NCBI RefSeq assembly: GCF_904061905.1
Contig: NZ_CAJFCI010000043.1
Location: 1 to 64,000, forward strand
Reading direction: 5' to 3'
Origin: Zestomonas carbonaria
Lineage (GTDB): Bacteria; Pseudomonadota; Gammaproteobacteria; Pseudomonadales; Pseudomonadaceae
Length of the DNA: 64,000 bases
Positions 1 to 64,000 of the stretch are shown here, piece after piece; positions within the stretch are counted from its first letter, which is position 1, and each line of letters starts with the position of its first letter. The translations under genes were made by a program, and so were the position numbers. A model generated the notes under the pieces. That model was not told the origin of the DNA. It ran no database searches and saw only the letters and a program-made list of their open reading frames with translations.

Positions 1-105
1 ACCAACGACCCGGGTACTGGTGTCATGCGCCACGCCGACGCCGGCTACCAGATCGCCATCGACTGCGCGAAAGAGCAGGGCCTGAACCTGCCGATGATCG
101 ACTGA
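1..105 (+). CDS. hutU: Urocanate hydratase (urocanase), C-terminal 34 residues
   Basis: Only the 3' end is present; the gene begins before the window. The reading frame open from base 1 ends at a TGA and encodes a tail containing [15 protein letters not shown], the conserved C-terminal signature of urocanases. Urocanase converts urocanate to imidazolone propionate in the cytoplasm, the second step of histidine degradation to glutamate. The porin and the HutC-like regulator downstream on the same strand fit a histidine-utilisation neighbourhood. Identity rests on this short tail alone. Confidence 0.85.
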
Positions 106-260
106 GGCGCCCGCCCCAGGGCTGAGCGGGGCCGCCGCCGGCGGCATTCCGCTCCAGCCGTCCTCCACCTGTCCGTTCGGTCTCCATGGCCGGTCGCGTC
201 GTCCGTCTAGCCGGGCGACGGCCGGTCTTTGTCCGCCACCCGGCGAGGATCAACCCAGTC

Positions 261-1532
261 ATGAACAAGACCTATAAAGCACTTTCCCTGCCTCTTGTCT
301 GCGCCGCCATGGGGCAACCTGCCCTGGCCGCCGGCTTTCTCGAAGACTCCAAGGCCAGCCTGCAACTGCGCAACTACCATATCGACCGCGACTACAAGGA
401 CGATGGCGCGCGTTCCGCCGTGAGCGAGTGGGCACAGGGCTTCATCTTCAAGTACAGCTCCGGCTACACCCCGGGCACCCTGGGCGTCGGGCTGGACGCC
501 CAGGCCTTCCTCGGCCTGAAGCTGGACTCCGGGGCAGGGCAGAGCGGCACCGGATTGCTGCCGGTGCATGACGATGGCGATGCGGCGGACGAGTATTCGG
601 AACTGGGGCTGACCGCGAAGTTCAGGCTGTCCCGGACCGAACTGTTGCTGGGCACCCAGTACCCGATGTTCCCCATCGCCCTGACGCCCTACACCCGGCT
701 GTTCCCGCAGACCTACCACGGTGGCTCCATCCGCTCGACCGAAATCGACGGCCTGACCCTGCATGCCGGCAAGTTCGACCGGACCAACCTGCGCGATTCC
801 ACCGACTACGAAACCATGGGCGTGGCCAGCCCCAACGGCCGCTTCGACCGTACGGCCCGCTCCAACGACTTCCGCTACCTGGGTGGCTTCTACCAGTGGT
901 CGCCGGCGCTGACCCTCAAGTACTTCCATGCCGAGCTGGAGGACCTGTACAAGCAGGACTACCTCGGTTTCATCCACGAGTTGCCGCTGGGCCCCGGCAA
1001 GCTGAAGAGCGACCTGCGCTACTTCGATTCCCGCGAGGACGGCGCGGCGCAGGCCGGCGAGGTGGACAGCCGCAGCCTGCACCTGATCCTCGGCTACAGC
1101 CTGGGCGCCCATCGCTTCGGCGCCGGCATCACCCACATGAGCGGCGACACCGCCATGCCCTACCTGGCCGGTAGCGATGCGGACGTGATGAGCGAGGGCC
1201 TGTTCGGTTCCGACTATCTAAACCCCAACGAGAAAGCCTGGCAGGTCCGCTACGGCTATGACTTCTCCGCCGTGGGGCTGCCCGGCCTGACCGGCAGCCT
1301 GAGCTACACCAGGGGCACGGACATCGACTTGCCGGAGCACCTGGGCGGCAGGGACCGCGAGGAGTCGGAGAAACAGGTGGAGCTGGCCTACGTGGTGCAG
1401 AGCGGCAGCTTCCAGGGGCTGGGCCTGCGCCTGCGTCATTCCTGGTACCGCAACGACTTCGCCTCCACCGCCAGCTTCCGCGACGAGAACCACCTGAGGA
1501 TCAACGTCGACTACCGGTTCGATCTGCTCTGA
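261..1532 (+). CDS. OprD-family outer-membrane porin
   Basis: A 423-residue outer-membrane protein. I start it at ATG 261 because MNKTYKALSLPLVCAAMGQPALA forms a normal signal peptide; longer in-frame starts upstream would bury it. The mature N-terminus (GFLEDSKASLQLRNYHIDRDYKD) is the classic OprD-family opening, and the protein ends in an alternating beta-strand pattern with a C-terminal FDLL. OprD porins are substrate-specific channels of 18 strands for amino acids and carboxylates. Its place 155 bases after hutU suggests uptake of histidine, urocanate or a related compound; that substrate is inference. Family call is firm, substrate is not. Confidence 0.9.
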   Translation: MNKTYKALSLPLVCAAMGQPALAAGFLEDSKASLQLRNYHIDRDYKDDGARSAVSEWAQGFIFKYSSGYTPGTLGVGLDAQAFLGLKLDSGAGQSGTGLLPVHDDGDAADEYSELGLTAKFRLSRTELLLGTQYPMFPIALTPYTRLFPQTYHGGSIRSTEIDGLTLHAGKFDRTNLRDSTDYETMGVASPNGRFDRTARSNDFRYLGGFYQWSPALTLKYFHAELEDLYKQDYLGFIHELPLGPGKLKSDLRYFDSREDGAAQAGEVDSRSLHLILGYSLGAHRFGAGITHMSGDTAMPYLAGSDADVMSEGLFGSDYLNPNEKAWQVRYGYDFSAVGLPGLTGSLSYTRGTDIDLPEHLGGRDREESEKQVELAYVVQSGSFQGLGLRLRHSWYRNDFASTASFRDENHLRINVDYRFDLL

Positions 1533-1602
1533 GTCCGCTCCAGGGGCCAATCGTCGGGCGGCGCGCTATTATCCTGCCGTCCGATCCCCCCTAGGAGCTT
1601 CT

Positions 1603-2319
1603 GTGAGCAGCACGACGACCCCCCGTTATCGGGCGATCGAGGAGTTTCTCCTCGAAAGCATCCGTGACGGCGTCTATCCGGCCAACCACCAGATCCCGCC
1701 GGAAGAGCAACTGGCCCGCGACTTCGGCGTCAGCCGCATGACCGCCAACAAGGCCATCCTCGAACTGGTGCGCAAGGGCTACCTGATCCGCCAGGCCGGC
1801 CTCGGTACCTTCGTCACCGACCGCAAGGCCGAGTCGCCGCTGCACGAGGTGCTGAACATCGCCAGCGAAGTGCGTGGGCGAGGCCACAGCTACAGCAACG
1901 ACGTGATCCGTTGCGAGGCGGTGGAGGCCGACGACGAGGTGGCCCTGCGCCTGGGCCTGCGCCTGGGCGCCCGGGTGTTCCACAGCATCCTGGTGCACCG
2001 CGAGGACGGCGTGCCGATCCAGTTGGAGGACCGCTTCGTCAATCCGCGCTGGGTGCCGCACTACCTGGAAACCGACTTTTCCCTCCACACCCCCAACGAG
2101 GTGCTGGTGGCCAGTTGTCCGATCTCCGATGTGGAGCACGTGGTGGAGGCGATGATGGTGGACGCGCAGACCGCCGCCCTGTTGCAGATCGATGGCGAAC
2201 GCATGCCCTGCCTCAGCGTGATCCGCCGCACCTGGTCGGACGATCACCTGGTCAGCTACGCCCGGCTGATCCACCCGGGGGACCGCTACAAGCTGCGCGC
2301 GCTGCACAAGCTGCGCTGA
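1603..2319 (+). CDS. hutC: HutC-like GntR-family transcriptional regulator
   Basis: A 238-residue repressor starting at GTG 1603, with an AGGAG Shine-Dalgarno at 1593-1597. Residues about 8-75 are a GntR winged helix (DGVYPANHQIPPEEQLARDF followed by GVSRMTANKAILELVRKGYL). The rest is a UTRA ligand-binding domain with the HutC-type stretch VFHSILVHREDGVPIQLEDRFV and a RLIHPGDRYKLR tail. HutC represses hut genes and is released by urocanate. It lies downstream of hutU and the porin on the same strand, so it may regulate both. The assignment to HutC within the GntR/HutC subfamily is from sequence resemblance and context. Confidence 0.8.
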   Translation: MSSTTTPRYRAIEEFLLESIRDGVYPANHQIPPEEQLARDFGVSRMTANKAILELVRKGYLIRQAGLGTFVTDRKAESPLHEVLNIASEVRGRGHSYSNDVIRCEAVEADDEVALRLGLRLGARVFHSILVHREDGVPIQLEDRFVNPRWVPHYLETDFSLHTPNEVLVASCPISDVEHVVEAMMVDAQTAALLQIDGERMPCLSVIRRTWSDDHLVSYARLIHPGDRYKLRALHKLR

Positions 2320-2416
2320 GGGTGGCCGTGCGTTGTTTCCGCCGTAGGCTATGCGGGACAATGACGGCCAGTGTCGTCCGGCCATGGGGCGGGCGCAATC
2401 TTGGATGGAGGCGGCG

Positions 2417-4048
2417 ATGAGCCAAACCCTGCGGGTCGTGATGGCCCAGTTGAACCTGCGAGTCGGCGACGTGCACGGCAATGTCGAGCGCATCATCGAG
2501 GCAGCCGGCAGCGCCCGCGACGAGCGGCAGGCCGATGTCATCGTATTCCCCGAGCTGGCGCTGTGCGGCTATCCGCCCGAGGACCTGCTGCTGCGTTCGA
2601 GCATGCAGCGGCGCATCGAGCAGGGCCTGCAGCGTCTGCAGGACGAAGTGCGCGGCATCTACCTGATGGTCGGCTACCCCTGGCTGGAAGGCGAGGTGCG
2701 CTACAACGCCTGTGCGGTGATTGCCGACGGCGAGGTGCTGGCCACCTACTACAAGCAGAAACTGCCCAATTACCGGGTGTTCGACGAGAAGCGCTATTTC
2801 GAGCCGGGCGACCAGGCCTGCGTGCTGGACATCAAGGGCGTGCCGGTGGCGCTGACCATCTGCGAGGACATCTGGTTCCCCGAGCCGATGCAGCAGGCCA
2901 GGGCGGCCGGCGCGCGGCTGATGCTCAGCCTCAACGCCTCGCCCTTCCACCTCGACAAGCAGCGCGAGCGCGAGGAAGTGCTCGCCGAGCGCAGCCGCGA
3001 AGGCGGTATGCCGATCGTCTACGTCAACCAGGTGGGCGGCCAGGATGAACTGGTATTCGACGGCGGCAGTTGCGTGGTCGGCGTCGACGGCCTGATCACC
3101 CAGCGCGCGCCGGCGTTCGCCGAAGGACTCTATCCGGTCGACCTGCAATGCGGCGACGAGTCGGTGACTCCGCGCCCGGCCAACTGCGCACCGTTGCCGG
3201 AGCTGGAAGCCAGCGTCTACCAGGCCCTGGTGGTCGGCGTGCGCGACTATGTGCAGAAGAACGGCTTCAAGGGCGTGGTGCTCGGCCTGTCCGGCGGCAT
3301 CGACTCGGCGCTGACCCTGGCGGTGGCGGTGGACGCGCTCGGCGCCGACCGGGTCGAGGCGGTGATGATGCCGTACCGCTACACCGCGCAGATCAGCCTG
3401 GAGGACGCCGAGGCCGAGGCCAATGCCCTGGGCGTCACCTACCGGGTGCTGCCCATCGCGCCGATGGTCGAGGCCTTCATGGGTACCCTGGCGCCGGTGT
3501 TCGAAGGGCTGGCCCGCGACACCACCGAGGAGAACCTGCAGGCACGCTGCCGTGGCACCCTGCTGATGGCGATCTCCAACAAGAAGGGCTACCTGGTGCT
3601 GACCACCGGCAACAAGAGCGAGATGGCGGTCGGCTACGCGACGCTCTACGGCGACATGGCCGGCGGCTTCGACGTGCTCAAGGACGTGCCCAAGACCCTG
3701 GTGTTCCGCCTCTGCGAATACCGCAACGAACTGGGCGCGGTGATTCCCCAGCGGGTCATCGACCGGCCGCCGTCGGCCGAGCTGGCGCCGGACCAGAAGG
3801 ACGAGGACTCGCTGCCGCCGTACCCGGTGCTCGACGAGATCCTCAAGCTGTACATCGAGTACGACCTGTCGGCCAACGCGATCATCGCCGAGGGGTTCGA
3901 CGAGGACACCGTGCGCCGCGTACTGCGCCTGGTCGACCTCAACGAATACAAGCGCCGCCAGGCCGCGGTGGGCGTGCGGGTGACCCAGCGCGGCTTCGGC
4001 CGCGACCGGCGCTACCCGATCACCTCGGGGTGGCGGATCGGCGATTGA
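2417..4048 (+). CDS. nadE: Glutamine-dependent NAD+ synthetase
   Basis: A 543-residue two-domain enzyme converting nicotinic acid adenine dinucleotide to NAD+ with glutamine as nitrogen donor. ATG 2417 is preceded by GGAGG at 2407-2411. Residues 1 to about 260 are a carbon-nitrogen hydrolase (glutaminase) with the triad Glu46 (VIVFPELAL), Lys115 (YYKQKLPN) and Cys149 (ALTICEDIW). Residues about 265-543 are the synthetase with the P-loop LSGGIDSA at 291-298 and TTGNKSEMAVGYATLYGD. P. aeruginosa also has a short ammonia-dependent NadE; this is the long, glutamine-using type. It is 97 bases after the hutC-like gene, possibly independently expressed. Confidence 0.93.
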   Translation: MSQTLRVVMAQLNLRVGDVHGNVERIIEAAGSARDERQADVIVFPELALCGYPPEDLLLRSSMQRRIEQGLQRLQDEVRGIYLMVGYPWLEGEVRYNACAVIADGEVLATYYKQKLPNYRVFDEKRYFEPGDQACVLDIKGVPVALTICEDIWFPEPMQQARAAGARLMLSLNASPFHLDKQREREEVLAERSREGGMPIVYVNQVGGQDELVFDGGSCVVGVDGLITQRAPAFAEGLYPVDLQCGDESVTPRPANCAPLPELEASVYQALVVGVRDYVQKNGFKGVVLGLSGGIDSALTLAVAVDALGADRVEAVMMPYRYTAQISLEDAEAEANALGVTYRVLPIAPMVEAFMGTLAPVFEGLARDTTEENLQARCRGTLLMAISNKKGYLVLTTGNKSEMAVGYATLYGDMAGGFDVLKDVPKTLVFRLCEYRNELGAVIPQRVIDRPPSAELAPDQKDEDSLPPYPVLDEILKLYIEYDLSANAIIAEGFDEDTVRRVLRLVDLNEYKRRQAAVGVRVTQRGFGRDRRYPITSGWRIGD

Positions 4049-4140
4049 GAGGTAGGGGTGCCGCGCGCACCGTTTGGTGGTCCGTAGGATGGGGTGTTCA
4101 GGCGGGGGAGTACGACTGATCGTCCGCCCCTCACCCCGGC

Positions 4141-4234
4141 CCTCTCCCGGAGGGAGAGGGGGCTATGGGGCTGGGGTTCGGCGGTGTATTTGATCGCCAC
4201 TCCGCGTGAGTCCCCTCTCCCTTTGGGAGAGGGG
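4141..4234. repeat. Pair of palindromic repeats, CCCTCTCCC/GGGAGAGGG family
   Basis: Two perfect hairpins: 4141-4159 (arms CCTCTCCC/GGGAGAGG, loop GGA) and 4212-4234 (arms CCCCTCTCCC/GGGAGAGGGG, loop TTT). The same arms recur as a pair at 32850-32965, so this is a dispersed REP-like family and not simply a nadE terminator. There is no T-tract after either hairpin. Confidence 0.75.
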
Positions 4235-4261
4235 CGGTATCGATGACAAGGACCTGGCGAC

Positions 4262-5674
4262 ATGGAAAAAACGCTCTGCCACTACCATCCCGCACAGCCG
4301 GCCACCTGGCGTTGCGCGCCCTGCCAGCGCCACTTCGGTGACTGCTGCGTGCCGCTCAATGCCGATGCCCAGGACGACTATCCGCGCTGCGCGCTGTGCA
4401 ACGGCCAACTGGAGTTCTTGGGCGCGGCCAACACCGCGCAACCGTTCTGGGAGCGCATTCCGAAGTTCTTCGCCTATGCCCTGCAGCCCGGCCCCCTGGC
4501 GGTCAGTGCGATGCTGGCGCTGGCCAGCCTGTTCATGCCGCCTTCCGTGCTGCTCTGGTTCGTGTTGTTCAGCGTGGCGACCAAGTATTTCTATAGCGTC
4601 ATCGAGGCTTGCAGCCAGGCGGTGACGGAAGCGCCTAGCCTGGTCAGTGCCTTCAGCGGCGACGGTTTCTCGCTGTTCTTCAAGCAACTGGTGGTGTTCG
4701 TCCTGGCTTTCGTCGCGCTGTGGCTGGCCGCCGACTTCGACAGCGAGGCGCTGTACTGGGCGGTGACCCTCGGCCTGCTGCTGGTGCTGCCGGCGAGCAT
4801 CATCCGCCTGGCCCTGGACAAGACCCTGGGCGCGGCGCTGAGCCCCGATGAGATCGGCCAAGTGATCAAGGCCATGGGCTGGCGTTACCTGGTCCTCTGC
4901 GCCTTCCTGTTCATCCTCTGGCAGTCGCCGGGCTGGGTCACCTACATGCTCGCCAGCGGCCTGCCCAAGGTGGTGCTGATGCCGGTGGCGGCCTTCCTGT
5001 TCGGTTATTTCTCCGTGGTCATGTGCGCCATGATGGGCTATGCGGTGTTCCAGTATCAGGGCGCCCTTGGCTATGTGGTGGACGATGAGGAAGGCCGTGC
5101 AGCCTTTCCCGAAGCCGAGTACCTGCGCCGTCGTGCCCTGGCCGAGGCGGAGATACGCGTGAAGGAGGGGCAGGGCTGCCAGGCCCTGGAAACCCTGAAG
5201 ACGGCGCTGACGCGCACTCCCGAGGACATCAGGCTGAACGAGCGCTTCCACCAGTTGCTGTTCGGCCTCAACGAGCGCCAGCGCTGCCTGCATCACCTGC
5301 ACCATTACCTGCCGCTGGCGGCGCGCAGCGACCCGGCGCTGGCCGCCACCGCGCTGCTCAATGCCCGGCAGTTGCAGGCGGATTTCCTGCCCGACGACGC
5401 GCTGGTCTGCGAGCGCGTCGCCGCCGCGCTGCTCGACCGCCACAAGACCCGCGAGGCGCTGAGCCTGCTGCGCAACCTGCACCAGCGTTTCCCCGGTTAC
5501 CCGCACATCCCCCGCGCCTACCTGCTGGCGGCGCGTGGCTTCGCCGAGAACCTCGGCCAGATCGAGCCGGCGCGCCAGTTGCTGGCCTTTATCCGCGCGC
5601 GTTATCCACAGTCGCCGCTGATCGACGAGGTCGCGACCATGGAAGCGACGCTGGAACGGCTGGCCAGGGTGTAG
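4262..5674 (+). CDS. Membrane protein with N-terminal Cys/His zinc motif and C-terminal TPR-like helices, function unknown
   Basis: A 470-residue protein I cannot name. The first 55 residues hold a B-box-like Cys/His cluster (CHYHPAQPATWRCAPCQRHFGDCC, then CALC), likely one or two zinc sites. Residues about 75-270 contain several hydrophobic segments, including LAVSAMLALASLFMPPSVLL, LVVFVLAFVALWLAADF and VVLMPVAAFLFGYFSVVMCAM, so it is a multi-pass inner-membrane protein. After about residue 285 it becomes soluble and helical, with TPR-like periodicity (QALETLKTALTRTPEDIRLNERFHQLL, EALSLLRNLHQRFPGYP). It starts 213 bases after nadE and converges with the rhomboid gene. No catalytic residues are evident. 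Confidence 0.8.
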   Translation: MEKTLCHYHPAQPATWRCAPCQRHFGDCCVPLNADAQDDYPRCALCNGQLEFLGAANTAQPFWERIPKFFAYALQPGPLAVSAMLALASLFMPPSVLLWFVLFSVATKYFYSVIEACSQAVTEAPSLVSAFSGDGFSLFFKQLVVFVLAFVALWLAADFDSEALYWAVTLGLLLVLPASIIRLALDKTLGAALSPDEIGQVIKAMGWRYLVLCAFLFILWQSPGWVTYMLASGLPKVVLMPVAAFLFGYFSVVMCAMMGYAVFQYQGALGYVVDDEEGRAAFPEAEYLRRRALAEAEIRVKEGQGCQALETLKTALTRTPEDIRLNERFHQLLFGLNERQRCLHHLHHYLPLAARSDPALAATALLNARQLQADFLPDDALVCERVAAALLDRHKTREALSLLRNLHQRFPGYPHIPRAYLLAARGFAENLGQIEPARQLLAFIRARYPQSPLIDEVATMEATLERLARV

Positions 5675-5687
5675 CCATAGCGCTCCG

Positions 5688-5740
5688 CTTCAGCCCACCA
5701 AATAAGCGACGTAGATGTCATGGTGGGCTGAAGCCCACCC
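5688..5740. repeat. Palindromic repeat, GGTGGGCTGAAGCCCACC family
   Basis: Sits between two convergent genes. CTTCAGCCCACCA at 5688-5700 is inverted at 5721-5733, and 5722-5739 is itself a perfect palindrome. The same unit occurs at 19093-19157. It could also fold as a bidirectional terminator, but no T-tract is present. Confidence 0.75.
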
Positions 5741-5752
5741 GACGCCAATGCT

Positions 5753-7201
5753 TTACGAGTTACCCAGGTGCTGGCGGAAGAGCGCCAGGTGCTCGGTCTG
5801 CTGGCTGGCGGGGTAGACCCGGTTCAGGAAACGGTTCAGCTCGGTGACCGCTGCCAGGTCGCCGCGGCCGAGTTGCTTGGCCAGTTGCAGGGTCAGCGCC
5901 GGGAATTCCTCGGGGTGCTTGTCCAGGCGGCTGAGCCGGCGCCAGGCGTGCAGGGCGGGTTGGGCCTGGCCGGCGCGCAACAGGCCACGCAGCAGGCGGC
6001 CCTGCACGGCGGGGTGCTGGAGCAGCGGCTGCTGGGCGCTGTCCTCCGCCACGCGCCGCAGCAGGGCCAGGCTGGCCAGGGATGGCGGCAGGGCGAATAT
6101 CTGTTTGAGCACGGCGCTGAGCAGGGCCTTGTCCTGGCGGCTGCTGGCCAGCGGATAGAGGCGTTCCAGCAACTCGACCCGTCCCGGATGGCGCTGCAAC
6201 AGGTCCAGGCCACGCGGGGCCGCCTGGTCCAGGGCGAAGCGGCCGATCATCTGGTCCAGCGCCTGCACCTCGCGCTTGAAGGGCGCGTCCGGGTCTTCCT
6301 TGTGCAGGTAGCTTTCGTCCACCCGCAGCCGGCCGATGCGGCGCGGTAGCCAGACGGCCAGGAAGCCGAAGCCCATGCCGCCGAGGTGGGCGTAGTAGTT
6401 GACGTGGTCGTCGGCCAGCAGCAGGCCGTACAGCTCCTTGCCCATCCACACCGGCAGGATCCACAGCGCCGGCGCGCGGAAGTAGCCGAACAGCGGCCCC
6501 AGCCAGTAGAAGAAGTTGATCCGGCGCAGGCCGTAGACGCCGAGGTACATGCCCATCAGCCCGGAGATCGCCCCCGAGGCGCCGACCCCGGTGATCCACA
6601 CCGGGTCGAGCGCCCACCAGAGCAGGTGCGAGGCCACGCCGCTGAGCAGGTAGAGGCCGAGGTACAGCCAGCGGCCCAGGGCGATCTCCAGGGCGAAGCC
6701 GAACAGGAAGAGGAACAGCATGTTGCCGGCCAGGTGGCCGAAGTCGCCATGCAGGAACATCGCGCCGAACAGCCCTTGCACGCTGAACTGCGCCGGGATG
6801 AAGCCGAAGCGGTACAGGCTGATCCGGTCGCGCGCCTCCTCGGCGCGTTGCCGGGCCTGCTGCCAGCCCGGATCGGCCTGGTAGGCCGGGTCGTGGTGGA
6901 TGCGTTGCTCGAACTGCAGGTCGCTCAGGACCAGTGCCGCCAGTTGCTGGCGCGGCAGCGTGGCGAGCGCGCGCTGCTCGGGGGCGTCCAGTTCCCGGCG
7001 GGCGCTGAAGGCCTCCAGGAACAGCGCCCGCTCGCGATTGAGCAGGCCGCCATCGAGGTAGAGCTTGACCGCTTGTTCCTGGCGCTCGCGGTCGCCGCCC
7101 TGGTAGCCGAAGTAGATCAGCACGTTGAGCAGGATCAGCAGCAGGGTGATGACCGGCGGTTTCTTCCAGTCCAGCGGGTGTTCGGCGGGGAGGATCAGCA
7201 T
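5753..7201 (-). CDS. Rhomboid-family intramembrane serine protease
   Basis: A 482-residue inner-membrane protein. The catalytic serine is Ser209 in GVGASGAISGLMG and the catalytic histidine is His272 in YYAHLGGMGFGF; HGDFGHLAGN at 151-160 matches the conserved rhomboid HxxxHxxxN region. Membrane segments lie at about 16-32, 140-190, 205-225, 245-260 and 272-288. A roughly 100-residue polar insert (35-135) separates the first helix from the core, and the C-terminal 170 residues are soluble, leucine-rich and helical, which makes it longer than GlpG-type enzymes. It begins 27 bases after the small DUF2845 gene on the same strand, so the two are probably co-transcribed. Substrate unknown. Confidence 0.9.
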   Translation of the reverse strand: MLILPAEHPLDWKKPPVITLLLILLNVLIYFGYQGGDRERQEQAVKLYLDGGLLNRERALFLEAFSARRELDAPEQRALATLPRQQLAALVLSDLQFEQRIHHDPAYQADPGWQQARQRAEEARDRISLYRFGFIPAQFSVQGLFGAMFLHGDFGHLAGNMLFLFLFGFALEIALGRWLYLGLYLLSGVASHLLWWALDPVWITGVGASGAISGLMGMYLGVYGLRRINFFYWLGPLFGYFRAPALWILPVWMGKELYGLLLADDHVNYYAHLGGMGFGFLAVWLPRRIGRLRVDESYLHKEDPDAPFKREVQALDQMIGRFALDQAAPRGLDLLQRHPGRVELLERLYPLASSRQDKALLSAVLKQIFALPPSLASLALLRRVAEDSAQQPLLQHPAVQGRLLRGLLRAGQAQPALHAWRRLSRLDKHPEEFPALTLQLAKQLGRGDLAAVTELNRFLNRVYPASQQTEHLALFRQHLGNS

Positions 7202-7228
7202 CGCGGCCTTCCTTGGCGTGGGCTGGGA

Positions 7229-7513
7229 TCAGTTGCCGCGCTTGCTGTCGATGTTCTTCAGGCGCCCGCCCTCGAAGCGCAGGAAGTAGATCATGCCGCC
7301 GCTGCGAGGGCCGTAGACCCACTCCTCGACTGGCAGGTCGCCACCGCTGGCGTAGCCGACGAAGCTGCGGTCGTTCGGCTTCCCGCACTTGGCGATGACC
7401 TCCGAGGTGCGGTCGCCTTCGCTGATGATTCCCTTCTCGCAGCGCAGCGTCGAAGCGCTGGCGTCGCCAAGGGTCAGCAGCAGTGGCAGGGCGAGCAGGG
7501 GAAGTGTCTTCAT
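7229..7513 (-). CDS. Small secreted DUF2845 protein
   Basis: A 94-residue protein with a signal peptide (MKTLPLLALPLLLTLGDASA) and a compact mature domain with the DUF2845 pattern: LRCEKGIISEGDRTSEVIAKCGKP, then VEEWVYGPRSGGMIYFLRFEGGRLKNI. Two cysteines (in RCEKG and AKCGKP) could form a disulfide in the periplasm. The fold resembles the small SmpA/OmlA-like domains. Function unknown. It is the upstream partner of the rhomboid gene. Confidence 0.82.
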   Translation of the reverse strand: MKTLPLLALPLLLTLGDASASTLRCEKGIISEGDRTSEVIAKCGKPNDRSFVGYASGGDLPVEEWVYGPRSGGMIYFLRFEGGRLKNIDSKRGN

Positions 7514-7605
7514 GGTTGGGCATCCTGTCCTGGGGCGTGATTCGGCAAGCCTACCAGTTCCCGGGTTTGCACTCGATATCGGCCATCACATCGCTGCGGC
7601 ACGGG

Positions 7606-7702
7606 GTAGGGTGCGCCGAGCGCACCGATGAGGAGGCGACTCCGGTGCTCCGGTGGAGCACCGAGCCTTCCCTCGATGAACGGTGCGCGCGGCGCACCCT
7701 GC
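7606..7702. repeat. Palindromic repeat, GTAGGGTGCGC/GCGCACCCTGC family
   Basis: GTAGGGTGCGCC at 7606-7617 is inverted as GGCGCACCCTGC at 7691-7702, with nested inverted repeats (CGGTGCTCCGGTGGAGCACCG at about 7642-7662) between them. The same outer arms recur at 12776-12842. It fills most of the space downstream of the DUF748 gene. Confidence 0.72.
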
Positions 7703-7709
7703 AAGAGCT

Positions 7710-10679
7710 CTATTCGCTGTCCAGGTGCAGCGGGGTGGCGACCTTGCCGTCGGCTTCGGCCTGGCCGATGCTGACGTCGAGCAGGTAGATGCGTTCGTCC
7801 GGCAGGCCGCCCTTGTCGACCAGGTAGTCCTTGATCGAGGCCGCGCGAGCCTGGGCCAACTGGCGCAGGAGCAGTTGGCTCTCGCCCCAGGATTGCAGGA
7901 CCGCCTCGCGCATCTTGGCCGTGCGCTCGTCGCGGGACAGTTCCTGCCACTCGGCGGGGGGCTGCTGCTTCAGGCGGGTGCGGTAGATGCCCTCCAGCAG
8001 CGGGCCCTGTTCGCTTTCCGGCACTTCCAGTTGCGAGGCCTCGGCTGGCACCGTGTCGCCACGGCGCTGGAGGATCTTGTAGTAGGTGGTCTGGTATTCG
8101 CGTTGCAGGCGCTGTTCGGCGAGCAGGGCGCCGTCGCTGCTCTGTGCGCTCAGACCTTCCACTTCCAGGCGCAGCAGCGGGCGTTCCTTGAGCGCCGCCG
8201 CCAGGGTGTCGAGCCTGCCCTGGGCCTCGCTGTCCAGGGTCTTGTCGCCGGGGGCGAAGGGCACGTTGCTGAGGTCGACGTCGCTGCCGCCCGTGACCAG
8301 GCCGCCGATGAACTTGAAGGGGGCCTGCGCCGCGCGCAGCACCAGGTTGCGCAGGGTCTGCCAGACGATCGGCATGACGCTGAACTGCGGATCGTCGAGG
8401 TTGCCGGCCACCGGCAGTTCGATCTGGATCTTGCCGTCGGCATCCTTGAGCAGGGCCACCGCCAGTTTTACCGGCAGGTCCACGGCGTTGGGGCTGTCGA
8501 CCTTCTCGCCCAGTTGCAACTGCTCGACCACCACCTTGTTCTCGGCCTTCAGTTGCTTCTTCTCGATCTGGTAGTGCAGGTCGAGGCTGACCCGGCCCCG
8601 GCGGATGCGGTAGCCGGCGAACTTGCCGGAGTAGGGGGTGAGGGTGGTCAGCTCGACGTTCTTGAAGCTGGTGGTCAGGTCCAGGCTGTCCAGCGGGTCG
8701 AAGGGGTTGACGCTGCCGAGGATGCTCACCGGCGCATAGCGGTCCACCCGGCCGCGGATTTCCACCTTGGCCGGCTTTGGATTGCGGTTGTCCAGGGTGC
8801 CGATGCGGCCGTTGAGCTGTTCGATGGCGGTGGCGAAGTTCGGGCGCAGGCTGAAGTCGGCGAAGTTGGCCGAGCCGTCGTCGATGCTGATCTCGCCAAT
8901 GCGGATGCCCAGCGGCTTGCCGGCCGGCTTGGCTTCGGCCTGGCCCTGGGCTTCCGGCTGCGGGATCAGCAGTTCGTTGACGTTGGTGGTCTGGTTCTCG
9001 TTGATGACTACCCGCGCGTAGGGTTGCGCCAGGCTGACCCTGGCGATTTCCAGGTGCTCTTCGTGCTGGTAGTCCAGGCCGTCCAGGGTCAGCTTCTGCC
9101 ATTTGACGAAGTCGCGCTCGCGCAGCGTGTCGAGGGTGTGCAACTGGTCCACCTCGGCGCGGCCGCGCACGCTGAAGGCCAGTGGCTCGGTGCTCTTCAG
9201 GTCGACGTCGAGGTTGCTGCCGAGCAGGCCGCTGCGCAGTTCCAGACGGATGAACGGGCTGATGTAGGACTGGGCCACGCGCAGGTCGATGTTGCTGCTG
9301 GCGACCTTCAGCCGGGCGCCGACCGGCTCCAGGTTGACTTCGCCCTCGGCGCTCAGCTTGCCCTGCTTGCCCAGCCCGGTGTCGAGCTTGAGGGTGAAGG
9401 GCGAGCGGTTGAGGCTGTCGAAGTTACGCAGGTCGAGGTTCAGCGGACCGACCTCCAGCGCCAGCGGTTCGGCCGGCTGGCGGTCGGCGAGGTGGATGCG
9501 GTAGCCGCGCAACTGGGTATCGACCAGCAGCACCTGCCAGGGCTTGGCGTCTTCCGCCGGTTTTTTCGGGGCAGGGGCCGGCTTGTCGGTCGCGGCCGGT
9601 GTCTTCGCCGTTTCAGCGGCGGGCGTTTCGGCTGGCTTGGCCTTCGGGGCGGGGGCCGGCGATTGCGGGGGCTGGTGCGAGGCGAACAGTTTCTGCCAGT
9701 CGAGCTGGCCATCCTTCTCGCGGGCCGCCCAGGTTTCCAGGTTCTGGCTGCGGATCTTGCCGACCACCACCTGCTGCTTGGCCAGGTCGAATCTGGTTTC
9801 GCTGACTTCCAGGCGCTCCAGGTTGGCCAGCGGCCGTCCGTCCGGCGTCTTGATGGCGAAGGGCGCGACGGTGACCGCGACATTGTCGAGCAGCAGCTCG
9901 GTGCCCTTGGCGAGGTTCAAGCGGTAGTCGGTCGCCAGGCTCACCTTGCCCTTCTCCAGTGCCAGCGGCACGGCGTCGCGCACGTAGGGCCAGAACGCCC
10001 GCATGTCGCCGTCGGTGAGTTTGAGATGGCCGCTGGAGGTGATCGGCGTCAGGCTGACCTGGCCCGTCCAGTCGATCTGCCCGCCATAGGGGCCCTTGGC
10101 CACCAGGCTCATGTCGGACTGGTCTTCCGGCAGGGTGCTGAGGTTCTTCAGTTCGAGGTTGAGCGAGTCGTAGAGGAATTCCACCGGTTCGCTCGGGCGC
10201 AGGTCCTGGAAGTGCAGGCCGCCTTCGATCAGGGCGATGTGGTCGATGCGCAGCGGGAAGGGGTCGCCCGGAGGTTCGTCGGCGGGCTTCGGTTCGCTGG
10301 GCGGCAGCTCGAACAACTGGGTCAGGTTGAGCGTGCCGTCCTTGGCGAACAGCACCTCGGTGTGCGATTTCTCCAGTTCGACCGCCGCCAGGTGCAGCGC
10401 GCCGGTCCACAGGCTGTCCGCCTGCAGGTTGGCGTACAGGCGCTCGAAGCCGGCCTGCGGCTTCTCGCCTTCGCCGATGCGCAGGCCCCAGAGGGTCAGT
10501 TCGAGGCTGAACGGATTGAGTTCGAGACGCTCCAGGCTGGCCGGCACCTTGGCGTACTTGGCCAGTTGCTGGTTGATCACGTGCAGGGCGATCCCCGGCA
10601 GGATCAGGAAGCCCAGCAGGCTGTAGAGTCCCAGTGCGATCAGCAGCGCGCCGGCGGCGCGTTTCAATCCTTTGTACAT
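7710..10679 (-). CDS. Large DUF748 (AsmA-like) envelope protein
   Basis: A 989-residue protein with one N-terminal membrane anchor (ALLIALGLYSLLGFLILPGIAL, about 12-33) followed by a very long periplasmic region of short beta repeats. Many segments follow an 'identity of a layer' pattern such as LNLTQLFELP, LNLDLRNFDSLNRSPFTLKLDTGLG and SIDDGSANFADFSLRPNF. These are typical of DUF748/AsmA-like proteins, which are related to bridge proteins that move lipids across the periplasm. A Pro/Ala/Lys-rich linker lies at about 330-385, and the last 180 residues are charged and helical. P. aeruginosa has an orthologue near acsB/pgi. A lipid-transfer role is inference from family membership. Confidence 0.87.
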   Translation of the reverse strand: MYKGLKRAAGALLIALGLYSLLGFLILPGIALHVINQQLAKYAKVPASLERLELNPFSLELTLWGLRIGEGEKPQAGFERLYANLQADSLWTGALHLAAVELEKSHTEVLFAKDGTLNLTQLFELPPSEPKPADEPPGDPFPLRIDHIALIEGGLHFQDLRPSEPVEFLYDSLNLELKNLSTLPEDQSDMSLVAKGPYGGQIDWTGQVSLTPITSSGHLKLTDGDMRAFWPYVRDAVPLALEKGKVSLATDYRLNLAKGTELLLDNVAVTVAPFAIKTPDGRPLANLERLEVSETRFDLAKQQVVVGKIRSQNLETWAAREKDGQLDWQKLFASHQPPQSPAPAPKAKPAETPAAETAKTPAATDKPAPAPKKPAEDAKPWQVLLVDTQLRGYRIHLADRQPAEPLALEVGPLNLDLRNFDSLNRSPFTLKLDTGLGKQGKLSAEGEVNLEPVGARLKVASSNIDLRVAQSYISPFIRLELRSGLLGSNLDVDLKSTEPLAFSVRGRAEVDQLHTLDTLRERDFVKWQKLTLDGLDYQHEEHLEIARVSLAQPYARVVINENQTTNVNELLIPQPEAQGQAEAKPAGKPLGIRIGEISIDDGSANFADFSLRPNFATAIEQLNGRIGTLDNRNPKPAKVEIRGRVDRYAPVSILGSVNPFDPLDSLDLTTSFKNVELTTLTPYSGKFAGYRIRRGRVSLDLHYQIEKKQLKAENKVVVEQLQLGEKVDSPNAVDLPVKLAVALLKDADGKIQIELPVAGNLDDPQFSVMPIVWQTLRNLVLRAAQAPFKFIGGLVTGGSDVDLSNVPFAPGDKTLDSEAQGRLDTLAAALKERPLLRLEVEGLSAQSSDGALLAEQRLQREYQTTYYKILQRRGDTVPAEASQLEVPESEQGPLLEGIYRTRLKQQPPAEWQELSRDERTAKMREAVLQSWGESQLLLRQLAQARAASIKDYLVDKGGLPDERIYLLDVSIGQAEADGKVATPLHLDSE

Positions 10680-10768
10680 GGCTCGGCGTCATCTTCCTGG
10701 CTGAGAAATGCCTAGGAGTATGGCATGGCGATTCGGAGTGGGGGGCCGGCAGTCTGCCGGCATGCCGG

Positions 10769-11785
10769 TCAGAACTGCAGGATCAGGGTCTTCAGCGGCG
10801 GTTGGCCATCCCGCGAAGGGAAGTCCGCCGCGGGCTCCAGAGCCTGGCAATCGCGCGCCGGACGCCCCAGTTTCTCGGCGCAGCGCAGTACCTGGGCGCG
10901 CCAATCGGCCATCGCCACCTTCGCCAGGTTGTTGCAGCAGACCAGCGTGCCATCCTCCGCCGTGGCGAGGATCGCCGGCTTGAGCAGGCTCTGGTAGTCG
11001 CGCAGCAGGTCGACGGTGCCGAAGGCGCTTTTCGCCCAGGCCGGCGGGTCGAGGAACACCAGGTCGAAGCGATGCGGCTCGAGACGCGGATAGTGCGGCA
11101 GCTTCTGCCCGCGTCGCGCGCTCACCGGCAGTCCGGCCAACTGGCGGATGGCCGGGAAGTAGTCGGACTGCACGAACCGCATGGCCGGCAATCGAGGGTT
11201 GAGCGCGGCGTTCTCGCGACCGACCGCCAGGTTGCCTTCGGCGAAGTCCAGGTTGACCACTTCGCTCGCGCCGCCGGCCGCCGCGCAGAGGCCGACGCCG
11301 CAGGTGTAGGCGAACAGGTTGAGCACCGAGCGGCCGGCGCTGTGCGCCTTGATCCAGCCGCGTGCGTTGCGCAGGTCGAGGAACAGTAGCGGGTCCTGGC
11401 CTGGGTGGCGGCCGCGCACCCGGTACTTGAGCCCCCATTCGTGGCCGACCAGGTCTTCCAGCGCGGCGGCTTCGGGCTGGTACACCGGGTCGCTGCGGTC
11501 AATACGCGAGTTGCCCCGCGAGCGATCGTTGTAGACCGGCAGCAGGTCGAGACCGAGCGTTTCGCCGACGATGGCGTGCAGTGACAGGAGGTCATCGCGC
11601 TCCAGCGGCTGGTGGAAACTCTGCACCAGCAGTTGCGGGCCGTAGCGGTCGACGGTCAGCCCCGGCGCGCCTTCCTGGCTGCCGTGGAACAGGCGGTAGC
11701 AGTCGGTGCCCTGCTCGTGCAGTTCGGCGAGCAGCGGGCGACGGGCGTCGAGGGCGGCGCGCAGCGCCTGGTCGAGGGAGGACAT
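10769..11785 (-). CDS. Class I SAM-dependent rRNA (cytosine-C5)-type methyltransferase, RlmI-like
   Basis: A 338-residue methyltransferase. The central domain has AdoMet motif I (SVLNLFAYTCGVGLCAAAGGA, about 152-172), an acidic motif II (VVNLDFAEGN) and motif IV (FDLVFLDPPAWAKS). LLFLDLRNARGWIK precedes the fold as in RlmI/RlmK-type enzymes. The N-terminal part contains YRLFHGSQEGAPGLTVDRYG, a PUA/EEHEE-like segment found in this group. The target is likely a nucleotide in 23S rRNA, but the exact position cannot be read from the sequence. The gene is monocistronic as far as can be seen, 60 bases after the DUF2236 gene on the same strand. Confidence 0.85.
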   Translation of the reverse strand: MSSLDQALRAALDARRPLLAELHEQGTDCYRLFHGSQEGAPGLTVDRYGPQLLVQSFHQPLERDDLLSLHAIVGETLGLDLLPVYNDRSRGNSRIDRSDPVYQPEAAALEDLVGHEWGLKYRVRGRHPGQDPLLFLDLRNARGWIKAHSAGRSVLNLFAYTCGVGLCAAAGGASEVVNLDFAEGNLAVGRENAALNPRLPAMRFVQSDYFPAIRQLAGLPVSARRGQKLPHYPRLEPHRFDLVFLDPPAWAKSAFGTVDLLRDYQSLLKPAILATAEDGTLVCCNNLAKVAMADWRAQVLRCAEKLGRPARDCQALEPAADFPSRDGQPPLKTLILQF

Positions 11786-11845
11786 GCGCGGCGTCTCGGT
11801 AGGAGGGGCGCGCAGTTTAGCAGGAACCCCCTGGAGCCTCGCGAC

Positions 11846-12724
11846 TCAATGCAGCGGCGGCAGCCCCATGCGCCGGCGTGCGCGGTGCAGCGAGCCGTTG
11901 CGCACCGCCCAGCGCAACAGCGGCACGCTGCCGTGCACGCCGCCACGGATCAGTCGTCGCTGCAGCGGCGGCTGGTGGAGGTCGAGCATGCCGGCCGCCC
12001 AGTCCGGCAGCAGGTCGATGCCGGCGCGCAGCATCAGGGCGGCGTAGGGGCGGGCGAAGGCGCTGGGCGAGGGCGCATCGAGCAGTACGCGGACCACTTC
12101 GCGGGTGCGCTCGTCGCAGACCAGTTGCGGCCGCATGGCTTGCAGGTAGTCCGCCACTTCCTGGCGCGAGCGCGGCACATCGCGGGCGCCCAGGCGCTCG
12201 GCGACCAGGGCGATCTCGTCGTAGTAGCGGTCCTGTTCGTGGCCCGGGAAGTCGGGGTTGCGGTAGCGCAGGTAGGACTTGAGGAAGCTGCTGACCTCGG
12301 CCACGTGCACCCAAGTCAGCAGCCCGGGATCGCTGGCGGCGTAGGGCTGTCCGTCCGGCAGGCTGCCGGTCACGCTCTCGTGGATGCGCCGTACGCGCTC
12401 GATGAGCCTTTCCGCATCGGCGCGCGAGCCGTAGGTGGTGCCGGAGATGAACTGGCCGGTGCGGCGCAGGCGGCCGAGCATGTCGGCGCGGAAGTTGGAG
12501 TGGTCCCACACCCCGGCCAGCGCCAGGGGATGGAGCATTTGCAGGAGCAGTGCGCCGATGCCGCCGATCAGCATGCTGCTGAAGTCGCCGTGCACTTTCC
12601 AGCAGGTCGAGTCCGGGCCGAACAGCCCGGGGTCGCCGGGCGGCGCTTCGAAGTCGATACCACCCAGGGCCAGGCCGGTGAGACTGAGAACCTGGGCTTC
12701 GATGTGTTGGCGAAGGGTTTCCAT
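11846..12724 (-). CDS. DUF2236 / MpaB-type oxygenase domain protein
   Basis: A 292-residue protein started at ATG 12724 (METLRQHIEAQVLS); longer in-frame starts upstream would read through a palindromic repeat. It carries the DUF2236 signature: GDFSSMLIGGIGALLLQMLHPLALAGVWDHSNFRADMLGRLRRTGQFISGTTYG, then WVHVAEVSSFLKSYLRY and YYDEIALVAERLGA. In this family (latex-clearing protein, MpaB) histidines corresponding to those in MLHPLALAG and TWVHV bind a b-type heme. Substrate unknown. It is downstream of acs and upstream of the methyltransferase. Confidence 0.83.
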   Translation of the reverse strand: METLRQHIEAQVLSLTGLALGGIDFEAPPGDPGLFGPDSTCWKVHGDFSSMLIGGIGALLLQMLHPLALAGVWDHSNFRADMLGRLRRTGQFISGTTYGSRADAERLIERVRRIHESVTGSLPDGQPYAASDPGLLTWVHVAEVSSFLKSYLRYRNPDFPGHEQDRYYDEIALVAERLGARDVPRSRQEVADYLQAMRPQLVCDERTREVVRVLLDAPSPSAFARPYAALMLRAGIDLLPDWAAGMLDLHQPPLQRRLIRGGVHGSVPLLRWAVRNGSLHRARRRMGLPPLH

Positions 12725-12775
12725 GGGGGATAGCTTCCAGGCTTGAGCAGAGCGCTGCAAGAGCTGGGGGCTTTT

Positions 12776-12877
12776 GTAGGGTGCGCTGTGCGCACCGACG
12801 GGATGGTGCAGGGCCTTTGGCGGTGCGCACGGCGCACCCTGCGGGGGCGTGGTTCCCGCGCGGAGCGTGGGAACCAC
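12776..12877. repeat. Palindromic repeats downstream of acs
   Basis: GTAGGGTGCGC at 12776-12786 is inverted near 12831-12842, the same family as 7606-7702. A separate hairpin follows at 12849-12877 (arms GTGGTTCCC/GGGAACCAC). The second hairpin lies just after the acs stop codon and might help end its transcript, but there is no T-tract. Confidence 0.7.
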
Positions 12878-12884
12878 CGGTCCA

Positions 12885-14822
<1,938 letters not shown>

Positions 14823-14832
14823 GGCTTGGGCC

Positions 14833-14840
14833 TTCTTGTT
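14833..14840 (-). promoter_or_regulatory. Candidate Hfq/Crc catabolite-activity motif in the acs leader
   Basis: Read on the minus strand this is AACAAGAA, a perfect AANAANAA match, overlapping the GAAGG ribosome-binding sequence 10-18 bases before the acs ATG and preceded by another A/C-rich run (CGACAACAAA). In Pseudomonas, Hfq with Crc binds such A-rich sites near ribosome-binding sites and blocks translation until CrcZ titrates Hfq. The function here is inferred from the motif and position. Confidence 0.5.
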
Positions 14841-15003
14841 TTGTTGTCGTTCGCAGTGGGGCTAGGTTGGCCGATGCGGATGCCGGGTTCAACCCCAAGG
14901 CAAGCCACCCAACTTTAGACCATCCTGGAAAGCGCGAACCCGGCACTTGGCCGGGTTCACATGAGGGCACGTAGATGCGAGCTCGCTCTTGACGGTGTTC
15001 GTT

Positions 15004-15027
15004 GGGTCCCCGCGAACGCGGGGACCC
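15004..15027. repeat. Palindromic repeat between pgi and acs
   Basis: Perfect hairpin with arms GGGTCCCCGCG/CGCGGGGACCC around AA. A second inverted repeat (GAACCCGG/CCGGGTTC) lies at about 14936-14958. Together they fill the 237-base space between pgi and acs. Neither has a T-tract, so I class them as dispersed repeats. Confidence 0.65.
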
Positions 15028-15059
15028 AGAAAACAACGTGGGCACCCGGACAACAAACA

Positions 15060-16724
15060 TCAACCGCGATGACGGCCCCGGAAGAAGTCGATCAGGCCCT
15101 GGGTCGAGGCATCTTCCGCAGCCTGCTCCTCATGGCCGGAGAGGCGCTGGTAGACGCCCTTGCCCAGTTCCTTGCCGAGCTCCACGCCCCACTGGTCGAA
15201 GGCGTTGATGCCCCAGATCACGCTCTGCACGAACACCTTGTGCTCGTACATGGCGACCAGCGCGCCGAGCCGGCGTGGGCTGACGCGCTCGAGCACCAGG
15301 GTGTTGCTCGGCCGGTTGCCGGGGATCACCTTGTGTGGCGCCAGGCGCTGCACCTCGTCTTCCGGCAGGCTCTTGGCGCGCAGCTCCGCCTCGGCTTCCG
15401 CGCGGCTCTTGCCGAGCATCAGCGCCTGGCTCTGCGACAGGCAGTTGGCGTACAGCCAGTGGTGGTGGTCGGCCACCGGGTTGTAGCTGACCACCGGGAC
15501 GATGAAGTCCGCCGGGATCAACTGGGTGCCCTGGTGCAGCAACTGGTGGTAGGCGTGCTGGCCGTTGCAGCCGACGCCGCCCCAGATCACCGGCCCGGTG
15601 GCGCAACCCACCGGGGTGCCATCCTGGCGCACGCTCTTGCCGTTGGATTCCATGTCCAGTTGCTGCAGGTGCTGGGTGATGTTCCGCAGATAGTGGTCGT
15701 AGGGCAGGATCGCGTGGCTCTGCGCGTTCCAGAAGTTGCTGTACCAGACACCGAGCAGGGCCAGCAGGACCGGCATGTTGCGTTCGAAGGGCGCGGTCAG
15801 GAAGTGCTGGTCCATGCTGTAGGCGCCGGACAGCAGCTCCTTGAAGTTGGACATGCCGATGGCCAGGGCGATCGGCAGGCCGATGGCCGACCACAGCGAG
15901 TAGCGGCCGCCGACCCAGTCCCACATCGGGAAGATGTTTTCCTCGTGGATGCCGAACGCCACCGCCGCTTCCTTGTTGCTGGAAACGGCGATGAAGTGCT
16001 TGTGCAGCTCGGCTTCCGAGCCGCCCTGGGCCAGGTACCAGCTACGCGCGGCCTGGGCGTTCTTCAGGGTTTCCAGGGTGCCGAAGGATTTCGACGAGAC
16101 GATGAACAGGGTGGTTTCCGCGCGCAGCCTGGCGGACAGCTCGTGGAATTCGCTGCCATCGATATTGGCCAGGTAGTGGCAGCGCACGCCGCGCTGGGCG
16201 AACGGCAGCAGCGCCTCGGAAACCAGTTGCGGGCCGAGGAAGGAACCGCCGATGCCGATGTTCACCACGTCGGTGATCGGCTTCTCGCTGTAGCCGCGCC
16301 ACAGGCCGTCGTGGATGCGGCCGACCAGCTCGGTCATCTGGCCGAGCACCTGGTGGACCTCCGGCATCACGTCCACGCCGTTGACGACCAGGCGGTCGGC
16401 CACCGGGCGGCGCAGGGCGGTGTGCAGCGCCGGGCGGCCTTCCGAGGCGTTGACCGGCTCGCCCTTGAACAGGGCTTCGATCGCCGCCTGCAAGTCGGCC
16501 TCGCGGGCCAGGCGTACCAGCAGCTCGCGGGTTTCGTGGTTGATCAGGTTCTTCGAATAGTCGAGGAACAGCCCGCAACCGCTCAGCGAGAAATCCTTGA
16601 AGCGTCCGGCATCGCCCGCGAAGGCCTCGCGCATGCTGAAGCCCTGCATCGCCCGGCGATGCTCGACCAGGGATTGCCAGGCGGGCAGTCGGGTTGCGTC
16701 GAGTGGTTGTTGGTAATGCGGCAT
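15060..16724 (-). CDS. pgi: Glucose-6-phosphate isomerase
   Basis: A 554-residue enzyme interconverting glucose-6-phosphate and fructose-6-phosphate. Start chosen at ATG 16724 ([19 protein letters not shown]), which gives the usual Pseudomonas Pgi length; the upstream in-frame ATG would add eight residues. Diagnostic segments are [38 protein letters not shown], the PGI signature 1 equivalent [19 protein letters not shown], and [18 protein letters not shown], followed by [15 protein letters not shown]. Catalytic Glu and His lie in the QHAYHQ region. It is downstream of panD but separated by a terminator. Confidence 0.96.
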
Positions 16725-16760
16725 GACCGATTCCTTCGGCTGAAACAAGCTTCGAATAGC

Positions 16761-16785
16761 AAAAAGCCCGGAACGTTCCGGGCTT
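16761..16785 (-). terminator. Rho-independent terminator after panD
   Basis: A perfect 22-base palindrome (AAGCCCGGAAC and its inverse, 16764-16785) followed on the minus strand by TTTTT. It lies between the panD stop and the pgi start, ending the pantothenate transcript. Confidence 0.85.
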
Positions 16786-16804
16786 GGCGTTTAGCGGATG
16801 AGGC

Positions 16805-17185
16805 TCAGGCCACTTGGACCGGGATGGCGTTGCTGGTGTGGCTCAGTTCGTTGCCCGGTGCCATGTACAGCACGCGTGGCTTGAAGTTGGCCAGCTCGGC
16901 CTCGCTGTAATGAGCATAGGCGCAGATGATCAGTCGGTCGCCGACCTTGGCCTTGTGCGCGGCGGCGCCGTTCACGGAGATGATCTTCGAACCTTCCTCG
17001 CCACGGATCGCGTAGGTGGTGAAGCGCTCGCCGTTGTCGACGTTGTAGATCTGGATCTGCTCGTACTCGCGGATGCCGGAGAGGTCCAGCCATTCACCAT
17101 CGATGGCGCAGGAGCCTTCGTAATCCAGCACCGCGTGGGTGACTTCGGCGCGGTGCAGCTTGGCCTTGAGCATGATGGCGTGCAT
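16805..17185 (-). CDS. panD: Aspartate 1-decarboxylase proenzyme
   Basis: 126 residues, the normal PanD length when started at ATG 17185 ([18 protein letters not shown]). The enzyme makes beta-alanine for pantothenate. It self-cleaves between Gly24 and Ser25 in DYEGSCAID, and Ser25 becomes the pyruvoyl cofactor; both residues are present. [25 protein letters not shown] is the conserved core. It is 85 bases after panC and last in the pan cluster. Confidence 0.96.
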
Positions 17186-17270
17186 GGCGTTTTCCTCTTC
17201 TGGGGGCCACAAACGGCGGCTGAGTGTGCCCGAACCCCGGGGAGTCGATCAAGGTTCGGGTGGTCCGGGA

Positions 17271-18131
17271 TCACGGGGTGTCGGCGAGATCCAGTTCGAG
17301 ATTGTCGATAAGCCGGGTGTTGCCCAGGAAGGCGGCGGCGGCAATCACCAGGTGACGGTCGTCGACGTGCGCCGGGCGCAGGCTTTCGGCGTGGCAGATC
17401 TCCAGGTAGTCGGGGCGGAACCCGGCCGTTACCAGTTGCTCCTTGGCCTCTGCGATCAGCCTGGGGTAGTCGCGGCCACCCTCGCGGATCTCGCCACCCA
17501 ATTGTTGCAGGGTGCGGTACAGGGCGGGAGCGGCGACGCGCTGCTCGGCGCTCAGGTAGCCATTGCGCGAGGACAGCGCCAGGCCGTCCTCGGCCCGCAC
17601 GGTGGGCATGCCGAGGACCTGGACCGGCATGTTCAGGTCGCGCACCAGGGTGCGGATCACCGCCAGTTGCTGGAAGTCCTTCTGGCCGAAGATCGCCAGG
17701 TCCGGCTGGACCATCTGGAACAGCTTGGTGACCACCGTGGCGACGCCGTCGAAATGGCCCGGCCGGCTGGCGCCGCACAGGCCCTCGGAAACACCGCTGA
17801 CGTGCACCAGGGTCTGGCCCTGCATGCCGTGGGGGTACATTTCCTCCACGGTGGGCGCGAACAACAGGTCGCAGCCGGCCTCGATCAGCTTCTCCTGATC
17901 GGCGGCCAGGGTGCGCGGGTAGCTGGCGAGGTCTTCGCTGGGGCCGAACTGCAACGGGTTGACGAAGATGCTGGCGACCACGAAGCCGGTGCGCTGGGCG
18001 GCCTGTTCGACCAGGGCGATGTGCCCGGCGTGCAGGTTGCCCATGGTCGGCACCAGGCCGATGTCCTTGCCCTCGGCGCGCGCCTGGGCGACCGCGGCGC
18101 GTAGCTCGCGGACGGTGGTAACGGTGTTCAT
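17271..18131 (-). CDS. panC: Pantothenate synthetase (pantoate-beta-alanine ligase)
   Basis: 286 residues starting at ATG 18131 ([21 protein letters not shown]). It joins pantoate and beta-alanine using ATP. Motifs: [19 protein letters not shown] (HIGH-like nucleotide-binding loop), [46 protein letters not shown] and [15 protein letters not shown] (KMSKS-equivalent). Its ATG overlaps the panB stop codon as ATGA, a sign of translational coupling. Confidence 0.96.
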
Positions 18132-18928
18132 GCGGAGAATCCGTGCTCGGCGGCGGGGAACGAACCGTCCTTGACGGCTTTGACATAGGCTTCGAAGGCG
18201 CCCTGGACGGAGCCCTGGCCCTCCATGAAGTTCTTCACGAACTTCGGCACCCGGCCGGTCAGCGACAGGCCGAGCATGTCGTGCACCACCAGCACCTGGC
18301 CGTCGGTGGCGGCGCCGGCACCGATGCCGATCACCGGGATCTTCACCGCCTGGGAGATTTCCGCGGCCAGTTCGCTGGGCACGCATTCGAGCAGCAGCAT
18401 GGCCGCGCCGGCCTGCTCCAGGGCGATGGCGTCGGCGCGCAACTGGCGGGCCTGGGCGTCGCCGCGACCCTGCACCTTGTAGCCGCCGAACAGGTTGACG
18501 GCCTGTGGGGTGAGGCCGAGGTGGGCGCAGACCGGCACGCCGATCTGCGCCAGGCGGGCGATCGGCTCGGCGAGCCAGGCGCCGCCCTCGAGCTTGACCA
18601 TGTGTGCGCCGGCCTTCATCACCGCAACCGCGTCGGCGTGCAACTGCTGCGCCGATGCGCCGGATTCGAAAGGCAGGTCGGTGACGAGCAGAGCGCCCTG
18701 GTTGCCGCGTTTCACGCAGGCGGTGTGGTAGGCCATCTCCTGGACGGTCACCGGCAGGGTGCTGTCGTTGCCCTGGACGACCATGCCGAGGGAATCGCCC
18801 ACCAGCAGCACCTCGACCCCGGCCTGGCAGGCGGCACGGGCGAAAGTGGCGTCATAGGCGGTGAGCATGGTGATCTTGTCACCTTTCTGCTTCATCTCCT
18901 GTAGGGTGGTCACGGTAACGTCAGGCAT
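18128..18928 (-). CDS. panB: 3-methyl-2-oxobutanoate hydroxymethyltransferase
   Basis: 266 residues from ATG 18928 ([21 protein letters not shown]). It makes ketopantoate, the first committed step to pantothenate. Metal and substrate-binding segments are [38 protein letters not shown]-type ([22 protein letters not shown]), LECVP and [20 protein letters not shown]. It heads the panB-panC-panD cluster; a palindromic repeat separates it from folK upstream, so it may have its own promoter. Confidence 0.96.
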
Positions 18929-19092
18929 GAAAATGTTCCTCGATCGGGCCCTTGCGCACCCGGTTGGGGCGGCGGGACGCCTATAGTCCAGATGGGGGGG
19001 CGTGAAGTCAATCGCGGGTGTTACCGACCTGTTACCGGCGTTACGGTCAGTTTTGGATGGCTTTTGACCAGTCGCTGGTTGGCCGGGAGGAC

Positions 19093-19157
19093 GTAGGGTG
19101 GGCTTCAGCCCACCAGATCGCACGTAGCCGAGTGTGGTGGGCTGAAGCCCACCCTAC
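19093..19157. repeat. Palindromic repeat overlapping the folK stop codon
   Basis: GTAGGGTGGGCTTCAGCCC begins at 19093 and its near-exact inverse ends at 19157; the inner unit is the GGTGGGCTGAAGCCCACC element also found at 5688-5740. The distal arm contains the folK TAG stop (19154-19156), so part of folK's 3' end is repeat-derived. Confidence 0.75.
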
Positions 19158-19645
19158 GGGGTGGCGGGGAGGCGCTCGATGCCTTCGAATGGGCAATCCG
19201 CCAGCAAGGCGACGAGCGGTCGGCCGTCGGGCAGGGTCAGGTCCTCGGCGATCTCCGACAGCGGGTAGAGGACGAACGGTCGGGCGTGCATGTGGTAGTG
19301 CGGCACGGTCAGGCGCGGCTCGTCGATCGCCCTGTCGCCGAACAGCAGGATATCCAGGTCGAGGGTGCGTGGCCCCCAGCGCTCGGCCTTGCGCTGGCGC
19401 CCCTGGTCGAGTTCGATGCGTTGCAGGGCGTCGAGCAGTTCCAGGGGGGCGAGGGTGGTATCCAGCGCCGCGACCGCGTTGACGTAGCGCGGCTGGTCCG
19501 GCGGACCCAGCGGGTCGCTGGCGTACAGGGAGGACACCCGGGCCAACTGCGAATGGGGCAGCGCGGCGATCGCCGCGATCGCCGCGCGCAATTGCTCGGC
19601 CGGTTCGGCGAGGTTGCTGCCGAGGCCGATATAAACCCGCTCCAC
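19154..19645 (-). CDS. folK: 2-amino-4-hydroxy-6-hydroxymethyldihydropteridine pyrophosphokinase
   Basis: 163 residues from GTG 19645 (MERVYIGLGSNLAEPAEQL), one base after the pcnB stop (19647). The enzyme transfers pyrophosphate from ATP to the pterin in folate synthesis. Motifs: GLGSNL near the N-terminus, RVSSLYASDPLGPPDQPRYVNAVA, and the signature RKAERWGPRTLDLDILLFGD. Longer ATG starts lie inside pcnB and add residues not seen in the family. The near-overlap indicates coupling to pcnB. Confidence 0.93.
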   Translation of the reverse strand: MERVYIGLGSNLAEPAEQLRAAIAAIAALPHSQLARVSSLYASDPLGPPDQPRYVNAVAALDTTLAPLELLDALQRIELDQGRQRKAERWGPRTLDLDILLFGDRAIDEPRLTVPHYHMHARPFVLYPLSEIAEDLTLPDGRPLVALLADCPFEGIERLPATP

Positions 19646-19646
19646 C

Positions 19647-21053
19647 TCACTCTCCCGCTGGCTGGGCGCCATCGCCGCCGCCACGCCGGCGTCGACCGCC
19701 ACGGCGGCGCTTGCGCGGGGCGCCCGGGGTGTCGCCGCTGTCCTTGGTGGACAGGTCGCGGATCATCTGCCGGCGCGCGCTGTCGCTGACTTCCTGGTAG
19801 TCGGTCCACCAGTCGCCGAGGCCGCCGGTGTCGTCGCCGGCGCTCTCCCGCAGCAGCAGGAAGTCGTAGCCGGCGCGGAAGCGCGGGCTTTCCAGCAGCA
19901 GGTCGGCGCGCTTGCCGCTACGCCGTGGCAGTCTCTCCTGCATGTCCCAGATCTCGCGGATCGGGATGGTGAAGCGCTTGGGCACGGCGATGCGCTGGCA
20001 CTGCTCGCTGATCAGCTCGTGGGCGGCTTCCTGCATGGCCGGGATCGGCGGCATGCCGCGCTCCTGCAGGCGCGCGACCCGTGCCGGCAGCGCCGGCCAG
20101 AGCAGGGCGGCGAACAGGAAGGCCGGGGTCACCGGCTTGCCCAGCCGGATGCGCTCGTCGGTGTTGACCAGGGCCTGGCGGATCAGCCGGTGGGTGTAGT
20201 CGGGGTTCTGTTTCAGCGCGGCCGCACTGGCCGGGAACAGCGGTGCGAACAGTTCGTACTGGCGCAGCAGTTCGTAGGTGCGCTCGGCGTAGCCGGAGAG
20301 GAACAGCTTGAGCACTTCGTCGAACAGCCGTGCCGAGGGAATCTCGCGCAGCATCGGCGCCAGGCGGGCGATGGGGGCGGCGGAGTGTTTCTCTATCTCG
20401 AAGTCCAGCTTGGCGGCGAAGCGCACCGCGCGCAGCATGCGCACCGGGTCTTCCAGGTAGCGCTGCTCGGGATCTCCGATCAGGCGGATCAGGCGGTTGC
20501 GGATGTCGTGGACGCCGCGCGCATAGTCGAGGATGCGCTCGGCCGTGACGTCGAAGTACAGCGCATTGATGGTGAAGTCGCGGCGCTGGGCGTCGTCTTC
20601 CAGGCTGCCGTAGACGTTGTCGCGGAGGATCCGGCCGCTCTCGTTGCGTGCCGCCAGCGAGCTGTTTTCCTCTTCCTCGCCTTGCGGGTGATTGGCGCGG
20701 AAGGTGGCGACCTCGATGATCTCGCGGCCGAAGTGCACGTGCACCAGCTTGAAGCGGCGGCCGATCACCCGCGCGTTGCGGAATTCGGCACGCACCTGCT
20801 CGGGGGTGGCGCTGGTCGCGACGTCGAAGTCCTTGGGCTCGAGGTCGAGCAACAGGTCGCGGACGCAGCCGCCGACCAGGTAGGCCTGGTAGCCGGCCTG
20901 TTGCAGGCGCTCGACGACGCTGACGGCGTGGCGACTGATCTTCTGGCCGCGGCGCAGCGGGTGCTGGCGACTGGTCAGCACTTCGGGCGTGGTTCGCGTG
21001 TGCTTGGCGCGGCGCAGGGGAGAGCGGAGAGACTGGAACAGCTTCTTCAGCAT
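19647..21053 (-). CDS. pcnB: Poly(A) polymerase I
   Basis: 468 residues. It adds 3' A tails to RNA and so promotes decay. The nucleotidyltransferase head has AYLVGGCVRDLLLDLEPKDFDVATSATPEQV with the DFD metal-binding aspartates, followed by VIGRRFKLVHVHFGREIIEVATFRANHPQGEEEE and RRDFTINALYFD. The Arg-rich tail (RKRRRGGRRRRGGGDG) is typical of PcnB. It lies downstream of the crcZ sRNA on the same strand; folK follows immediately. Confidence 0.95.
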   Translation of the reverse strand: MLKKLFQSLRSPLRRAKHTRTTPEVLTSRQHPLRRGQKISRHAVSVVERLQQAGYQAYLVGGCVRDLLLDLEPKDFDVATSATPEQVRAEFRNARVIGRRFKLVHVHFGREIIEVATFRANHPQGEEEENSSLAARNESGRILRDNVYGSLEDDAQRRDFTINALYFDVTAERILDYARGVHDIRNRLIRLIGDPEQRYLEDPVRMLRAVRFAAKLDFEIEKHSAAPIARLAPMLREIPSARLFDEVLKLFLSGYAERTYELLRQYELFAPLFPASAAALKQNPDYTHRLIRQALVNTDERIRLGKPVTPAFLFAALLWPALPARVARLQERGMPPIPAMQEAAHELISEQCQRIAVPKRFTIPIREIWDMQERLPRRSGKRADLLLESPRFRAGYDFLLLRESAGDDTGGLGDWWTDYQEVSDSARRQMIRDLSTKDSGDTPGAPRKRRRGGRRRRGGGDGAQPAGE

Positions 21054-21172
21054 GGGAGGTTCTGTGTGACGGGCTGAGAATGATCGGCCAGAACGGAAAA
21101 TGACCGCAGAATTGGCGCGGATTCTAGCATCGTGTCGGGGGAAGGTGTGCGAGGAGGGAGGTAGAAGCTACT

Positions 21173-21547
21173 GGGGGAGCTTGCGCTCCCCCCCAAATTG
21201 GTTCGTGCTTTGTTTTTATTGTTGTATTCGGGCTTGTTGTTTTTGTTTGTCGACCCGTTCCCTCGGCCCAGTGGCTTTGGGAAAAGACTCCCAATCTCGG
21301 GAGTCAGTAGCAAACGGATTGCTTTGGAAGCCGATACAGCCGTTCTATCAAGGATCTCAACCAGTGCGGGCGCTGCTTTGTAGAGCAGTTTTGTTGTTCT
21401 CTGCCTGGCTGTGGGGCGAACCCCAACGGCTAGTCCTCTCCAAAAGAATCAGTTAGCTGCGTCCCCTGCGTTGTTGTTTTTGTTGTGCCGGAGTCGGTAC
21501 GTCTTGTTCTTATTGTGTAGGGCATTGCTTGTTATTGTTGTTGTGCC
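21173..21547 (-). ncRNA. crcZ: CrcZ, Hfq/Crc-titrating small RNA
   Basis: The cbrB-pcnB space holds an RNA read on the minus strand, starting near 21547 (GGCACAACAACAATAACAAG), 11-12 bases from a sigma-54 promoter. It has six A-rich tracts fitting AANAANAA, at about 21529-21545, 21503-21515, 21470-21487, 21388-21401, 21233-21250 and 21208-21226. CrcZ in P. aeruginosa occupies this same place; it sequesters Hfq/Crc and relieves catabolite repression. A central hairpin is at about 21289-21308, and a strong 3' hairpin at 21173-21192 (arms GGGGGAGC/GCTCCCCC). Ends are estimated, giving about 375 nt. The 3' hairpin lacks a U-tract. Confidence 0.92.
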
Positions 21548-21555
21548 AGAGATAA

Positions 21556-21571
21556 AGCAGGTGTCGTGCCA
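21556..21571 (-). promoter_or_regulatory. Sigma-54 promoter of crcZ
   Basis: On the minus strand TGGCAC, five bases, then CTGCT: the -24 GG and -12 GC are correctly spaced, with one mismatch to the TGGCAC-N5-TTGC consensus. It lies just upstream of the start of CrcZ. CbrB, encoded next to it, is a sigma-54 activator and is the known driver of crcZ. Confidence 0.85.
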
Positions 21572-21629
21572 GTTTTTTAAAATCCTTTAAAATCAATGGC
21601 TTGGTATTTTGGCCCGGGGCGGTGGGTAG

Positions 21630-21667
21630 AAAAAAGGCCGGGTTTCGTTACCCGATAACCCGACCTT
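21630..21667 (-). terminator. Rho-independent terminator of cbrAB
   Basis: On the minus strand GGTCGGGTT pairs with AACCCGGCC (one G-T pair), followed by a run of six T. It lies about 70 bases after the cbrB stop and upstream of the crcZ promoter, insulating the two transcripts. Confidence 0.85.
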
Positions 21668-21736
21668 TGTTACGGAATATGAGCAGCGGTAACAGAGCGG
21701 GAACCAAATCGCCCGGGTTCTGTCACTGCCGTCGAC

Positions 21737-23167
<1,431 letters not shown>

Positions 23168-23171
23168 GAAT

Positions 23172-26144
23172 TCAGCTCTCTCGACGATCTCTGGTCACTG
23201 CGGACGTCGTGTCGACATGGCGCGGCAGAGTCACCCGGATACGGGTGCCGCGCTGGTGCTCGGAATCGGCCGGGCTGTCGATGGTGATCTGCCCATAATG
23301 CTCTTCCACGATCGAATAGACCAGTGCGAGCCCCAGCCCGGTCCCCTTGCCTGGGTCCTTGGTGGTGAAAAACGGTTCGAACAGGCGGTCCACGATCGCC
23401 TTCGGAATGCCGCTGCCCTCGTCTTCGACGATGAGGTCGACGGTCTGTTCGGAGGCCTCGCTCCTGACCCTGATGGTGCCGCCGGGCGGCGAGGCGTCGC
23501 GAGCGTTCGAGAGCAGGTTGATGAGCACCTGGGCGAGTCGTTGCGGGTCGCCTTCGACCCAGTGGTCGGGGTCGCACAGGTTGAGGAACTGCACTTCGAC
23601 GCTTTGCCGGTTGAGTGATAGCAGGGCGATGGCTTCGCGGGCGACTTCCGCCAGGCAGACCGGATATTCGGCCTGCTGGCGGCCACCGGCATGGGCGAAG
23701 CTCATCAGCGACTGGACGATGCGCGACACGCGCTTGGTCTGCTCGATGATCTGCGCGCTGATCTCACTGATCTCGCCATCGTCCTCGCGCTCCTCGCGCA
23801 GGTTCTGCGCCAGGCAGGCGATCCCGGTGATCGGGTTGCCGATCTCGTGGGCGACGCCGGCGGCCAGGCGGCCGATGCTGGCCAGGCGTTCGGAGTGGAC
23901 CAGCTTGTCTTCCAGCATCTGCGTTTCGGTCAGGTCCTCGACCAGCAGCACCAGGCCGGTGTTGCCCGGCGCCAGCGGCTCGTCGATGGCGGCCTTGTGC
24001 AGGTTGAGCCAGCGGGTCTGGCCGTCGAGGGCCAGGCTCTGCTTGTGCAGGTGCTCGTCGGGCAGGTTGATGAAGCCTTCCAGCAGGCCCTTCCACGGCT
24101 CGGCGATGGTCGCCAGCCGCGAGCCGACCAGGCGCTGGGCGGGGATGCCGGTGAGCTCCTCCATGGCGCGGTTCCACATGAGGATTTCCTGGTCCTTGGC
24201 CAGCGAGCAGACGCCCATCGGCAGTTCCTGCAAGGTCTGCCGGTGATAGCGGCGCAGCGCGTCCAGCTCGGCGGCCAGGCCGGTGAGGCGCGAGTGGTAG
24301 TCCTCCAGCCGGCTCTCGATGAAGTGGATGTCCTCGGTGACGTAGCCTTCGCTGCCGCTCTTGTAGGGCAGGAAGGTCTCGACGATGTCCTGCGCCACGT
24401 TGGGGCCCATCAACCCGGAAAGGTTGGCTTCGAGGCGGTCGCGCAGGCGGCGCAGGGCGTAGGGGCGGTTCTCGTCGAACGGCAGGTGCAGGTCGCGCAG
24501 CGCCTGTTCCACCTCGCGCTGGGCGATCTTGGCGCCGAGCGGCTTGGCCAGTTGCGTGGCGAACTCCTGCGGCGAGGTGGCCTGCAACTCGCGGCGCTGC
24601 GGGCGGCGCACGTTGTCCACGGCGCAGGCTTCGGCGGCGCTCTGTTCCTCCGGGCTGGTCTCGCTGAACAGCGATACCAGGGTGAACACCAGCACGTTGG
24701 CGGCCAGCGAGGCGATCGCCGCCAGGTGCCAACTGGTGTCGTCGAGCACGTAGATGATGTCGAACAGCGGCAGGTAGATGCCCTGGATGTTGCCCAGCAG
24801 CGGCAGCAGCATGCTGACCAGCCACATGCCGATGCCGGTCAGCAGGCCGGCGATGAAGCCGCGCCGGTTGGCGGTCGGCCAGTACAGCACGGAGAGCACG
24901 CCGGGGAGGAACTGCAAGGTGGCGACGAAGGCGACGATGCCCAGGTTGGCGAGGTCCTGTTCGGCGCCGAGCAGCAGGTAGAAGCCGTAGCCGGCGGCGA
25001 TGATGGCGATGATCAGGGCCCGGCGGGTCCATTTCAGCCAGCGATAGATGTTGCCTTCCGCCGGCGGCTGGTAGAGCGGCAGCACCAGGTGGTTGAGGGC
25101 CATGCCGGACAGCGCAAGGGTGGTGACGATGATCAGCCCGCTGGACGCCGACAGCCCGCCGACGTAGGCCAGCAGGGTCAGCGGCTGGTTGTTCACGGCG
25201 ATGCCGACGCCGAGGGTGAAGTACTCGGGGTTGGTGGTGGCGCCGAGTTTCAGGCCGGCCCAGAGGATCAGCGGCACCGCCAGGCTGATCAGCAGCAGGT
25301 ACAGCGGCAGCCCCCAACTGGCGCTGACCAGCGCGCGCGGGTTGAGGTTCTCGGTGAAGGCCATGTGGTACATGTGCGGCATGACGATGGCCGAGGCGAA
25401 GAACACCAGCAGCAGGGTGCGCCAGGGGCCCTCCTGCAGCGGCGTGTGCAGCGCGGCGAGGGCGCTCTGGTTGCTGAGCAGCCAGAGTTCCAGGCCCTGG
25501 GCGCCGCCGAACACTTCATAGAAGGCGTACAGGCCGATACCGCCGAGGGCCAGCAGCTTGACCACCGATTCGAAGGCGATGGCGAACACCAGCCCTTCGT
25601 GCTTCTCGCGGGTGGCGATGTGCCGGGCGCCGAACAGGATGGTGAAGAGGATGATCAACCCGCAGTAGCTCAGTGCCACCCGCTCGTGCACCGTCTCGCG
25701 GGTGAGGATGCTGATCGAGTCGGCGATCGCTTGCATCTGCAGGGCCAGCAGCGGCAGCACGCCGAGCAGCATGAAGATGGTGGTCAGCGCGCCGGCCCAG
25801 GTGCTGCGGAAGCGGAAGGCGAACAGGTCGGCCAGCGACGACAACTGGTAGGTGCGGGTGATGCGCAGGATCGGATAGAGCAGCACCGGCGCCAGCAGGA
25901 AGGCGCCGGACACGCCCAGGTAGCTGGCGAGGAAGCCGAAGCCGTACTGGTAGGCCATGCCGACCGTGCCGTAGAACGCCCAGGCGCTGGCGTAGACGCC
26001 GAGCGACAGGGTGTAGGTCAGCGGGTGGTAGATGATCCGGCGCGGCACCACGCCACGCTCGCTGAGCCAGGCGACACCGAACAGGGCGAACAGGTAGAGG
26101 GCGCTGATCAGGATCAGCTGCGTCAGGTTAAAGCTCGTCAGCAT
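23172..26144 (-). CDS. cbrA: Sensor histidine kinase CbrA with SLC5 transporter domain
   Basis: 990 residues. The first roughly 500 residues are a sodium/solute-symporter (SLC5)-like domain with about 13 membrane segments (for example [20 protein letters not shown] and [22 protein letters not shown]). A linker (STAC-like), a PAS domain around residues 625-735 ([24 protein letters not shown]), HisKA with His766 ([12 protein letters not shown]) and an HATPase_c domain ([28 protein letters not shown]) follow. It phosphorylates CbrB; in P. putida and P. fluorescens the transporter part is linked to histidine uptake, notable given hut genes in this window. It overlaps cbrX by 17 bases. Confidence 0.97.
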
Positions 26145-26304
26145 CGCGTTGGCTCTGCAGGATGAGGGTCACCACGATGAGAATCAGCCAGAGCAGGTAG
26201 GGCCGGTACCAGGCACCGCTCGGGTCGACCCACCAGTCCATGATGGCGGGGGAGAACAGGTAGATCCCCACCACCAGGAGCAGGACCAATCGATAGATGT
26301 ACAT
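26128..26304 (-). CDS. cbrX: CbrX, small membrane protein upstream of cbrA
   Basis: A 58-residue ORF from ATG 26304 to TAA 26128, beginning MYIYRLVLLLVVGIYLFSP and ending [12 protein letters not shown]. Two hydrophobic helices (about 4-20 and 36-50) are joined by a short loop IMDWWVDPSGAWYRPY. Its 3' end overlaps the cbrA start by 17 bases, so it is surely translated with cbrA. A small ORF named cbrX precedes cbrA in other pseudomonads. It resembles the small DUF4212-like partners of SLC5 transporters in shape, so it may assist the CbrA transporter domain; that role is inference. Confidence 0.85.
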   Translation of the reverse strand: MYIYRLVLLLVVGIYLFSPAIMDWWVDPSGAWYRPYLLWLILIVVTLILQSQRDADEL

Positions 26305-26379
26305 GGCTGGCTACAAGCCTCAAGTGACAAGCCGCAAGTTATAAGCGTTGCCGTGGAGCTTGGCGAGTTTATGCTTCTA

Positions 26380-26414
26380 GCTTGCAGCTTGCAGCTTGCA
26401 GCTTGCAGCTTGCA
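26380..26414. repeat. Heptanucleotide tandem repeat, five perfect copies of GCTTGCA
   Basis: Five exact GCTTGCA units in tandem abut the last codons of gluQ: a sixth, partial unit (GCTTCA, 26415-26420) contains its stop. Upstream the sequence contains degenerate forms of the same words (AAGCCTCAAGTGACAAGCCGCAAG). It lies in the 113-base space between gluQ and cbrX. Confidence 0.9.
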
Positions 26415-26417
26415 GCT

Positions 26418-27305
26418 TCAGCGCAACTGCTCTTCGAGCAGCGTCCGGCTACGCGGGAGACGCATGGCATCCCAGTTGGCGATTCCCCACTCCAGCACCT
26501 GGCGTGGCGGCAGGTTTTCCAGGTCGCTGGGCGGCTCCTGGCCGAGCGTGCGCAGGGCGCGGGCCAGCAGCGGGCCGGCCTGGTCGGCGGGGAGCGGCGG
26601 CGAGCGATAGGATTTGCCGAGCTTGTGGCCGTCCGGCTGGATGATCAGCGGCACGTGCAGGTAGCGCGGCTGCGGCAGGCCGAGCAGTTCCTGCAGGTAG
26701 AGCTGGCGCGGGGTGGAGTCGAGCAGGTCGGCGCCGCGCACGATGTCGGTCACGCCCTGCCAGGCGTCGTCGAGCACCACGGCCAGTTGGTAGGCGTAGA
26801 GACCATCGCGGCGGCGGATCACGAAGTCGCCGACCTCACGGCCGAGGTGCTGGCGGAATTCGCCCTGCACGCGGTCGACGAAGCGGTACTCCAGCTCCGG
26901 CACGCGCAAACGGATCGCCGCGCCCTGTGGATCGTGCCGGGCGTCGCGGCAGGTGCCGGGGTAGATGCCGCCGTGGCTTTCGAGCTGCTTGCGCGAGCAG
27001 GTGCAGGCATAGGCCAGGCCCTGGCGCAGCAACTGGTCGATCACCTGCTGGTAGGCCCCGTGGCGGTCGCTCTGGCGGACCAGTTCGCCGTCCCATTCGA
27101 AGCCGTACTCCTCCAGGGTACGCAGGATGGCGTCCTGGGCTCCGGCGACCTCGCGCGGCGGATCGAGGTCTTCCATGCGCAGCAGCCAGCGGCCGCCGCA
27201 GGCGCGGGCGTCCAGGTAGGAGGCGAGGGCGGCGACCAGTGAGCCGAAGTGCAGGTAGCCGCTCGGCGTGGGGGCGAAGCGGCCGATGTAGGCGGGGGCG
27301 GTCAT
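26418..27305 (-). CDS. gluQ: Glutamyl-Q tRNA(Asp) synthetase
   Basis: 295 residues. A truncated GluRS paralogue that attaches glutamate to the queuosine base of tRNA-Asp. The catalytic fold has the HIGH-type loop GRFAPTPSGYLHFGSLVAALASYLDAR and the KMSKS-equivalent HKLGKSYRSPPL. The zinc-binding Cys residues are in YACTCSRKQLESHGGIYPGTCRD. It lacks the anticodon-binding domain of GluRS, which explains the short length. It follows dksA, as in many gammaproteobacteria. Confidence 0.95.
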   Translation of the reverse strand: MTAPAYIGRFAPTPSGYLHFGSLVAALASYLDARACGGRWLLRMEDLDPPREVAGAQDAILRTLEEYGFEWDGELVRQSDRHGAYQQVIDQLLRQGLAYACTCSRKQLESHGGIYPGTCRDARHDPQGAAIRLRVPELEYRFVDRVQGEFRQHLGREVGDFVIRRRDGLYAYQLAVVLDDAWQGVTDIVRGADLLDSTPRQLYLQELLGLPQPRYLHVPLIIQPDGHKLGKSYRSPPLPADQAGPLLARALRTLGQEPPSDLENLPPRQVLEWGIANWDAMRLPRSRTLLEEQLR

Positions 27306-27327
27306 CGGCGGGAGGCTACAAATGAAG

Positions 27328-27347
27328 CGGGGCGCCTAGGCGCCCCG
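27328..27347 (-). terminator. Hairpin between dksA and gluQ
   Basis: Perfect palindrome, arms CGGGGCGCC/GGCGCCCCG around TA. On the minus strand it is followed only by CTTCATTTGTAG, so termination would be weak; partial read-through into gluQ (23 bases on) is likely. Confidence 0.6.
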
Positions 27348-27354
27348 TGGTCGG

Positions 27355-27798
27355 TCAGGAACCGATCTGCTTTTCCTTGATTTCCGCCAGGGTCTTGCAG
27401 TCGATGCACAGGGTGGCGGTTGGGCGGGCTTCCAGGCGGCGGATACCGATTTCCACACCGCAGGATTCGCACCAGCCGTAATCGTTGTCTTCGATCAGTT
27501 GCAGGGTCTCGTCGATCTTCTTGATCAGCTTGCGCTCGCGGTCGCGGGCACGCAGCTCCAGGCTGAATTCCTCTTCCTGGCTGGCGCGATCGGCTGGATC
27601 GGGGAAGTTGGCCGCTTCGTCCTGCATGTGATGCACGGTCCGGTCGACCTCCTGCATCAGCTCCATCTTCCACTTGTTGAGGATGGCGGTGAAATGAGCA
27701 CGCATCGCGTCGCTCATGTATTCCTCGCCTTTGGTTTCCTGATAAGGCTCGAAACCGCGGGTCAGTTGGCTGCTCTTTTCTTTTGCTTTGGTAGGCAT
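27355..27798 (-). CDS. dksA: RNA polymerase-binding transcription factor DksA
   Basis: 147 residues from ATG 27798 ([19 protein letters not shown]). DksA works with ppGpp in the secondary channel of RNA polymerase. The coiled coil spans about 30-110, with the tip motif [10 protein letters not shown], and the C-terminal zinc finger is formed by CESCG and CIDC. Length and all four cysteines match the canonical DksA, not the cysteine-poor DksA2 paralogue of P. aeruginosa. An in-frame upstream extension lacks family similarity. Confidence 0.96.
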
Positions 27799-27994
27799 GG
27801 ATGACCGCCTCTTAATCTCTCTGATCCATTGCGCAGGATGATATCCATTGCCGTCATTGGTGCCGGCCCTGCGGCTGCAAGCGGGCGAACTTACCAGATC
27901 GATTCCGCCTGCGCTACTCCCGGTTGTCGAGCCTGCTACGGTTTGCCCGGTCGGTCGGATAGAATCCGCTGTTCTTTCATATAAAGGAAGGCCC

Positions 27995-29176
27995 ATGGCC
28001 CATCCCTACAGTGCGCGCAGCCGCGCCATCGAACCTTTCCATGTCATGGCCCTGCTGGCGCGTGCCAACCAGTTGCAGGCCGAAGGTCACGATGTCATCC
28101 ACCTGGAAATCGGCGAGCCGGATTTCACCACCGCCGAGCCCATCATCGCCGCCGGGCAGGCCGCGCTGGCCGCCGGGCATACCCGCTACACCGCCGCGCG
28201 CGGAGTACCGGCGCTGCGTGAGGCGATCGCCAGTTTCTACGCCGAACGTTACCGGTTAAGGATAGACCCCGAACGCATTCTGATTACCCCCGGCGGATCG
28301 GGGGCGTTGCTGCTGGCCTCCAGCCTGCTGGTCGACCCCGGCAAGCACTGGCTGCTGGCCGACCCGGGCTACCCGTGCAACCGCCATTTCCTGCGCCTGG
28401 TCGAGGGTGGCGCGCAACTGGTGCCGGTGGGTCCGGAGGAGCGTTACCAACTGACGCCGCAACTGGTCGAGCGGCACTGGGACGGCGACAGCGTCGGCGC
28501 GCTGGTGGCTTCGCCGGCCAATCCGACCGGCACCCTGCTGCACCGTGACGAGCTGGCTGCCCTGTCGGCGACGGTGAAAGGGCGCGGTGGCCATCTGGTG
28601 GTCGACGAGATCTACCATGGCCTGACCTACGGCGTGGACGCCAGCAGCGTGCTGGAGGTGGATGACGAAGCCTTCGTGCTGAACAGTTTTTCCAAGTATT
28701 TCGGCATGACCGGCTGGCGTCTCGGCTGGCTGGTGGCGCCGCCGCAGGCCGTCCCGGAACTGGAGAAGCTGGCGCAGAACCTCTACATCAGCGCGCCGAG
28801 CATGGCCCAGTACGCTGCGCTGGCCTGCTTCGAGCCGGCCACCCTGGCGATCCTCGAGGAGCGCCGCGCCGAGTTCGCCCGCCGCCGCGACTACCTGCTG
28901 CCGGCCCTGCGCGAGCTGGGCTTCGGCATCGCCGTGGAGCCGGAAGGTGCCTTCTACCTGTATGCGGACATCTCGGCCTTCGGCGGCGATGCCTTCGCCT
29001 TCTGCCGGCACTTCATCGAGACCGAGCATGTCGCCTTCACCCCCGGGGTGGATTTCGGGCGGCACCTGGCCAGCCGGCACGTGCGCTTCGCCTACACGCA
29101 GAGCCTGCCGCGCCTGGAGGAGGCGGTCGAACGCATCGCCCGTGGCCTGAAAAGCTGGAGGCCGGATGCGCTTTGA
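27995..29176 (+). CDS. PLP-dependent aminotransferase, class I/II
   Basis: 393 residues from ATG 27995, preceded by AAGGAAG at 27985-27991. Fold-type I aminotransferase: [60 protein letters not shown], and the PLP lysine in [15 protein letters not shown]. The P. aeruginosa orthologue at this place (near dksA) is labelled aspC, but the true amino donor cannot be deduced from sequence. Its 3' end overlaps sfsA by 11 bases, so the two are coupled. Divergent from dksA. Confidence 0.9.
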
Positions 29177-29873
29177 GCCGCCTCTGGAGGAAGGGCGCCT
29201 GCTGCAGCGCTACAAGCGTTTCCTCGCCGATATCGAGACGCCGGCCGGCGAGCGCCTGACCATCCACTGCCCGAACACCGGCTCGATGCTCAATTGCATG
29301 AGCCCGGGCGGGCGAGTCTGGTTCAGCCGCAGCAACGACCCGAAGCGCAAGCTACCCGGCACCTGGGAGTTGAGCGAGACGCCACAGGGCCGGTTGGCCT
29401 GCGTGAACACCGCGCGGGCCAATGCGCTGGTCGAGGAGGCCCTGCGCGCAGGAATGATCGGCGAACTGGCCGGCTTCACGGCGCTCAAGCGCGAAGTGGC
29501 CTATGGCGAGGAGCGCAGCCGCGCCGACTTCCGCCTGGACTACCCCGAAGGTCCGGCCTTCGTCGAAGTGAAGAGCGTCACCCTCGGCTTCGACGCCTCG
29601 CCGGTGGCGGCCTTTCCCGATGCGGTGACCGCTCGCGGCAGCAAGCACCTGCGCGAACTGGCTACGCTGGCCCGCCAGGGCGTGCGTGCCGTGCAACTGT
29701 ACTGCGTGAACCTGAGCGGCATCACGGCGGTACGGCCGGCGGCGGAGATCGATCCGGCCTATGCCGCGGCCCTGCGCGAAGCCGTGGCGGCCGGCGTGGA
29801 AGTGCTGGCCTACGGCGCTGAGGTCAGCCCCCAGGAAATCCGCCTGACCCGGCGGCTGGAAGTGCACCTGTAG
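29166..29873 (+). CDS. sfsA: SfsA family DNA/RNA-associated protein
   Basis: 235 residues. Conserved SfsA core: [38 protein letters not shown], then [25 protein letters not shown] and [15 protein letters not shown]. The FVEVK motif resembles a nuclease-like PD-(D/E)XK site. In E. coli SfsA was described as a sugar-fermentation stimulation protein; its biochemical role is unresolved. Starts inside the aminotransferase gene and ends directly before a palindromic repeat. Confidence 0.92.
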
Positions 29874-29923
29874 GAGCGAGCTCTGCTCGCGAATATCGGC
29901 CCCTCGAAAGCTTCGCGAGCAGT
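29872..29923. repeat. Pseudomonas REP-like repeat, TAGGAGCGAGC...GCTCGCGAA family
   Basis: TAGGAGCGAGCTCTGCTCGC starts within the sfsA stop codon, and an inverted TTCGCGAGCAG lies at 29913-29923. The same family is at 39504-39569. The 339-base space from 29874 to 30212 otherwise contains the cioA control region. Confidence 0.78.
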
Positions 29924-30052
29924 CTCCCTTCGCCTCTCCACAGCCCATTACCGAGCAGAGCCCGGGAGCGCTCCGTGTCCGTGACAATCGGTCACAGCGG
30001 CAATCGACCACAGCGGAAATGCCGCAATCCGGCGCTAGGATTCACCCATTGC

Positions 30053-30066
30053 TTGATCTGGATCAA
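30053..30066 (+). promoter_or_regulatory. ANR/FNR box upstream of cioA
   Basis: TTGATCTGGATCAA is a perfect match to the TTGAT-N4-ATCAA ANR consensus, 147 bases before the cioA start. In P. aeruginosa ANR represses cioAB when oxygen is low; the site is consistent with the same control here. A small AAAACC/GGTTTT hairpin follows at about 30066-30085. I could not settle the -10/-35 elements. Confidence 0.85.
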
Positions 30067-30212
30067 AAAACCGTCTTGGTTTTTGCATCAAGCGCCTGGC
30101 CGCCGTGCCAGCTCCCATCGAAAAGAACAATTCCCCCTACTGCCATACTCCAACTAACCGTGGAGCCGCGGGCCACCGTCGAGCCCGCCTGCAACCTGAG
30201 CGAGGAACACCC

Positions 30213-31655
30213 ATGTTCGGTTTGGAAGCCCTGGACCTGGCCCGAATACAGTTCGCTTTCACCATTTCCTTCCATATCGTCTTCCCGGCCATCACCATCG
30301 GGCTGGCCAGCTACCTGGCGGTGCTCGAAGGGCTGTGGCTGAAGACCGGCGAGGGGGTCTACCGCGATCTCTACCACTTCTGGTCGAAGATATTCGCCGT
30401 CAACTTCGGCATGGGCGTGGTCTCCGGGCTGGTCATGGCCTACCAGTTCGGCACCAACTGGAGCGCCTTCTCCGACTTCGCCGGCGCGGTCACCGGGCCG
30501 CTGCTGACCTACGAGGTGCTCACCGCGTTCTTCCTCGAGGCCGGCTTCCTCGGCGTCATGCTGTTTGGCTGGAACCGCGTCGGGCCGGGGCTGCACTTCT
30601 TTTCCACGGTGATGGTGGCGATCGGCACGCTGATCTCGACCTTCTGGATCCTTGCCTCCAATAGCTGGATGCAGACCCCGCAGGGCTTCGAGATCGTCGA
30701 CGGCCGGGTGATCCCGGTGGACTGGCTGGCGGTGATCTTCAACCCGTCGTTCCCCTACCGCCTGGCGCACATGGCCACCGCCGCCTTCCTCGCCACCGCC
30801 TTCTTCGTCGGCGCCTCGGCGGCCTGGCACCTGCTGCGCGGCCGCGACAACCCGGCTCTGCGCAAGATGCTCTCGATGGCCATGTGGATGGCCCTGCTGG
30901 TGGCGCCGGTACAGGCCTTCATCGGCGACCTGCACGGGCTCAATACCCTGAAGCACCAGCCGGCGAAGATCGCCGCGATGGAGGGGCACTGGGACAACAG
31001 CAGCGGCGAGCCGACCCCGCTGATCCTGTTCGGCTGGCCGGACATGGAGCGCGAGGAGACCCGCTTCAAGCTGGAGATTCCCTACCTCGGCAGCCTGATC
31101 CTCACCCACAGCCTGGACGAGCAGGTGCCGGCGCTGAAGGAGTTCGCTCCCGAAGACCGGCCCAATTCGCTCATCGTGTTCTGGTCGTTCCGCATCATGG
31201 TGGCGCTCGGCCTGCTGATGATCCTCACCGGTGTCTGGAGCCTGTGGCTGCGCTGGCGCGACCGGCTGTTCAGCAGCCGGCCGTTCCTTCACCTGGTGTT
31301 GTGGATGGGGCCGTCGGGGCTGATCGCCATCCTCGCCGGCTGGTTCACCACCGAGGTCGGCCGCCAGCCCTGGGTGGTCTACGGCCTGATGCGCACCGCC
31401 GACGCGGTGTCCAACCACGGCGTGACGCAGATGAGCGTGACCCTGGCGTTGTTCGTGGTGGTGTACTTCGTGCTGTTCGGCATCGGTATCAGCTACATGC
31501 TGCGCCTGGTGCGCAAGGGCCCGGTCACCGACGAAGGCCAGCGGGCCGGCTCCGGCGGCCCCGGCCAGCGGCGCACGCCGGCGCGGCCGCTGTCGGCCTC
31601 GGAGGAGGGTATGGACGATGACGACGCCAGCAATGGCCTGGATGCGAGGAGCTGA
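30213..31655 (+). CDS. cioA: Cyanide-insensitive terminal oxidase subunit I
   Basis: 480 residues starting at ATG 30213 after a GAGGAAC ribosome site. CydA-family quinol oxidase subunit with about nine membrane segments. Visible heme-ligand region ARIQFAFTISFHIVFPAITIGLASY, plus KIFAVNFGMGVVSGLVMAYQFGTNW and EAGFLGVMLFGWNRVGP. The Q-loop is short compared with E. coli CydA, the CioA-type feature. It reduces oxygen to water without proton pumping and resists cyanide. Forms an operon with cioB (three bases apart). Confidence 0.94.
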   Translation: MFGLEALDLARIQFAFTISFHIVFPAITIGLASYLAVLEGLWLKTGEGVYRDLYHFWSKIFAVNFGMGVVSGLVMAYQFGTNWSAFSDFAGAVTGPLLTYEVLTAFFLEAGFLGVMLFGWNRVGPGLHFFSTVMVAIGTLISTFWILASNSWMQTPQGFEIVDGRVIPVDWLAVIFNPSFPYRLAHMATAAFLATAFFVGASAAWHLLRGRDNPALRKMLSMAMWMALLVAPVQAFIGDLHGLNTLKHQPAKIAAMEGHWDNSSGEPTPLILFGWPDMEREETRFKLEIPYLGSLILTHSLDEQVPALKEFAPEDRPNSLIVFWSFRIMVALGLLMILTGVWSLWLRWRDRLFSSRPFLHLVLWMGPSGLIAILAGWFTTEVGRQPWVVYGLMRTADAVSNHGVTQMSVTLALFVVVYFVLFGIGISYMLRLVRKGPVTDEGQRAGSGGPGQRRTPARPLSASEEGMDDDDASNGLDARS

Positions 31656-31658
31656 GCC

Positions 31659-32666
31659 ATGGGTATCGATCTTTCCCTGATCTGGGCGGTGATCATCATC
31701 TTCGGGGTGATGATGTACGTGGTGATGGACGGCTTCGACCTGGGCATCGGCATCCTCTTCCCGTTCGTCAAGGACAAGTCCGAGCGCGACGTGATGATGA
31801 ACACCGTGGCGCCGGTCTGGGACGGCAACGAGACCTGGCTGGTGCTTGGCGGCGCTGGCCTGTTCGCGGCTTTCCCGATGGCCTACGCGGTGGTGCTGTC
31901 GGCGCTCTACCTGCCGATCATCCTGATGCTCATCGGCTTGATCTTCCGGGGCGTGGCCTTCGAGTTCCGCTTCAAGGCCAAGCCCAGCAAGCGTCACTGG
32001 TGGGACAAGGCGTTCATCGGCGGCTCGCTGGCGGCGACCTTCTTCCAGGGCGTGACCCTGGGCGCCTTCATCAACGGCATCCCGGTGGAGAACCGCGTCT
32101 ATGTCGGCGGCGCGCTGGACTGGCTGACGCCTTTCTCGGTGTTCTGCGGCCTGGCGCTGATCGCCGCCTACGCGCTGCTCGGCTGCACCTGGCTGATCAT
32201 GAAGACCGAAGGCCGTCTGCAACAGCAGATGCACGATCTCGGCACGCCGCTGGTCTGGGTGGTGCTGCTGGTCACCGGCATCGTCAGCATCTGGACGCCG
32301 CTGGCCCACGAGGAGATCGCCCGGCGCTGGTTCAGCCTGCCCAACCTGTTCTGGTTCCTGCCGGTGCCGCTGCTGGTGCTGCTGTGCACCTACGCGTTGC
32401 TGCGGGCGATCCAGCGCAATGCCCACTACGCACCGTTCGTGCTCACCCTGGTGCTGATCTTCCTCGGCTACAGCGGCCTGGGGATCAGCCTGTGGCCGAA
32501 CATCATCCCGCCTTCCGTGAGCATCTGGGCCGCCGCCGCCCCGCCGCAGAGCCAGGGCTTCACGCTGGTCGGCGCGCTGTTCATCATTCCGTTCATCCTC
32601 ATGTACACCGCCTGGAGCTACTACGTGTTCCGCGGCAAGGTGACGCCGGACCAGGGGTACCACTGA
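31659..32666 (+). CDS. cioB: Cyanide-insensitive terminal oxidase subunit II
   Basis: 335 residues, CydB family with eight or nine membrane helices. N-terminus LSLIWAVIIIFGVMMYVVMDGFDLGIGILFP and MNTVAPVWDGNETWLVLGGAGLFAAFP are the family signatures. It completes the heterodimer with CioA in the inner membrane. Its stop codon overlaps the start of the small third gene (TGATG). Confidence 0.95.
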   Translation: MGIDLSLIWAVIIIFGVMMYVVMDGFDLGIGILFPFVKDKSERDVMMNTVAPVWDGNETWLVLGGAGLFAAFPMAYAVVLSALYLPIILMLIGLIFRGVAFEFRFKAKPSKRHWWDKAFIGGSLAATFFQGVTLGAFINGIPVENRVYVGGALDWLTPFSVFCGLALIAAYALLGCTWLIMKTEGRLQQQMHDLGTPLVWVVLLVTGIVSIWTPLAHEEIARRWFSLPNLFWFLPVPLLVLLCTYALLRAIQRNAHYAPFVLTLVLIFLGYSGLGISLWPNIIPPSVSIWAAAAPPQSQGFTLVGALFIIPFILMYTAWSYYVFRGKVTPDQGYH

Positions 32667-32803
32667 TGGACGTACAGGAACGCAAACCGTTGTGGCAGCG
32701 CCTGGCCTGGCTGCTGGCGATCTGGACCGCCAGCGTGCTGGTGCTTGGCGGGGTGGCCTGGTTGTTGAGGCAGGTGATGAATGCGGCGGGGCTGTCCACG
32801 TAG
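32666..32803 (+). CDS. DUF2474 small membrane protein of the cio operon
   Basis: A 45-residue ORF, MDVQERKPLWQRLAWLLAIW followed by one long hydrophobic helix and QVMNAAGLST. The ATG overlaps the cioB TGA. DUF2474 proteins occur directly after cydAB/cioAB-type operons and are analogous in position and size to CydX/CydS, the single-helix third subunits of bd oxidases. That it is an oxidase subunit is inference from context and shape. Confidence 0.85.
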   Translation: MDVQERKPLWQRLAWLLAIWTASVLVLGGVAWLLRQVMNAAGLST

Positions 32804-32849
32804 CCCGGATTCAATCCGGGGAGACGGCCGCAAGACCCTCTCCCCCGGC

Positions 32850-32965
32850 CCCCTCTCCCGTAAACGGGAGAGGGGTGACTCGCGCCTGGAACTCCGTGCA
32901 TTCCGGCAAGTACCTGGTTTCAGACTAACTTCGGACAGCCCCCTCTCCCATTCATGGGAGAGGGG
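32850..32965. repeat. Pair of palindromic repeats, CCCTCTCCC/GGGAGAGGG family
   Basis: Two perfect hairpins: 32850-32875 (arms CCCCTCTCCCG/CGGGAGAGGGG) and 32940-32965 (arms CCCCTCTCCCAT/ATGGGAGAGGGG). Same family as 4141-4234, again arranged as a pair, between the convergent cio operon and rlmG. Loop and outer bases differ between copies. Confidence 0.78.
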
Positions 32966-32969
32966 AAAG

Positions 32970-34094
32970 CTACTTCCGCGCCCTGAGCACCACGAACTTG
33001 GGATTCGCCGCCACCTGCTCGACGCCCCGGAACAGCCGCTTGAGCTTGGCGTGGTAGCCGAGGTGGCGGTTGCCGACTATCCACAACTCGCCACCGGTGA
33101 CCAGCGCCGCGCGGGCCTGCTGGAACATGCGCCAGGCGAGGAAGTCGCCGACCACCTGCTGCTGGTGGAACGGCGGGTTGCACAGCACCACGTCGAGCGA
33201 ATCCACCGGCTGCCCGGCCAGGCCGTCGGCGGCGTGGATATCCACAGGCCGTTCGCCGAGCGCCGCCCGCCAGTTCTCCGCAGCCGACTGCACGGCCATG
33301 TAGGATTCGTCCACCAGGGTCAGCCGCGCCTCGGGATTGGTCAGCGCGCAGGCGATGCCGAGCACGCCGTTGCCGCAGCCGAGGTCCGCCACCCGTGCAT
33401 TGCCCAGGTGGGTCGGCAGGTGCGGCAGGAAGGCGCGGGTGCCGATGTCCAGCCCTTCGCGGCAGAACACGTTGGCGTGGTTGACCAGCTCCAGCGCCGG
33501 TCGATCCAGCCGGTAGCGGGTGGGGTAGGGCGACACCGGCGTTGGCCTGTCCTCGGGCGTGGCGAACAGCAGGCGCGCCTTCTTCACCGCCAGCGAGGCC
33601 TGTACCGGGCCGACGTACTTTTCCAGCAGGTCGCCGGCGGCGCGTGGCAGGTGCTTGACCATCGACCCGGCGATCACCCGCGCGCCGGGTGCCAGATGGC
33701 CGTGCAGGCGGATCAGTTGTTCCTCCAGCAGCGCCAGGGTCTTCGGCACGCGGATCAGCACCACCTCGAACGGCCCCTCGGGCGTGGCGCTGGCCGGCAC
33801 GAACCCCACGCCGTCGGTGGACAGGCCATTGCGCGCCAGGTTCTTTTGCAGCGCGATGAAGCCCAGGTGGGAGTCGCCGCTGCTGGTCACTCGCGCATGA
33901 GAGGCCAGTGCGCAGGCCAGGGCGCCGAAGCCGTCGTTGAGCACCAGTACCTGTGCATCGCGCTCCAGGCCCTGCTCGTGCAGATGGGCGAGCAGGTACT
34001 CGTCGGCGGCGTCGAAGGCCTGCAGCGGGTCGTCGCGCTGCTCGGGTTGGCGGAGCAGATCGAGGCTGGCAAAAGGCGTAACGAATATAGGCAT
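32970..34094 (-). CDS. rlmG: 23S rRNA (guanine-1835-N2)-methyltransferase
   Basis: 374 residues from ATG 34094 (MPIFVTPFASLDLLRQPEQRD). RlmG/RsmC family with two Rossmann-like halves: an N-terminal degenerate domain (VLVLNDGFGALACALASH) and an active C-terminal domain with ARVADLGCGNGVLGIACAL and the NPPF catalytic motif in VVLCNPPFHQQQVVGDFLA. It methylates G1835 of 23S rRNA. An in-frame extension to 34157 lacks homology. Divergent from fpr, with 65 bases between starts. Confidence 0.93.
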   Translation of the reverse strand: MPIFVTPFASLDLLRQPEQRDDPLQAFDAADEYLLAHLHEQGLERDAQVLVLNDGFGALACALASHARVTSSGDSHLGFIALQKNLARNGLSTDGVGFVPASATPEGPFEVVLIRVPKTLALLEEQLIRLHGHLAPGARVIAGSMVKHLPRAAGDLLEKYVGPVQASLAVKKARLLFATPEDRPTPVSPYPTRYRLDRPALELVNHANVFCREGLDIGTRAFLPHLPTHLGNARVADLGCGNGVLGIACALTNPEARLTLVDESYMAVQSAAENWRAALGERPVDIHAADGLAGQPVDSLDVVLCNPPFHQQQVVGDFLAWRMFQQARAALVTGGELWIVGNRHLGYHAKLKRLFRGVEQVAANPKFVVLRARK

Positions 34095-34159
34095 AAGAAC
34101 TGACGGTGTTTCCCGGCGCGTATTTGCGCGAGACTGGAGCGGCAAAGAGGAGCGCAAGT

Positions 34160-34936
34160 ATGACCGCCAGCGAAGAGAAGTTCACCCGTCAGACCGTCTA
34201 CGATATCCGCACGCTGACCCCCAGCCTGTTCACCTTCCGCGCCAGCCGCGACGCCGGTTTCCGCTTCCGCGCCGGGCAGTTTGCCCGCCTGGGTGTGCGC
34301 AAACCGAGCGGTTGCGTGGTCTGGCGTGCCTATTCGATGGTGTCTTCGCCCTACGACGAATTCCTCGAGTTCTTCTCCATCGTGGTGCCCGGCGGCGAGT
34401 TCACCAGCGAGCTTTCCCGCCTGCGCGAAGGCGACACCCTGCTGGTGGACAAGCAGGCCTTCGGCTTCCTGACCCTCGACCGTTTCCCCGACGGCCGCGA
34501 CCTCTGGCTGCTCGGCACCGGTACCGGGCTGGCGCCCTTCCTGTCGATCCTCCAGGATTTCGAGGCCTGGGAGCGCTTCGAGCGCATCGTGCTGGTCTAC
34601 AGCGTGCGCGAGGCGCGCGAGCTGGCCTACCAGGAGCTGATCGCCGGGCTGAAGGAGCGCGACTACCTGGCCGAATACGCCCACAAGCTGCAATACATCC
34701 CGGTGGTGACCCGCGAGGCGTATCCCGGCGCGCTGAACCAGCGCATCACCACGCTGATCGAGAACGGCGAGCTGGAACGCGCCGCCGGTCTGGAGCTGGA
34801 TCCGGCCCATTCGCGGATCATGCTGTGCGGCAACCCGCAGATGATCGAGGACACCCGCGCGGTGCTGAAAACGCGCGGCATGAGCCTGGCGCTGACCCGC
34901 AAGCCGGGGCAGATCGCGGTGGAAAACTACTGGTAG
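34160..34936 (+). CDS. fpr: Ferredoxin/flavodoxin-NADP+ reductase
   Basis: 258 residues from ATG 34160, preceded by AGAGGAG. FAD-binding beta-barrel with RAGQFARLGV and RAYSMVSSPYDE (FAD phosphate and isoalloxazine contacts), then the NADP domain with LLGTGTGLAPFLSILQ and IMLCGNPQMIEDT; C-terminal IAVENYW is the bacterial Fpr ending. It passes electrons between NADPH and ferredoxin or flavodoxin, often in oxidative stress. P. aeruginosa has more than one related protein; I cannot say which orthologue this is. Confidence 0.9.
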   Translation: MTASEEKFTRQTVYDIRTLTPSLFTFRASRDAGFRFRAGQFARLGVRKPSGCVVWRAYSMVSSPYDEFLEFFSIVVPGGEFTSELSRLREGDTLLVDKQAFGFLTLDRFPDGRDLWLLGTGTGLAPFLSILQDFEAWERFERIVLVYSVREARELAYQELIAGLKERDYLAEYAHKLQYIPVVTREAYPGALNQRITTLIENGELERAAGLELDPAHSRIMLCGNPQMIEDTRAVLKTRGMSLALTRKPGQIAVENYW

Positions 34937-35187
34937 GACATGATTGGAAAAGATTGCCGGCTTAATCCGGCCGGCGATCTGTCCTAGGATGGCCGTCCCT
35001 TTGTCATTAGCAAGACCTTGATGGACAGCGACAGTAGCAAGCCACCCCCGGTGGCCCCCACATCGACCGGCGCCCATGCGCGCCATCTCCCGCAAGTTCC
35101 CTTCCTCCGCATGCAGACCCGCCTGTGCCGCCCTTCGGGCGTTCGCGCAGCGTCGTCCCGTGCCCGTCTATTGCCTGAGAGGGCCTG

Positions 35188-36741
35188 ATGTTTTTCGAAT
35201 GGATGGCCGACCCGACGGCCTGGCTGGGTCTGCTGACCCTGATCGTCCTGGAATTGGTGCTGGGTATCGACAACCTGGTGTTCATCGCCATTCTCGCCGA
35301 CAAGCTGCCGCCCCATCAGCGCGACCGCGCCCGGCAGATCGGCCTGGGCCTGGCGCTGCTGATGCGCCTGGGCCTGCTGGCCAGCATTTCCTGGCTGGTG
35401 ACCCTCACCGAGCCGCTGTTCGAGCTGTTCGGCAAGAGCTTCTCGGGCCGCGACCTGATCATGCTGTTCGGTGGCCTGTTCCTGCTGTTCAAGGCCACCA
35501 TGGAACTGCATGAGCGCCTGGAGGGCCGCGTCCATCGCCAGGGCGGTTCGCGTACCTACGCGCTGTTCTGGCCGGTGGTCGCGCAGATCGTGGTGCTCGA
35601 CGCGGTGTTCTCCCTCGACGCGGTGATCACCGCCGTGGGCATGGTCGAGCACCTGGAAGTGATGATGATCGCGGTGGTCATCTCCATCGGCCTGATGATC
35701 GTCGCCAGCAAGCCGCTGACCGCCTTCGTCAACGCCCATCCCACGGTGATCATGCTGTGCCTGGGCTTCCTGATGATGATCGGTTTCAGCCTGACCGCCG
35801 AGGGCCTGGGCTTCCACATCCCGAAAGGCTACCTGTACGCGGCGATCGGCTTCTCCATCCTCATCGAGCTGGCCAACCAACTGGTGCGCTGGAAGCGCCA
35901 GCGCCAGTTGCAGAACGGCCGTGGCCTGCGCGAGCGCACCGCCCATGCGGTGATGCGCCTGCTCGGCGGCAAGGTGGAGGCCGACGAAGTGGGTGACGAG
36001 ATTGCCGACATGCTCGGCGACGGCGGCGAGGCGGCGCTGTTCGACCGTCGCGAGCGGGTGATGATCAGCGGCGTGCTGAACCTCGCCGAACAGTCGATCC
36101 GCACCGTGATGACCAATCGCATGGAGGTCGACCACATCGACCTGGACGCCGACCCGGAGCAGGTCCAGCGCGCGCTGCTGGAGTCGCCGTACTCGCGCCT
36201 GCTGGTGATCCGCGCCGGCCAGGAGGACGAGCCGCTGGGCTACATCCACAAGAAGGAACTGCTCAAGGCCGTGCTGGAGGGTGGCCGGCCGGACATCGAG
36301 AGCCTGCTGCGCACGCCGCCGAACCTGCCGGACAGCAGCTCGGTGCTGGGCGCCCTGGAGCAGATGCGCCAGGCGTCCACCCATGTGGCTTTCGTGGTCA
36401 ACGAATTCGGTGGCTTCGAGGGCCTGCTGACCCTGACCGACATCCTCGAGGCGATTGCCGGCGAACTGCCGGACGCCAGCGAAGTGGACGGCCCGGACAT
36501 CGTCGCGGTGGATGATGGCTACCAGGTCAGCGGCGCGGTCAACCTGGCGGTGCTGCGCGAGCGCATCGGCTTTCGGGCGCAACCCACCGAGGACTACCAG
36601 ACGCTTGCCGGCCTGGCCATGAGCCTGCTGGACCGCCTGCCGCTGATCGGCGATCACATCGACTACGCCGGCTGGCGGCTGAGCGTCACCGAGGTCAAGG
36701 ATCGCCGGGTGGTGAGGTTGTTGCTCAGGCCGGCTGAGTGA
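35188..36741 (+). CDS. TerC-family membrane protein fused to CBS and CorC/HlyC domains
   Basis: 517 residues. Residues 1-230 are a TerC domain with seven or so helices ([42 protein letters not shown] carry the conserved acidic residues). Two CBS domains span about 285-410, and a transporter-associated CorC_HlyC domain is at about 430-515 ([22 protein letters not shown]). E. coli YoaE/YegH have the same architecture. TerC proteins are linked to metal, especially manganese, efflux. The 251-base leader was searched for a manganese riboswitch without success. Confidence 0.9.
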
Positions 36742-36906
36742 GTGGGAGGCGCGCGAAGGGATTCTTGCAACCCACGGCCTGCCCGGCGCCTCGCGGACAG
36801 AACCCTCTGCCTCCGGGAGAGGGGGCAGGTCGGGGCTGCTGGCCGGACCGCCGCGCGAGCATGCCGCGTGGCTGCTGACAGACCGGCATCAGCGCCCCGT
36901 CCGAAA

Positions 36907-37317
36907 TCACCTACCCTGCTGCGCCTTGAGCAGGTCGCGGATCTCGCCCAGCAGTTCCTGGTCCTTGGTCGGCGCCGGCGGCTCTTCCGGAGCGGCGGCT
37001 TCTTCGCGCTTGAGCTTGTTCAGTGCCTTGATGCCGATGAAGATGGCGAAGGCGACGATGGTGAAGTCGATCACCGTCTGGATGAACTTGCCGTAGCTCA
37101 GCACCACCGCCGGTATGTCGCCTTCGGCCGCCTTGAGGGTGATGGCCAGGTCGGAGAAGTCCACGCCGCCGATCAGGATGCCCAGCGGCGGCATGATCAC
37201 GTCGCCGACGAAGGACGAGACGATCTTGCCGAACGCCGCGCCGATGATGATCCCCACCGCCATATCGACGACATTGCCCTTGACCGCGAAGGCCTTGAAC
37301 TCGCTGAGCAGACTCAT
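36907..37317 (-). CDS. mscL: Large-conductance mechanosensitive channel
   Basis: 136 residues from ATG 37317 ([21 protein letters not shown]), the usual MscL size. TM1 [21 protein letters not shown] has the Gly-rich pore-lining helix; TM2 is [18 protein letters not shown]; the C-terminal helix [17 protein letters not shown] forms the cytoplasmic bundle. It opens on membrane tension to release solutes on osmotic downshock. Convergent with the TerC gene, 165 bases away, in a space with an imperfect CCTCTGCCTCCGGGAGAGG hairpin. Confidence 0.96.
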
Positions 37318-37490
37318 GGTTTGACTCCCTGTGTTTTGAGTTAGGTGAACGCAGTGTAATCCAGTCATGGAGCACTTGCGGAGCGGTGTGGCCCGTGCTT
37401 GAGGGGGTAGTGTGGATTTCGTCGGTCCGCCCGTCCCTTGGCCCGAGGCTGGTCTAGCCTGTAAGGACTATCGTTCAGGAGGATCGACCA

Positions 37491-37736
37491 ATGCCGCTCG
37501 AACACCATCCGTTGCACCGTGAATTCCCTCAATATCAAAGCCAACTGCGCTCCTTGTTGCAGAACGATGCGCACTTTTCCCGTCTGGCCGAGGAATACCA
37601 GGCCGTGGACCAGCAGGTCTACGACGCCGAGGACGGCCGCCAACCGCTCGACGACCTGGCGCTGCAGGGGCTGAAACTGCAGCGCGTAGCCCTCAAGGAC
37701 CAGATCGCTCGACTCTTGCAGCAGGCGGGGGGATAG
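37491..37736 (+). CDS. DUF465 (YdcH-like) small helical protein 1
   Basis: 81 residues, all predicted helical. It fits DUF465: EFPQYQSQLRSLLQNDAHFSRLAEEYQAVDQQVYDAED, then LQGLKLQRVALKDQIARLL. These short proteins form coiled-coil dimers; function unknown. GGAGG at about 37478-37482 precedes it. It is the first of two tandem family members before radA. Confidence 0.85.
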   Translation: MPLEHHPLHREFPQYQSQLRSLLQNDAHFSRLAEEYQAVDQQVYDAEDGRQPLDDLALQGLKLQRVALKDQIARLLQQAGG

Positions 37737-37822
37737 CCCCGCTCTTGACCAGGGTCAAGCGAGGGAGCGGCATATGGGTCTAGGCTGACCAGCATTCGAA
37801 ACCTCCAGTTGGAGCCTCTTCC

Positions 37823-38098
37823 ATGGCCTATAACCTCCGCTCCCTCGGCAGCCCCGATCGGTCCATCAGCCGGCAACATGAGCGCCTGGCGCGCCTGCAA
37901 CAGCAGTACGAGTCGGTCGACAAGCGTATCTTTCGTGTCGAGAACGGCATCGAGCCCCTGGAAAATCTCAGCCTGACAGCCCTCAAGATGCACCGTAGCG
38001 GCCTGCGCGAGGACATCCTGCGCCTGCGCGACCGCCTGCAAGGCATGCGTCCGGCCGTCAACCCTGCCAGCACTGGTATGATGCGCGCTTTCCCCTGA
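37823..38098 (+). CDS. DUF465 (YdcH-like) small helical protein 2
   Basis: 91 residues. Core SISRQHERLARLQQQYESVDKRIFRVENGIEPLENLSLTALKMHRSGLREDILRLRDRL follows the same pattern as the 37491 gene, but the two have diverged. It ends 12 bases before radA and is probably co-transcribed with it. Confidence 0.83.
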   Translation: MAYNLRSLGSPDRSISRQHERLARLQQQYESVDKRIFRVENGIEPLENLSLTALKMHRSGLREDILRLRDRLQGMRPAVNPASTGMMRAFP

Positions 38099-38110
38099 TG
38101 GAGAGCTTGC

Positions 38111-39472
38111 ATGGCCAAGGCCAAGCGCATCTATGGCTGCACGGAGTGCGGCGCGACCTTTCCCAAGTGGGCCGGACAATGCGCTGATTGCGGGGCCTGG
38201 AACACCCTGGTGGAGACCGTCGACCCCGGTACCGGCGCGAGCGACACGCGCGGCGGCTGGGTTGGCCAGCAGGCGCAGATCAAGACCCTGGCGGAAGTCA
38301 GCGTCGAGGAAATGCCGCGTTTCTCCACCGCGTCCGCGGAACTCGACCGAGTGCTCGGCGGCGGCCTGGTGGACGGCTCCGTGGTGCTGATCGGTGGCGA
38401 TCCGGGCATCGGCAAGTCGACCATCCTGCTGCAGACCCTGTGCAACATCGCCCAGCGCTTCCCGGCGCTCTACGTCACCGGCGAGGAGTCCCAGCAGCAG
38501 GTGGCCATGCGTGCCCGCCGCCTGGGCCTGCCGGAGGACAAGCTGAAGGTGATGACCGAGACCTGCATCGAGGCCATCATCGCCACCGCTCGCCGCGAAC
38601 AGCCCAAGGTCATGGTCATCGACTCGATCCAGACCATCTTCACCGAACAGTTGCAGTCCGCGCCCGGCGGCGTCGCCCAGGTGCGCGAGAGCGCGGCGTT
38701 GCTGGTGCGTCATGCCAAGCAGAGCGGCACGGCGATCTTCCTGGTCGGCCACGTCACCAAGGAAGGCGCGCTGGCCGGACCTCGCGTGCTCGAGCACATG
38801 GTCGACACCGTGCTGTATTTCGAGGGCGAATCCGACGGCCGCCTGCGCCTGCTGCGGGCGGTGAAGAACCGCTTCGGGGCGATCAACGAGCTGGGCGTGT
38901 TCGGCATGACCGATCGCGGCCTCAAGGAAGTCTCCAACCCGTCGGCGATCTTCCTCACCCGCGCCCAGGCGGAAGTGCCCGGCAGCGTGGTGATGGCCAC
39001 CTGGGAGGGCACGCGGCCGATGCTGGTGGAAGTGCAGGCGCTGGTGGACACCAGCCACCTGGCCAACCCGCGCCGCGTCACCCTGGGCCTCGACCAGAAC
39101 CGCCTGGCCATGCTGCTCGCCGTGCTGCACCGCCATGGCGGCATTCCCACCCATGACCAGGACGTGTTCCTCAACGTGGTCGGCGGCGTCAAGGTGCTGG
39201 AGACCGCCTCGGACCTGGCGTTGATGGCGGCGGTGATGTCCAGCCTGCGCAACCGTCCGTTGCCCCACGACCTGCTGGTGTTCGGCGAGGTCGGCCTGTC
39301 CGGCGAAGTCCGCCCGGTGCCGAGCGGCCAGGAGCGCCTCAAGGAAGCAGCCAAGCACGGCTTCAAACGCGCCATCGTACCCAAGGGCAACGCCCCGAAG
39401 GAGGCCCCGGCCGGGTTGCAGGTGGTCGCGGTGACGCGCCTGGAGCAGGCGCTGGATGCGTTGTTCGAATAG
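38111..39472 (+). CDS. radA: DNA repair protein RadA (Sms)
   Basis: 453 residues. N-terminal C4 zinc finger (CTECGATFPKWAGQCADCGAWN), RecA-like ATPase with Walker A GGDPGIGKST, the RadA-specific KNRFG motif, and a C-terminal Lon-protease-like domain (FLNVVGGVKVLETASDLAL, GEVGLSGEVRPV). RadA is a branch-migration helicase in recombinational repair. An MAKAKRIYGCTECG start is standard. Confidence 0.97.
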   Translation: MAKAKRIYGCTECGATFPKWAGQCADCGAWNTLVETVDPGTGASDTRGGWVGQQAQIKTLAEVSVEEMPRFSTASAELDRVLGGGLVDGSVVLIGGDPGIGKSTILLQTLCNIAQRFPALYVTGEESQQQVAMRARRLGLPEDKLKVMTETCIEAIIATARREQPKVMVIDSIQTIFTEQLQSAPGGVAQVRESAALLVRHAKQSGTAIFLVGHVTKEGALAGPRVLEHMVDTVLYFEGESDGRLRLLRAVKNRFGAINELGVFGMTDRGLKEVSNPSAIFLTRAQAEVPGSVVMATWEGTRPMLVEVQALVDTSHLANPRRVTLGLDQNRLAMLLAVLHRHGGIPTHDQDVFLNVVGGVKVLETASDLALMAAVMSSLRNRPLPHDLLVFGEVGLSGEVRPVPSGQERLKEAAKHGFKRAIVPKGNAPKEAPAGLQVVAVTRLEQALDALFE

Positions 39473-39503
39473 CGGGGAGGTGCTGAAGGCCGGACCGCTT
39501 TGG

Positions 39504-39569
39504 GTAGGAGCGAACTCCGCTCGCGATCCTCGGCACCGCAAACGCTTCGCGAGCAGAGCTCGCTCCTAC
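39504..39569. repeat. Pseudomonas REP-like repeat, GTAGGAGCGA...TCGCTCCTAC
   Basis: GTAGGAGCGA at 39504-39513 is inverted at the other end (TCGCTCCTAC ending 39569) with GCTCGCGA/TTCGCGAGCAG inside. Same family as 29872-29923. It separates convergent radA and the PilZ gene. Confidence 0.8.
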
Positions 39570-39578
39570 AGCAGACGG

Positions 39579-39944
39579 CTATTGCCCCAGCGCAGTCAGG
39601 TCGCGCTCCAGCAGTTCCTCGTCGCCGAGGTTGAGCTCCACCAGGCGGCGCAGGTGGCTGATCGAGTCGAGGTCGATGTGCCGGCATTCGAAGCCCAGCA
39701 GGTCGTCCTGGCTGCGGGTCAGCACGGCCTCCATGGTCACCTCGATATCCTCGGACAGGCGAATGCTTGCCATGAAGGGCCGTCCGGCATCGCCGTCCCA
39801 GCCCTGCGGGCGCTCCACCAGCAATCCCTTGAGCGACAGGTCGTGCAGGACCACCGGCCAGCGCCGGCTATCCTGGCTGATCTCGGTGCTGGCGTCGAAC
39901 GCCACGCGGTGGAAGCGCCGCCGCTCGTGTTGGGGATCGCTCAT
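39579..39944 (-). CDS. PilZ-domain c-di-GMP-binding protein, MapZ-like
   Basis: 121 residues. Starts [20 protein letters not shown] with the RxxxR motif, followed by [10 protein letters not shown] for the D/NxSxxG c-di-GMP loop. The ending [20 protein letters not shown] closely resembles P. aeruginosa PA4608 (MapZ), which in the c-di-GMP-bound state inhibits the chemotaxis methyltransferase CheR1. The same radA neighbour supports orthology. Predicted cytoplasmic. Confidence 0.92.
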
Positions 39945-39970
39945 CTAAGTGCTCCTCGCTGTTTCATCCA

Positions 39971-40432
39971 CTATAGCCAGCGCCGCACGCGAGCACGGTA
40001 GCGTCGGTAGCTGTCGCCGAACTGGCGCTCCAGCACGACTTCCTCGGGAACGATCACGCCGAGGGTCATGGTCAGGATCAGCAGCGGCAGGAGTATCCAC
40101 GGCCACCAACTGTGTATCAGCAGGGCGATGCCGCCGTAGATCAGGTTGAAACCCAGGTAGATCGGATTGCGCGAGTAGCGGAACGGGCCGCTCTCCAGCA
40201 GGTGCCTGGGCTTCTTGTAGGGGTTGATGGTGGTCTTGTGCTGGGCCATCGCCAGGGCCGACCAGGCGGACAGCAGGATGCCCGCGTCGATCAGTCCCCA
40301 GCCGAGGTAGATGGTCCAGTTGTTCTCGGGGAGTGGCAGCGGCAGCAGATAGGTGAGCCCCCAGGCGACACCGATGAAGATCAGGTAGATCAGCGGGGGA
40401 GCGAGGATGATACGGCCGTTGCGGGTGGACAT
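39971..40432 (-). CDS. Isoprenylcysteine carboxyl methyltransferase-family membrane protein
   Basis: 153 residues with four hydrophobic segments. The C-terminal signature GPFRYSRNPIYLGFNLIYGG and the charged EEVVLERQFGDSYRRYRARVRRWL match the ICMT/PEMT family, which methylate small or lipid substrates with AdoMet. No substrate can be named. It lies 26 bases before the PilZ gene on the same strand. Confidence 0.85.
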   Translation of the reverse strand: MSTRNGRIILAPPLIYLIFIGVAWGLTYLLPLPLPENNWTIYLGWGLIDAGILLSAWSALAMAQHKTTINPYKKPRHLLESGPFRYSRNPIYLGFNLIYGGIALLIHSWWPWILLPLLILTMTLGVIVPEEVVLERQFGDSYRRYRARVRRWL

Positions 40433-40556
40433 GATGCCTCCTGGCGGAAACTCGGACTTCAGTGTAGCGACATTGTCGCCGGTGGTTTGACAGCTTCGGA
40501 AGTGTCGCCAAAGCTCCTAGAGCAGTTTTACCGACAATACCCTCTGGAGCGGACAT

Positions 40557-41063
40557 ATGGATAAGCGACTGCTGAGCAAAGGTTTGATCATCGGGATGCT
40601 GGGGGCAATGAGCCTGGGGGCGCAAGCCGACCAGGCCGGCGGCAATGGTTGCGGCTGGGGCAACATGCTGTTCGAAGGCCAGCGCGGCCTGTTCCCCCAC
40701 TTGCTCGCCACCACTACCAACGGCACTTCGGGTAACGCCACCTTCGGCCTGACATCGGGCACCAATGGCTGCGACTCCAGCGCCCGGCTCGGCTACGGCG
40801 GCCGTTCCTGGCTGGCCATGAACGGCATGCTCGATTCCATCGCCGAAGACATGGCCCAGGGCCATGGCGAAGCGCTGGATGCCTACGCCACGCTGCTTGG
40901 TGTGGAGAAGGCCGACCGCGAGCGTTTCGCCAAGGTCACCCACGAACACTTCAACACCATCTTCAGCAGTCCCGATGTAACCAGCGAGCAAGTGCTGACC
41001 GCCACCCTTGAAGTCATGAGCCGGGACGCGCAACTGGCGCGCTATGCCAAGCAGCCCGCCTGA
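40557..41063 (+). CDS. DUF3015 secreted protein
   Basis: 168 residues with a signal peptide (MDKRLLSKGLIIGMLGAMSLGAQA). The mature protein begins with NGCGWGNMLFEGQRGLFPHLLATTTNGTSGN, the DUF3015 hallmark. Two cysteines (GCGWG, NGCDSS) could pair. Function unknown. It is followed by a terminator at 41086. Upstream gap of 124 bases contains the promoter. Confidence 0.85.
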   Translation: MDKRLLSKGLIIGMLGAMSLGAQADQAGGNGCGWGNMLFEGQRGLFPHLLATTTNGTSGNATFGLTSGTNGCDSSARLGYGGRSWLAMNGMLDSIAEDMAQGHGEALDAYATLLGVEKADRERFAKVTHEHFNTIFSSPDVTSEQVLTATLEVMSRDAQLARYAKQPA

Positions 41064-41085
41064 TCGGTTCGCTGCCGTGACGTTG

Positions 41086-41110
41086 AGCCGGGCCATGCCC
41101 GGCTTTTGTT
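41086..41110 (+). terminator. Rho-independent terminator after the DUF3015 gene
   Basis: AGCCGGG-loop-CCCGGCT stem followed by TTTGTT, 23 bases after the stop codon. Confidence 0.85.
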
Positions 41111-41263
41111 TGCGTGTGGGGCCGGTCGATGGGCTCTCTACGGCTCCATGCCGCCTCTGCGCCGGGACGTTTCGGAAAGGTTCCAGGCGCCTGTCCGATG
41201 GTCAATTCCGCTGGGCGAGCTAATCTTGAGCGGCAGTTGGTCCGTAAATTTCTGGAGTGACCC

Positions 41264-43330
41264 ATGAACAACAACAGTAGCGTCCTGCGGCATATTCCCT
41301 GGGTGGTGCTGGCGGTTGTGGGCGCGCTTGCGTTGGGAGTCGTGGCCCTGCGCCGTGGCGAGGCGATCAACGCGCTATGGATAGTGGTCGCCGCGGTGGC
41401 CATCTATCTGGTCGCCTACCGTTACTACGCGCTGTTCATCGCCACCAAGGTGATGCAACTCGACGCCAGCCGCGCCACCCCGGCGTTGCTGCACAATGAC
41501 GGCCTGGACTACGTGCCGACCAACAAGCACGTGCTGTTCGGCCACCACTTCGCCGCGATCGCCGGCGCCGGCCCGCTGGTGGGCCCGGTATTGGCCGCGC
41601 AGATGGGCTACCTGCCCGGCACCCTGTGGCTGATCTCCGGCGTGGTCCTGGCCGGTGCGGTGCAGGACTTCATGGTGCTGTTCATGTCCACCCGCCGCAA
41701 CGGCCGTTCGCTGGGCGAGATGGTCCGCGAGGAGATGGGGCAGATTCCCGGCACCATCGCGTTGTTCGGCTGCTTCCTGATCATGATCATCATCCTCGCG
41801 GTGCTCTCGCTGATCGTGGTCAAGGCCTTGGCCGAGAGCCCGTGGGGCATGTTCACGGTGATGGCGACCATCCCCATCGCGGTGTTCATGGGTGTGTACA
41901 TGCGCTTCATCCGCCCCGGGAAGATCGGCGAAATCTCGGTGATCGGCGTTGCGCTGCTGCTCGGTTCGATATGGCTGGGCGGGGTGATCGGCCACGATCC
42001 GGACTGGGCGCCGCGGTTCACCTTCACCGGCGTGCAGATTACCTGGATGCTGGTGGGCTATGGCTTCGTTGCCGCCGTGCTGCCGGTCTGGCTGATCCTG
42101 GCGCCGCGCGACTACCTGTCGACCTTCCTGAAGATCGGCACCATCGTCGCCCTGGCGATCGGCATCCTGATCGTCATGCCCGACCTGAAGATGCCGGCGC
42201 TGACCCAGTTCGTCGACGGCACCGGCCCGGTGTGGAAGGGCTCCCTGTTCCCGTTCCTGTTCATCACCATCGCCTGTGGCGCGGTGTCCGGCTTCCATGC
42301 GCTGATCTCTTCCGGCACCACGCCGAAGCTGCTGGCCAGCGAATCCCATGCCCGCTACATCGGTTACGGCGGCATGCTGATGGAATCCTTCGTGGCCATC
42401 ATGGCGATGGTCGCCGCCTCGGTGATCGAGCCGGGCATCTACTTCGCGATGAACAGCCCGGCGGCGATCGTCGGCTCGGACACCGTCAGCGTCGCCGCGG
42501 CGGTCAGTAGCTGGGGCTTCACGATCACCCCCGAGCAACTGGAAGCCACTGCGCGGGACATCGGCGAGAACACCATCCTCGCCCGTGCCGGCGGCGCGCC
42601 GACCCTGGCGGTGGGCATCGCCTACATCCTCCACCAGGTACTGCCGGGCGAGAACACCATGGCGTTCTGGTACCACTTCGCGATCCTCTTCGAGGCGCTG
42701 TTCATCCTCACCGCGGTGGACGCCGGTACCCGTGCCGGACGCTTCATGCTGCAGGACCTGCTCGGCGAGTTCGTGCCCGCCCTGAGCAACACCGAGTCCT
42801 GGACCGCCAACATGCTGGCCACCGCCGGCTGCGTGGCGCTATGGGGCTGGCTGCTGTACCAGGGCGTGATCGACCCGTTGGGCGGCATCAACACGCTGTG
42901 GCCGCTGTTCGGCATCTCCAACCAGATGCTGGCCGGCATCGCGCTGATGCTCGGCACCGTGGTGTTGATCAAGATGAAGCGCCAGCGCTACGCCTGGGTC
43001 ACCCTGGTGCCGGCGCTGTGGCTGCTGATCTGCACCACCACGGCGAGCCTGATCAAGCTGTTCGACCCGAACCCGGCGGTCGGCTTCATCGCCCTCGCCA
43101 ACAAGTACAGCGATGCCCTGGCCGCCGGCCAGGTGCTCGCTCCAGCCAAGGACGTCGAGCAGATGCAGCACGTGATCTTCAACGCTTACACCAACACCGC
43201 GCTGACCGTGCTGTTCCTGGTTGTGGTGCTGAGCATCCTGTTCTATTCCATCCGGGTCAGCGTCAAGGCCCTGGGCAAGGGCGAGCGCACCGACCAGGAA
43301 ACGCCGTTCCAGCCGATTCCAGAGGCGTAA
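41264..43330 (+). CDS. cstA: Carbon starvation protein CstA, peptide/pyruvate transporter
   Basis: 688 residues with about 16-18 membrane segments. Conserved blocks are DYVPTNKHVLFGHHFAAIAGAGPLVGPVLAAQMGYLPGTLW, ISSGTTPKLLASESHARYIGYGGMLMESFVAIMAM and LFGISNQMLAGIALMLGT. CstA homologues transport peptides or pyruvate, and the gene is a known CbrB/Crc-controlled locus in pseudomonads. It is followed 45 bases later by ybdD. The start is MNNNSSVLRHIPWV, with an Hfq/Crc motif over the first codons. Confidence 0.95.
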   Translation: MNNNSSVLRHIPWVVLAVVGALALGVVALRRGEAINALWIVVAAVAIYLVAYRYYALFIATKVMQLDASRATPALLHNDGLDYVPTNKHVLFGHHFAAIAGAGPLVGPVLAAQMGYLPGTLWLISGVVLAGAVQDFMVLFMSTRRNGRSLGEMVREEMGQIPGTIALFGCFLIMIIILAVLSLIVVKALAESPWGMFTVMATIPIAVFMGVYMRFIRPGKIGEISVIGVALLLGSIWLGGVIGHDPDWAPRFTFTGVQITWMLVGYGFVAAVLPVWLILAPRDYLSTFLKIGTIVALAIGILIVMPDLKMPALTQFVDGTGPVWKGSLFPFLFITIACGAVSGFHALISSGTTPKLLASESHARYIGYGGMLMESFVAIMAMVAASVIEPGIYFAMNSPAAIVGSDTVSVAAAVSSWGFTITPEQLEATARDIGENTILARAGGAPTLAVGIAYILHQVLPGENTMAFWYHFAILFEALFILTAVDAGTRAGRFMLQDLLGEFVPALSNTESWTANMLATAGCVALWGWLLYQGVIDPLGGINTLWPLFGISNQMLAGIALMLGTVVLIKMKRQRYAWVTLVPALWLLICTTTASLIKLFDPNPAVGFIALANKYSDALAAGQVLAPAKDVEQMQHVIFNAYTNTALTVLFLVVVLSILFYSIRVSVKALGKGERTDQETPFQPIPEA
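41267..41276 (+). promoter_or_regulatory. Candidate Hfq/Crc catabolite-activity motif at the cstA start
   Basis: AACAACAACA begins directly after the cstA ATG (41264) and contains a perfect AANAANAA. It lies 9 bases after GGAG (41254-41257). Sites here are where Hfq/Crc blocks ribosome binding in known Crc targets. Confidence 0.65.
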
Positions 43331-43374
43331 CCCGAGCCCGGCCCCTGTGCCGGGCCTCTACCAGGTAACCGCAG

Positions 43375-43578
43375 ATGTTCAACGATCTGAGCCGCATGGG
43401 TAAGTATCTGGGCCAGGCCGCCCGGATGCTGGTAGGCATGCCTGACTACGACACCTACGTCGAGCACATGCGCAGCAAGCACCCGGACAAACCGGTGATG
43501 AGCTATGAGGAGTTCTTCCGCGAACGCCAGGAGGCCCGCTACGGTGGTGGCAAGGGCAGGCCGTTCCGTTGTTGCTGA
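43375..43578 (+). CDS. ybdD: YbdD/YjiX family small protein
   Basis: 67 residues. [55 protein letters not shown] matches the YbdD/YjiX (DUF466) family in pattern, ending in RPFRCC. It is almost always the partner of CstA-type transporters (cstA-ybdD, btsT-yjiX). A CCCGGC/GCCGGG stem-loop lies between cstA and this gene and might lower its expression relative to cstA. Confidence 0.9.
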
Positions 43579-43594
43579 TCAGGCGCCCGCAACG

Positions 43595-43623
43595 AAAAAG
43601 GGAGGCCGAAGCCTCCCTTTTTT
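43595..43623. terminator. Bidirectional terminator between ybdD and bamD
   Basis: Stem GGGAGGC/GCCTCCC with an A-run before and a T-run after, so it works for both convergent transcripts. Confidence 0.88.
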
Positions 43624-43639
43624 CTGTCGCCGCGATCGA

Positions 43640-44659
43640 TCAGTCGAACAGGCCGAAGGTCATGTAGCTCCACCAGGAGCGACCCTTGCCTTTGGCCTCG
43701 GCTTCACGGTCATCTTCTTCGATGGCTTCCTGGTTTTCCGGCAGCAGTTCTGACGGAATGGCGTCCTGAGCATCCTGGTACTGCTTGAGCACGTCCTGGC
43801 TGGCGCGGGTTTGGCCCGGGGGCAGCGGGGTGTCGTTCTCGATCAGGCCAAGGGTGGCCTTGCTCAGCCAGGAGCGGTTGTCGGCCTCGTCTTCCCGCGG
43901 CGCGAACTCGCCATTGTCCAGGCTCGGGTGGTCCGGGTAGTTCAGCTTGAGGGTTTCCAGGCTGGACGCGGCCAGGTCGTCGAGGTGCAGGCGCTGGTAG
44001 GCCTCGGTCATGATCGCAAGGCCATCGCCGACAGCCGGGGTTTCCTGGAAGTTCTCCACCACGTAGCGGCCGCGGTTGGCGGCGGCGACATAGGCCTGGC
44101 GCTTCAGGTAGTAGTTGCCGACGTGCACCTCGTAGGCGGCCAGCAGGTTGCGCAGGTAGATCATGCGCTGCTTGGCGTCCGGCGCGTAGCGGCTGTTCGG
44201 ATAGCGGCTGGTGAGCTGGGCGAACTCGTTGAACGAGTCACGCGCCGCGCCCGGGTCGCGCTTGGTCATGTCCAGCGGCAGGAAGCGGGCGAGCAGGCCG
44301 CGATCCTGGTCGAACGAGGCCAGGCCCTTGAGGTAGTAGGCGTAGTCGACGTCGGGATGCTGCGGATGCAGGCGGATGAAGCGCTCGGCGGCGGCCCTGG
44401 CGGCTTCCGGCTCGACGTTCTTGTAGTAGGCGTAGATCAGTTCGAGCTGTGCCTGCTCGGCATAGCGTCCGAACGGGTAGCGGGACTCCAGCGCCTTCAG
44501 CTTGTTCACCGCACTGGTGTAGCTCTTGTTGTCCAGGTCGGCCTGGGCCTGCCGGTACAGCTCGGCCTCGCTGAGGTTCTCGTCGACCTGCTCCTTGGTG
44601 GAGGAACAGGCGGCGGTGAAGGCGAGGATGGCGATCAGCAGCAGGTGTTTCACTTGCAT
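43640..44659 (-). CDS. bamD: Outer membrane assembly lipoprotein BamD
   Basis: 339 residues from ATG 44659. Lipoprotein signal peptide [20 protein letters not shown] with lipobox TAAC; Cys18 is the lipidation site. TPRs begin at [32 protein letters not shown], and [23 protein letters not shown] is the usual BamD core. Part of the BAM complex that inserts outer-membrane beta barrels. The C-terminal extension (about 250-339) is longer than in E. coli BamD, a Pseudomonas trait. Divergent from rluD. Confidence 0.94.
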
Positions 44660-44855
44660 GGCGGCTTGCGTCCCTGTGACGGCTGGCTGTCTTGGCCAGG
44701 GCCGTCCTGTTATGATGAGGCCCCGGTGACGCCGGGACAAAAAGACGCCGTATTTAACCACAAGCGCGTAGCCGAAACCAAAGGCCCGCCCCCGCCGTTG
44801 CATAGGGTCTGCTGACGTTTCGTCACGGCTCGTGCCGAAACGCCAACAGACCCTT

Positions 44856-45830
44856 ATGTCCCCCATCGAAAAACAGCTCATCCAGCTAAGTGCCGAGGTT
44901 CCGTCCGAATTGGGCGGGCAGCGCCTCGACCAGGTCGCCGCGCAGGTGTTCCCCGATTATTCCCGCTCCCGCCTGTCCTCCTGGATCAAGGATGGCCGGT
45001 TGACGGTCGATGGCGCCGTGCTGCGCCCGCGCGACATCGTCCACGGCGGCAGCCGGCTCAGCCTGGAGGCCGAACAGGAAGCCCAGGGCGAGTGGCTGGC
45101 CCAGGACATCGAGCTGAACATCGTCTACGAGGACGAGCACATCCTGGTGCTCGACAAGCCCGCCGGGCTGGTGGTCCACCCGGCCGCCGGCCACCAGGAC
45201 GGCACCCTGCTCAATGCCTTGCTGCACCACGTGCCGGAGTTGGTCAACGTGCCGCGCGCCGGCATCGTCCATCGCCTGGACAAGGACACCACCGGCCTGA
45301 TGGTGGTGGCCAAGACCCTCATCGCGCAGACCCGCCTGGTCGAACAGTTGCAGGCGCGCAGTGTCAGCCGCATCTACGAGGCCATCGTCATCGGCGTGAT
45401 CACCGCTGGCGGCACCATCGACGCGCCGATCGGCCGGCATGGCACGCAGCGGCAGAAGATGGCCGTGACCGAGGGCGGCAAGCCGGCGGTCAGCCACTAC
45501 CGGGTGCTCGAGCGTTTCCGCTCGCATACCCACACCCGCGTCAAGCTGGAGACCGGGCGTACCCACCAGATCCGTGTGCACATGGCCCACGTCGGCTATC
45601 CGCTGGTGGGCGACCCGGTGTATGCGGGGCGCTTCCGCATTCCGCCGGCGGCCAGCCAGACCCTGGTGCAGGAGCTCAAGAGCTTTCCGAGGCAGGCCCT
45701 GCACGCACGCTTCCTCGAGCTCGACCACCCGGCGACCGGCCAGCGCATGAAATGGGAATCGCCGCTGCCCGACGATTTCGTCTGGCTGCTCACCCTGCTG
45801 CGCCAGGATCGCGATGCCTTCGTCGGCTGA
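44856..45830 (+). CDS. rluD: 23S rRNA pseudouridine(1911/1915/1917) synthase
   Basis: 324 residues when started at ATG 44856 ([21 protein letters not shown]); an upstream in-frame ATG at 44832 would add eight residues, and neither has a strong ribosome site. N-terminal S4 domain ([32 protein letters not shown]) and catalytic core with the aspartate in [46 protein letters not shown] is diagnostic. It overlaps pgeF by 17 bases. Confidence 0.94.
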
Positions 45831-46554
45831 TGGCTGGATCGTCCCGGACTGGCCGGCGCCGGCGCGGGTCCGTGCCTGCGTCACCACGCGGGCCGGTGGC
45901 GTCAGTGAGGAACCCTTTGCCAGTTGCAACCTTGGCGACCATGTCGGCGACGACCCGGCCGCGGTCGCCGAGAACCGCCGGCGCCTGACGGCCGCGCTGG
46001 GCTGCCGGCCGGCCTGGTTGCGCCAGGTGCATGGCGTGCGGGTGGTCCAGGCTGACCCGACCCGTGTCGAGGAGGCCGACGGTTGCTGGACCGGGGCGCC
46101 CGGCATCGCGTGTACGGCTATGACCGCGGATTGCCTGCCGGCACTGTTCTGCGACCGTGCCGGCAGCCGCGTTGCCGCCGCCCATGCCGGCTGGAGAGGT
46201 CTGGCCGGTGGCGTGCTGGAGGCCACCCTGGATGCCTTGGCGCTGCCGCCGGACGAACTGCTGGTATGGCTCGGTCCGGCCATCGGCCCGCAGGCGTTCG
46301 AGGTCGGCACCGAGGTGCGCGAAGCCTTCGTCGCGCAGCACGTCGAAGCGGCGAACGCCTTCGTTGCGAGCGTCAATCCCGGCAAGTTCATGGCCGATAT
46401 CTACCAGTTGGCGCGTATTCGCCTCGCCGCCCGTGGCGTTACCGCCGTATATGGTGGCGGTTTCTGTACCGTCAGCGATCCACGCTTCTATTCCTATCGG
46501 CGTGCTGCGCGCACCGGCCGCTTCGCCAGCCTGATCTGGTTGCAGGAGCCCTGA
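45814..46554 (+). CDS. pgeF: Peptidoglycan editing factor PgeF (polyphenol oxidase/laccase-like family)
   Basis: 246 residues. Metal-binding His/Cys residues lie in LRQVHGVRVVQAD, CTAMTADCLPALFCD and AAAHAGWRGLAGG. The YfiH/PgeF family removes misincorporated L-serine from peptidoglycan precursors in E. coli and was earlier annotated as laccase. The start at 45814 overlaps rluD; translation is coupled. clpB follows after 215 bases. Confidence 0.92.
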   Translation: MPSSADGWIVPDWPAPARVRACVTTRAGGVSEEPFASCNLGDHVGDDPAAVAENRRRLTAALGCRPAWLRQVHGVRVVQADPTRVEEADGCWTGAPGIACTAMTADCLPALFCDRAGSRVAAAHAGWRGLAGGVLEATLDALALPPDELLVWLGPAIGPQAFEVGTEVREAFVAQHVEAANAFVASVNPGKFMADIYQLARIRLAARGVTAVYGGGFCTVSDPRFYSYRRAARTGRFASLIWLQEP

Positions 46555-46665
46555 CCGCCAAGCGGGACTCGAAGCCTGGGTTGATTGGCTGAAACGGAAC
46601 GCCGCCCGACCCACCCCGCGGTCCATGTCCAAGCGTCGTACCTGACCCATGTCAAACCCGCGACG

Positions 46666-46693
46666 CTTGAATCGCGGAAAACTGTCCTCATCT
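46666..46693 (+). promoter_or_regulatory. Sigma-32 heat-shock promoter of clpB
   Basis: -35 CTTGAA (46666-46671), 14-base spacer, -10 CCTCATCT (46686-46693). The -35 is perfect and the -10 has one mismatch to CCCCATnT. It is 77 bases before the clpB ATG. ClpB is a standard sigma-32 target. Confidence 0.8.
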
Positions 46694-46769
46694 AGTCTTC
46701 AACTCTGCGGATCTTTCGTTGTTGGGCGTCCATCTGCCCGGTCCGCACTCCAGAAGGAAGGACATATCC

Positions 46770-49334
<2,565 letters not shown>

Positions 49335-49351
49335 GTGCAGCGCGCAACAGA

Positions 49352-49376
49352 AAGCCCCGCCTTGGCGGGGCTTTTT
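49352..49376 (+). terminator. Rho-independent terminator of clpB
   Basis: AGCCCCGCC/GGCGGGGCT stem with a TT loop, followed by five T, 17 bases after the clpB stop. Confidence 0.9.
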
Positions 49377-49388
49377 GCTGGGCGCGTT

Positions 49389-49721
49389 TCACAGCCGCTT
49401 GAGCAGGGCCTTCAGGGCTTCGGCATGTTCTTCGGCGAGGTCGATGATGTGGAAGCCGGCCCAGTGGTGCAGGTTGTCGGCCGCTGGCCGGGTCCACAGG
49501 CAGTCGGCGCCCAGTATCACTTCGCGAATGCCGTCGATCGGCGCCGCCGGGGTCAGGCAGCACTCGATGACGCTGTCGACCTGCGGGGGCGTTTCGCTGA
49601 ACAGCATGAAGCCGTCGGTGGACAGGTCCACTACACGACCAAGGCGCTGGGTGGTATTGAGGTCGAAGACTTCCAGTTGTAGTTCGGTGGTGCGGCGGCT
49701 GTGCTGGCGGCGATCTTCCAT
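49389..49721 (-). CDS. PilZ-domain protein
   Basis: 110 residues. MEDRRQHSRRTTELQLEVFD supplies the RxxxR c-di-GMP arm and VVDLSTDGFMLFSET the DxSxxG motif. Predicted cytoplasmic c-di-GMP receptor of unknown target. It starts 9 bases after the stop of the DUF1631 gene on the same strand, so the pair is probably one operon. Confidence 0.85.
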   Translation of the reverse strand: MEDRRQHSRRTTELQLEVFDLNTTQRLGRVVDLSTDGFMLFSETPPQVDSVIECCLTPAAPIDGIREVILGADCLWTRPAADNLHHWAGFHIIDLAEEHAEALKALLKRL

Positions 49722-49730
49722 TGCAGCTCC

Positions 49731-52109
49731 TTAGCCCGAGATGGAGCGGCCGGTGAACCGCTGCAGGACGCGGTAGATGGCGGTGAGTGCGCGGTCCATC
49801 AAAGGGGCATTGCGCTCGGGCGGAACCACCCTCGCCAGCCCTTGCTCCATTTCGCTGGCCAGCAGGGTTAGGGGCTTGATCGCCACCCGCTGTCCGCTGT
49901 GATCGACGAACATGTAGTTGTGGGTGGTCGGGCTGAACCACGATAGCTTGAGCTGGCGGACCTGCTCGCCCGAGGTGAACTCGAACCAGGTGCCGAACTC
50001 GATGTGCGCCAGCTCCTTGGCCAGCAGTTGCGCGCGGGTCGACATCCCGCTGGTCGGCATGCTCCTGAGCAACTGGGCGTCTTCGCCAAGCATCGCGCCC
50101 AACGGGCTTTCCGGCATCCGGGCCTCGAGCCTGGCGGCGACGTCCGGCTGCTTGGCCTGGACGGCGTGCTGGCAGGCGACCAGATCCTGCAGCAGGCGGC
50201 GGATGCCATCTTCCCGGTAGCCACCAAGCAGCTCCAGGCCGTTGCGCAGGTTCTCCAGCAGCTCGACCCGTAGCTGTTGCAGGCGTTCGTTGTCCTGTTC
50301 GTCCAGCGGGGTGCCGCTCCAGGCCAGTTGCTCGGCCGATTCGCTGGCTCGTTGCCACTCCGCGCTGTGCTGGCCATGGCGCAACTGGATGAACACCAGC
50401 ACGTCTGTCCAGGTGAGCTCCAGGAAGTTGCGGATGATGGCCGGCACCTCGCGACCTTGCAGCGCCTGGGAGATCGTGTCCATGGCCCGCTGTCGGGCCT
50501 CGAGCAGCTTGTCGCGGCCCTTGGCCGCTTCCACGGCGCGCCGCTCGCGCAGCTCGACCTTTTGCCGCAGGGTGGCGACGAAGTCGTTGAACTCTTCGAG
50601 CAGGTTATCGAACAGGGACAGGTCGCCGACGTAGTCCTGGATTACGCGTTCGACTACCCAGTGCATTTTCGCCAGCAGGCTGTGGGTTTCGCCTTCGCTG
50701 CCGTACAGCACGCCAGCCTGCGCCATGGCGTTGAGCAGGCGGCGCGCCGGATGGTGGTGCTGAGTGAACAGTGCCTTGTCCTGCAGGGCTACCTTCAGCA
50801 GTGGTGTGTGCAGGTGGGAGAGGGCTGTCTTGCAGATGTCCGGCAGGTTCTCGTCATCGAGGATGAAGTCGAACAGCATGCCCACCAGGTCGATGACGTC
50901 GGCTTCCTGCTCGGACAGCTTCTGCTGCCCGGGCAAACTGCTGTGGGTTTCCAGTTGCTCTTGCAGGCTGGCCTTGAGCTCTTCCACCGGCTGCGGATGT
51001 TGCAGGCGTTGCGACAGGTCCTGGGCCGACTTTTCCTGTAGGCGGTTGAGGGCTTCCAGCAGGTCCTTGGCGCTGTAGGTGCGCGTCGCGCCGCGCGGGG
51101 CGAAGCTGGCGATGCTGCGCGTGGCGCCGAGCATGGCGCTGTCGCCCTCGCGCTGGCGGTATTCGCTGAGCAGGGCGGCCAGTCCGCTGAACAGCGCCCC
51201 GGGATCGCTGGGCGGCGGCTCGCTGAGGTCGGAAGGCGCCGGCGTGTCGCCGGGCGCGGGGGCACTGCCTTGGGCTGGTGCTGCGGAGGCTGGTGCCGGT
51301 GCCGTGGAGGGTGTTCCAGCCGGCACTGCCGCCTGCGGAGGAACGGGGGCGGGCGCGGCCTCGGTCGGCGCCTCGGGCTGTTTGGGGCTTTCTGGTCGGC
51401 GCTGCACGCTGTACTTGAGGTGGGGCAGCACGTCGGCATCGATCAGGCGCTTGTTCATCGCCTCATACAGGCTGTCGAGGCTCTGCATCACATGGCGGTC
51501 GAACAGCATGTAGAGGATGGTCTTGATGCGCAGCGGGAACGGGCAGGGCGCCAGCGCATCGCGGAATGCCTGGGCGATCGCCTGCGGGCCGAACGGGTTG
51601 CTGTCCTCGCCGAGCTTCTGGCCGTTGTTGAGGACCGCCAGGCGCTGCTCGAGGGCGAACAGTTGCTGGGCGCAACGAGCCTTGACCCGGCTGACCATAT
51701 TGGTCACCTGGAGGGTTTCCTCGTAGTCCTCGTTCTGGATCAGGGTCAGTTCGTCGACGTCTACCTCGGCCGACTCTTCCCGTTCCTTGAGCTTGCCTTC
51801 GAGGAAGTTGTTGAAGTTCTGTGCGATCTGCTGGTGGTAGCTGCGCTCGATGCGGGGGCGCTGGCGGCGGATTTCCCGCATGTTGTCGAAGAACAGCGTC
51901 TGTACCTGATTGTTCTCGGCTTTCTCCGCACATTCGAACAGCGCGTCGTCGACTTGCCCGAATACGCCTGTGAGGTGCTCCGCCAGGCGGTTCATCGCCA
52001 GCTTCCGGCAGTTCTGCGCCAACTCACCGAAGCGGGGTTGAATGCCCCTGCTGGCCAAGGTCGCCGCAGATTTGGCCTTTTGGGGCGGGTTGTCCTGACT
52101 ATTATTCAT
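49731..52109 (-). CDS. DUF1631 protein
   Basis: 792 residues from ATG 52109 (MNNSQDNPPQKAKSAATLASRG). Mostly helical. A low-complexity Pro/Ala linker (about 228-305, for example PTEAAPAPVPPQAAVPAGTP) divides a 225-residue N-terminal part from a roughly 490-residue C-terminal part that carries the DUF1631 signature (LIDLVGMLFDFIL-type, here DVIDLVGMLFDFILDDENLPDICKTALSHLHTPLLKVAL). DUF1631 proteins are sometimes mislabelled thymidine phosphorylase, for which nothing here speaks. Next to a PilZ gene. Function unknown. Confidence 0.85.
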   Translation of the reverse strand: MNNSQDNPPQKAKSAATLASRGIQPRFGELAQNCRKLAMNRLAEHLTGVFGQVDDALFECAEKAENNQVQTLFFDNMREIRRQRPRIERSYHQQIAQNFNNFLEGKLKEREESAEVDVDELTLIQNEDYEETLQVTNMVSRVKARCAQQLFALEQRLAVLNNGQKLGEDSNPFGPQAIAQAFRDALAPCPFPLRIKTILYMLFDRHVMQSLDSLYEAMNKRLIDADVLPHLKYSVQRRPESPKQPEAPTEAAPAPVPPQAAVPAGTPSTAPAPASAAPAQGSAPAPGDTPAPSDLSEPPPSDPGALFSGLAALLSEYRQREGDSAMLGATRSIASFAPRGATRTYSAKDLLEALNRLQEKSAQDLSQRLQHPQPVEELKASLQEQLETHSSLPGQQKLSEQEADVIDLVGMLFDFILDDENLPDICKTALSHLHTPLLKVALQDKALFTQHHHPARRLLNAMAQAGVLYGSEGETHSLLAKMHWVVERVIQDYVGDLSLFDNLLEEFNDFVATLRQKVELRERRAVEAAKGRDKLLEARQRAMDTISQALQGREVPAIIRNFLELTWTDVLVFIQLRHGQHSAEWQRASESAEQLAWSGTPLDEQDNERLQQLRVELLENLRNGLELLGGYREDGIRRLLQDLVACQHAVQAKQPDVAARLEARMPESPLGAMLGEDAQLLRSMPTSGMSTRAQLLAKELAHIEFGTWFEFTSGEQVRQLKLSWFSPTTHNYMFVDHSGQRVAIKPLTLLASEMEQGLARVVPPERNAPLMDRALTAIYRVLQRFTGRSISG

Positions 52110-52226
52110 GGACGTTCCTAAGCGACAGCCGGGAAGGCCAGCACATCCGTTGTGAACAGAATAGGTCAAACATATAGCAGCGCATCGCACCGCTGCAAAT
52201 CGTTGTCTTAAAAGCGCTTTGAAGGC

Positions 52227-52254
52227 TTGACAGGCTCATCGCGAAACGTAAAAT
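52227..52254 (+). promoter_or_regulatory. Sigma-70 promoter for the tRNA cluster
   Basis: TTGACA (52227-52232), 16-base spacer, TAAAAT (52249-52254), then a GC-rich discriminator (GGCGCGCC), as expected for a stringently controlled stable-RNA promoter. The first tRNA starts 60 bases later. Confidence 0.8.
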
Positions 52255-52313
52255 GGCGCGCCTCTGAAGCGCGAATCCAATTGGAAGCGCGGCAGAGTCG
52301 GGAATACCGTAGT

Positions 52314-52389
52314 TCCGCGATAGCTCAGTCGGTAGAGCAAATGACTGTTAATCATTGGGTCCCTGGTTCGAGTCCAGGTCGCGGAGCCA
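52314..52389 (+). tRNA. tRNA-Asn (GTT)
   Basis: 76-nt cloverleaf with encoded CCA. Acceptor TCCGCGA pairs with TCGCGGA, D loop AGCTCAGTCGGTAGAGC, anticodon loop CTGTTAA with GTT, T arm GGTTCGAGTC. First of three tRNA genes. Confidence 0.95.
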
Positions 52390-52398
52390 AATTCCAGA

Positions 52399-52475
52399 CG
52401 GGGTATAGCGCAGTCCGGTAGCGCGCCTGCTTTGGGAGCAGGATGTCGGGAGTTCGAATCTCTCTACCCCGACCA
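52399..52475 (+). tRNA. tRNA-Pro (TGG)
   Basis: 77 nt with CCA. Acceptor CGGGGTA/TACCCCG, anticodon loop TTTGGGA with TGG, T arm AGTTCGAATC. Nine bases after tRNA-Asn. Confidence 0.95.
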
Positions 52476-52486
52476 CCCTAATTCCT

Positions 52487-52562
52487 GGGTCGTTAGCTCA
52501 GTTGGTAGAGCAGTTGGCTTTTAACCAATTGGTCGTAGGTTCGAATCCTACACGACCCACCA
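52487..52562 (+). tRNA. tRNA-Lys (TTT)
   Basis: 76 nt with CCA. Acceptor GGGTCGT/ACGACCC, anticodon loop CTTTTAA with TTT, T arm GGTTCGAATC. tRNA-Lys genes near clpB in P. aeruginosa are an integration site of the PAPI-1/pKLC102 island family, so the 3' end here is a potential att site; none of the island genes are visible next to it. Confidence 0.95.
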
Positions 52563-52571
52563 TATATGAAT

Positions 52572-52603
52572 CCCCTCGTGACCCGCGTCACGAGGGGATT
52601 TTT
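52572..52603 (+). terminator. Terminator of the tRNA cluster
   Basis: CCCCTCGTGAC/GTCACGAGGGG stem with loop CCGC followed by ATTTTT, 10 bases after tRNA-Lys. Confidence 0.93.
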
Positions 52604-52700
52604 CTTTGCGCCGGAATAATGGAGCGTTCGCTCCTGCCGGGACATTGGCCGGCCCGCTGGAAGCGGGCCGGCCTTCACGCAGGTGCGCCCTTGAGCGCGA

Positions 52701-53999
52701 TCAGTGCAGCTTCAGGCGCGGCTCGGTGCTGCGCCCGATACGGTCGCTGAGCATCAGCAGCAGGGTGCGGAAGGTGCCGTACAGCGCCATCTGGTGCATG
52801 CGATACAGCGAGATGTAGAACATCCGTGCCAGCCAGCCCTCGAGCTTGACGCTGCCCATCAGGTTGCCCATGAGATTGCCGACCGCGCTGAAGCGCGATA
52901 GCGAGATCAGCGAACCGTAGTCGCGGTACTGATAGTGCGGCAATGGCTGCCCGGCCAGGCGCTGCTTGAAGCTCTTCACCAGCAGGGAGGCCTGCTGGTG
53001 GGCGGCCTGGGCGCGTGGCGGCACGTTGCGACCCGTCTCGCCCGGCTGTGGGCAGGCGGCGCAGTCGCCGAAGGCGAAGATATCGTCATCGCGGGTGGTC
53101 TGCAGGGTAGGGCGTACCACCAGTTGGTCGATACGGTTGCTTTCCAGTCCGTCCAGTTCGCGAAGGAAGGCCGGGGCGCGGATGCCTGCGGCCCAGACCT
53201 TGAGGCTGGCCGGGATGATCCGGCCGTCCTGGGCGCGCAGGTGCTCGGCGGTCACCTCGCTGACCGAGGTATTGGTCAGCACGGTCACGCCGAGCTGTTC
53301 CAGGCTGTGATGCACCGGTTGGCTGATGCGTTCCGGCAGGGCGGGCAGCACGCGCGGACCGGCCTCGATGAGCGTGATGCGCATGTTTTCCGGGCGGATG
53401 CTGTCCAGGCCGTAGGCGGCCAGTTCGTGGGCGGCGTGGTGCAGCTCGGCGGCCAGTTCGACGCCGGTGGCCCCGGCGCCGACGATGGCCACGCTGATTC
53501 GCTCGTCGTCCGCCTCGCCGGCGTGGGCGCGCAGGTAGTGGCTGAGCAACTGGCGGTGGAAGCGCTCGGCCTGGGCGCGGGTGTCGAGGAACAGGCAGTG
53601 CTCGGCGGCGCCGGGCGTGCCGAAGTCGTTGGTGGTGCTGCCGACCGCGATGACCAGGCTGTCGTAGGCCACCTCGCGCTCGGGCAGCAGCTCGGCGCCG
53701 TTCTCGTCGAGGGTGGCGGCCAGGCGGATGCGCTTGCGGGCGCGGTCCAGTCCGGCCATGCGGCCGAGCTGGAACCCGAAATGGTTCCACTTGGCCTGGG
53801 CGACATAGTTGAGCTCGTCTTCCGACGAGTTCAGCGAGCCGGCGGCTACTTCGTGGAGCAGTGGTTTCCAGATATGCGTCAGGTTGGCGTCGACCAGCAG
53901 GACGCTGGCCTGGCCGCGCCTGCCCAGGGCTCTACCCAGGCGGGTGGCAAGTTCCAGGCCGCCGGCGCCGCCGCCGACGATCACGATACGATGAGTCAT
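52701..53999 (-). CDS. ndh: Type II NADH:quinone oxidoreductase
   Basis: 432 residues from ATG 53999 (MTHRIVIVGGGAGGLELATRLG). FAD dinucleotide fold at the N-terminus and NAD-binding fold VAIVGAGATGVELAAELHHAAHEL. DDDIFAFGDCAACPQPG is the second FAD contact. This single-subunit enzyme passes electrons from NADH to quinone without pumping protons; the C-terminal amphipathic segments (for example GWLARMFYISLYRMHQMALYG) attach it to the membrane. Faces the DUF3094 gene upstream on the same strand. Confidence 0.94.
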   Translation of the reverse strand: MTHRIVIVGGGAGGLELATRLGRALGRRGQASVLLVDANLTHIWKPLLHEVAAGSLNSSEDELNYVAQAKWNHFGFQLGRMAGLDRARKRIRLAATLDENGAELLPEREVAYDSLVIAVGSTTNDFGTPGAAEHCLFLDTRAQAERFHRQLLSHYLRAHAGEADDERISVAIVGAGATGVELAAELHHAAHELAAYGLDSIRPENMRITLIEAGPRVLPALPERISQPVHHSLEQLGVTVLTNTSVSEVTAEHLRAQDGRIIPASLKVWAAGIRAPAFLRELDGLESNRIDQLVVRPTLQTTRDDDIFAFGDCAACPQPGETGRNVPPRAQAAHQQASLLVKSFKQRLAGQPLPHYQYRDYGSLISLSRFSAVGNLMGNLMGSVKLEGWLARMFYISLYRMHQMALYGTFRTLLLMLSDRIGRSTEPRLKLH

Positions 54000-54062
54000 G
54001 GGAAGGTCTCGCAAGGCTTTTAGAAATCCGGGAGGGCGCCGAACAGGCGAGCGCAAGGCAGC

Positions 54063-54236
54063 TCATAGCACTAGACGGCTCAGAAGGCGGCTCAACAGGC
54101 CGAGGGCGATGACGGAGACGAGGATGACCGCCAGGAGCATCCAGGGGCGGAACGGCTTGCGCTCGACCCGATGCTGCGGAGCGCTCAGGTACTGGTCGAC
54201 GCGGGCTTGGTCGTCGGGGCTGAGACGGCTGGTCAT
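54063..54236 (-). CDS. DUF3094 small membrane protein
   Basis: 57 residues from ATG 54236 (MTSRLSPDDQARVDQYLSAP). A charged, helical N-terminus followed by one membrane helix (PWMLLAVILVSVIALGLLSRL). Pseudomonas-type DUF3094. It lies 63 bases upstream of ndh on the same strand, and its orthologue is next to ndh in P. aeruginosa. Function unknown. Divergent from pvrS. Confidence 0.82.
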   Translation of the reverse strand: MTSRLSPDDQARVDQYLSAPQHRVERKPFRPWMLLAVILVSVIALGLLSRLLSRLVL

Positions 54237-54357
54237 GGGAACCTCGCTTGGGATTGCAGGCATTCTAGGGCGCGATGGAAATGCCCGTCCAATCTTGTGT
54301 ACAAACTGTCGTCTCATTAAGGGCGACAGTGGCGGCCGATCCTTCCGTTCATAAGAT

Positions 54358-54371
54358 TAAGAAAAATCCTC
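54358..54371 (+). promoter_or_regulatory. Candidate RcsB-type box upstream of pvrS
   Basis: TAAGAAAAATCCTC matches 11 of 14 positions of the enterobacterial RcsAB box TAAGAATATTCCTA. It overlaps a 7-bp inverted repeat AAAATCC/GGATTTT (54363-54369 and 54374-54380). It lies 37-50 bases before the pvrS start. Use by the RcsB-like regulator encoded downstream is inference. Confidence 0.4.
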
Positions 54372-54406
54372 ATGGATTTTAGATTTGTCTGATGGAGGCA
54401 GGCGAT

Positions 54407-54431
54407 CATGCCCGTCAGTCTGACGGGCATG
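54407..54431 (+). promoter_or_regulatory. Perfect inverted repeat across the pvrS start codon
   Basis: Arms CATGCCCGTCA (54407-54417) and TGACGGGCATG (54421-54431) around GTC. The first arm contains the ATG at 54408, the second the in-frame ATG at 54429, and GGAGG (54394-54398) lies nine bases upstream. As RNA this hairpin would hide the start codon. Confidence 0.75.
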
Positions 54432-57272
54432 AGACTGAAACGGTTCCTGCAGCCCCTCGATTCACCATTTTCCACGCCCAAGGCTGCGCGCAAGTTGCTG
54501 CGGCTACTGGCATGGACCCTGATGGTATTCCTGCTCTGCGCGCTGAGCCTGTTTCTCAATGCCACCCTCAACAACGAGATATCCCAGCTTCGTCGGCACA
54601 TGAACGGTGCGATGTACGAGGCGCAGTTGTACCTCTATCAACGCGAGTCGCTGCTGGAGAACCTCAATCGAGGGGTGATGTACGGTGCCCGGGTGCCGTC
54701 CAAGTCGCTGCGGCATCTGTATGAACCGCTTCCCAGTCATGCTTACGTCAGTGTTCCGTTGGGCGATCCGGGCAGGCACTGGAGCCTGTTCCTGTCCGGG
54801 CGCGACCTGCAGGAGCTGGCGGACAAACAATTGGGCCTGCTGTACGTCGAGCCGGGTGCGACGGCTGTGACACGTCTGGATGGCGGGTTGTCGTTCGACC
54901 CCCTGGTGCCGGAGACGGTTCTCGAAGCGCTGCGGCAACCCGGTACGGAGGATGAAGAGCAGGCAGTACGCTGGCTGGCCGATCCTGCGGACGGACATCT
55001 GCGGCTGTACCTGTTCGCGCGGGTTTCCGATCACCAGGATGCCGGCTGGCTGGGGCTGGAGCTGCGCGGCACCGACCTGATGGCCTCCTTCAACGTGCCG
55101 GAAGCCGGTAGCTACCTGCTGCTCGACCAGCAGCACCGGGCGATCCTCGGCAGCGCCCCGGTCCCGGCCATGGGCGAGCATTTCCGCCAAATCTGGACGC
55201 AGGACAGTTTCGCTCTCAGTGGCGGGGACCCGCTGCACCTCCACCTGGCCCTGCTCAAGCACCTCGGCAGCTCGAACTGGAGCCTGATCTACTATGTCAG
55301 CCTGTTCGATCTGTTGGTGCCCCTGTGGCCGCAGTTGGGGCTTTCCCTGCTGCTCTGCCTGATCGCGGCAGTCACGCTGTGGGGAGTGTCCCGGCGCATT
55401 GACCGAAGACTGATCGATCCGGCGCAGCAGCGCCTGGAGGCGCTGGTGGAAAGCGAGAGATTTTCTCGCACGGTGATCCAGACCGCGCCGGTCGCCCTCT
55501 GCGTGTTACGCCGCCGCGATGCCGAGGCGGTGCTGAAGAATCATCTGGCGCAGTGCTGGCTGGAGGAGAGGGAAGTGCCTCGGCGATGGGCGCACGCATT
55601 GGTCGAAAAGGCCTTCGCCAATGAGCAGGCCGGTAACTCGGAGGAAATCGAGACGGCGGACGGTCGGCATCTCTATCTGAGCTATGCGCCAACCCGCTAC
55701 CAGGGCGAGGATGTCCTGCTCTGCGCCTTCAGCGACATCAGCGAGTGCAAGCAGACCGAGGCCGCGCTGGCCGAGGCGAAGCGCATGGCGGATGCCGCGA
55801 ACGAAGCCAAGACGTTGTTCCTGGCAACCATGAGTCATGAGATCCGCACGCCCCTCTACGGTGTGCTTGGCACTCTCGAGCTGCTTGAGCGCACTTCGCT
55901 GGATACCCAGCAGGCTGGCTATCTGCAGGCTATCCAGCGTTCCTCGTCTGCACTCCTGCAACTGATCAGCGACGTGCTCGATGTATCGAAGATAGAGGCC
56001 GGCCAGTTGGGCCTGGACATGGTCGAGTTCTCGCCGTTGGAGCTGCTCCAGGATGTGCTGCAGTCCTATGCGGCGGCGGCACGCGGCAAGGGTTTGCAGA
56101 TCTATGCCTGCTGCGATCCGCAGTTGCCGCTCGTCCTGCTGGGCGATGCCATGCGTATCCGGCAGATCCTCTACAACCTGCTGAGCAATGCGGTCAAGTT
56201 CACCGATAGCGGTCGCATAGTGGTGCGTGTGCGGGTCGTCGGGCGCGATGGTGAACGAGTCACCCTGGACTGGCAGGTCGCCGACACCGGCATCGGTATT
56301 TCCATCGAAGAGCAACGTCATCTGTTCGATCCGTTCTACCAGGTCGGCGGTCATCCCCTCTCGACGGATGGCACCGGCCTGGGGTTGTCGATCTGCCGGC
56401 GCCTCAGCGACCTGATGAATGGCTGTTTGCGAGTGGTAAGCGACTCGGGGCTGGGCAGCAGCTTCACCCTGACCCTGCCGTTGCAGCAGGTCGACACCGC
56501 GAGCGTTATAGAGCCTGAGTTGGAGGGCGCGCTGGTGTGGGTGCACGCACCAGTACGCGAACTTTCCGAAAACCTGTGCGGCTGGCTGACCCGCTGGGGC
56601 GCGCGAGCCCAGGTGGTGCTGCCCGGAAGCCAGCTCGAGATCGATGCCGAGGCCGTACTGGTGGATGTGCGTCTCGATGAGCAGGACGCGGAACCGTTGC
56701 CGGACTGGAGCGGTTGCCGGGTAGTGGTCTCCGCCAATGGCCACGATCAGCCTCGGCGCCATGACTGCGATTGGCATGTCGGCCTGTACAGCCTGGCGTC
56801 GCTATGCCAGGCCGTAGGGCTGGCGCAGGGTTGCACGAGTGCAGATAAATCGGGCGGCGGTATCCTTCCGCCACCCCAGGCGCTGGGTATGCGGGTGCTG
56901 ATCGTCGAAGACAATCCGATCAACCAACTGATCCTTTGCGACCAATTGAAGGAACTGGGCTGTAGCGTGAAACTGGCTTCCGATGGTCTCGAGGCCTTGG
57001 CGATCTGGCGTTCGAACGCTTTCGACGTGGTACTGACCGACCTGAACATGCCGCGGATGAACGGCTATGAGCTGGCCAGCGCCCTGCGCCGGGAAGGCTG
57101 CCGGGGACCGATCATCGGTGCCACGGCGAATGCGATGCCCGAAGAAAGAGAACGCTGCCGGGAGGCGGGAATGAGTGTCTGTCTGATCAAGCCGGTCGAC
57201 CTGCACGCCCTTCATAGCTGCCTGACCACCATTCAGATGGAGAATCAAGCATGTTCCCCTACCGAATCCTGA
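54408..57272 (+). CDS. pvrS: Hybrid sensor histidine kinase, PvrS-like
   Basis: 954 residues. ATG 54408 chosen for GGAGG at 54394-54398; ATG 54429 would remove seven residues. TM1 at about 38-54, a periplasmic sensor of about 240 residues, TM2 at about 303-330, a PAS-like domain about 345-450, HisKA with His477 (ATMSHEIRTPLYGVLG), an HATPase (NLLSNAVKFTD, DTGIGIS, GTGLGLSI) and a receiver with Asp878 (LTDLNMPRMNGYE). There is no Hpt domain. It is a paralogue of the RcsC-like protein downstream. The name follows the PA14 PvrS system, from order and architecture. It overlaps pvrR by 22 bases. Confidence 0.85.
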   Translation: MPVSLTGMRLKRFLQPLDSPFSTPKAARKLLRLLAWTLMVFLLCALSLFLNATLNNEISQLRRHMNGAMYEAQLYLYQRESLLENLNRGVMYGARVPSKSLRHLYEPLPSHAYVSVPLGDPGRHWSLFLSGRDLQELADKQLGLLYVEPGATAVTRLDGGLSFDPLVPETVLEALRQPGTEDEEQAVRWLADPADGHLRLYLFARVSDHQDAGWLGLELRGTDLMASFNVPEAGSYLLLDQQHRAILGSAPVPAMGEHFRQIWTQDSFALSGGDPLHLHLALLKHLGSSNWSLIYYVSLFDLLVPLWPQLGLSLLLCLIAAVTLWGVSRRIDRRLIDPAQQRLEALVESERFSRTVIQTAPVALCVLRRRDAEAVLKNHLAQCWLEEREVPRRWAHALVEKAFANEQAGNSEEIETADGRHLYLSYAPTRYQGEDVLLCAFSDISECKQTEAALAEAKRMADAANEAKTLFLATMSHEIRTPLYGVLGTLELLERTSLDTQQAGYLQAIQRSSSALLQLISDVLDVSKIEAGQLGLDMVEFSPLELLQDVLQSYAAAARGKGLQIYACCDPQLPLVLLGDAMRIRQILYNLLSNAVKFTDSGRIVVRVRVVGRDGERVTLDWQVADTGIGISIEEQRHLFDPFYQVGGHPLSTDGTGLGLSICRRLSDLMNGCLRVVSDSGLGSSFTLTLPLQQVDTASVIEPELEGALVWVHAPVRELSENLCGWLTRWGARAQVVLPGSQLEIDAEAVLVDVRLDEQDAEPLPDWSGCRVVVSANGHDQPRRHDCDWHVGLYSLASLCQAVGLAQGCTSADKSGGGILPPPQALGMRVLIVEDNPINQLILCDQLKELGCSVKLASDGLEALAIWRSNAFDVVLTDLNMPRMNGYELASALRREGCRGPIIGATANAMPEERERCREAGMSVCLIKPVDLHALHSCLTTIQMENQACSPTES

Positions 57273-58489
57273 TAGTCGAAGACCAGGCCTTCCAACGTGA
57301 GTACCTGGTGAACCTGTTTCGCGAGCAGGGGGTGAGTCGGTTGGAGGCGGCGGCGGATGGCGAAGACGCCCTGTCGCGCTTGAAGGCTCGCGAATTCGAT
57401 CTGGTCCTGAGCGACCTGATGATGCCGGGGCTGGACGGCGTGCAACTGATCCAGCGACTGTCCGAACTCAAGCGGCCGCCGCTATTGGCAATCATGAGTT
57501 CGTCTTCCCGGCGGGTGATGGGGAGTGCCTGTCGGCTGGCCAGTGTCCTGGGCATCACGGTCGTCGGCCAGATCGCCAAACCGGCGTTGCCGCTGTCTAT
57601 CCGCCGCCTGCTGGGTAAGCTGGAGAAAGGGAAGCGTAAACACGATGCTCTTCCGACCGATGATCGCAGGGAGTGGAAACCCGATGAGCTGTCGGCTGCA
57701 CTGAAGAACTGGCAGTTCCAGGCCTGGTTCCAGCCGAAGAAGTCTCTGGGCGACGGCCGCATTTCCGCCGCCGAGGCGCTGGTGCGCTGGATCCACCCGC
57801 AGCACGGTACGCTGATGCCCGGCGAGTTCATATCCTCCCTGGGGCAGGCCGGTCTGGACGAGGCCCTGCTCTGGCTGGTTCTCGAACAGGCCCTGCGTGC
57901 CCAGGCGCTGTGGGGCGAAGCGGGTTTCCGCATTCCGGTGTCGGTGAACTTGCCGACGCACCTGCTGGACGACCCGAGCCTTCCGGATCGCCTGCACGAT
58001 TTCGTGGTCACCCACGCTGGCGCCCCTGGCAGCATCGTCTTCGAGTTGCTGGAGTGCAGCACCACGGTGGCGCCCAGCAATTACTACGCCGGAGCCTGCC
58101 GTCTGCGGATGAAAGGGTTCGGTCTGGCGCAGGACGATTTCGGCCAGGGCTACAGTTCGTTTTACAACCTGGTGTCGACGCCCTTCACCGAGCTGAAGAT
58201 CGACCGTGCGCTGATCCGTGGTTGCGTCGAGGACGACGGCTTGTCTACGGCTCTGGAAAGCATCGTCAGCCTGGGCAGGCAATTGGGCCTGGAAGTGGTG
58301 GCCGAAGGAGTGGAGAGCAAGGAGGAGCTGGCCATGCTGCGCCGCTTCGAGTGCGACCGAGTCCAGGGCTTCCTGATTTCCGAAGCGGTCGCGCCGCAGT
58401 TGTTCTTGCAGTTGCTTATGGATGAGCGGGCGAATGTGGCATACCTGCCGGCTTCCCGTGCCACCGCTACCGGTTCGTTGCATGCTTGA
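57251..58489 (+). CDS. pvrR: Response regulator with EAL c-di-GMP phosphodiesterase domain, PvrR-like
   Basis: 412 residues. Receiver 1-125 with Asp55 (LVLSDLMMPGLDG); EAL domain about 150-395. Metal and catalytic residues appear intact: EAL at 175-177, Asn in PVSVNLP, Glu in FELLECST, DDFG in QDDFGQGYSS, Lys in ELKIDR, EGVE in AEGVES and Gln in VQGF. It should hydrolyse c-di-GMP to pGpG when active, opposing fimbria production, as PvrR does in PA14. Lies between the two hybrid kinases. Confidence 0.88.
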   Translation: MFPYRILIVEDQAFQREYLVNLFREQGVSRLEAAADGEDALSRLKAREFDLVLSDLMMPGLDGVQLIQRLSELKRPPLLAIMSSSSRRVMGSACRLASVLGITVVGQIAKPALPLSIRRLLGKLEKGKRKHDALPTDDRREWKPDELSAALKNWQFQAWFQPKKSLGDGRISAAEALVRWIHPQHGTLMPGEFISSLGQAGLDEALLWLVLEQALRAQALWGEAGFRIPVSVNLPTHLLDDPSLPDRLHDFVVTHAGAPGSIVFELLECSTTVAPSNYYAGACRLRMKGFGLAQDDFGQGYSSFYNLVSTPFTELKIDRALIRGCVEDDGLSTALESIVSLGRQLGLEVVAEGVESKEELAMLRRFECDRVQGFLISEAVAPQLFLQLLMDERANVAYLPASRATATGSLHA

Positions 58490-58556
58490 GCGTTCAGGGT
58501 GGATGAGGGCCGGGTCGCCGAGTTGGCCAGTGGCATCTACATTCTGCTGGTAGCCC

Positions 58557-61500
58557 ATGCGTGTTCGGACGCTTTTGCCTATGGCCCCTGACAACGGATC
58601 GATCCACAAGCTGGCGAGCACCTCGCTGCGCTTGAATATCGTCCTGCTTTGCGCCCTCCCGTTGGCAGTGTTGCTGATCGGTATCACTTACTGGGCACTG
58701 GGGCGGGTGGTCCAGGAAGAGAAAGACAAGATCAACTTTCATTTCTCCCGGCTGATCGGCGATATCCTTGAGCACGAGAAATTCCTGATGCGGGAAACGC
58801 GACCAGGCGCCCTGCCGTCGGAAAGCGGTGCGAAGGAGCAGGATATCGTCCCGGTGCGGGGCCGTCTGCTCGCGCGCATCGACGGCCTGGAAATCCACGA
58901 GGGGCGAGAGTTCTCCTTCGCCATGCCGTTCACCCTGGCGCAGCGGCGACGGCATCTGGAGTTGGGCGACCATCCACGGCCGTTTTCCCTGGGAGTGCGG
59001 TTGGCCAACTTCTACAGCAGCTACTGGAGTATCTCGCGGTATCCCTCTCCGCAGGTCGTGCTGTTCGACATGAACAGCTCGACCAGCCTCGCGGTGCCTT
59101 CCATCGGCAACTTCCCAGGCCACAACGCTCTGACCAGGGAGACCTACCAGGCTGTGATGGAGCGTATCCGCGATGGGGTGCAGCAGAGCCGCCGTCCGGA
59201 GGAGGATACCTCCGTGCAGTGGGGCGTGGCCCGGCGATACTCCGGTGATGACGCTAACCTGGAGCTGCTGGGCTTCACGACCCTCGATGTGCCCGATTCG
59301 CTCTGGTGGGTCGGCGACCAGACGCGTCACGTGGTAGCGGTTTCCTTGCTGGATCTGGAGCGAATCGACGATTTCGAGCAGATACTCGCCCGTGCGGTTT
59401 TCGACGAGATGGCACTGATTTCGCCACGGGGCGACGTACTGGTCGATTCGCAGGCGATGCCGCAGGACTATGACGAAGGCATGACCTTCACGGCAAACGG
59501 CCTGCTGTTCAAGCTGAGCAGCGCTCCACAGAACGGTTGGGTGGCGCTCTACAGGGTCGATTACCGGAGCCTGTTCCGTACCGCCAAATGGCCGTTGCTG
59601 GGCATTCTTGCGTTGCTGCTGGGAAGCCTGGGCGGTGGTTGGTACATGGTTCGCTGGTATGCGCGCCGGGTGGTGGAGCCTGCCAACCGGGCACACCGCT
59701 ATATCGTCGAGAGCGATGCTTTCAGCCGCGACGTGATCCAGACCGCGCCAGTCGCCCTTTGCGTGATGCGCCGTAGCGACCACCAGGTGGTGATGCAGAA
59801 CCGTCTGGCCGAACTCTGGCTCGGCGATGCCCAGAACATTACCAGGATGAGTCGCGACTGGGACTTTTCCACCGCGCCCGGTGAGGCTGGCGGTGAGGTT
59901 TGCGCAGTGGTCAATGGGCGCTATCTGTGCGCCAGCTTCGCACCGACCCGCTACAACGGCGAGGATGTCGAGCTCTGTGCCTTCAACGACATCACCGCAC
60001 ACAAGGAGGCTCAACTCGCCCTGGCCGAGGCGAAACGCTCGGCGGACGCGGCGAGCGAGGCCAAGACGCTGTTTCTGGCGACCATGAGCCATGAAATCCG
60101 TACGCCGTTGTACGGTGTGTTGGGTACCCTGGAACTGTTGGGCCTGACCGAGTTGACCCAGCAGCAGGAGGAGTACCTGCGCACCATCCAGCGCTCATCC
60201 TCGACCTTGCTGCAGTTGATCAGCGACGTGCTCGACGTATCGAAGATCGAGGCCGGGCAGATGGCCTTGGAAGAAGTGGAGTTCAGCCCACTGGAGTTGG
60301 CTGAGGAGGTCATGCGTGGCTATGCCGCGGTGGCCGAAGGCAAGCACCTGCAGTTCTACGCTTGCGTGGATGCCGAGGTGCCGGGGCTGGTGCGGGGCGA
60401 TGCGGCGCGTATCCGGCAGATCCTCAACAACCTGCTGAGCAATGCCCTGAAGTTCACCGACATCGGCCGGGTGGTGCTGCGCCTGAAGCCGATCGAGTTC
60501 GGGGATGGTTGGGTGGAGCTGCAATGGCAGGTTACCGATACGGGTATCGGTATCTCCGAGGAGCAGCAGGAGCGGCTGTTCGAGCCGTTCTACCAGGTTC
60601 ATGGACATCAACATACGATCAGCGGTACCGGCCTGGGTTTGTCGATATGCTGGAGCCTGACCCGGATGATGGATGGCTCACTGCGGGTGATCAGTGAGGT
60701 CGGCCTGGGCAGCAGTTTCACGCTGCGACTGCCCCTGGAGGTTGTGGATACGCGCCAGCGTGCGGCCGAGGGTATCCAGTTGCTGCGCGAGAGCGTCTAC
60801 GTACGCGCTCCGTTGAAGGAGTTGGCCGCCTGTCTGTGCGCCTGGGTCGAGCGTTGGGGGGCGACAGCGATTGCCGTGGCTTTGCTACCGAACTCCCCGC
60901 CGGAAGGCTCGGTGCTGCTCGATCTGCTGCCGGACGGCTTGCCCGAGTCGACATGGGCCGGGCCACGAGTGAGTGCTCTCCTTGATGGAGGTTATCTGCC
61001 GCAGCGGGTTGGGCAGGATTGGCAGGTGAACATTCACCACCTGCGAGGGATCGGCCAGGCGTTGCGGCTCGCTCAGCGTGGCGAAGCGGTCATGGAGATG
61101 GCGGATGAGCCGGCGCCGAGGCTGGAGAAACTGGGGCTGCGCATCCTGGTTGCCGAGGACAACCCGATCAACCAGGTATTGCTCAAGGAGCAGTTGGAAG
61201 AGCTCGGCTGTAGCGTGGTGCTGGCGGCGAACGGCCGAGAGGCGTTGCGGCACTGGGGGGCGGGTGACTTCGATCTGCTGCTGACCGATGTGAACATGCC
61301 GGAGATGAACGGCTATGAACTGGTCAAGGCCCTACGCCAGCAGGGTGTGGACATCCCCATCATCGGTGTGACCGCAAACGCCACGCGCGAGGAGGGCGAG
61401 CGTTGCATGGCGGTGGGGATGAACGCCTGGCTGGTCAAGCCGATGAGCCTGTGTACGCTGCATGGAGGATTGAGGAGGGTCTGCGGTGGTATGCCACCGG

Positions 61501-61826
61501 CAGTGAGCCCTCCATCGGCAAGCGTCGCAGCCGATGAGGCGGTGGACCGTATCCAGGTCTCGGAGAAGATGCGAGGCCTGTTCCTGAAAACCATGCGGCA
61601 GGATACGCAGAGCTTGCGCGAAGCCTTGCTGCGGGGAGACCTGGGCGATGTTCGACAGATGTTGCACCGTCTGCGTGGCGCCCTGGCGGTAGTGCAGGCA
61701 CATGGCCTGGCCGAAGCTTGCGGCTCCGTTGAAGAGGACTTGCTGGCCGAATCCCCGGGGCCGGATCTGAGCGCCAAGGTGGCGGCTCTGATGGAACGGA
61801 TCGGCGCGGCCCTGGAAGATATCTAG
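58557..61826 (+). CDS. rcsC: Hybrid sensor kinase with Hpt domain, RcsC-like
   Basis: 1089 residues. TM1 about 27-49, periplasmic domain about 50-340, TM2 about 345-366, PAS about 385-485 (VIQTAPVALCVMRRSDHQVV), HisKA with His512, HATPase, receiver with Asp911 (LTDVNMPEMNGYE) and a C-terminal Hpt with His1037 (MLHRLRGALAVV). It can therefore carry a complete His-Asp-His relay to the next response regulator. The kinase core is close to that of the PvrS-like protein. Start 58557 is the most upstream ATG; ribosome site weak. Confidence 0.86.
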   Translation: MRVRTLLPMAPDNGSIHKLASTSLRLNIVLLCALPLAVLLIGITYWALGRVVQEEKDKINFHFSRLIGDILEHEKFLMRETRPGALPSESGAKEQDIVPVRGRLLARIDGLEIHEGREFSFAMPFTLAQRRRHLELGDHPRPFSLGVRLANFYSSYWSISRYPSPQVVLFDMNSSTSLAVPSIGNFPGHNALTRETYQAVMERIRDGVQQSRRPEEDTSVQWGVARRYSGDDANLELLGFTTLDVPDSLWWVGDQTRHVVAVSLLDLERIDDFEQILARAVFDEMALISPRGDVLVDSQAMPQDYDEGMTFTANGLLFKLSSAPQNGWVALYRVDYRSLFRTAKWPLLGILALLLGSLGGGWYMVRWYARRVVEPANRAHRYIVESDAFSRDVIQTAPVALCVMRRSDHQVVMQNRLAELWLGDAQNITRMSRDWDFSTAPGEAGGEVCAVVNGRYLCASFAPTRYNGEDVELCAFNDITAHKEAQLALAEAKRSADAASEAKTLFLATMSHEIRTPLYGVLGTLELLGLTELTQQQEEYLRTIQRSSSTLLQLISDVLDVSKIEAGQMALEEVEFSPLELAEEVMRGYAAVAEGKHLQFYACVDAEVPGLVRGDAARIRQILNNLLSNALKFTDIGRVVLRLKPIEFGDGWVELQWQVTDTGIGISEEQQERLFEPFYQVHGHQHTISGTGLGLSICWSLTRMMDGSLRVISEVGLGSSFTLRLPLEVVDTRQRAAEGIQLLRESVYVRAPLKELAACLCAWVERWGATAIAVALLPNSPPEGSVLLDLLPDGLPESTWAGPRVSALLDGGYLPQRVGQDWQVNIHHLRGIGQALRLAQRGEAVMEMADEPAPRLEKLGLRILVAEDNPINQVLLKEQLEELGCSVVLAANGREALRHWGAGDFDLLLTDVNMPEMNGYELVKALRQQGVDIPIIGVTANATREEGERCMAVGMNAWLVKPMSLCTLHGGLRRVCGGMPPAVSPPSASVAADEAVDRIQVSEKMRGLFLKTMRQDTQSLREALLRGDLGDVRQMLHRLRGALAVVQAHGLAEACGSVEEDLLAESPGPDLSAKVAALMERIGAALEDI

Positions 61827-61890
61827 GAACTATCCTTGTAACGATGGCCGCACCCCTTGAACGCAAATGTTCGGAGCCAATGAAGTACTT

Positions 61891-62541
61891 ATGGAAAAAG
61901 TCAGAGTTGTTTTGGCGGACGACCACCCTATCGTCCTGATGGGGGTTCGCGAGGTGATCGAGCGCGATGGGCGTTTCGCCGTGGTTGGCGAGGCGCTGAG
62001 CTCCAGTGAGCTGGTCCGGCTGTACAAGGAGGTGCGGCCGGATATCGTGATTACCGACTACAACATGCCCGGTGACCAGACCTACGGCGATGGCATCAAG
62101 CTCATCGAGTACCTGCTGCGCAACTTCCCGGCGACTCGCATCCTGATCCTCACCATGCTGTCGAACAACCTGATCCTGTCGAGCCTGTATGACCTCGGGG
62201 TGTCAGGGGTGATCCTCAAGAACGGTGATCTCAACGAGATTCTCGTTGCCCTCGACACGCTCGTCCGCCAGAACACCTATCGTGGCCCCTGCATGCAGTC
62301 GAATAACAGCGTGTTGCCCGACAGGGACGATATCGATGGGCGCATCGCCAGTCTTTCGATGAAGGAGTTCGAAGTGTTGCGGCACTTCGTCTCCGGCATG
62401 AGCGTCGGCGAGATCGCTCTGCACCTGAAGCGCAGCGTGAAGACGGTCAGCGCTCAGAAGGTCGCGGCGATGCGCAAACTGGAAGTGGACAGCGACCAGG
62501 CACTGTTGCTGTTCTGCATCAAGTCCAACCTGTTCCAGTGA
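61891..62541 (+). CDS. rcsB: LuxR/NarL-family response regulator, RcsB-like
   Basis: 216 residues from ATG 61891 (MEKVRVVLADDHPIVLMGVREV), the length of E. coli RcsB; an upstream ATG at 61867 is possible. Receiver with Asp56 (IVITDYNMPGDQTYGDGI, close to the RcsB stretch DLSMPGDKYGDGI) and a C-terminal HTH with SLSMKEFEVLRHFVSGMSVGEIALHLKRSVKTVSAQKVAAMRKL. Probable transcription activator of the fimbrial genes that follow, phosphorylated through the Hpt of the RcsC-like kinase. Confidence 0.87.
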   Translation: MEKVRVVLADDHPIVLMGVREVIERDGRFAVVGEALSSSELVRLYKEVRPDIVITDYNMPGDQTYGDGIKLIEYLLRNFPATRILILTMLSNNLILSSLYDLGVSGVILKNGDLNEILVALDTLVRQNTYRGPCMQSNNSVLPDRDDIDGRIASLSMKEFEVLRHFVSGMSVGEIALHLKRSVKTVSAQKVAAMRKLEVDSDQALLLFCIKSNLFQ

Positions 62542-62650
62542 TTCCCCACCGGCCCGGGCCGGTGTCATGTGAAGCGATCCGATACCTCGCGAGAAGACTC
62601 TCGCTGCTCCCGTTTTCCGCATTCCTCGGTGCCAGTTTCCATGCTGGCTT

Positions 62651-62664
62651 TAGGAATTATCTGA
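62651..62664 (+). promoter_or_regulatory. Candidate RcsB box upstream of the fimbrial operon
   Basis: TAGGAATTATCTGA matches 12 of 14 positions of KMRGAWTMWYCTGS, a degenerate RcsB-box consensus I recall from enterobacteria. It lies in the 311-base rcsB-pilin space (62542-62852), about 190 bases before the pilin start. That space also has a CACCGGCC/GGCCGGTG hairpin just after rcsB (about 62545-62562). Confidence 0.42.
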
Positions 62665-62710
62665 TGTCTGGGTTCCCTTCTTCTTCCTAGAGTAGCGCTC
62701 GCCGAGGCTG

Positions 62711-62743
62711 CTGGCCCTGTGTCTCCCCGATGGGGAGGGCCAG
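62711..62743 (+). other. Bulged stem-loop in the fimbrial leader
   Basis: CTGGCC (62711-62716) pairs with GGCCAG (62738-62743), and CTCCCC (62723-62728) pairs with GGGGAG (62732-62737) around GAT, leaving a six-base bulge on one side. If the transcript starts upstream, it would be part of the 5' leader of the pilin mRNA. Confidence 0.45.
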
Positions 62744-62852
62744 GGTGGAGCAATGAAAGCCTCCATACCGGCTTCGGTCATTCGGGTGAGCAAGGAAACG
62801 CGGTCCGGAATGCCAGAAGTCTTTTTTGCGAACTGAAGATTGGAGCCTGATC

Positions 62853-63398
62853 ATGCAAAAGCATCTGCTCGCCGCCATGGTTTCACTGGCTGGCGTGAGT
62901 ATTTCACTGGGCGCTTTCGCGGCATCTCCCGCCGCCGGCACGCTGAACGTTACCGGCAAGGTGACCAGCACCGCCTGTGCGCTGGATCCGACCCAGGTCG
63001 ACGTGAACGTGGCGCTGCCGATTGTGGACAAGTCGCTGCTGGCAAACCAGAACGACACTGCCGGCCGTACTCGCTTCGTTCTCAACGTCACTAGCTGCGA
63101 CCCGGGCGTCAAGGCGTCGGTTGCCTTCACTCCAGATGGCAATGTCGATGCCAACGGCAACCTGAAGAACATCTCCGTTGACCCCAACGGCGTCACCAAC
63201 GCCCAGGTCCAGATCCTCGACGAGAATTTGAACCCGATCAACATCGCCAACGATACCAATGTGATGAATCGCGCCGTGGTAGCGGACGCGTCGGGCAACG
63301 CGGCGCTGCAGTACTACGCCCAGTACTTCGCTGCGCAGAACGACACCACGCCGGGTGCTCTGTCCGCCAGCGTGCAGTTCGTCATGTCCTACGAGTGA
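62853..63398 (+). CDS. Chaperone-usher fimbrial major subunit, CupA1/CupD1-like
   Basis: 181 residues from ATG 62853 after TTGGAG; the ATG at 62826 would precede the signal peptide with extra polar residues. Signal peptide MQKHLLAAMVSLAGVSISLG plus AFA, then the mature ASPAAGTLNVTGKVTSTACALDP. Two cysteines (STACALD and VTSCDPG) form the type 1 pilin disulfide. The C-terminus ends ALSASVQFVMSYE, the donor-strand-type beta strand with a penultimate tyrosine. Exported and assembled on the surface. First gene of the Cup operon. Confidence 0.88.
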   Translation: MQKHLLAAMVSLAGVSISLGAFAASPAAGTLNVTGKVTSTACALDPTQVDVNVALPIVDKSLLANQNDTAGRTRFVLNVTSCDPGVKASVAFTPDGNVDANGNLKNISVDPNGVTNAQVQILDENLNPINIANDTNVMNRAVVADASGNAALQYYAQYFAAQNDTTPGALSASVQFVMSYE

Positions 63399-63447
63399 TT
63401 TCACCTTGCCCGGGGAATTCCCCGGGCGTTCTCCGCAGGTCCCTCGA

Positions 63448-64000
63448 ATGAATCGTTTCTCCCTTTCCATCTACAGCTCGCTGATCGTCGGCCTGCTGCT
63501 GTTCGCGCAGGTCATCCCGCCTGTGCAGGCAGCCGTGCTCATCGACGGTACGCGAGTGATCTATTCGGCGAAGGAGCGTGAAGTCACGGTCAAGATGACC
63601 AACAAAGGTAACGACCCGGTACTGATGCAGGTATGGGTCGATCGCGGCGATCCTACTGTGGCACCGCAGAATGCCGATGCCCCCTTCCTGGTCACGCCGC
63701 CGATATTCCGTCTGGACCCGAAGATGGGGCAGAGCGTGCGTCTGGTGTTCACCGGCGAGAAGCTACCGCAAGACCGCGAGTCGCTGTTCTGGTTCAACGC
63801 CCTGGAGGTACCCCCCATGCCCCAGGATGCCGATATCAACTTCATGCAGATTGCCGTCCGCTCGCGTCTCAAGTTGTTCTATCGGCCAACTGGCCTGCCC
63901 GGCGATATGGCCTCGGCGATACGCCAGGTGGCCTGGCGGGTAGTTCCATCTGCTGATGGCCATGTTCTGCGTGGCGAGAATTCCAGTGCCTATCACCTGT
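63448..64000 (+). CDS. Periplasmic fimbrial chaperone (PapD-like), 5' part
   Basis: Starts at ATG 63448, 49 bases after the pilin gene, and is still open at the window end (184 codons visible). Signal peptide MNRFSLSIYSSLIVGLLLFA plus QVIPPVQA. The mature part AVLIDGTRVIYSAKEREVTVKMTNKG and FWFNALEVPPMP is the N-terminal Ig domain of PapD-type chaperones; the Arg and Lys that anchor the subunit C-terminus lie in GTRVIYSAKE and RSRLKLFYRPTGLPG. CupA2/CupD2-like. An usher gene is expected just beyond the window. Confidence 0.9.
   Translation, partial: MNRFSLSIYSSLIVGLLLFAQVIPPVQAAVLIDGTRVIYSAKEREVTVKMTNKGNDPVLMQVWVDRGDPTVAPQNADAPFLVTPPIFRLDPKMGQSVRLVFTGEKLPQDRESLFWFNALEVPPMPQDADINFMQIAVRSRLKLFYRPTGLPGDMASAIRQVAWRVVPSADGHVLRGENSSAYHL

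Follow-up and report, generated by a model that had tools for sequence, protein, structure and literature searches.

The start codon of pvrS in Zestomonas carbonaria lies inside a perfect 27-nt inverted repeat, found in the 64,000-nt stretch of DNA analysed here (the window), which reads as TCATGCCCGTCAG-T-CTGACGGGCATGA with 100% complementary arms around a single-nucleotide centre. Comparison with homologous leaders tentatively places this palindrome as the strongest case of a family-wide dyad of variable sequence that lies across the −10 element and extends as far as, or into, the start codon. The dyad may serve as a fold-back hairpin that would form only in transcripts begun upstream and would hide the pvrS start, a reading to which a probability of roughly 0.42 is assigned. 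Coordinates of the features concerned are collected in Table 1.

Table 1. Features at the pvrS start and in the adjoining operon (window positions).
Feature	Positions	Strand	Remark
RcsB-like box TTTTAGATTTGTCTGATG	54377..54394	+	52 nt upstream of family ATG, the family position
GGAGG (54394-54398) and upstream in-frame ATG (54408-54410)	54394..54410	+	window-specific among aligned leaders
5′ arm TCATGCCCGTCAG	54406..54418	+	predicted upstream of native transcript start
−10-like hexamer CAGTCT	54416..54421	+	at dyad centre, the family position; weak by itself
Dyad centre T	54419..54419	+	10 nt upstream of predicted family start codon
3′ arm CTGACGGGCATGA	54420..54432	+	contains predicted family start codon
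pvrS, hybrid histidine kinase (HisKA, HATPase_c, receiver)	54429..57272	+	predicted family start 54429
pvrR, receiver-EAL	57251..58489	+	overlaps pvrS end
rcsC, histidine kinase-receiver-Hpt	58557..61826	+	
rcsB, receiver-GerE response regulator	61867..62541	+	longest open frame
Second box with TAGAGT	62649..62693	+	same internal spacing, without dyad; before fimbrial-type gene at 62853

The four genes pvrS, pvrR, rcsC and rcsB are adjacent, with a cup-like cluster alongside, and PvrS carries the domains of a hybrid sensor kinase without an Hpt domain. Judged by eye from sequence and position, the region downstream of rcsB looks like a cup fimbrial cluster. The same four genes were studied in P. 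aeruginosa PA14, where they were predicted to form one operon (PMC3842833, PMC2696094, in the parts available) and where PvrSR/RcsCB controls CupD fimbriae as well as biofilm formation and dispersal (available part of PMC3842833). With the genome of the window itself included, a pvrS match was found in 40 of 149 and 103 of 398 genomes of the genus and in 73 of 398 of the family; named genomes contributed 79 loci, the last 24 of which match the C-terminal part of the query only. The best named homologues, at 60–62% identity, are those of P. nicosulfuronedens, P. nitroreducens and Pseudomonas sp. PDM18. Searches by protein found no plasmid copies for the window (E up to 1e-20) or for the homologue L280 (E up to 1e-5). 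Upstream of pvrS lies a divergent DUF3094 gene, whose region (54060-54273) has a match in 30 of the 57 genomes searched, its own included, and is 82% identical in one of them (G027); in this genome and another (G028) the match ends before the pvrS promoter. The pvrS operon may be an accessory insertion at this locus.

The first-pass annotation had described arms of 11 nt around a 3-nt loop covering two possible start codons, behind a GGAGG. The inverted repeat is real, although its arms are 13 nt long and its centre is 1 nt, and both the GGAGG, which precedes the ATG at 54408 by 9 nt, and the two in-frame ATGs (the second at 54429) are present. The idea of alternative starts fared worse, as the starts predicted for homologues fall at the second ATG or a little downstream of it; for example, the matches in P. 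nicosulfuronedens, P. nitroreducens and PDM18 begin at the residue equivalent to 54429, the predicted start of the pvrS family. In a gapless alignment to the window (with L271 left out), none of the nearest leaders has a counterpart of the first ATG or of its GGAGG, and in several homologues some other upstream in-frame ATG occurs at varying places. Since CATG is its own reverse complement, a CATG start spanned by any dyad is mirrored as another CATG; both arms contain CATG in 6 of 103 leaders. The ATG at 54408 is thus, on the sequences compared, a by-product of CATG mirroring; a designed pair of starts was rejected given this self-mirroring and the agreement of homologue starts on the second ATG.

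These leaders share a promoter-like module. Boxes resembling TTTAAGGATCGTCTGATT are located at −52 to −50 in 82 of 85 homologue leaders; the box of the window scores 21.6 against the homologue-leader profile (minimum 15.9 and median 26.2 among those 82), and its TTTTAGATTTGTCTGAT recurs unchanged in P. nicosulfuronedens, P. nitroreducens and Pseudomonas sp. PDM18. A TANNNT hexamer starts at −13 to −11 in 75 of the 85 leaders, compared with 13, 4 and 2 of 85 in equally long control stretches, and this family −10 ends 6 nt before the ATG. A 4-nt Shine-Dalgarno match is found in only 5 of the 85. Box and TANNNT together look like a promoter whose pvrS transcript should start at the ATG; from the fixed spacing of box, −10 and ATG and the rarity of Shine-Dalgarno matches it follows that the native pvrS mRNA is probably leaderless and devoid of the 5′ arm. 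The window fits this model imperfectly: its hexamer departs from TANNNT in missing the first T (the nearest leaders mostly read CAGGCT) and makes a weak −10, and a good Shine-Dalgarno site and an upstream ATG are present in addition. We infer that the box binds RcsB and that the pvrS-pvrR-rcsC-rcsB operon activates itself; in the cupD1 promoter of PA14, mutation showed that a putative RcsB site is needed for function (PMC3842833, available part).

The module is not confined to pvrS: within 20 fetched regions, 16 further sites, one of them in the window, combine the box with TANNNT at the identical internal distance. The second module of the window precedes a gene at 62853, downstream of rcsB, which we infer to be of fimbrial type and for which a leader of ~150 nt behind box and TAGAGT is predicted. 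The interval 54357-54385 contains a further Rcs-box-like stretch, TTAAGAAAAATCCTC, and a possible TTAAGA-17-TAGATT promoter, located before the conserved box. In Pseudomonas sp. PDM18 (L119), the box upstream of pvrS is tandemly duplicated (TTTTTAGATTTATCTGAT and TTTTTAGATTTGTCTGAT, with starts 24 nt apart).

Under the fold-back reading, the native pvrS transcript would start at or next to the ATG without the 5′ arm and, lacking that arm, would be freely translated. An RNA started further upstream, by read-through or spuriously, would carry both arms, fold back and hide the pvrS start. Left untranslated, the pvrS RNA would become a target for Rho, and the loss of pvrS translation would uncouple the overlapping pvrR. 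The operon, probably self-activating, would in this way be kept off unless its own promoter fires.

The first-pass annotation had instead proposed a translational switch in the normal mRNA, which the spacing of box, −10 and ATG speaks against, as it predicts an mRNA without the 5′ arm. In such a switch, the mRNA would start upstream, for example from TTAAGA-17 nt-TAGATT (~54392), so that the hairpin hides both ATGs, which we regard as unlikely; that temperature, a factor or a small RNA would open a hairpin hiding the Shine-Dalgarno-led ATG 54408 together with ATG 54429 is unlikely to the same degree. The GGAGG of the window and its very stable stem are consistent with a switch, the family covariation described below would also fit a leader hairpin, and in sigG a 5-pair hairpin of the native leader was shown to lower translation 2–4-fold (PMC5942855, available part). 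However, no conserved promoter is apparent upstream of the box (mean information 0.04–0.05 bit, n=102), a scan of the + strand from 54220 to 54520 found no sigma-70 site, Shine-Dalgarno matches are as rare in the family as stated above, and the nearest leaders have neither the upstream ATG nor the GGAGG. The TTAAGA-17-TAGATT sequence, upstream of the conserved box, is a possible promoter below the threshold of that scan.

As RNA, positions 54400-54440 fold at −21.3 kcal mol−1 (z −5.2 against shuffles), and at −24.3 kcal mol−1 the window leader is the most stable of its kind, the 102 other leaders ranging from −22.3 to −1.9 (median −11.0). The 27-nt site matches only itself (on the two strands) within the window with up to three mismatches, and its 23-nt core has only its self-match in the 5.55-Mb genome; a repeat or REP element was thereby ruled out. 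No Rfam model matched 54100-54800 at E up to 1, and no intrinsic terminator was found in a scan of 54220-54520. A palindrome placed on a start codon is rare, as earlier suggested, but strong inverted repeats as such are not uncommon in this DNA, the real window having 14 with arms of at least 10 nt and 3 with arms of at least 13 nt (some terminator-like by eye), whereas ten first-order resampled windows had 0–4 and 0, respectively. Perfect inverted repeats are also located at 19561-19587 and 52569-52600 (arms of 13 and 14 nt), the latter followed by a T run that gives it a terminator-like look. A REP-like inverted repeat, CCCCTCTCCC...GGGAGAGGGG, is present in three copies (4212-4234, 32850-32875 and 32940-32965).

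Pairing was compared across homologues by the longest perfect stem between −28..−13 and −9..+2 around the family ATG (A=0), each leader's own partner arms being set against swapped ones. This own-versus-swapped form was used because the box, which moves by 1 nt from group to group, dominated column-by-column covariation (top helix z 7.2, against 4.0 for the dyad helix at −22,−2). The discovery set consisted of 50 leaders (repeated genomes skipped), 39 leaders from named genomes and the window, 62 of them non-redundant. Among the named-genome loci, those from other genera without a recognised family start (L109-L116), those with the start outside the match (L117, L118, L120, L121, L123, L124 and L126), one with 50 nt upstream only (L122) and those matching the C-terminal part of the query only (L127-L150) were left out. 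In a second set, 7 of 60 leaders were dropped, three starts were set by hand and 24 of the 53 were non-redundant; a third set held 47 leaders (17 non-redundant), the start in each being the in-frame ATG whose distance from the box came closest to expectation. As the comparison windows had been fixed with the discovery set in view, its z of 6.0 (n=61, without the window) is post hoc; they were applied unchanged to the other two sets.

The second set reproduced the signal (n=24, z 3.1; 26 of 10,000 permutations), while the third by itself was not significant (n=17, z 1.0; 2008 of 10,000); together they gave z 3.4 (n=41; 11 of 10,000). For all non-redundant leaders without the window, z was 7.1 (n=102; 0 of 10,000). 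It was 5.1 when swaps were confined to groups of similar N terminus (n=85; 0 of 10,000) and 3.5 after dereplication below 0.6 identity (n=36). By N-terminus group, z was 4.2, 2.8, 1.8, 1.5 and −0.9 (n=30, 26, 16, 5 and 5), that is, above 2 in two of the five. Pairs of control regions yielded no signal (z −1.8 to 1.9), and a position scan gave z 5.8–7.0 solely for placements of the right arm on the start codon, with 3.2 one step away and −1.7 to 2.4 elsewhere. The box search returned 46 matches, from which the 34 with TANNNT at the fixed offset and the window's own site were used and 11 left out: the 18 pvrS promoters from the 20 fetched regions, window left out, gave z 4.8, yet no dyad was found at the 16 other box-plus-TANNNT sites (z −0.5). 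It is thus the pvrS start, and not the type of promoter, that carries the signal. These comparisons support a pairing structure at the pvrS start that is kept across homologues by compensating changes. A comparison for such changes had been proposed earlier as a check; they are present at the scale of the family, but several of the closest leaders alter one arm without compensation.

Whether the pairing acts as RNA or as DNA was approached through fold energies and base-pair types. The mean gain in fold over swapped arms (n=85) was 2.55 kcal mol−1 on the + strand (z −8.3) and 2.16 kcal mol−1 on the − strand (z −10.3). An initial difference between G-U and A-C pairs (16 versus 7) vanished with the control, after which no excess of G-U over A-C was found (25 and 20 of 135, against null shares of 0.178 and 0.151). 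In register, the ATG bases showed only slight over-pairing (A 20, T 12 and G 22 of 62; swapped shares 0.20, 0.14 and 0.36). A dyad acting on transcription at the DNA level, as an operator or as a promoter-melting element over the −10, is an improbable explanation, somewhat more so than a native switch. It would account for the location of the dyad on the −10, with a median centre at −12.5, for the operator-like spacers of 0–1 nt in the window, L023, L072 and L102, for the missing RNA-type G-U asymmetry and for the indifference to neighbouring genes reported below. On the other hand, arm sequences differ among lineages, the centre-to-centre distance of the arms varies between 7 and 25 nt, which would not be expected of a dimer site with its fixed geometry, and the same promoter module lacks the dyad at the 16 other sites. 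Neither the conserved half-site nor the fixed spacing of a dimeric operator was found among the leaders, and the operator suggested by the first-pass annotation does not agree with arms that vary so widely in sequence and spacing.

The dyad is far from uniform. A perfect stem of at least 5 bp is present in 41 of 103 leaders, entering the ATG in 16 of the 41; where present, stems are 5–9 bp long, compared with 13 in the window. In line with a read-through hairpin, the arms are complementary and the 3′ arm is positioned at the translation start. Among the 15 leaders closest to that of the window (L261-L275, leaving out L277, L278, L280 and L281, which belong to the same genus-level group with other leader types), the core symmetric about the −10 has 6 pairs in 7, 4–5 in 3 and 0–3 in 5. 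The 3′ arm is close to that of the nearest relatives (for example, CTGGCGGGCATGA in L270), and the 5′ arm is what sets the window apart, GCTTTTCGCC or similar standing at that place in the majority of the nearest leaders. L280, a member of another genus-level group within the family, forms a 10-pair hairpin over its CATG/ATG start. In reverse complement, its CTTTCGGCATGAAGTTG equals part of a primer that was printed for deleting pvrS in P. aeruginosa PA14 (PMC2696094, available part), so PA14 has at least that 3′ arm. Least probable is that the window palindrome is a recent local accident, in which the 5′ arm arose as a template-switch copy of the 3′ arm, and is not maintained whatever the family does: a new 5′ half beside a 3′ half close to relatives, and only 0–6 core pairs in the 15 close leaders, would agree with it, but the palindrome falls at the sole place of family covariation and L280 has a similar hairpin over CATG.

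Returning to the fold-back hairpin, an insulator against read-through from the neighbouring gene predicts a stronger dyad in codirectional or fimbrial contexts, which was not clearly seen. By a rough coding-bias rule, the upstream neighbour was codirectional in 56 of 102 homologues, divergent in 24 and unclear in 22, with z of 4.8, 3.4 and 2.2, respectively; classification by hand gave z 3.3 for codirectional (n=27) and 1.5 for opposite neighbours (n=15). With the end of a fimbrial-type gene upstream, z was 2.3 (n=28), and without it 6.1 (n=74). As the dyad is alike with codirectional and divergent neighbours, read-through from the adjacent gene cannot be its sole reason. More speculatively, and with less confidence than is given to the pvrS hairpin itself, the family may stand for a bacterial class of sequence-free, covarying dyads around leaderless promoters of self-activating operons, which would form only in improper transcripts so that the regulator is read only from starts at the right base.

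The PA14 system shares the four genes of PvrSR/RcsCB-cupD, and the 3′ arm of L280 agrees with the pvrS primer printed for it (PMC3842833, PMC2696094, available parts). In the accessible portions of these two papers no pvrS promoter, transcript start or hairpin was seen, and PMC3842833 mentions no autoregulation, feedback or pvrS promoter. The open-access literature, as far as its text was available, yielded no pvrS hairpin or transcript start. A covarying start-site dyad combined with a predicted leaderless promoter carrying an RcsB-like box would add a layer of control absent from both PA14 papers, in the portions available, and would suggest how a self-activating switch stays off. The own-versus-swapped arm test is usable genome-wide, for asking how common promoter-wrapping hairpins are.

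Transposase genes of IS10, IS50 and IS200 are reportedly protected from outside transcription, a subject of papers by Davis (1985) and Beuzon (1999). In these elements an RNA structure forms only in transcripts entering from outside and hides the start, just as the proposed pvrS hairpin would form only in incoming transcripts. Unlike those genes of mobile elements, pvrS belongs to a two-component operon and has a predicted leaderless start. A second likeness is found in sigG of B. subtilis, where a large hairpin was proposed to block the read-through transcript and cannot form in the transcript from sigG's own promoter (PMC5942855, available part); likewise, the proposed fold of the pvrS dyad would be absent from the native transcript and present in upstream-started RNA. 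The sigG hairpin, with 20+ base pairs, goes with a normal ribosome-binding site, according to the same portion of that report, whereas the pvrS stems are shorter, even in the window, belong to a start predicted to be leaderless and are present also with a divergent neighbour.
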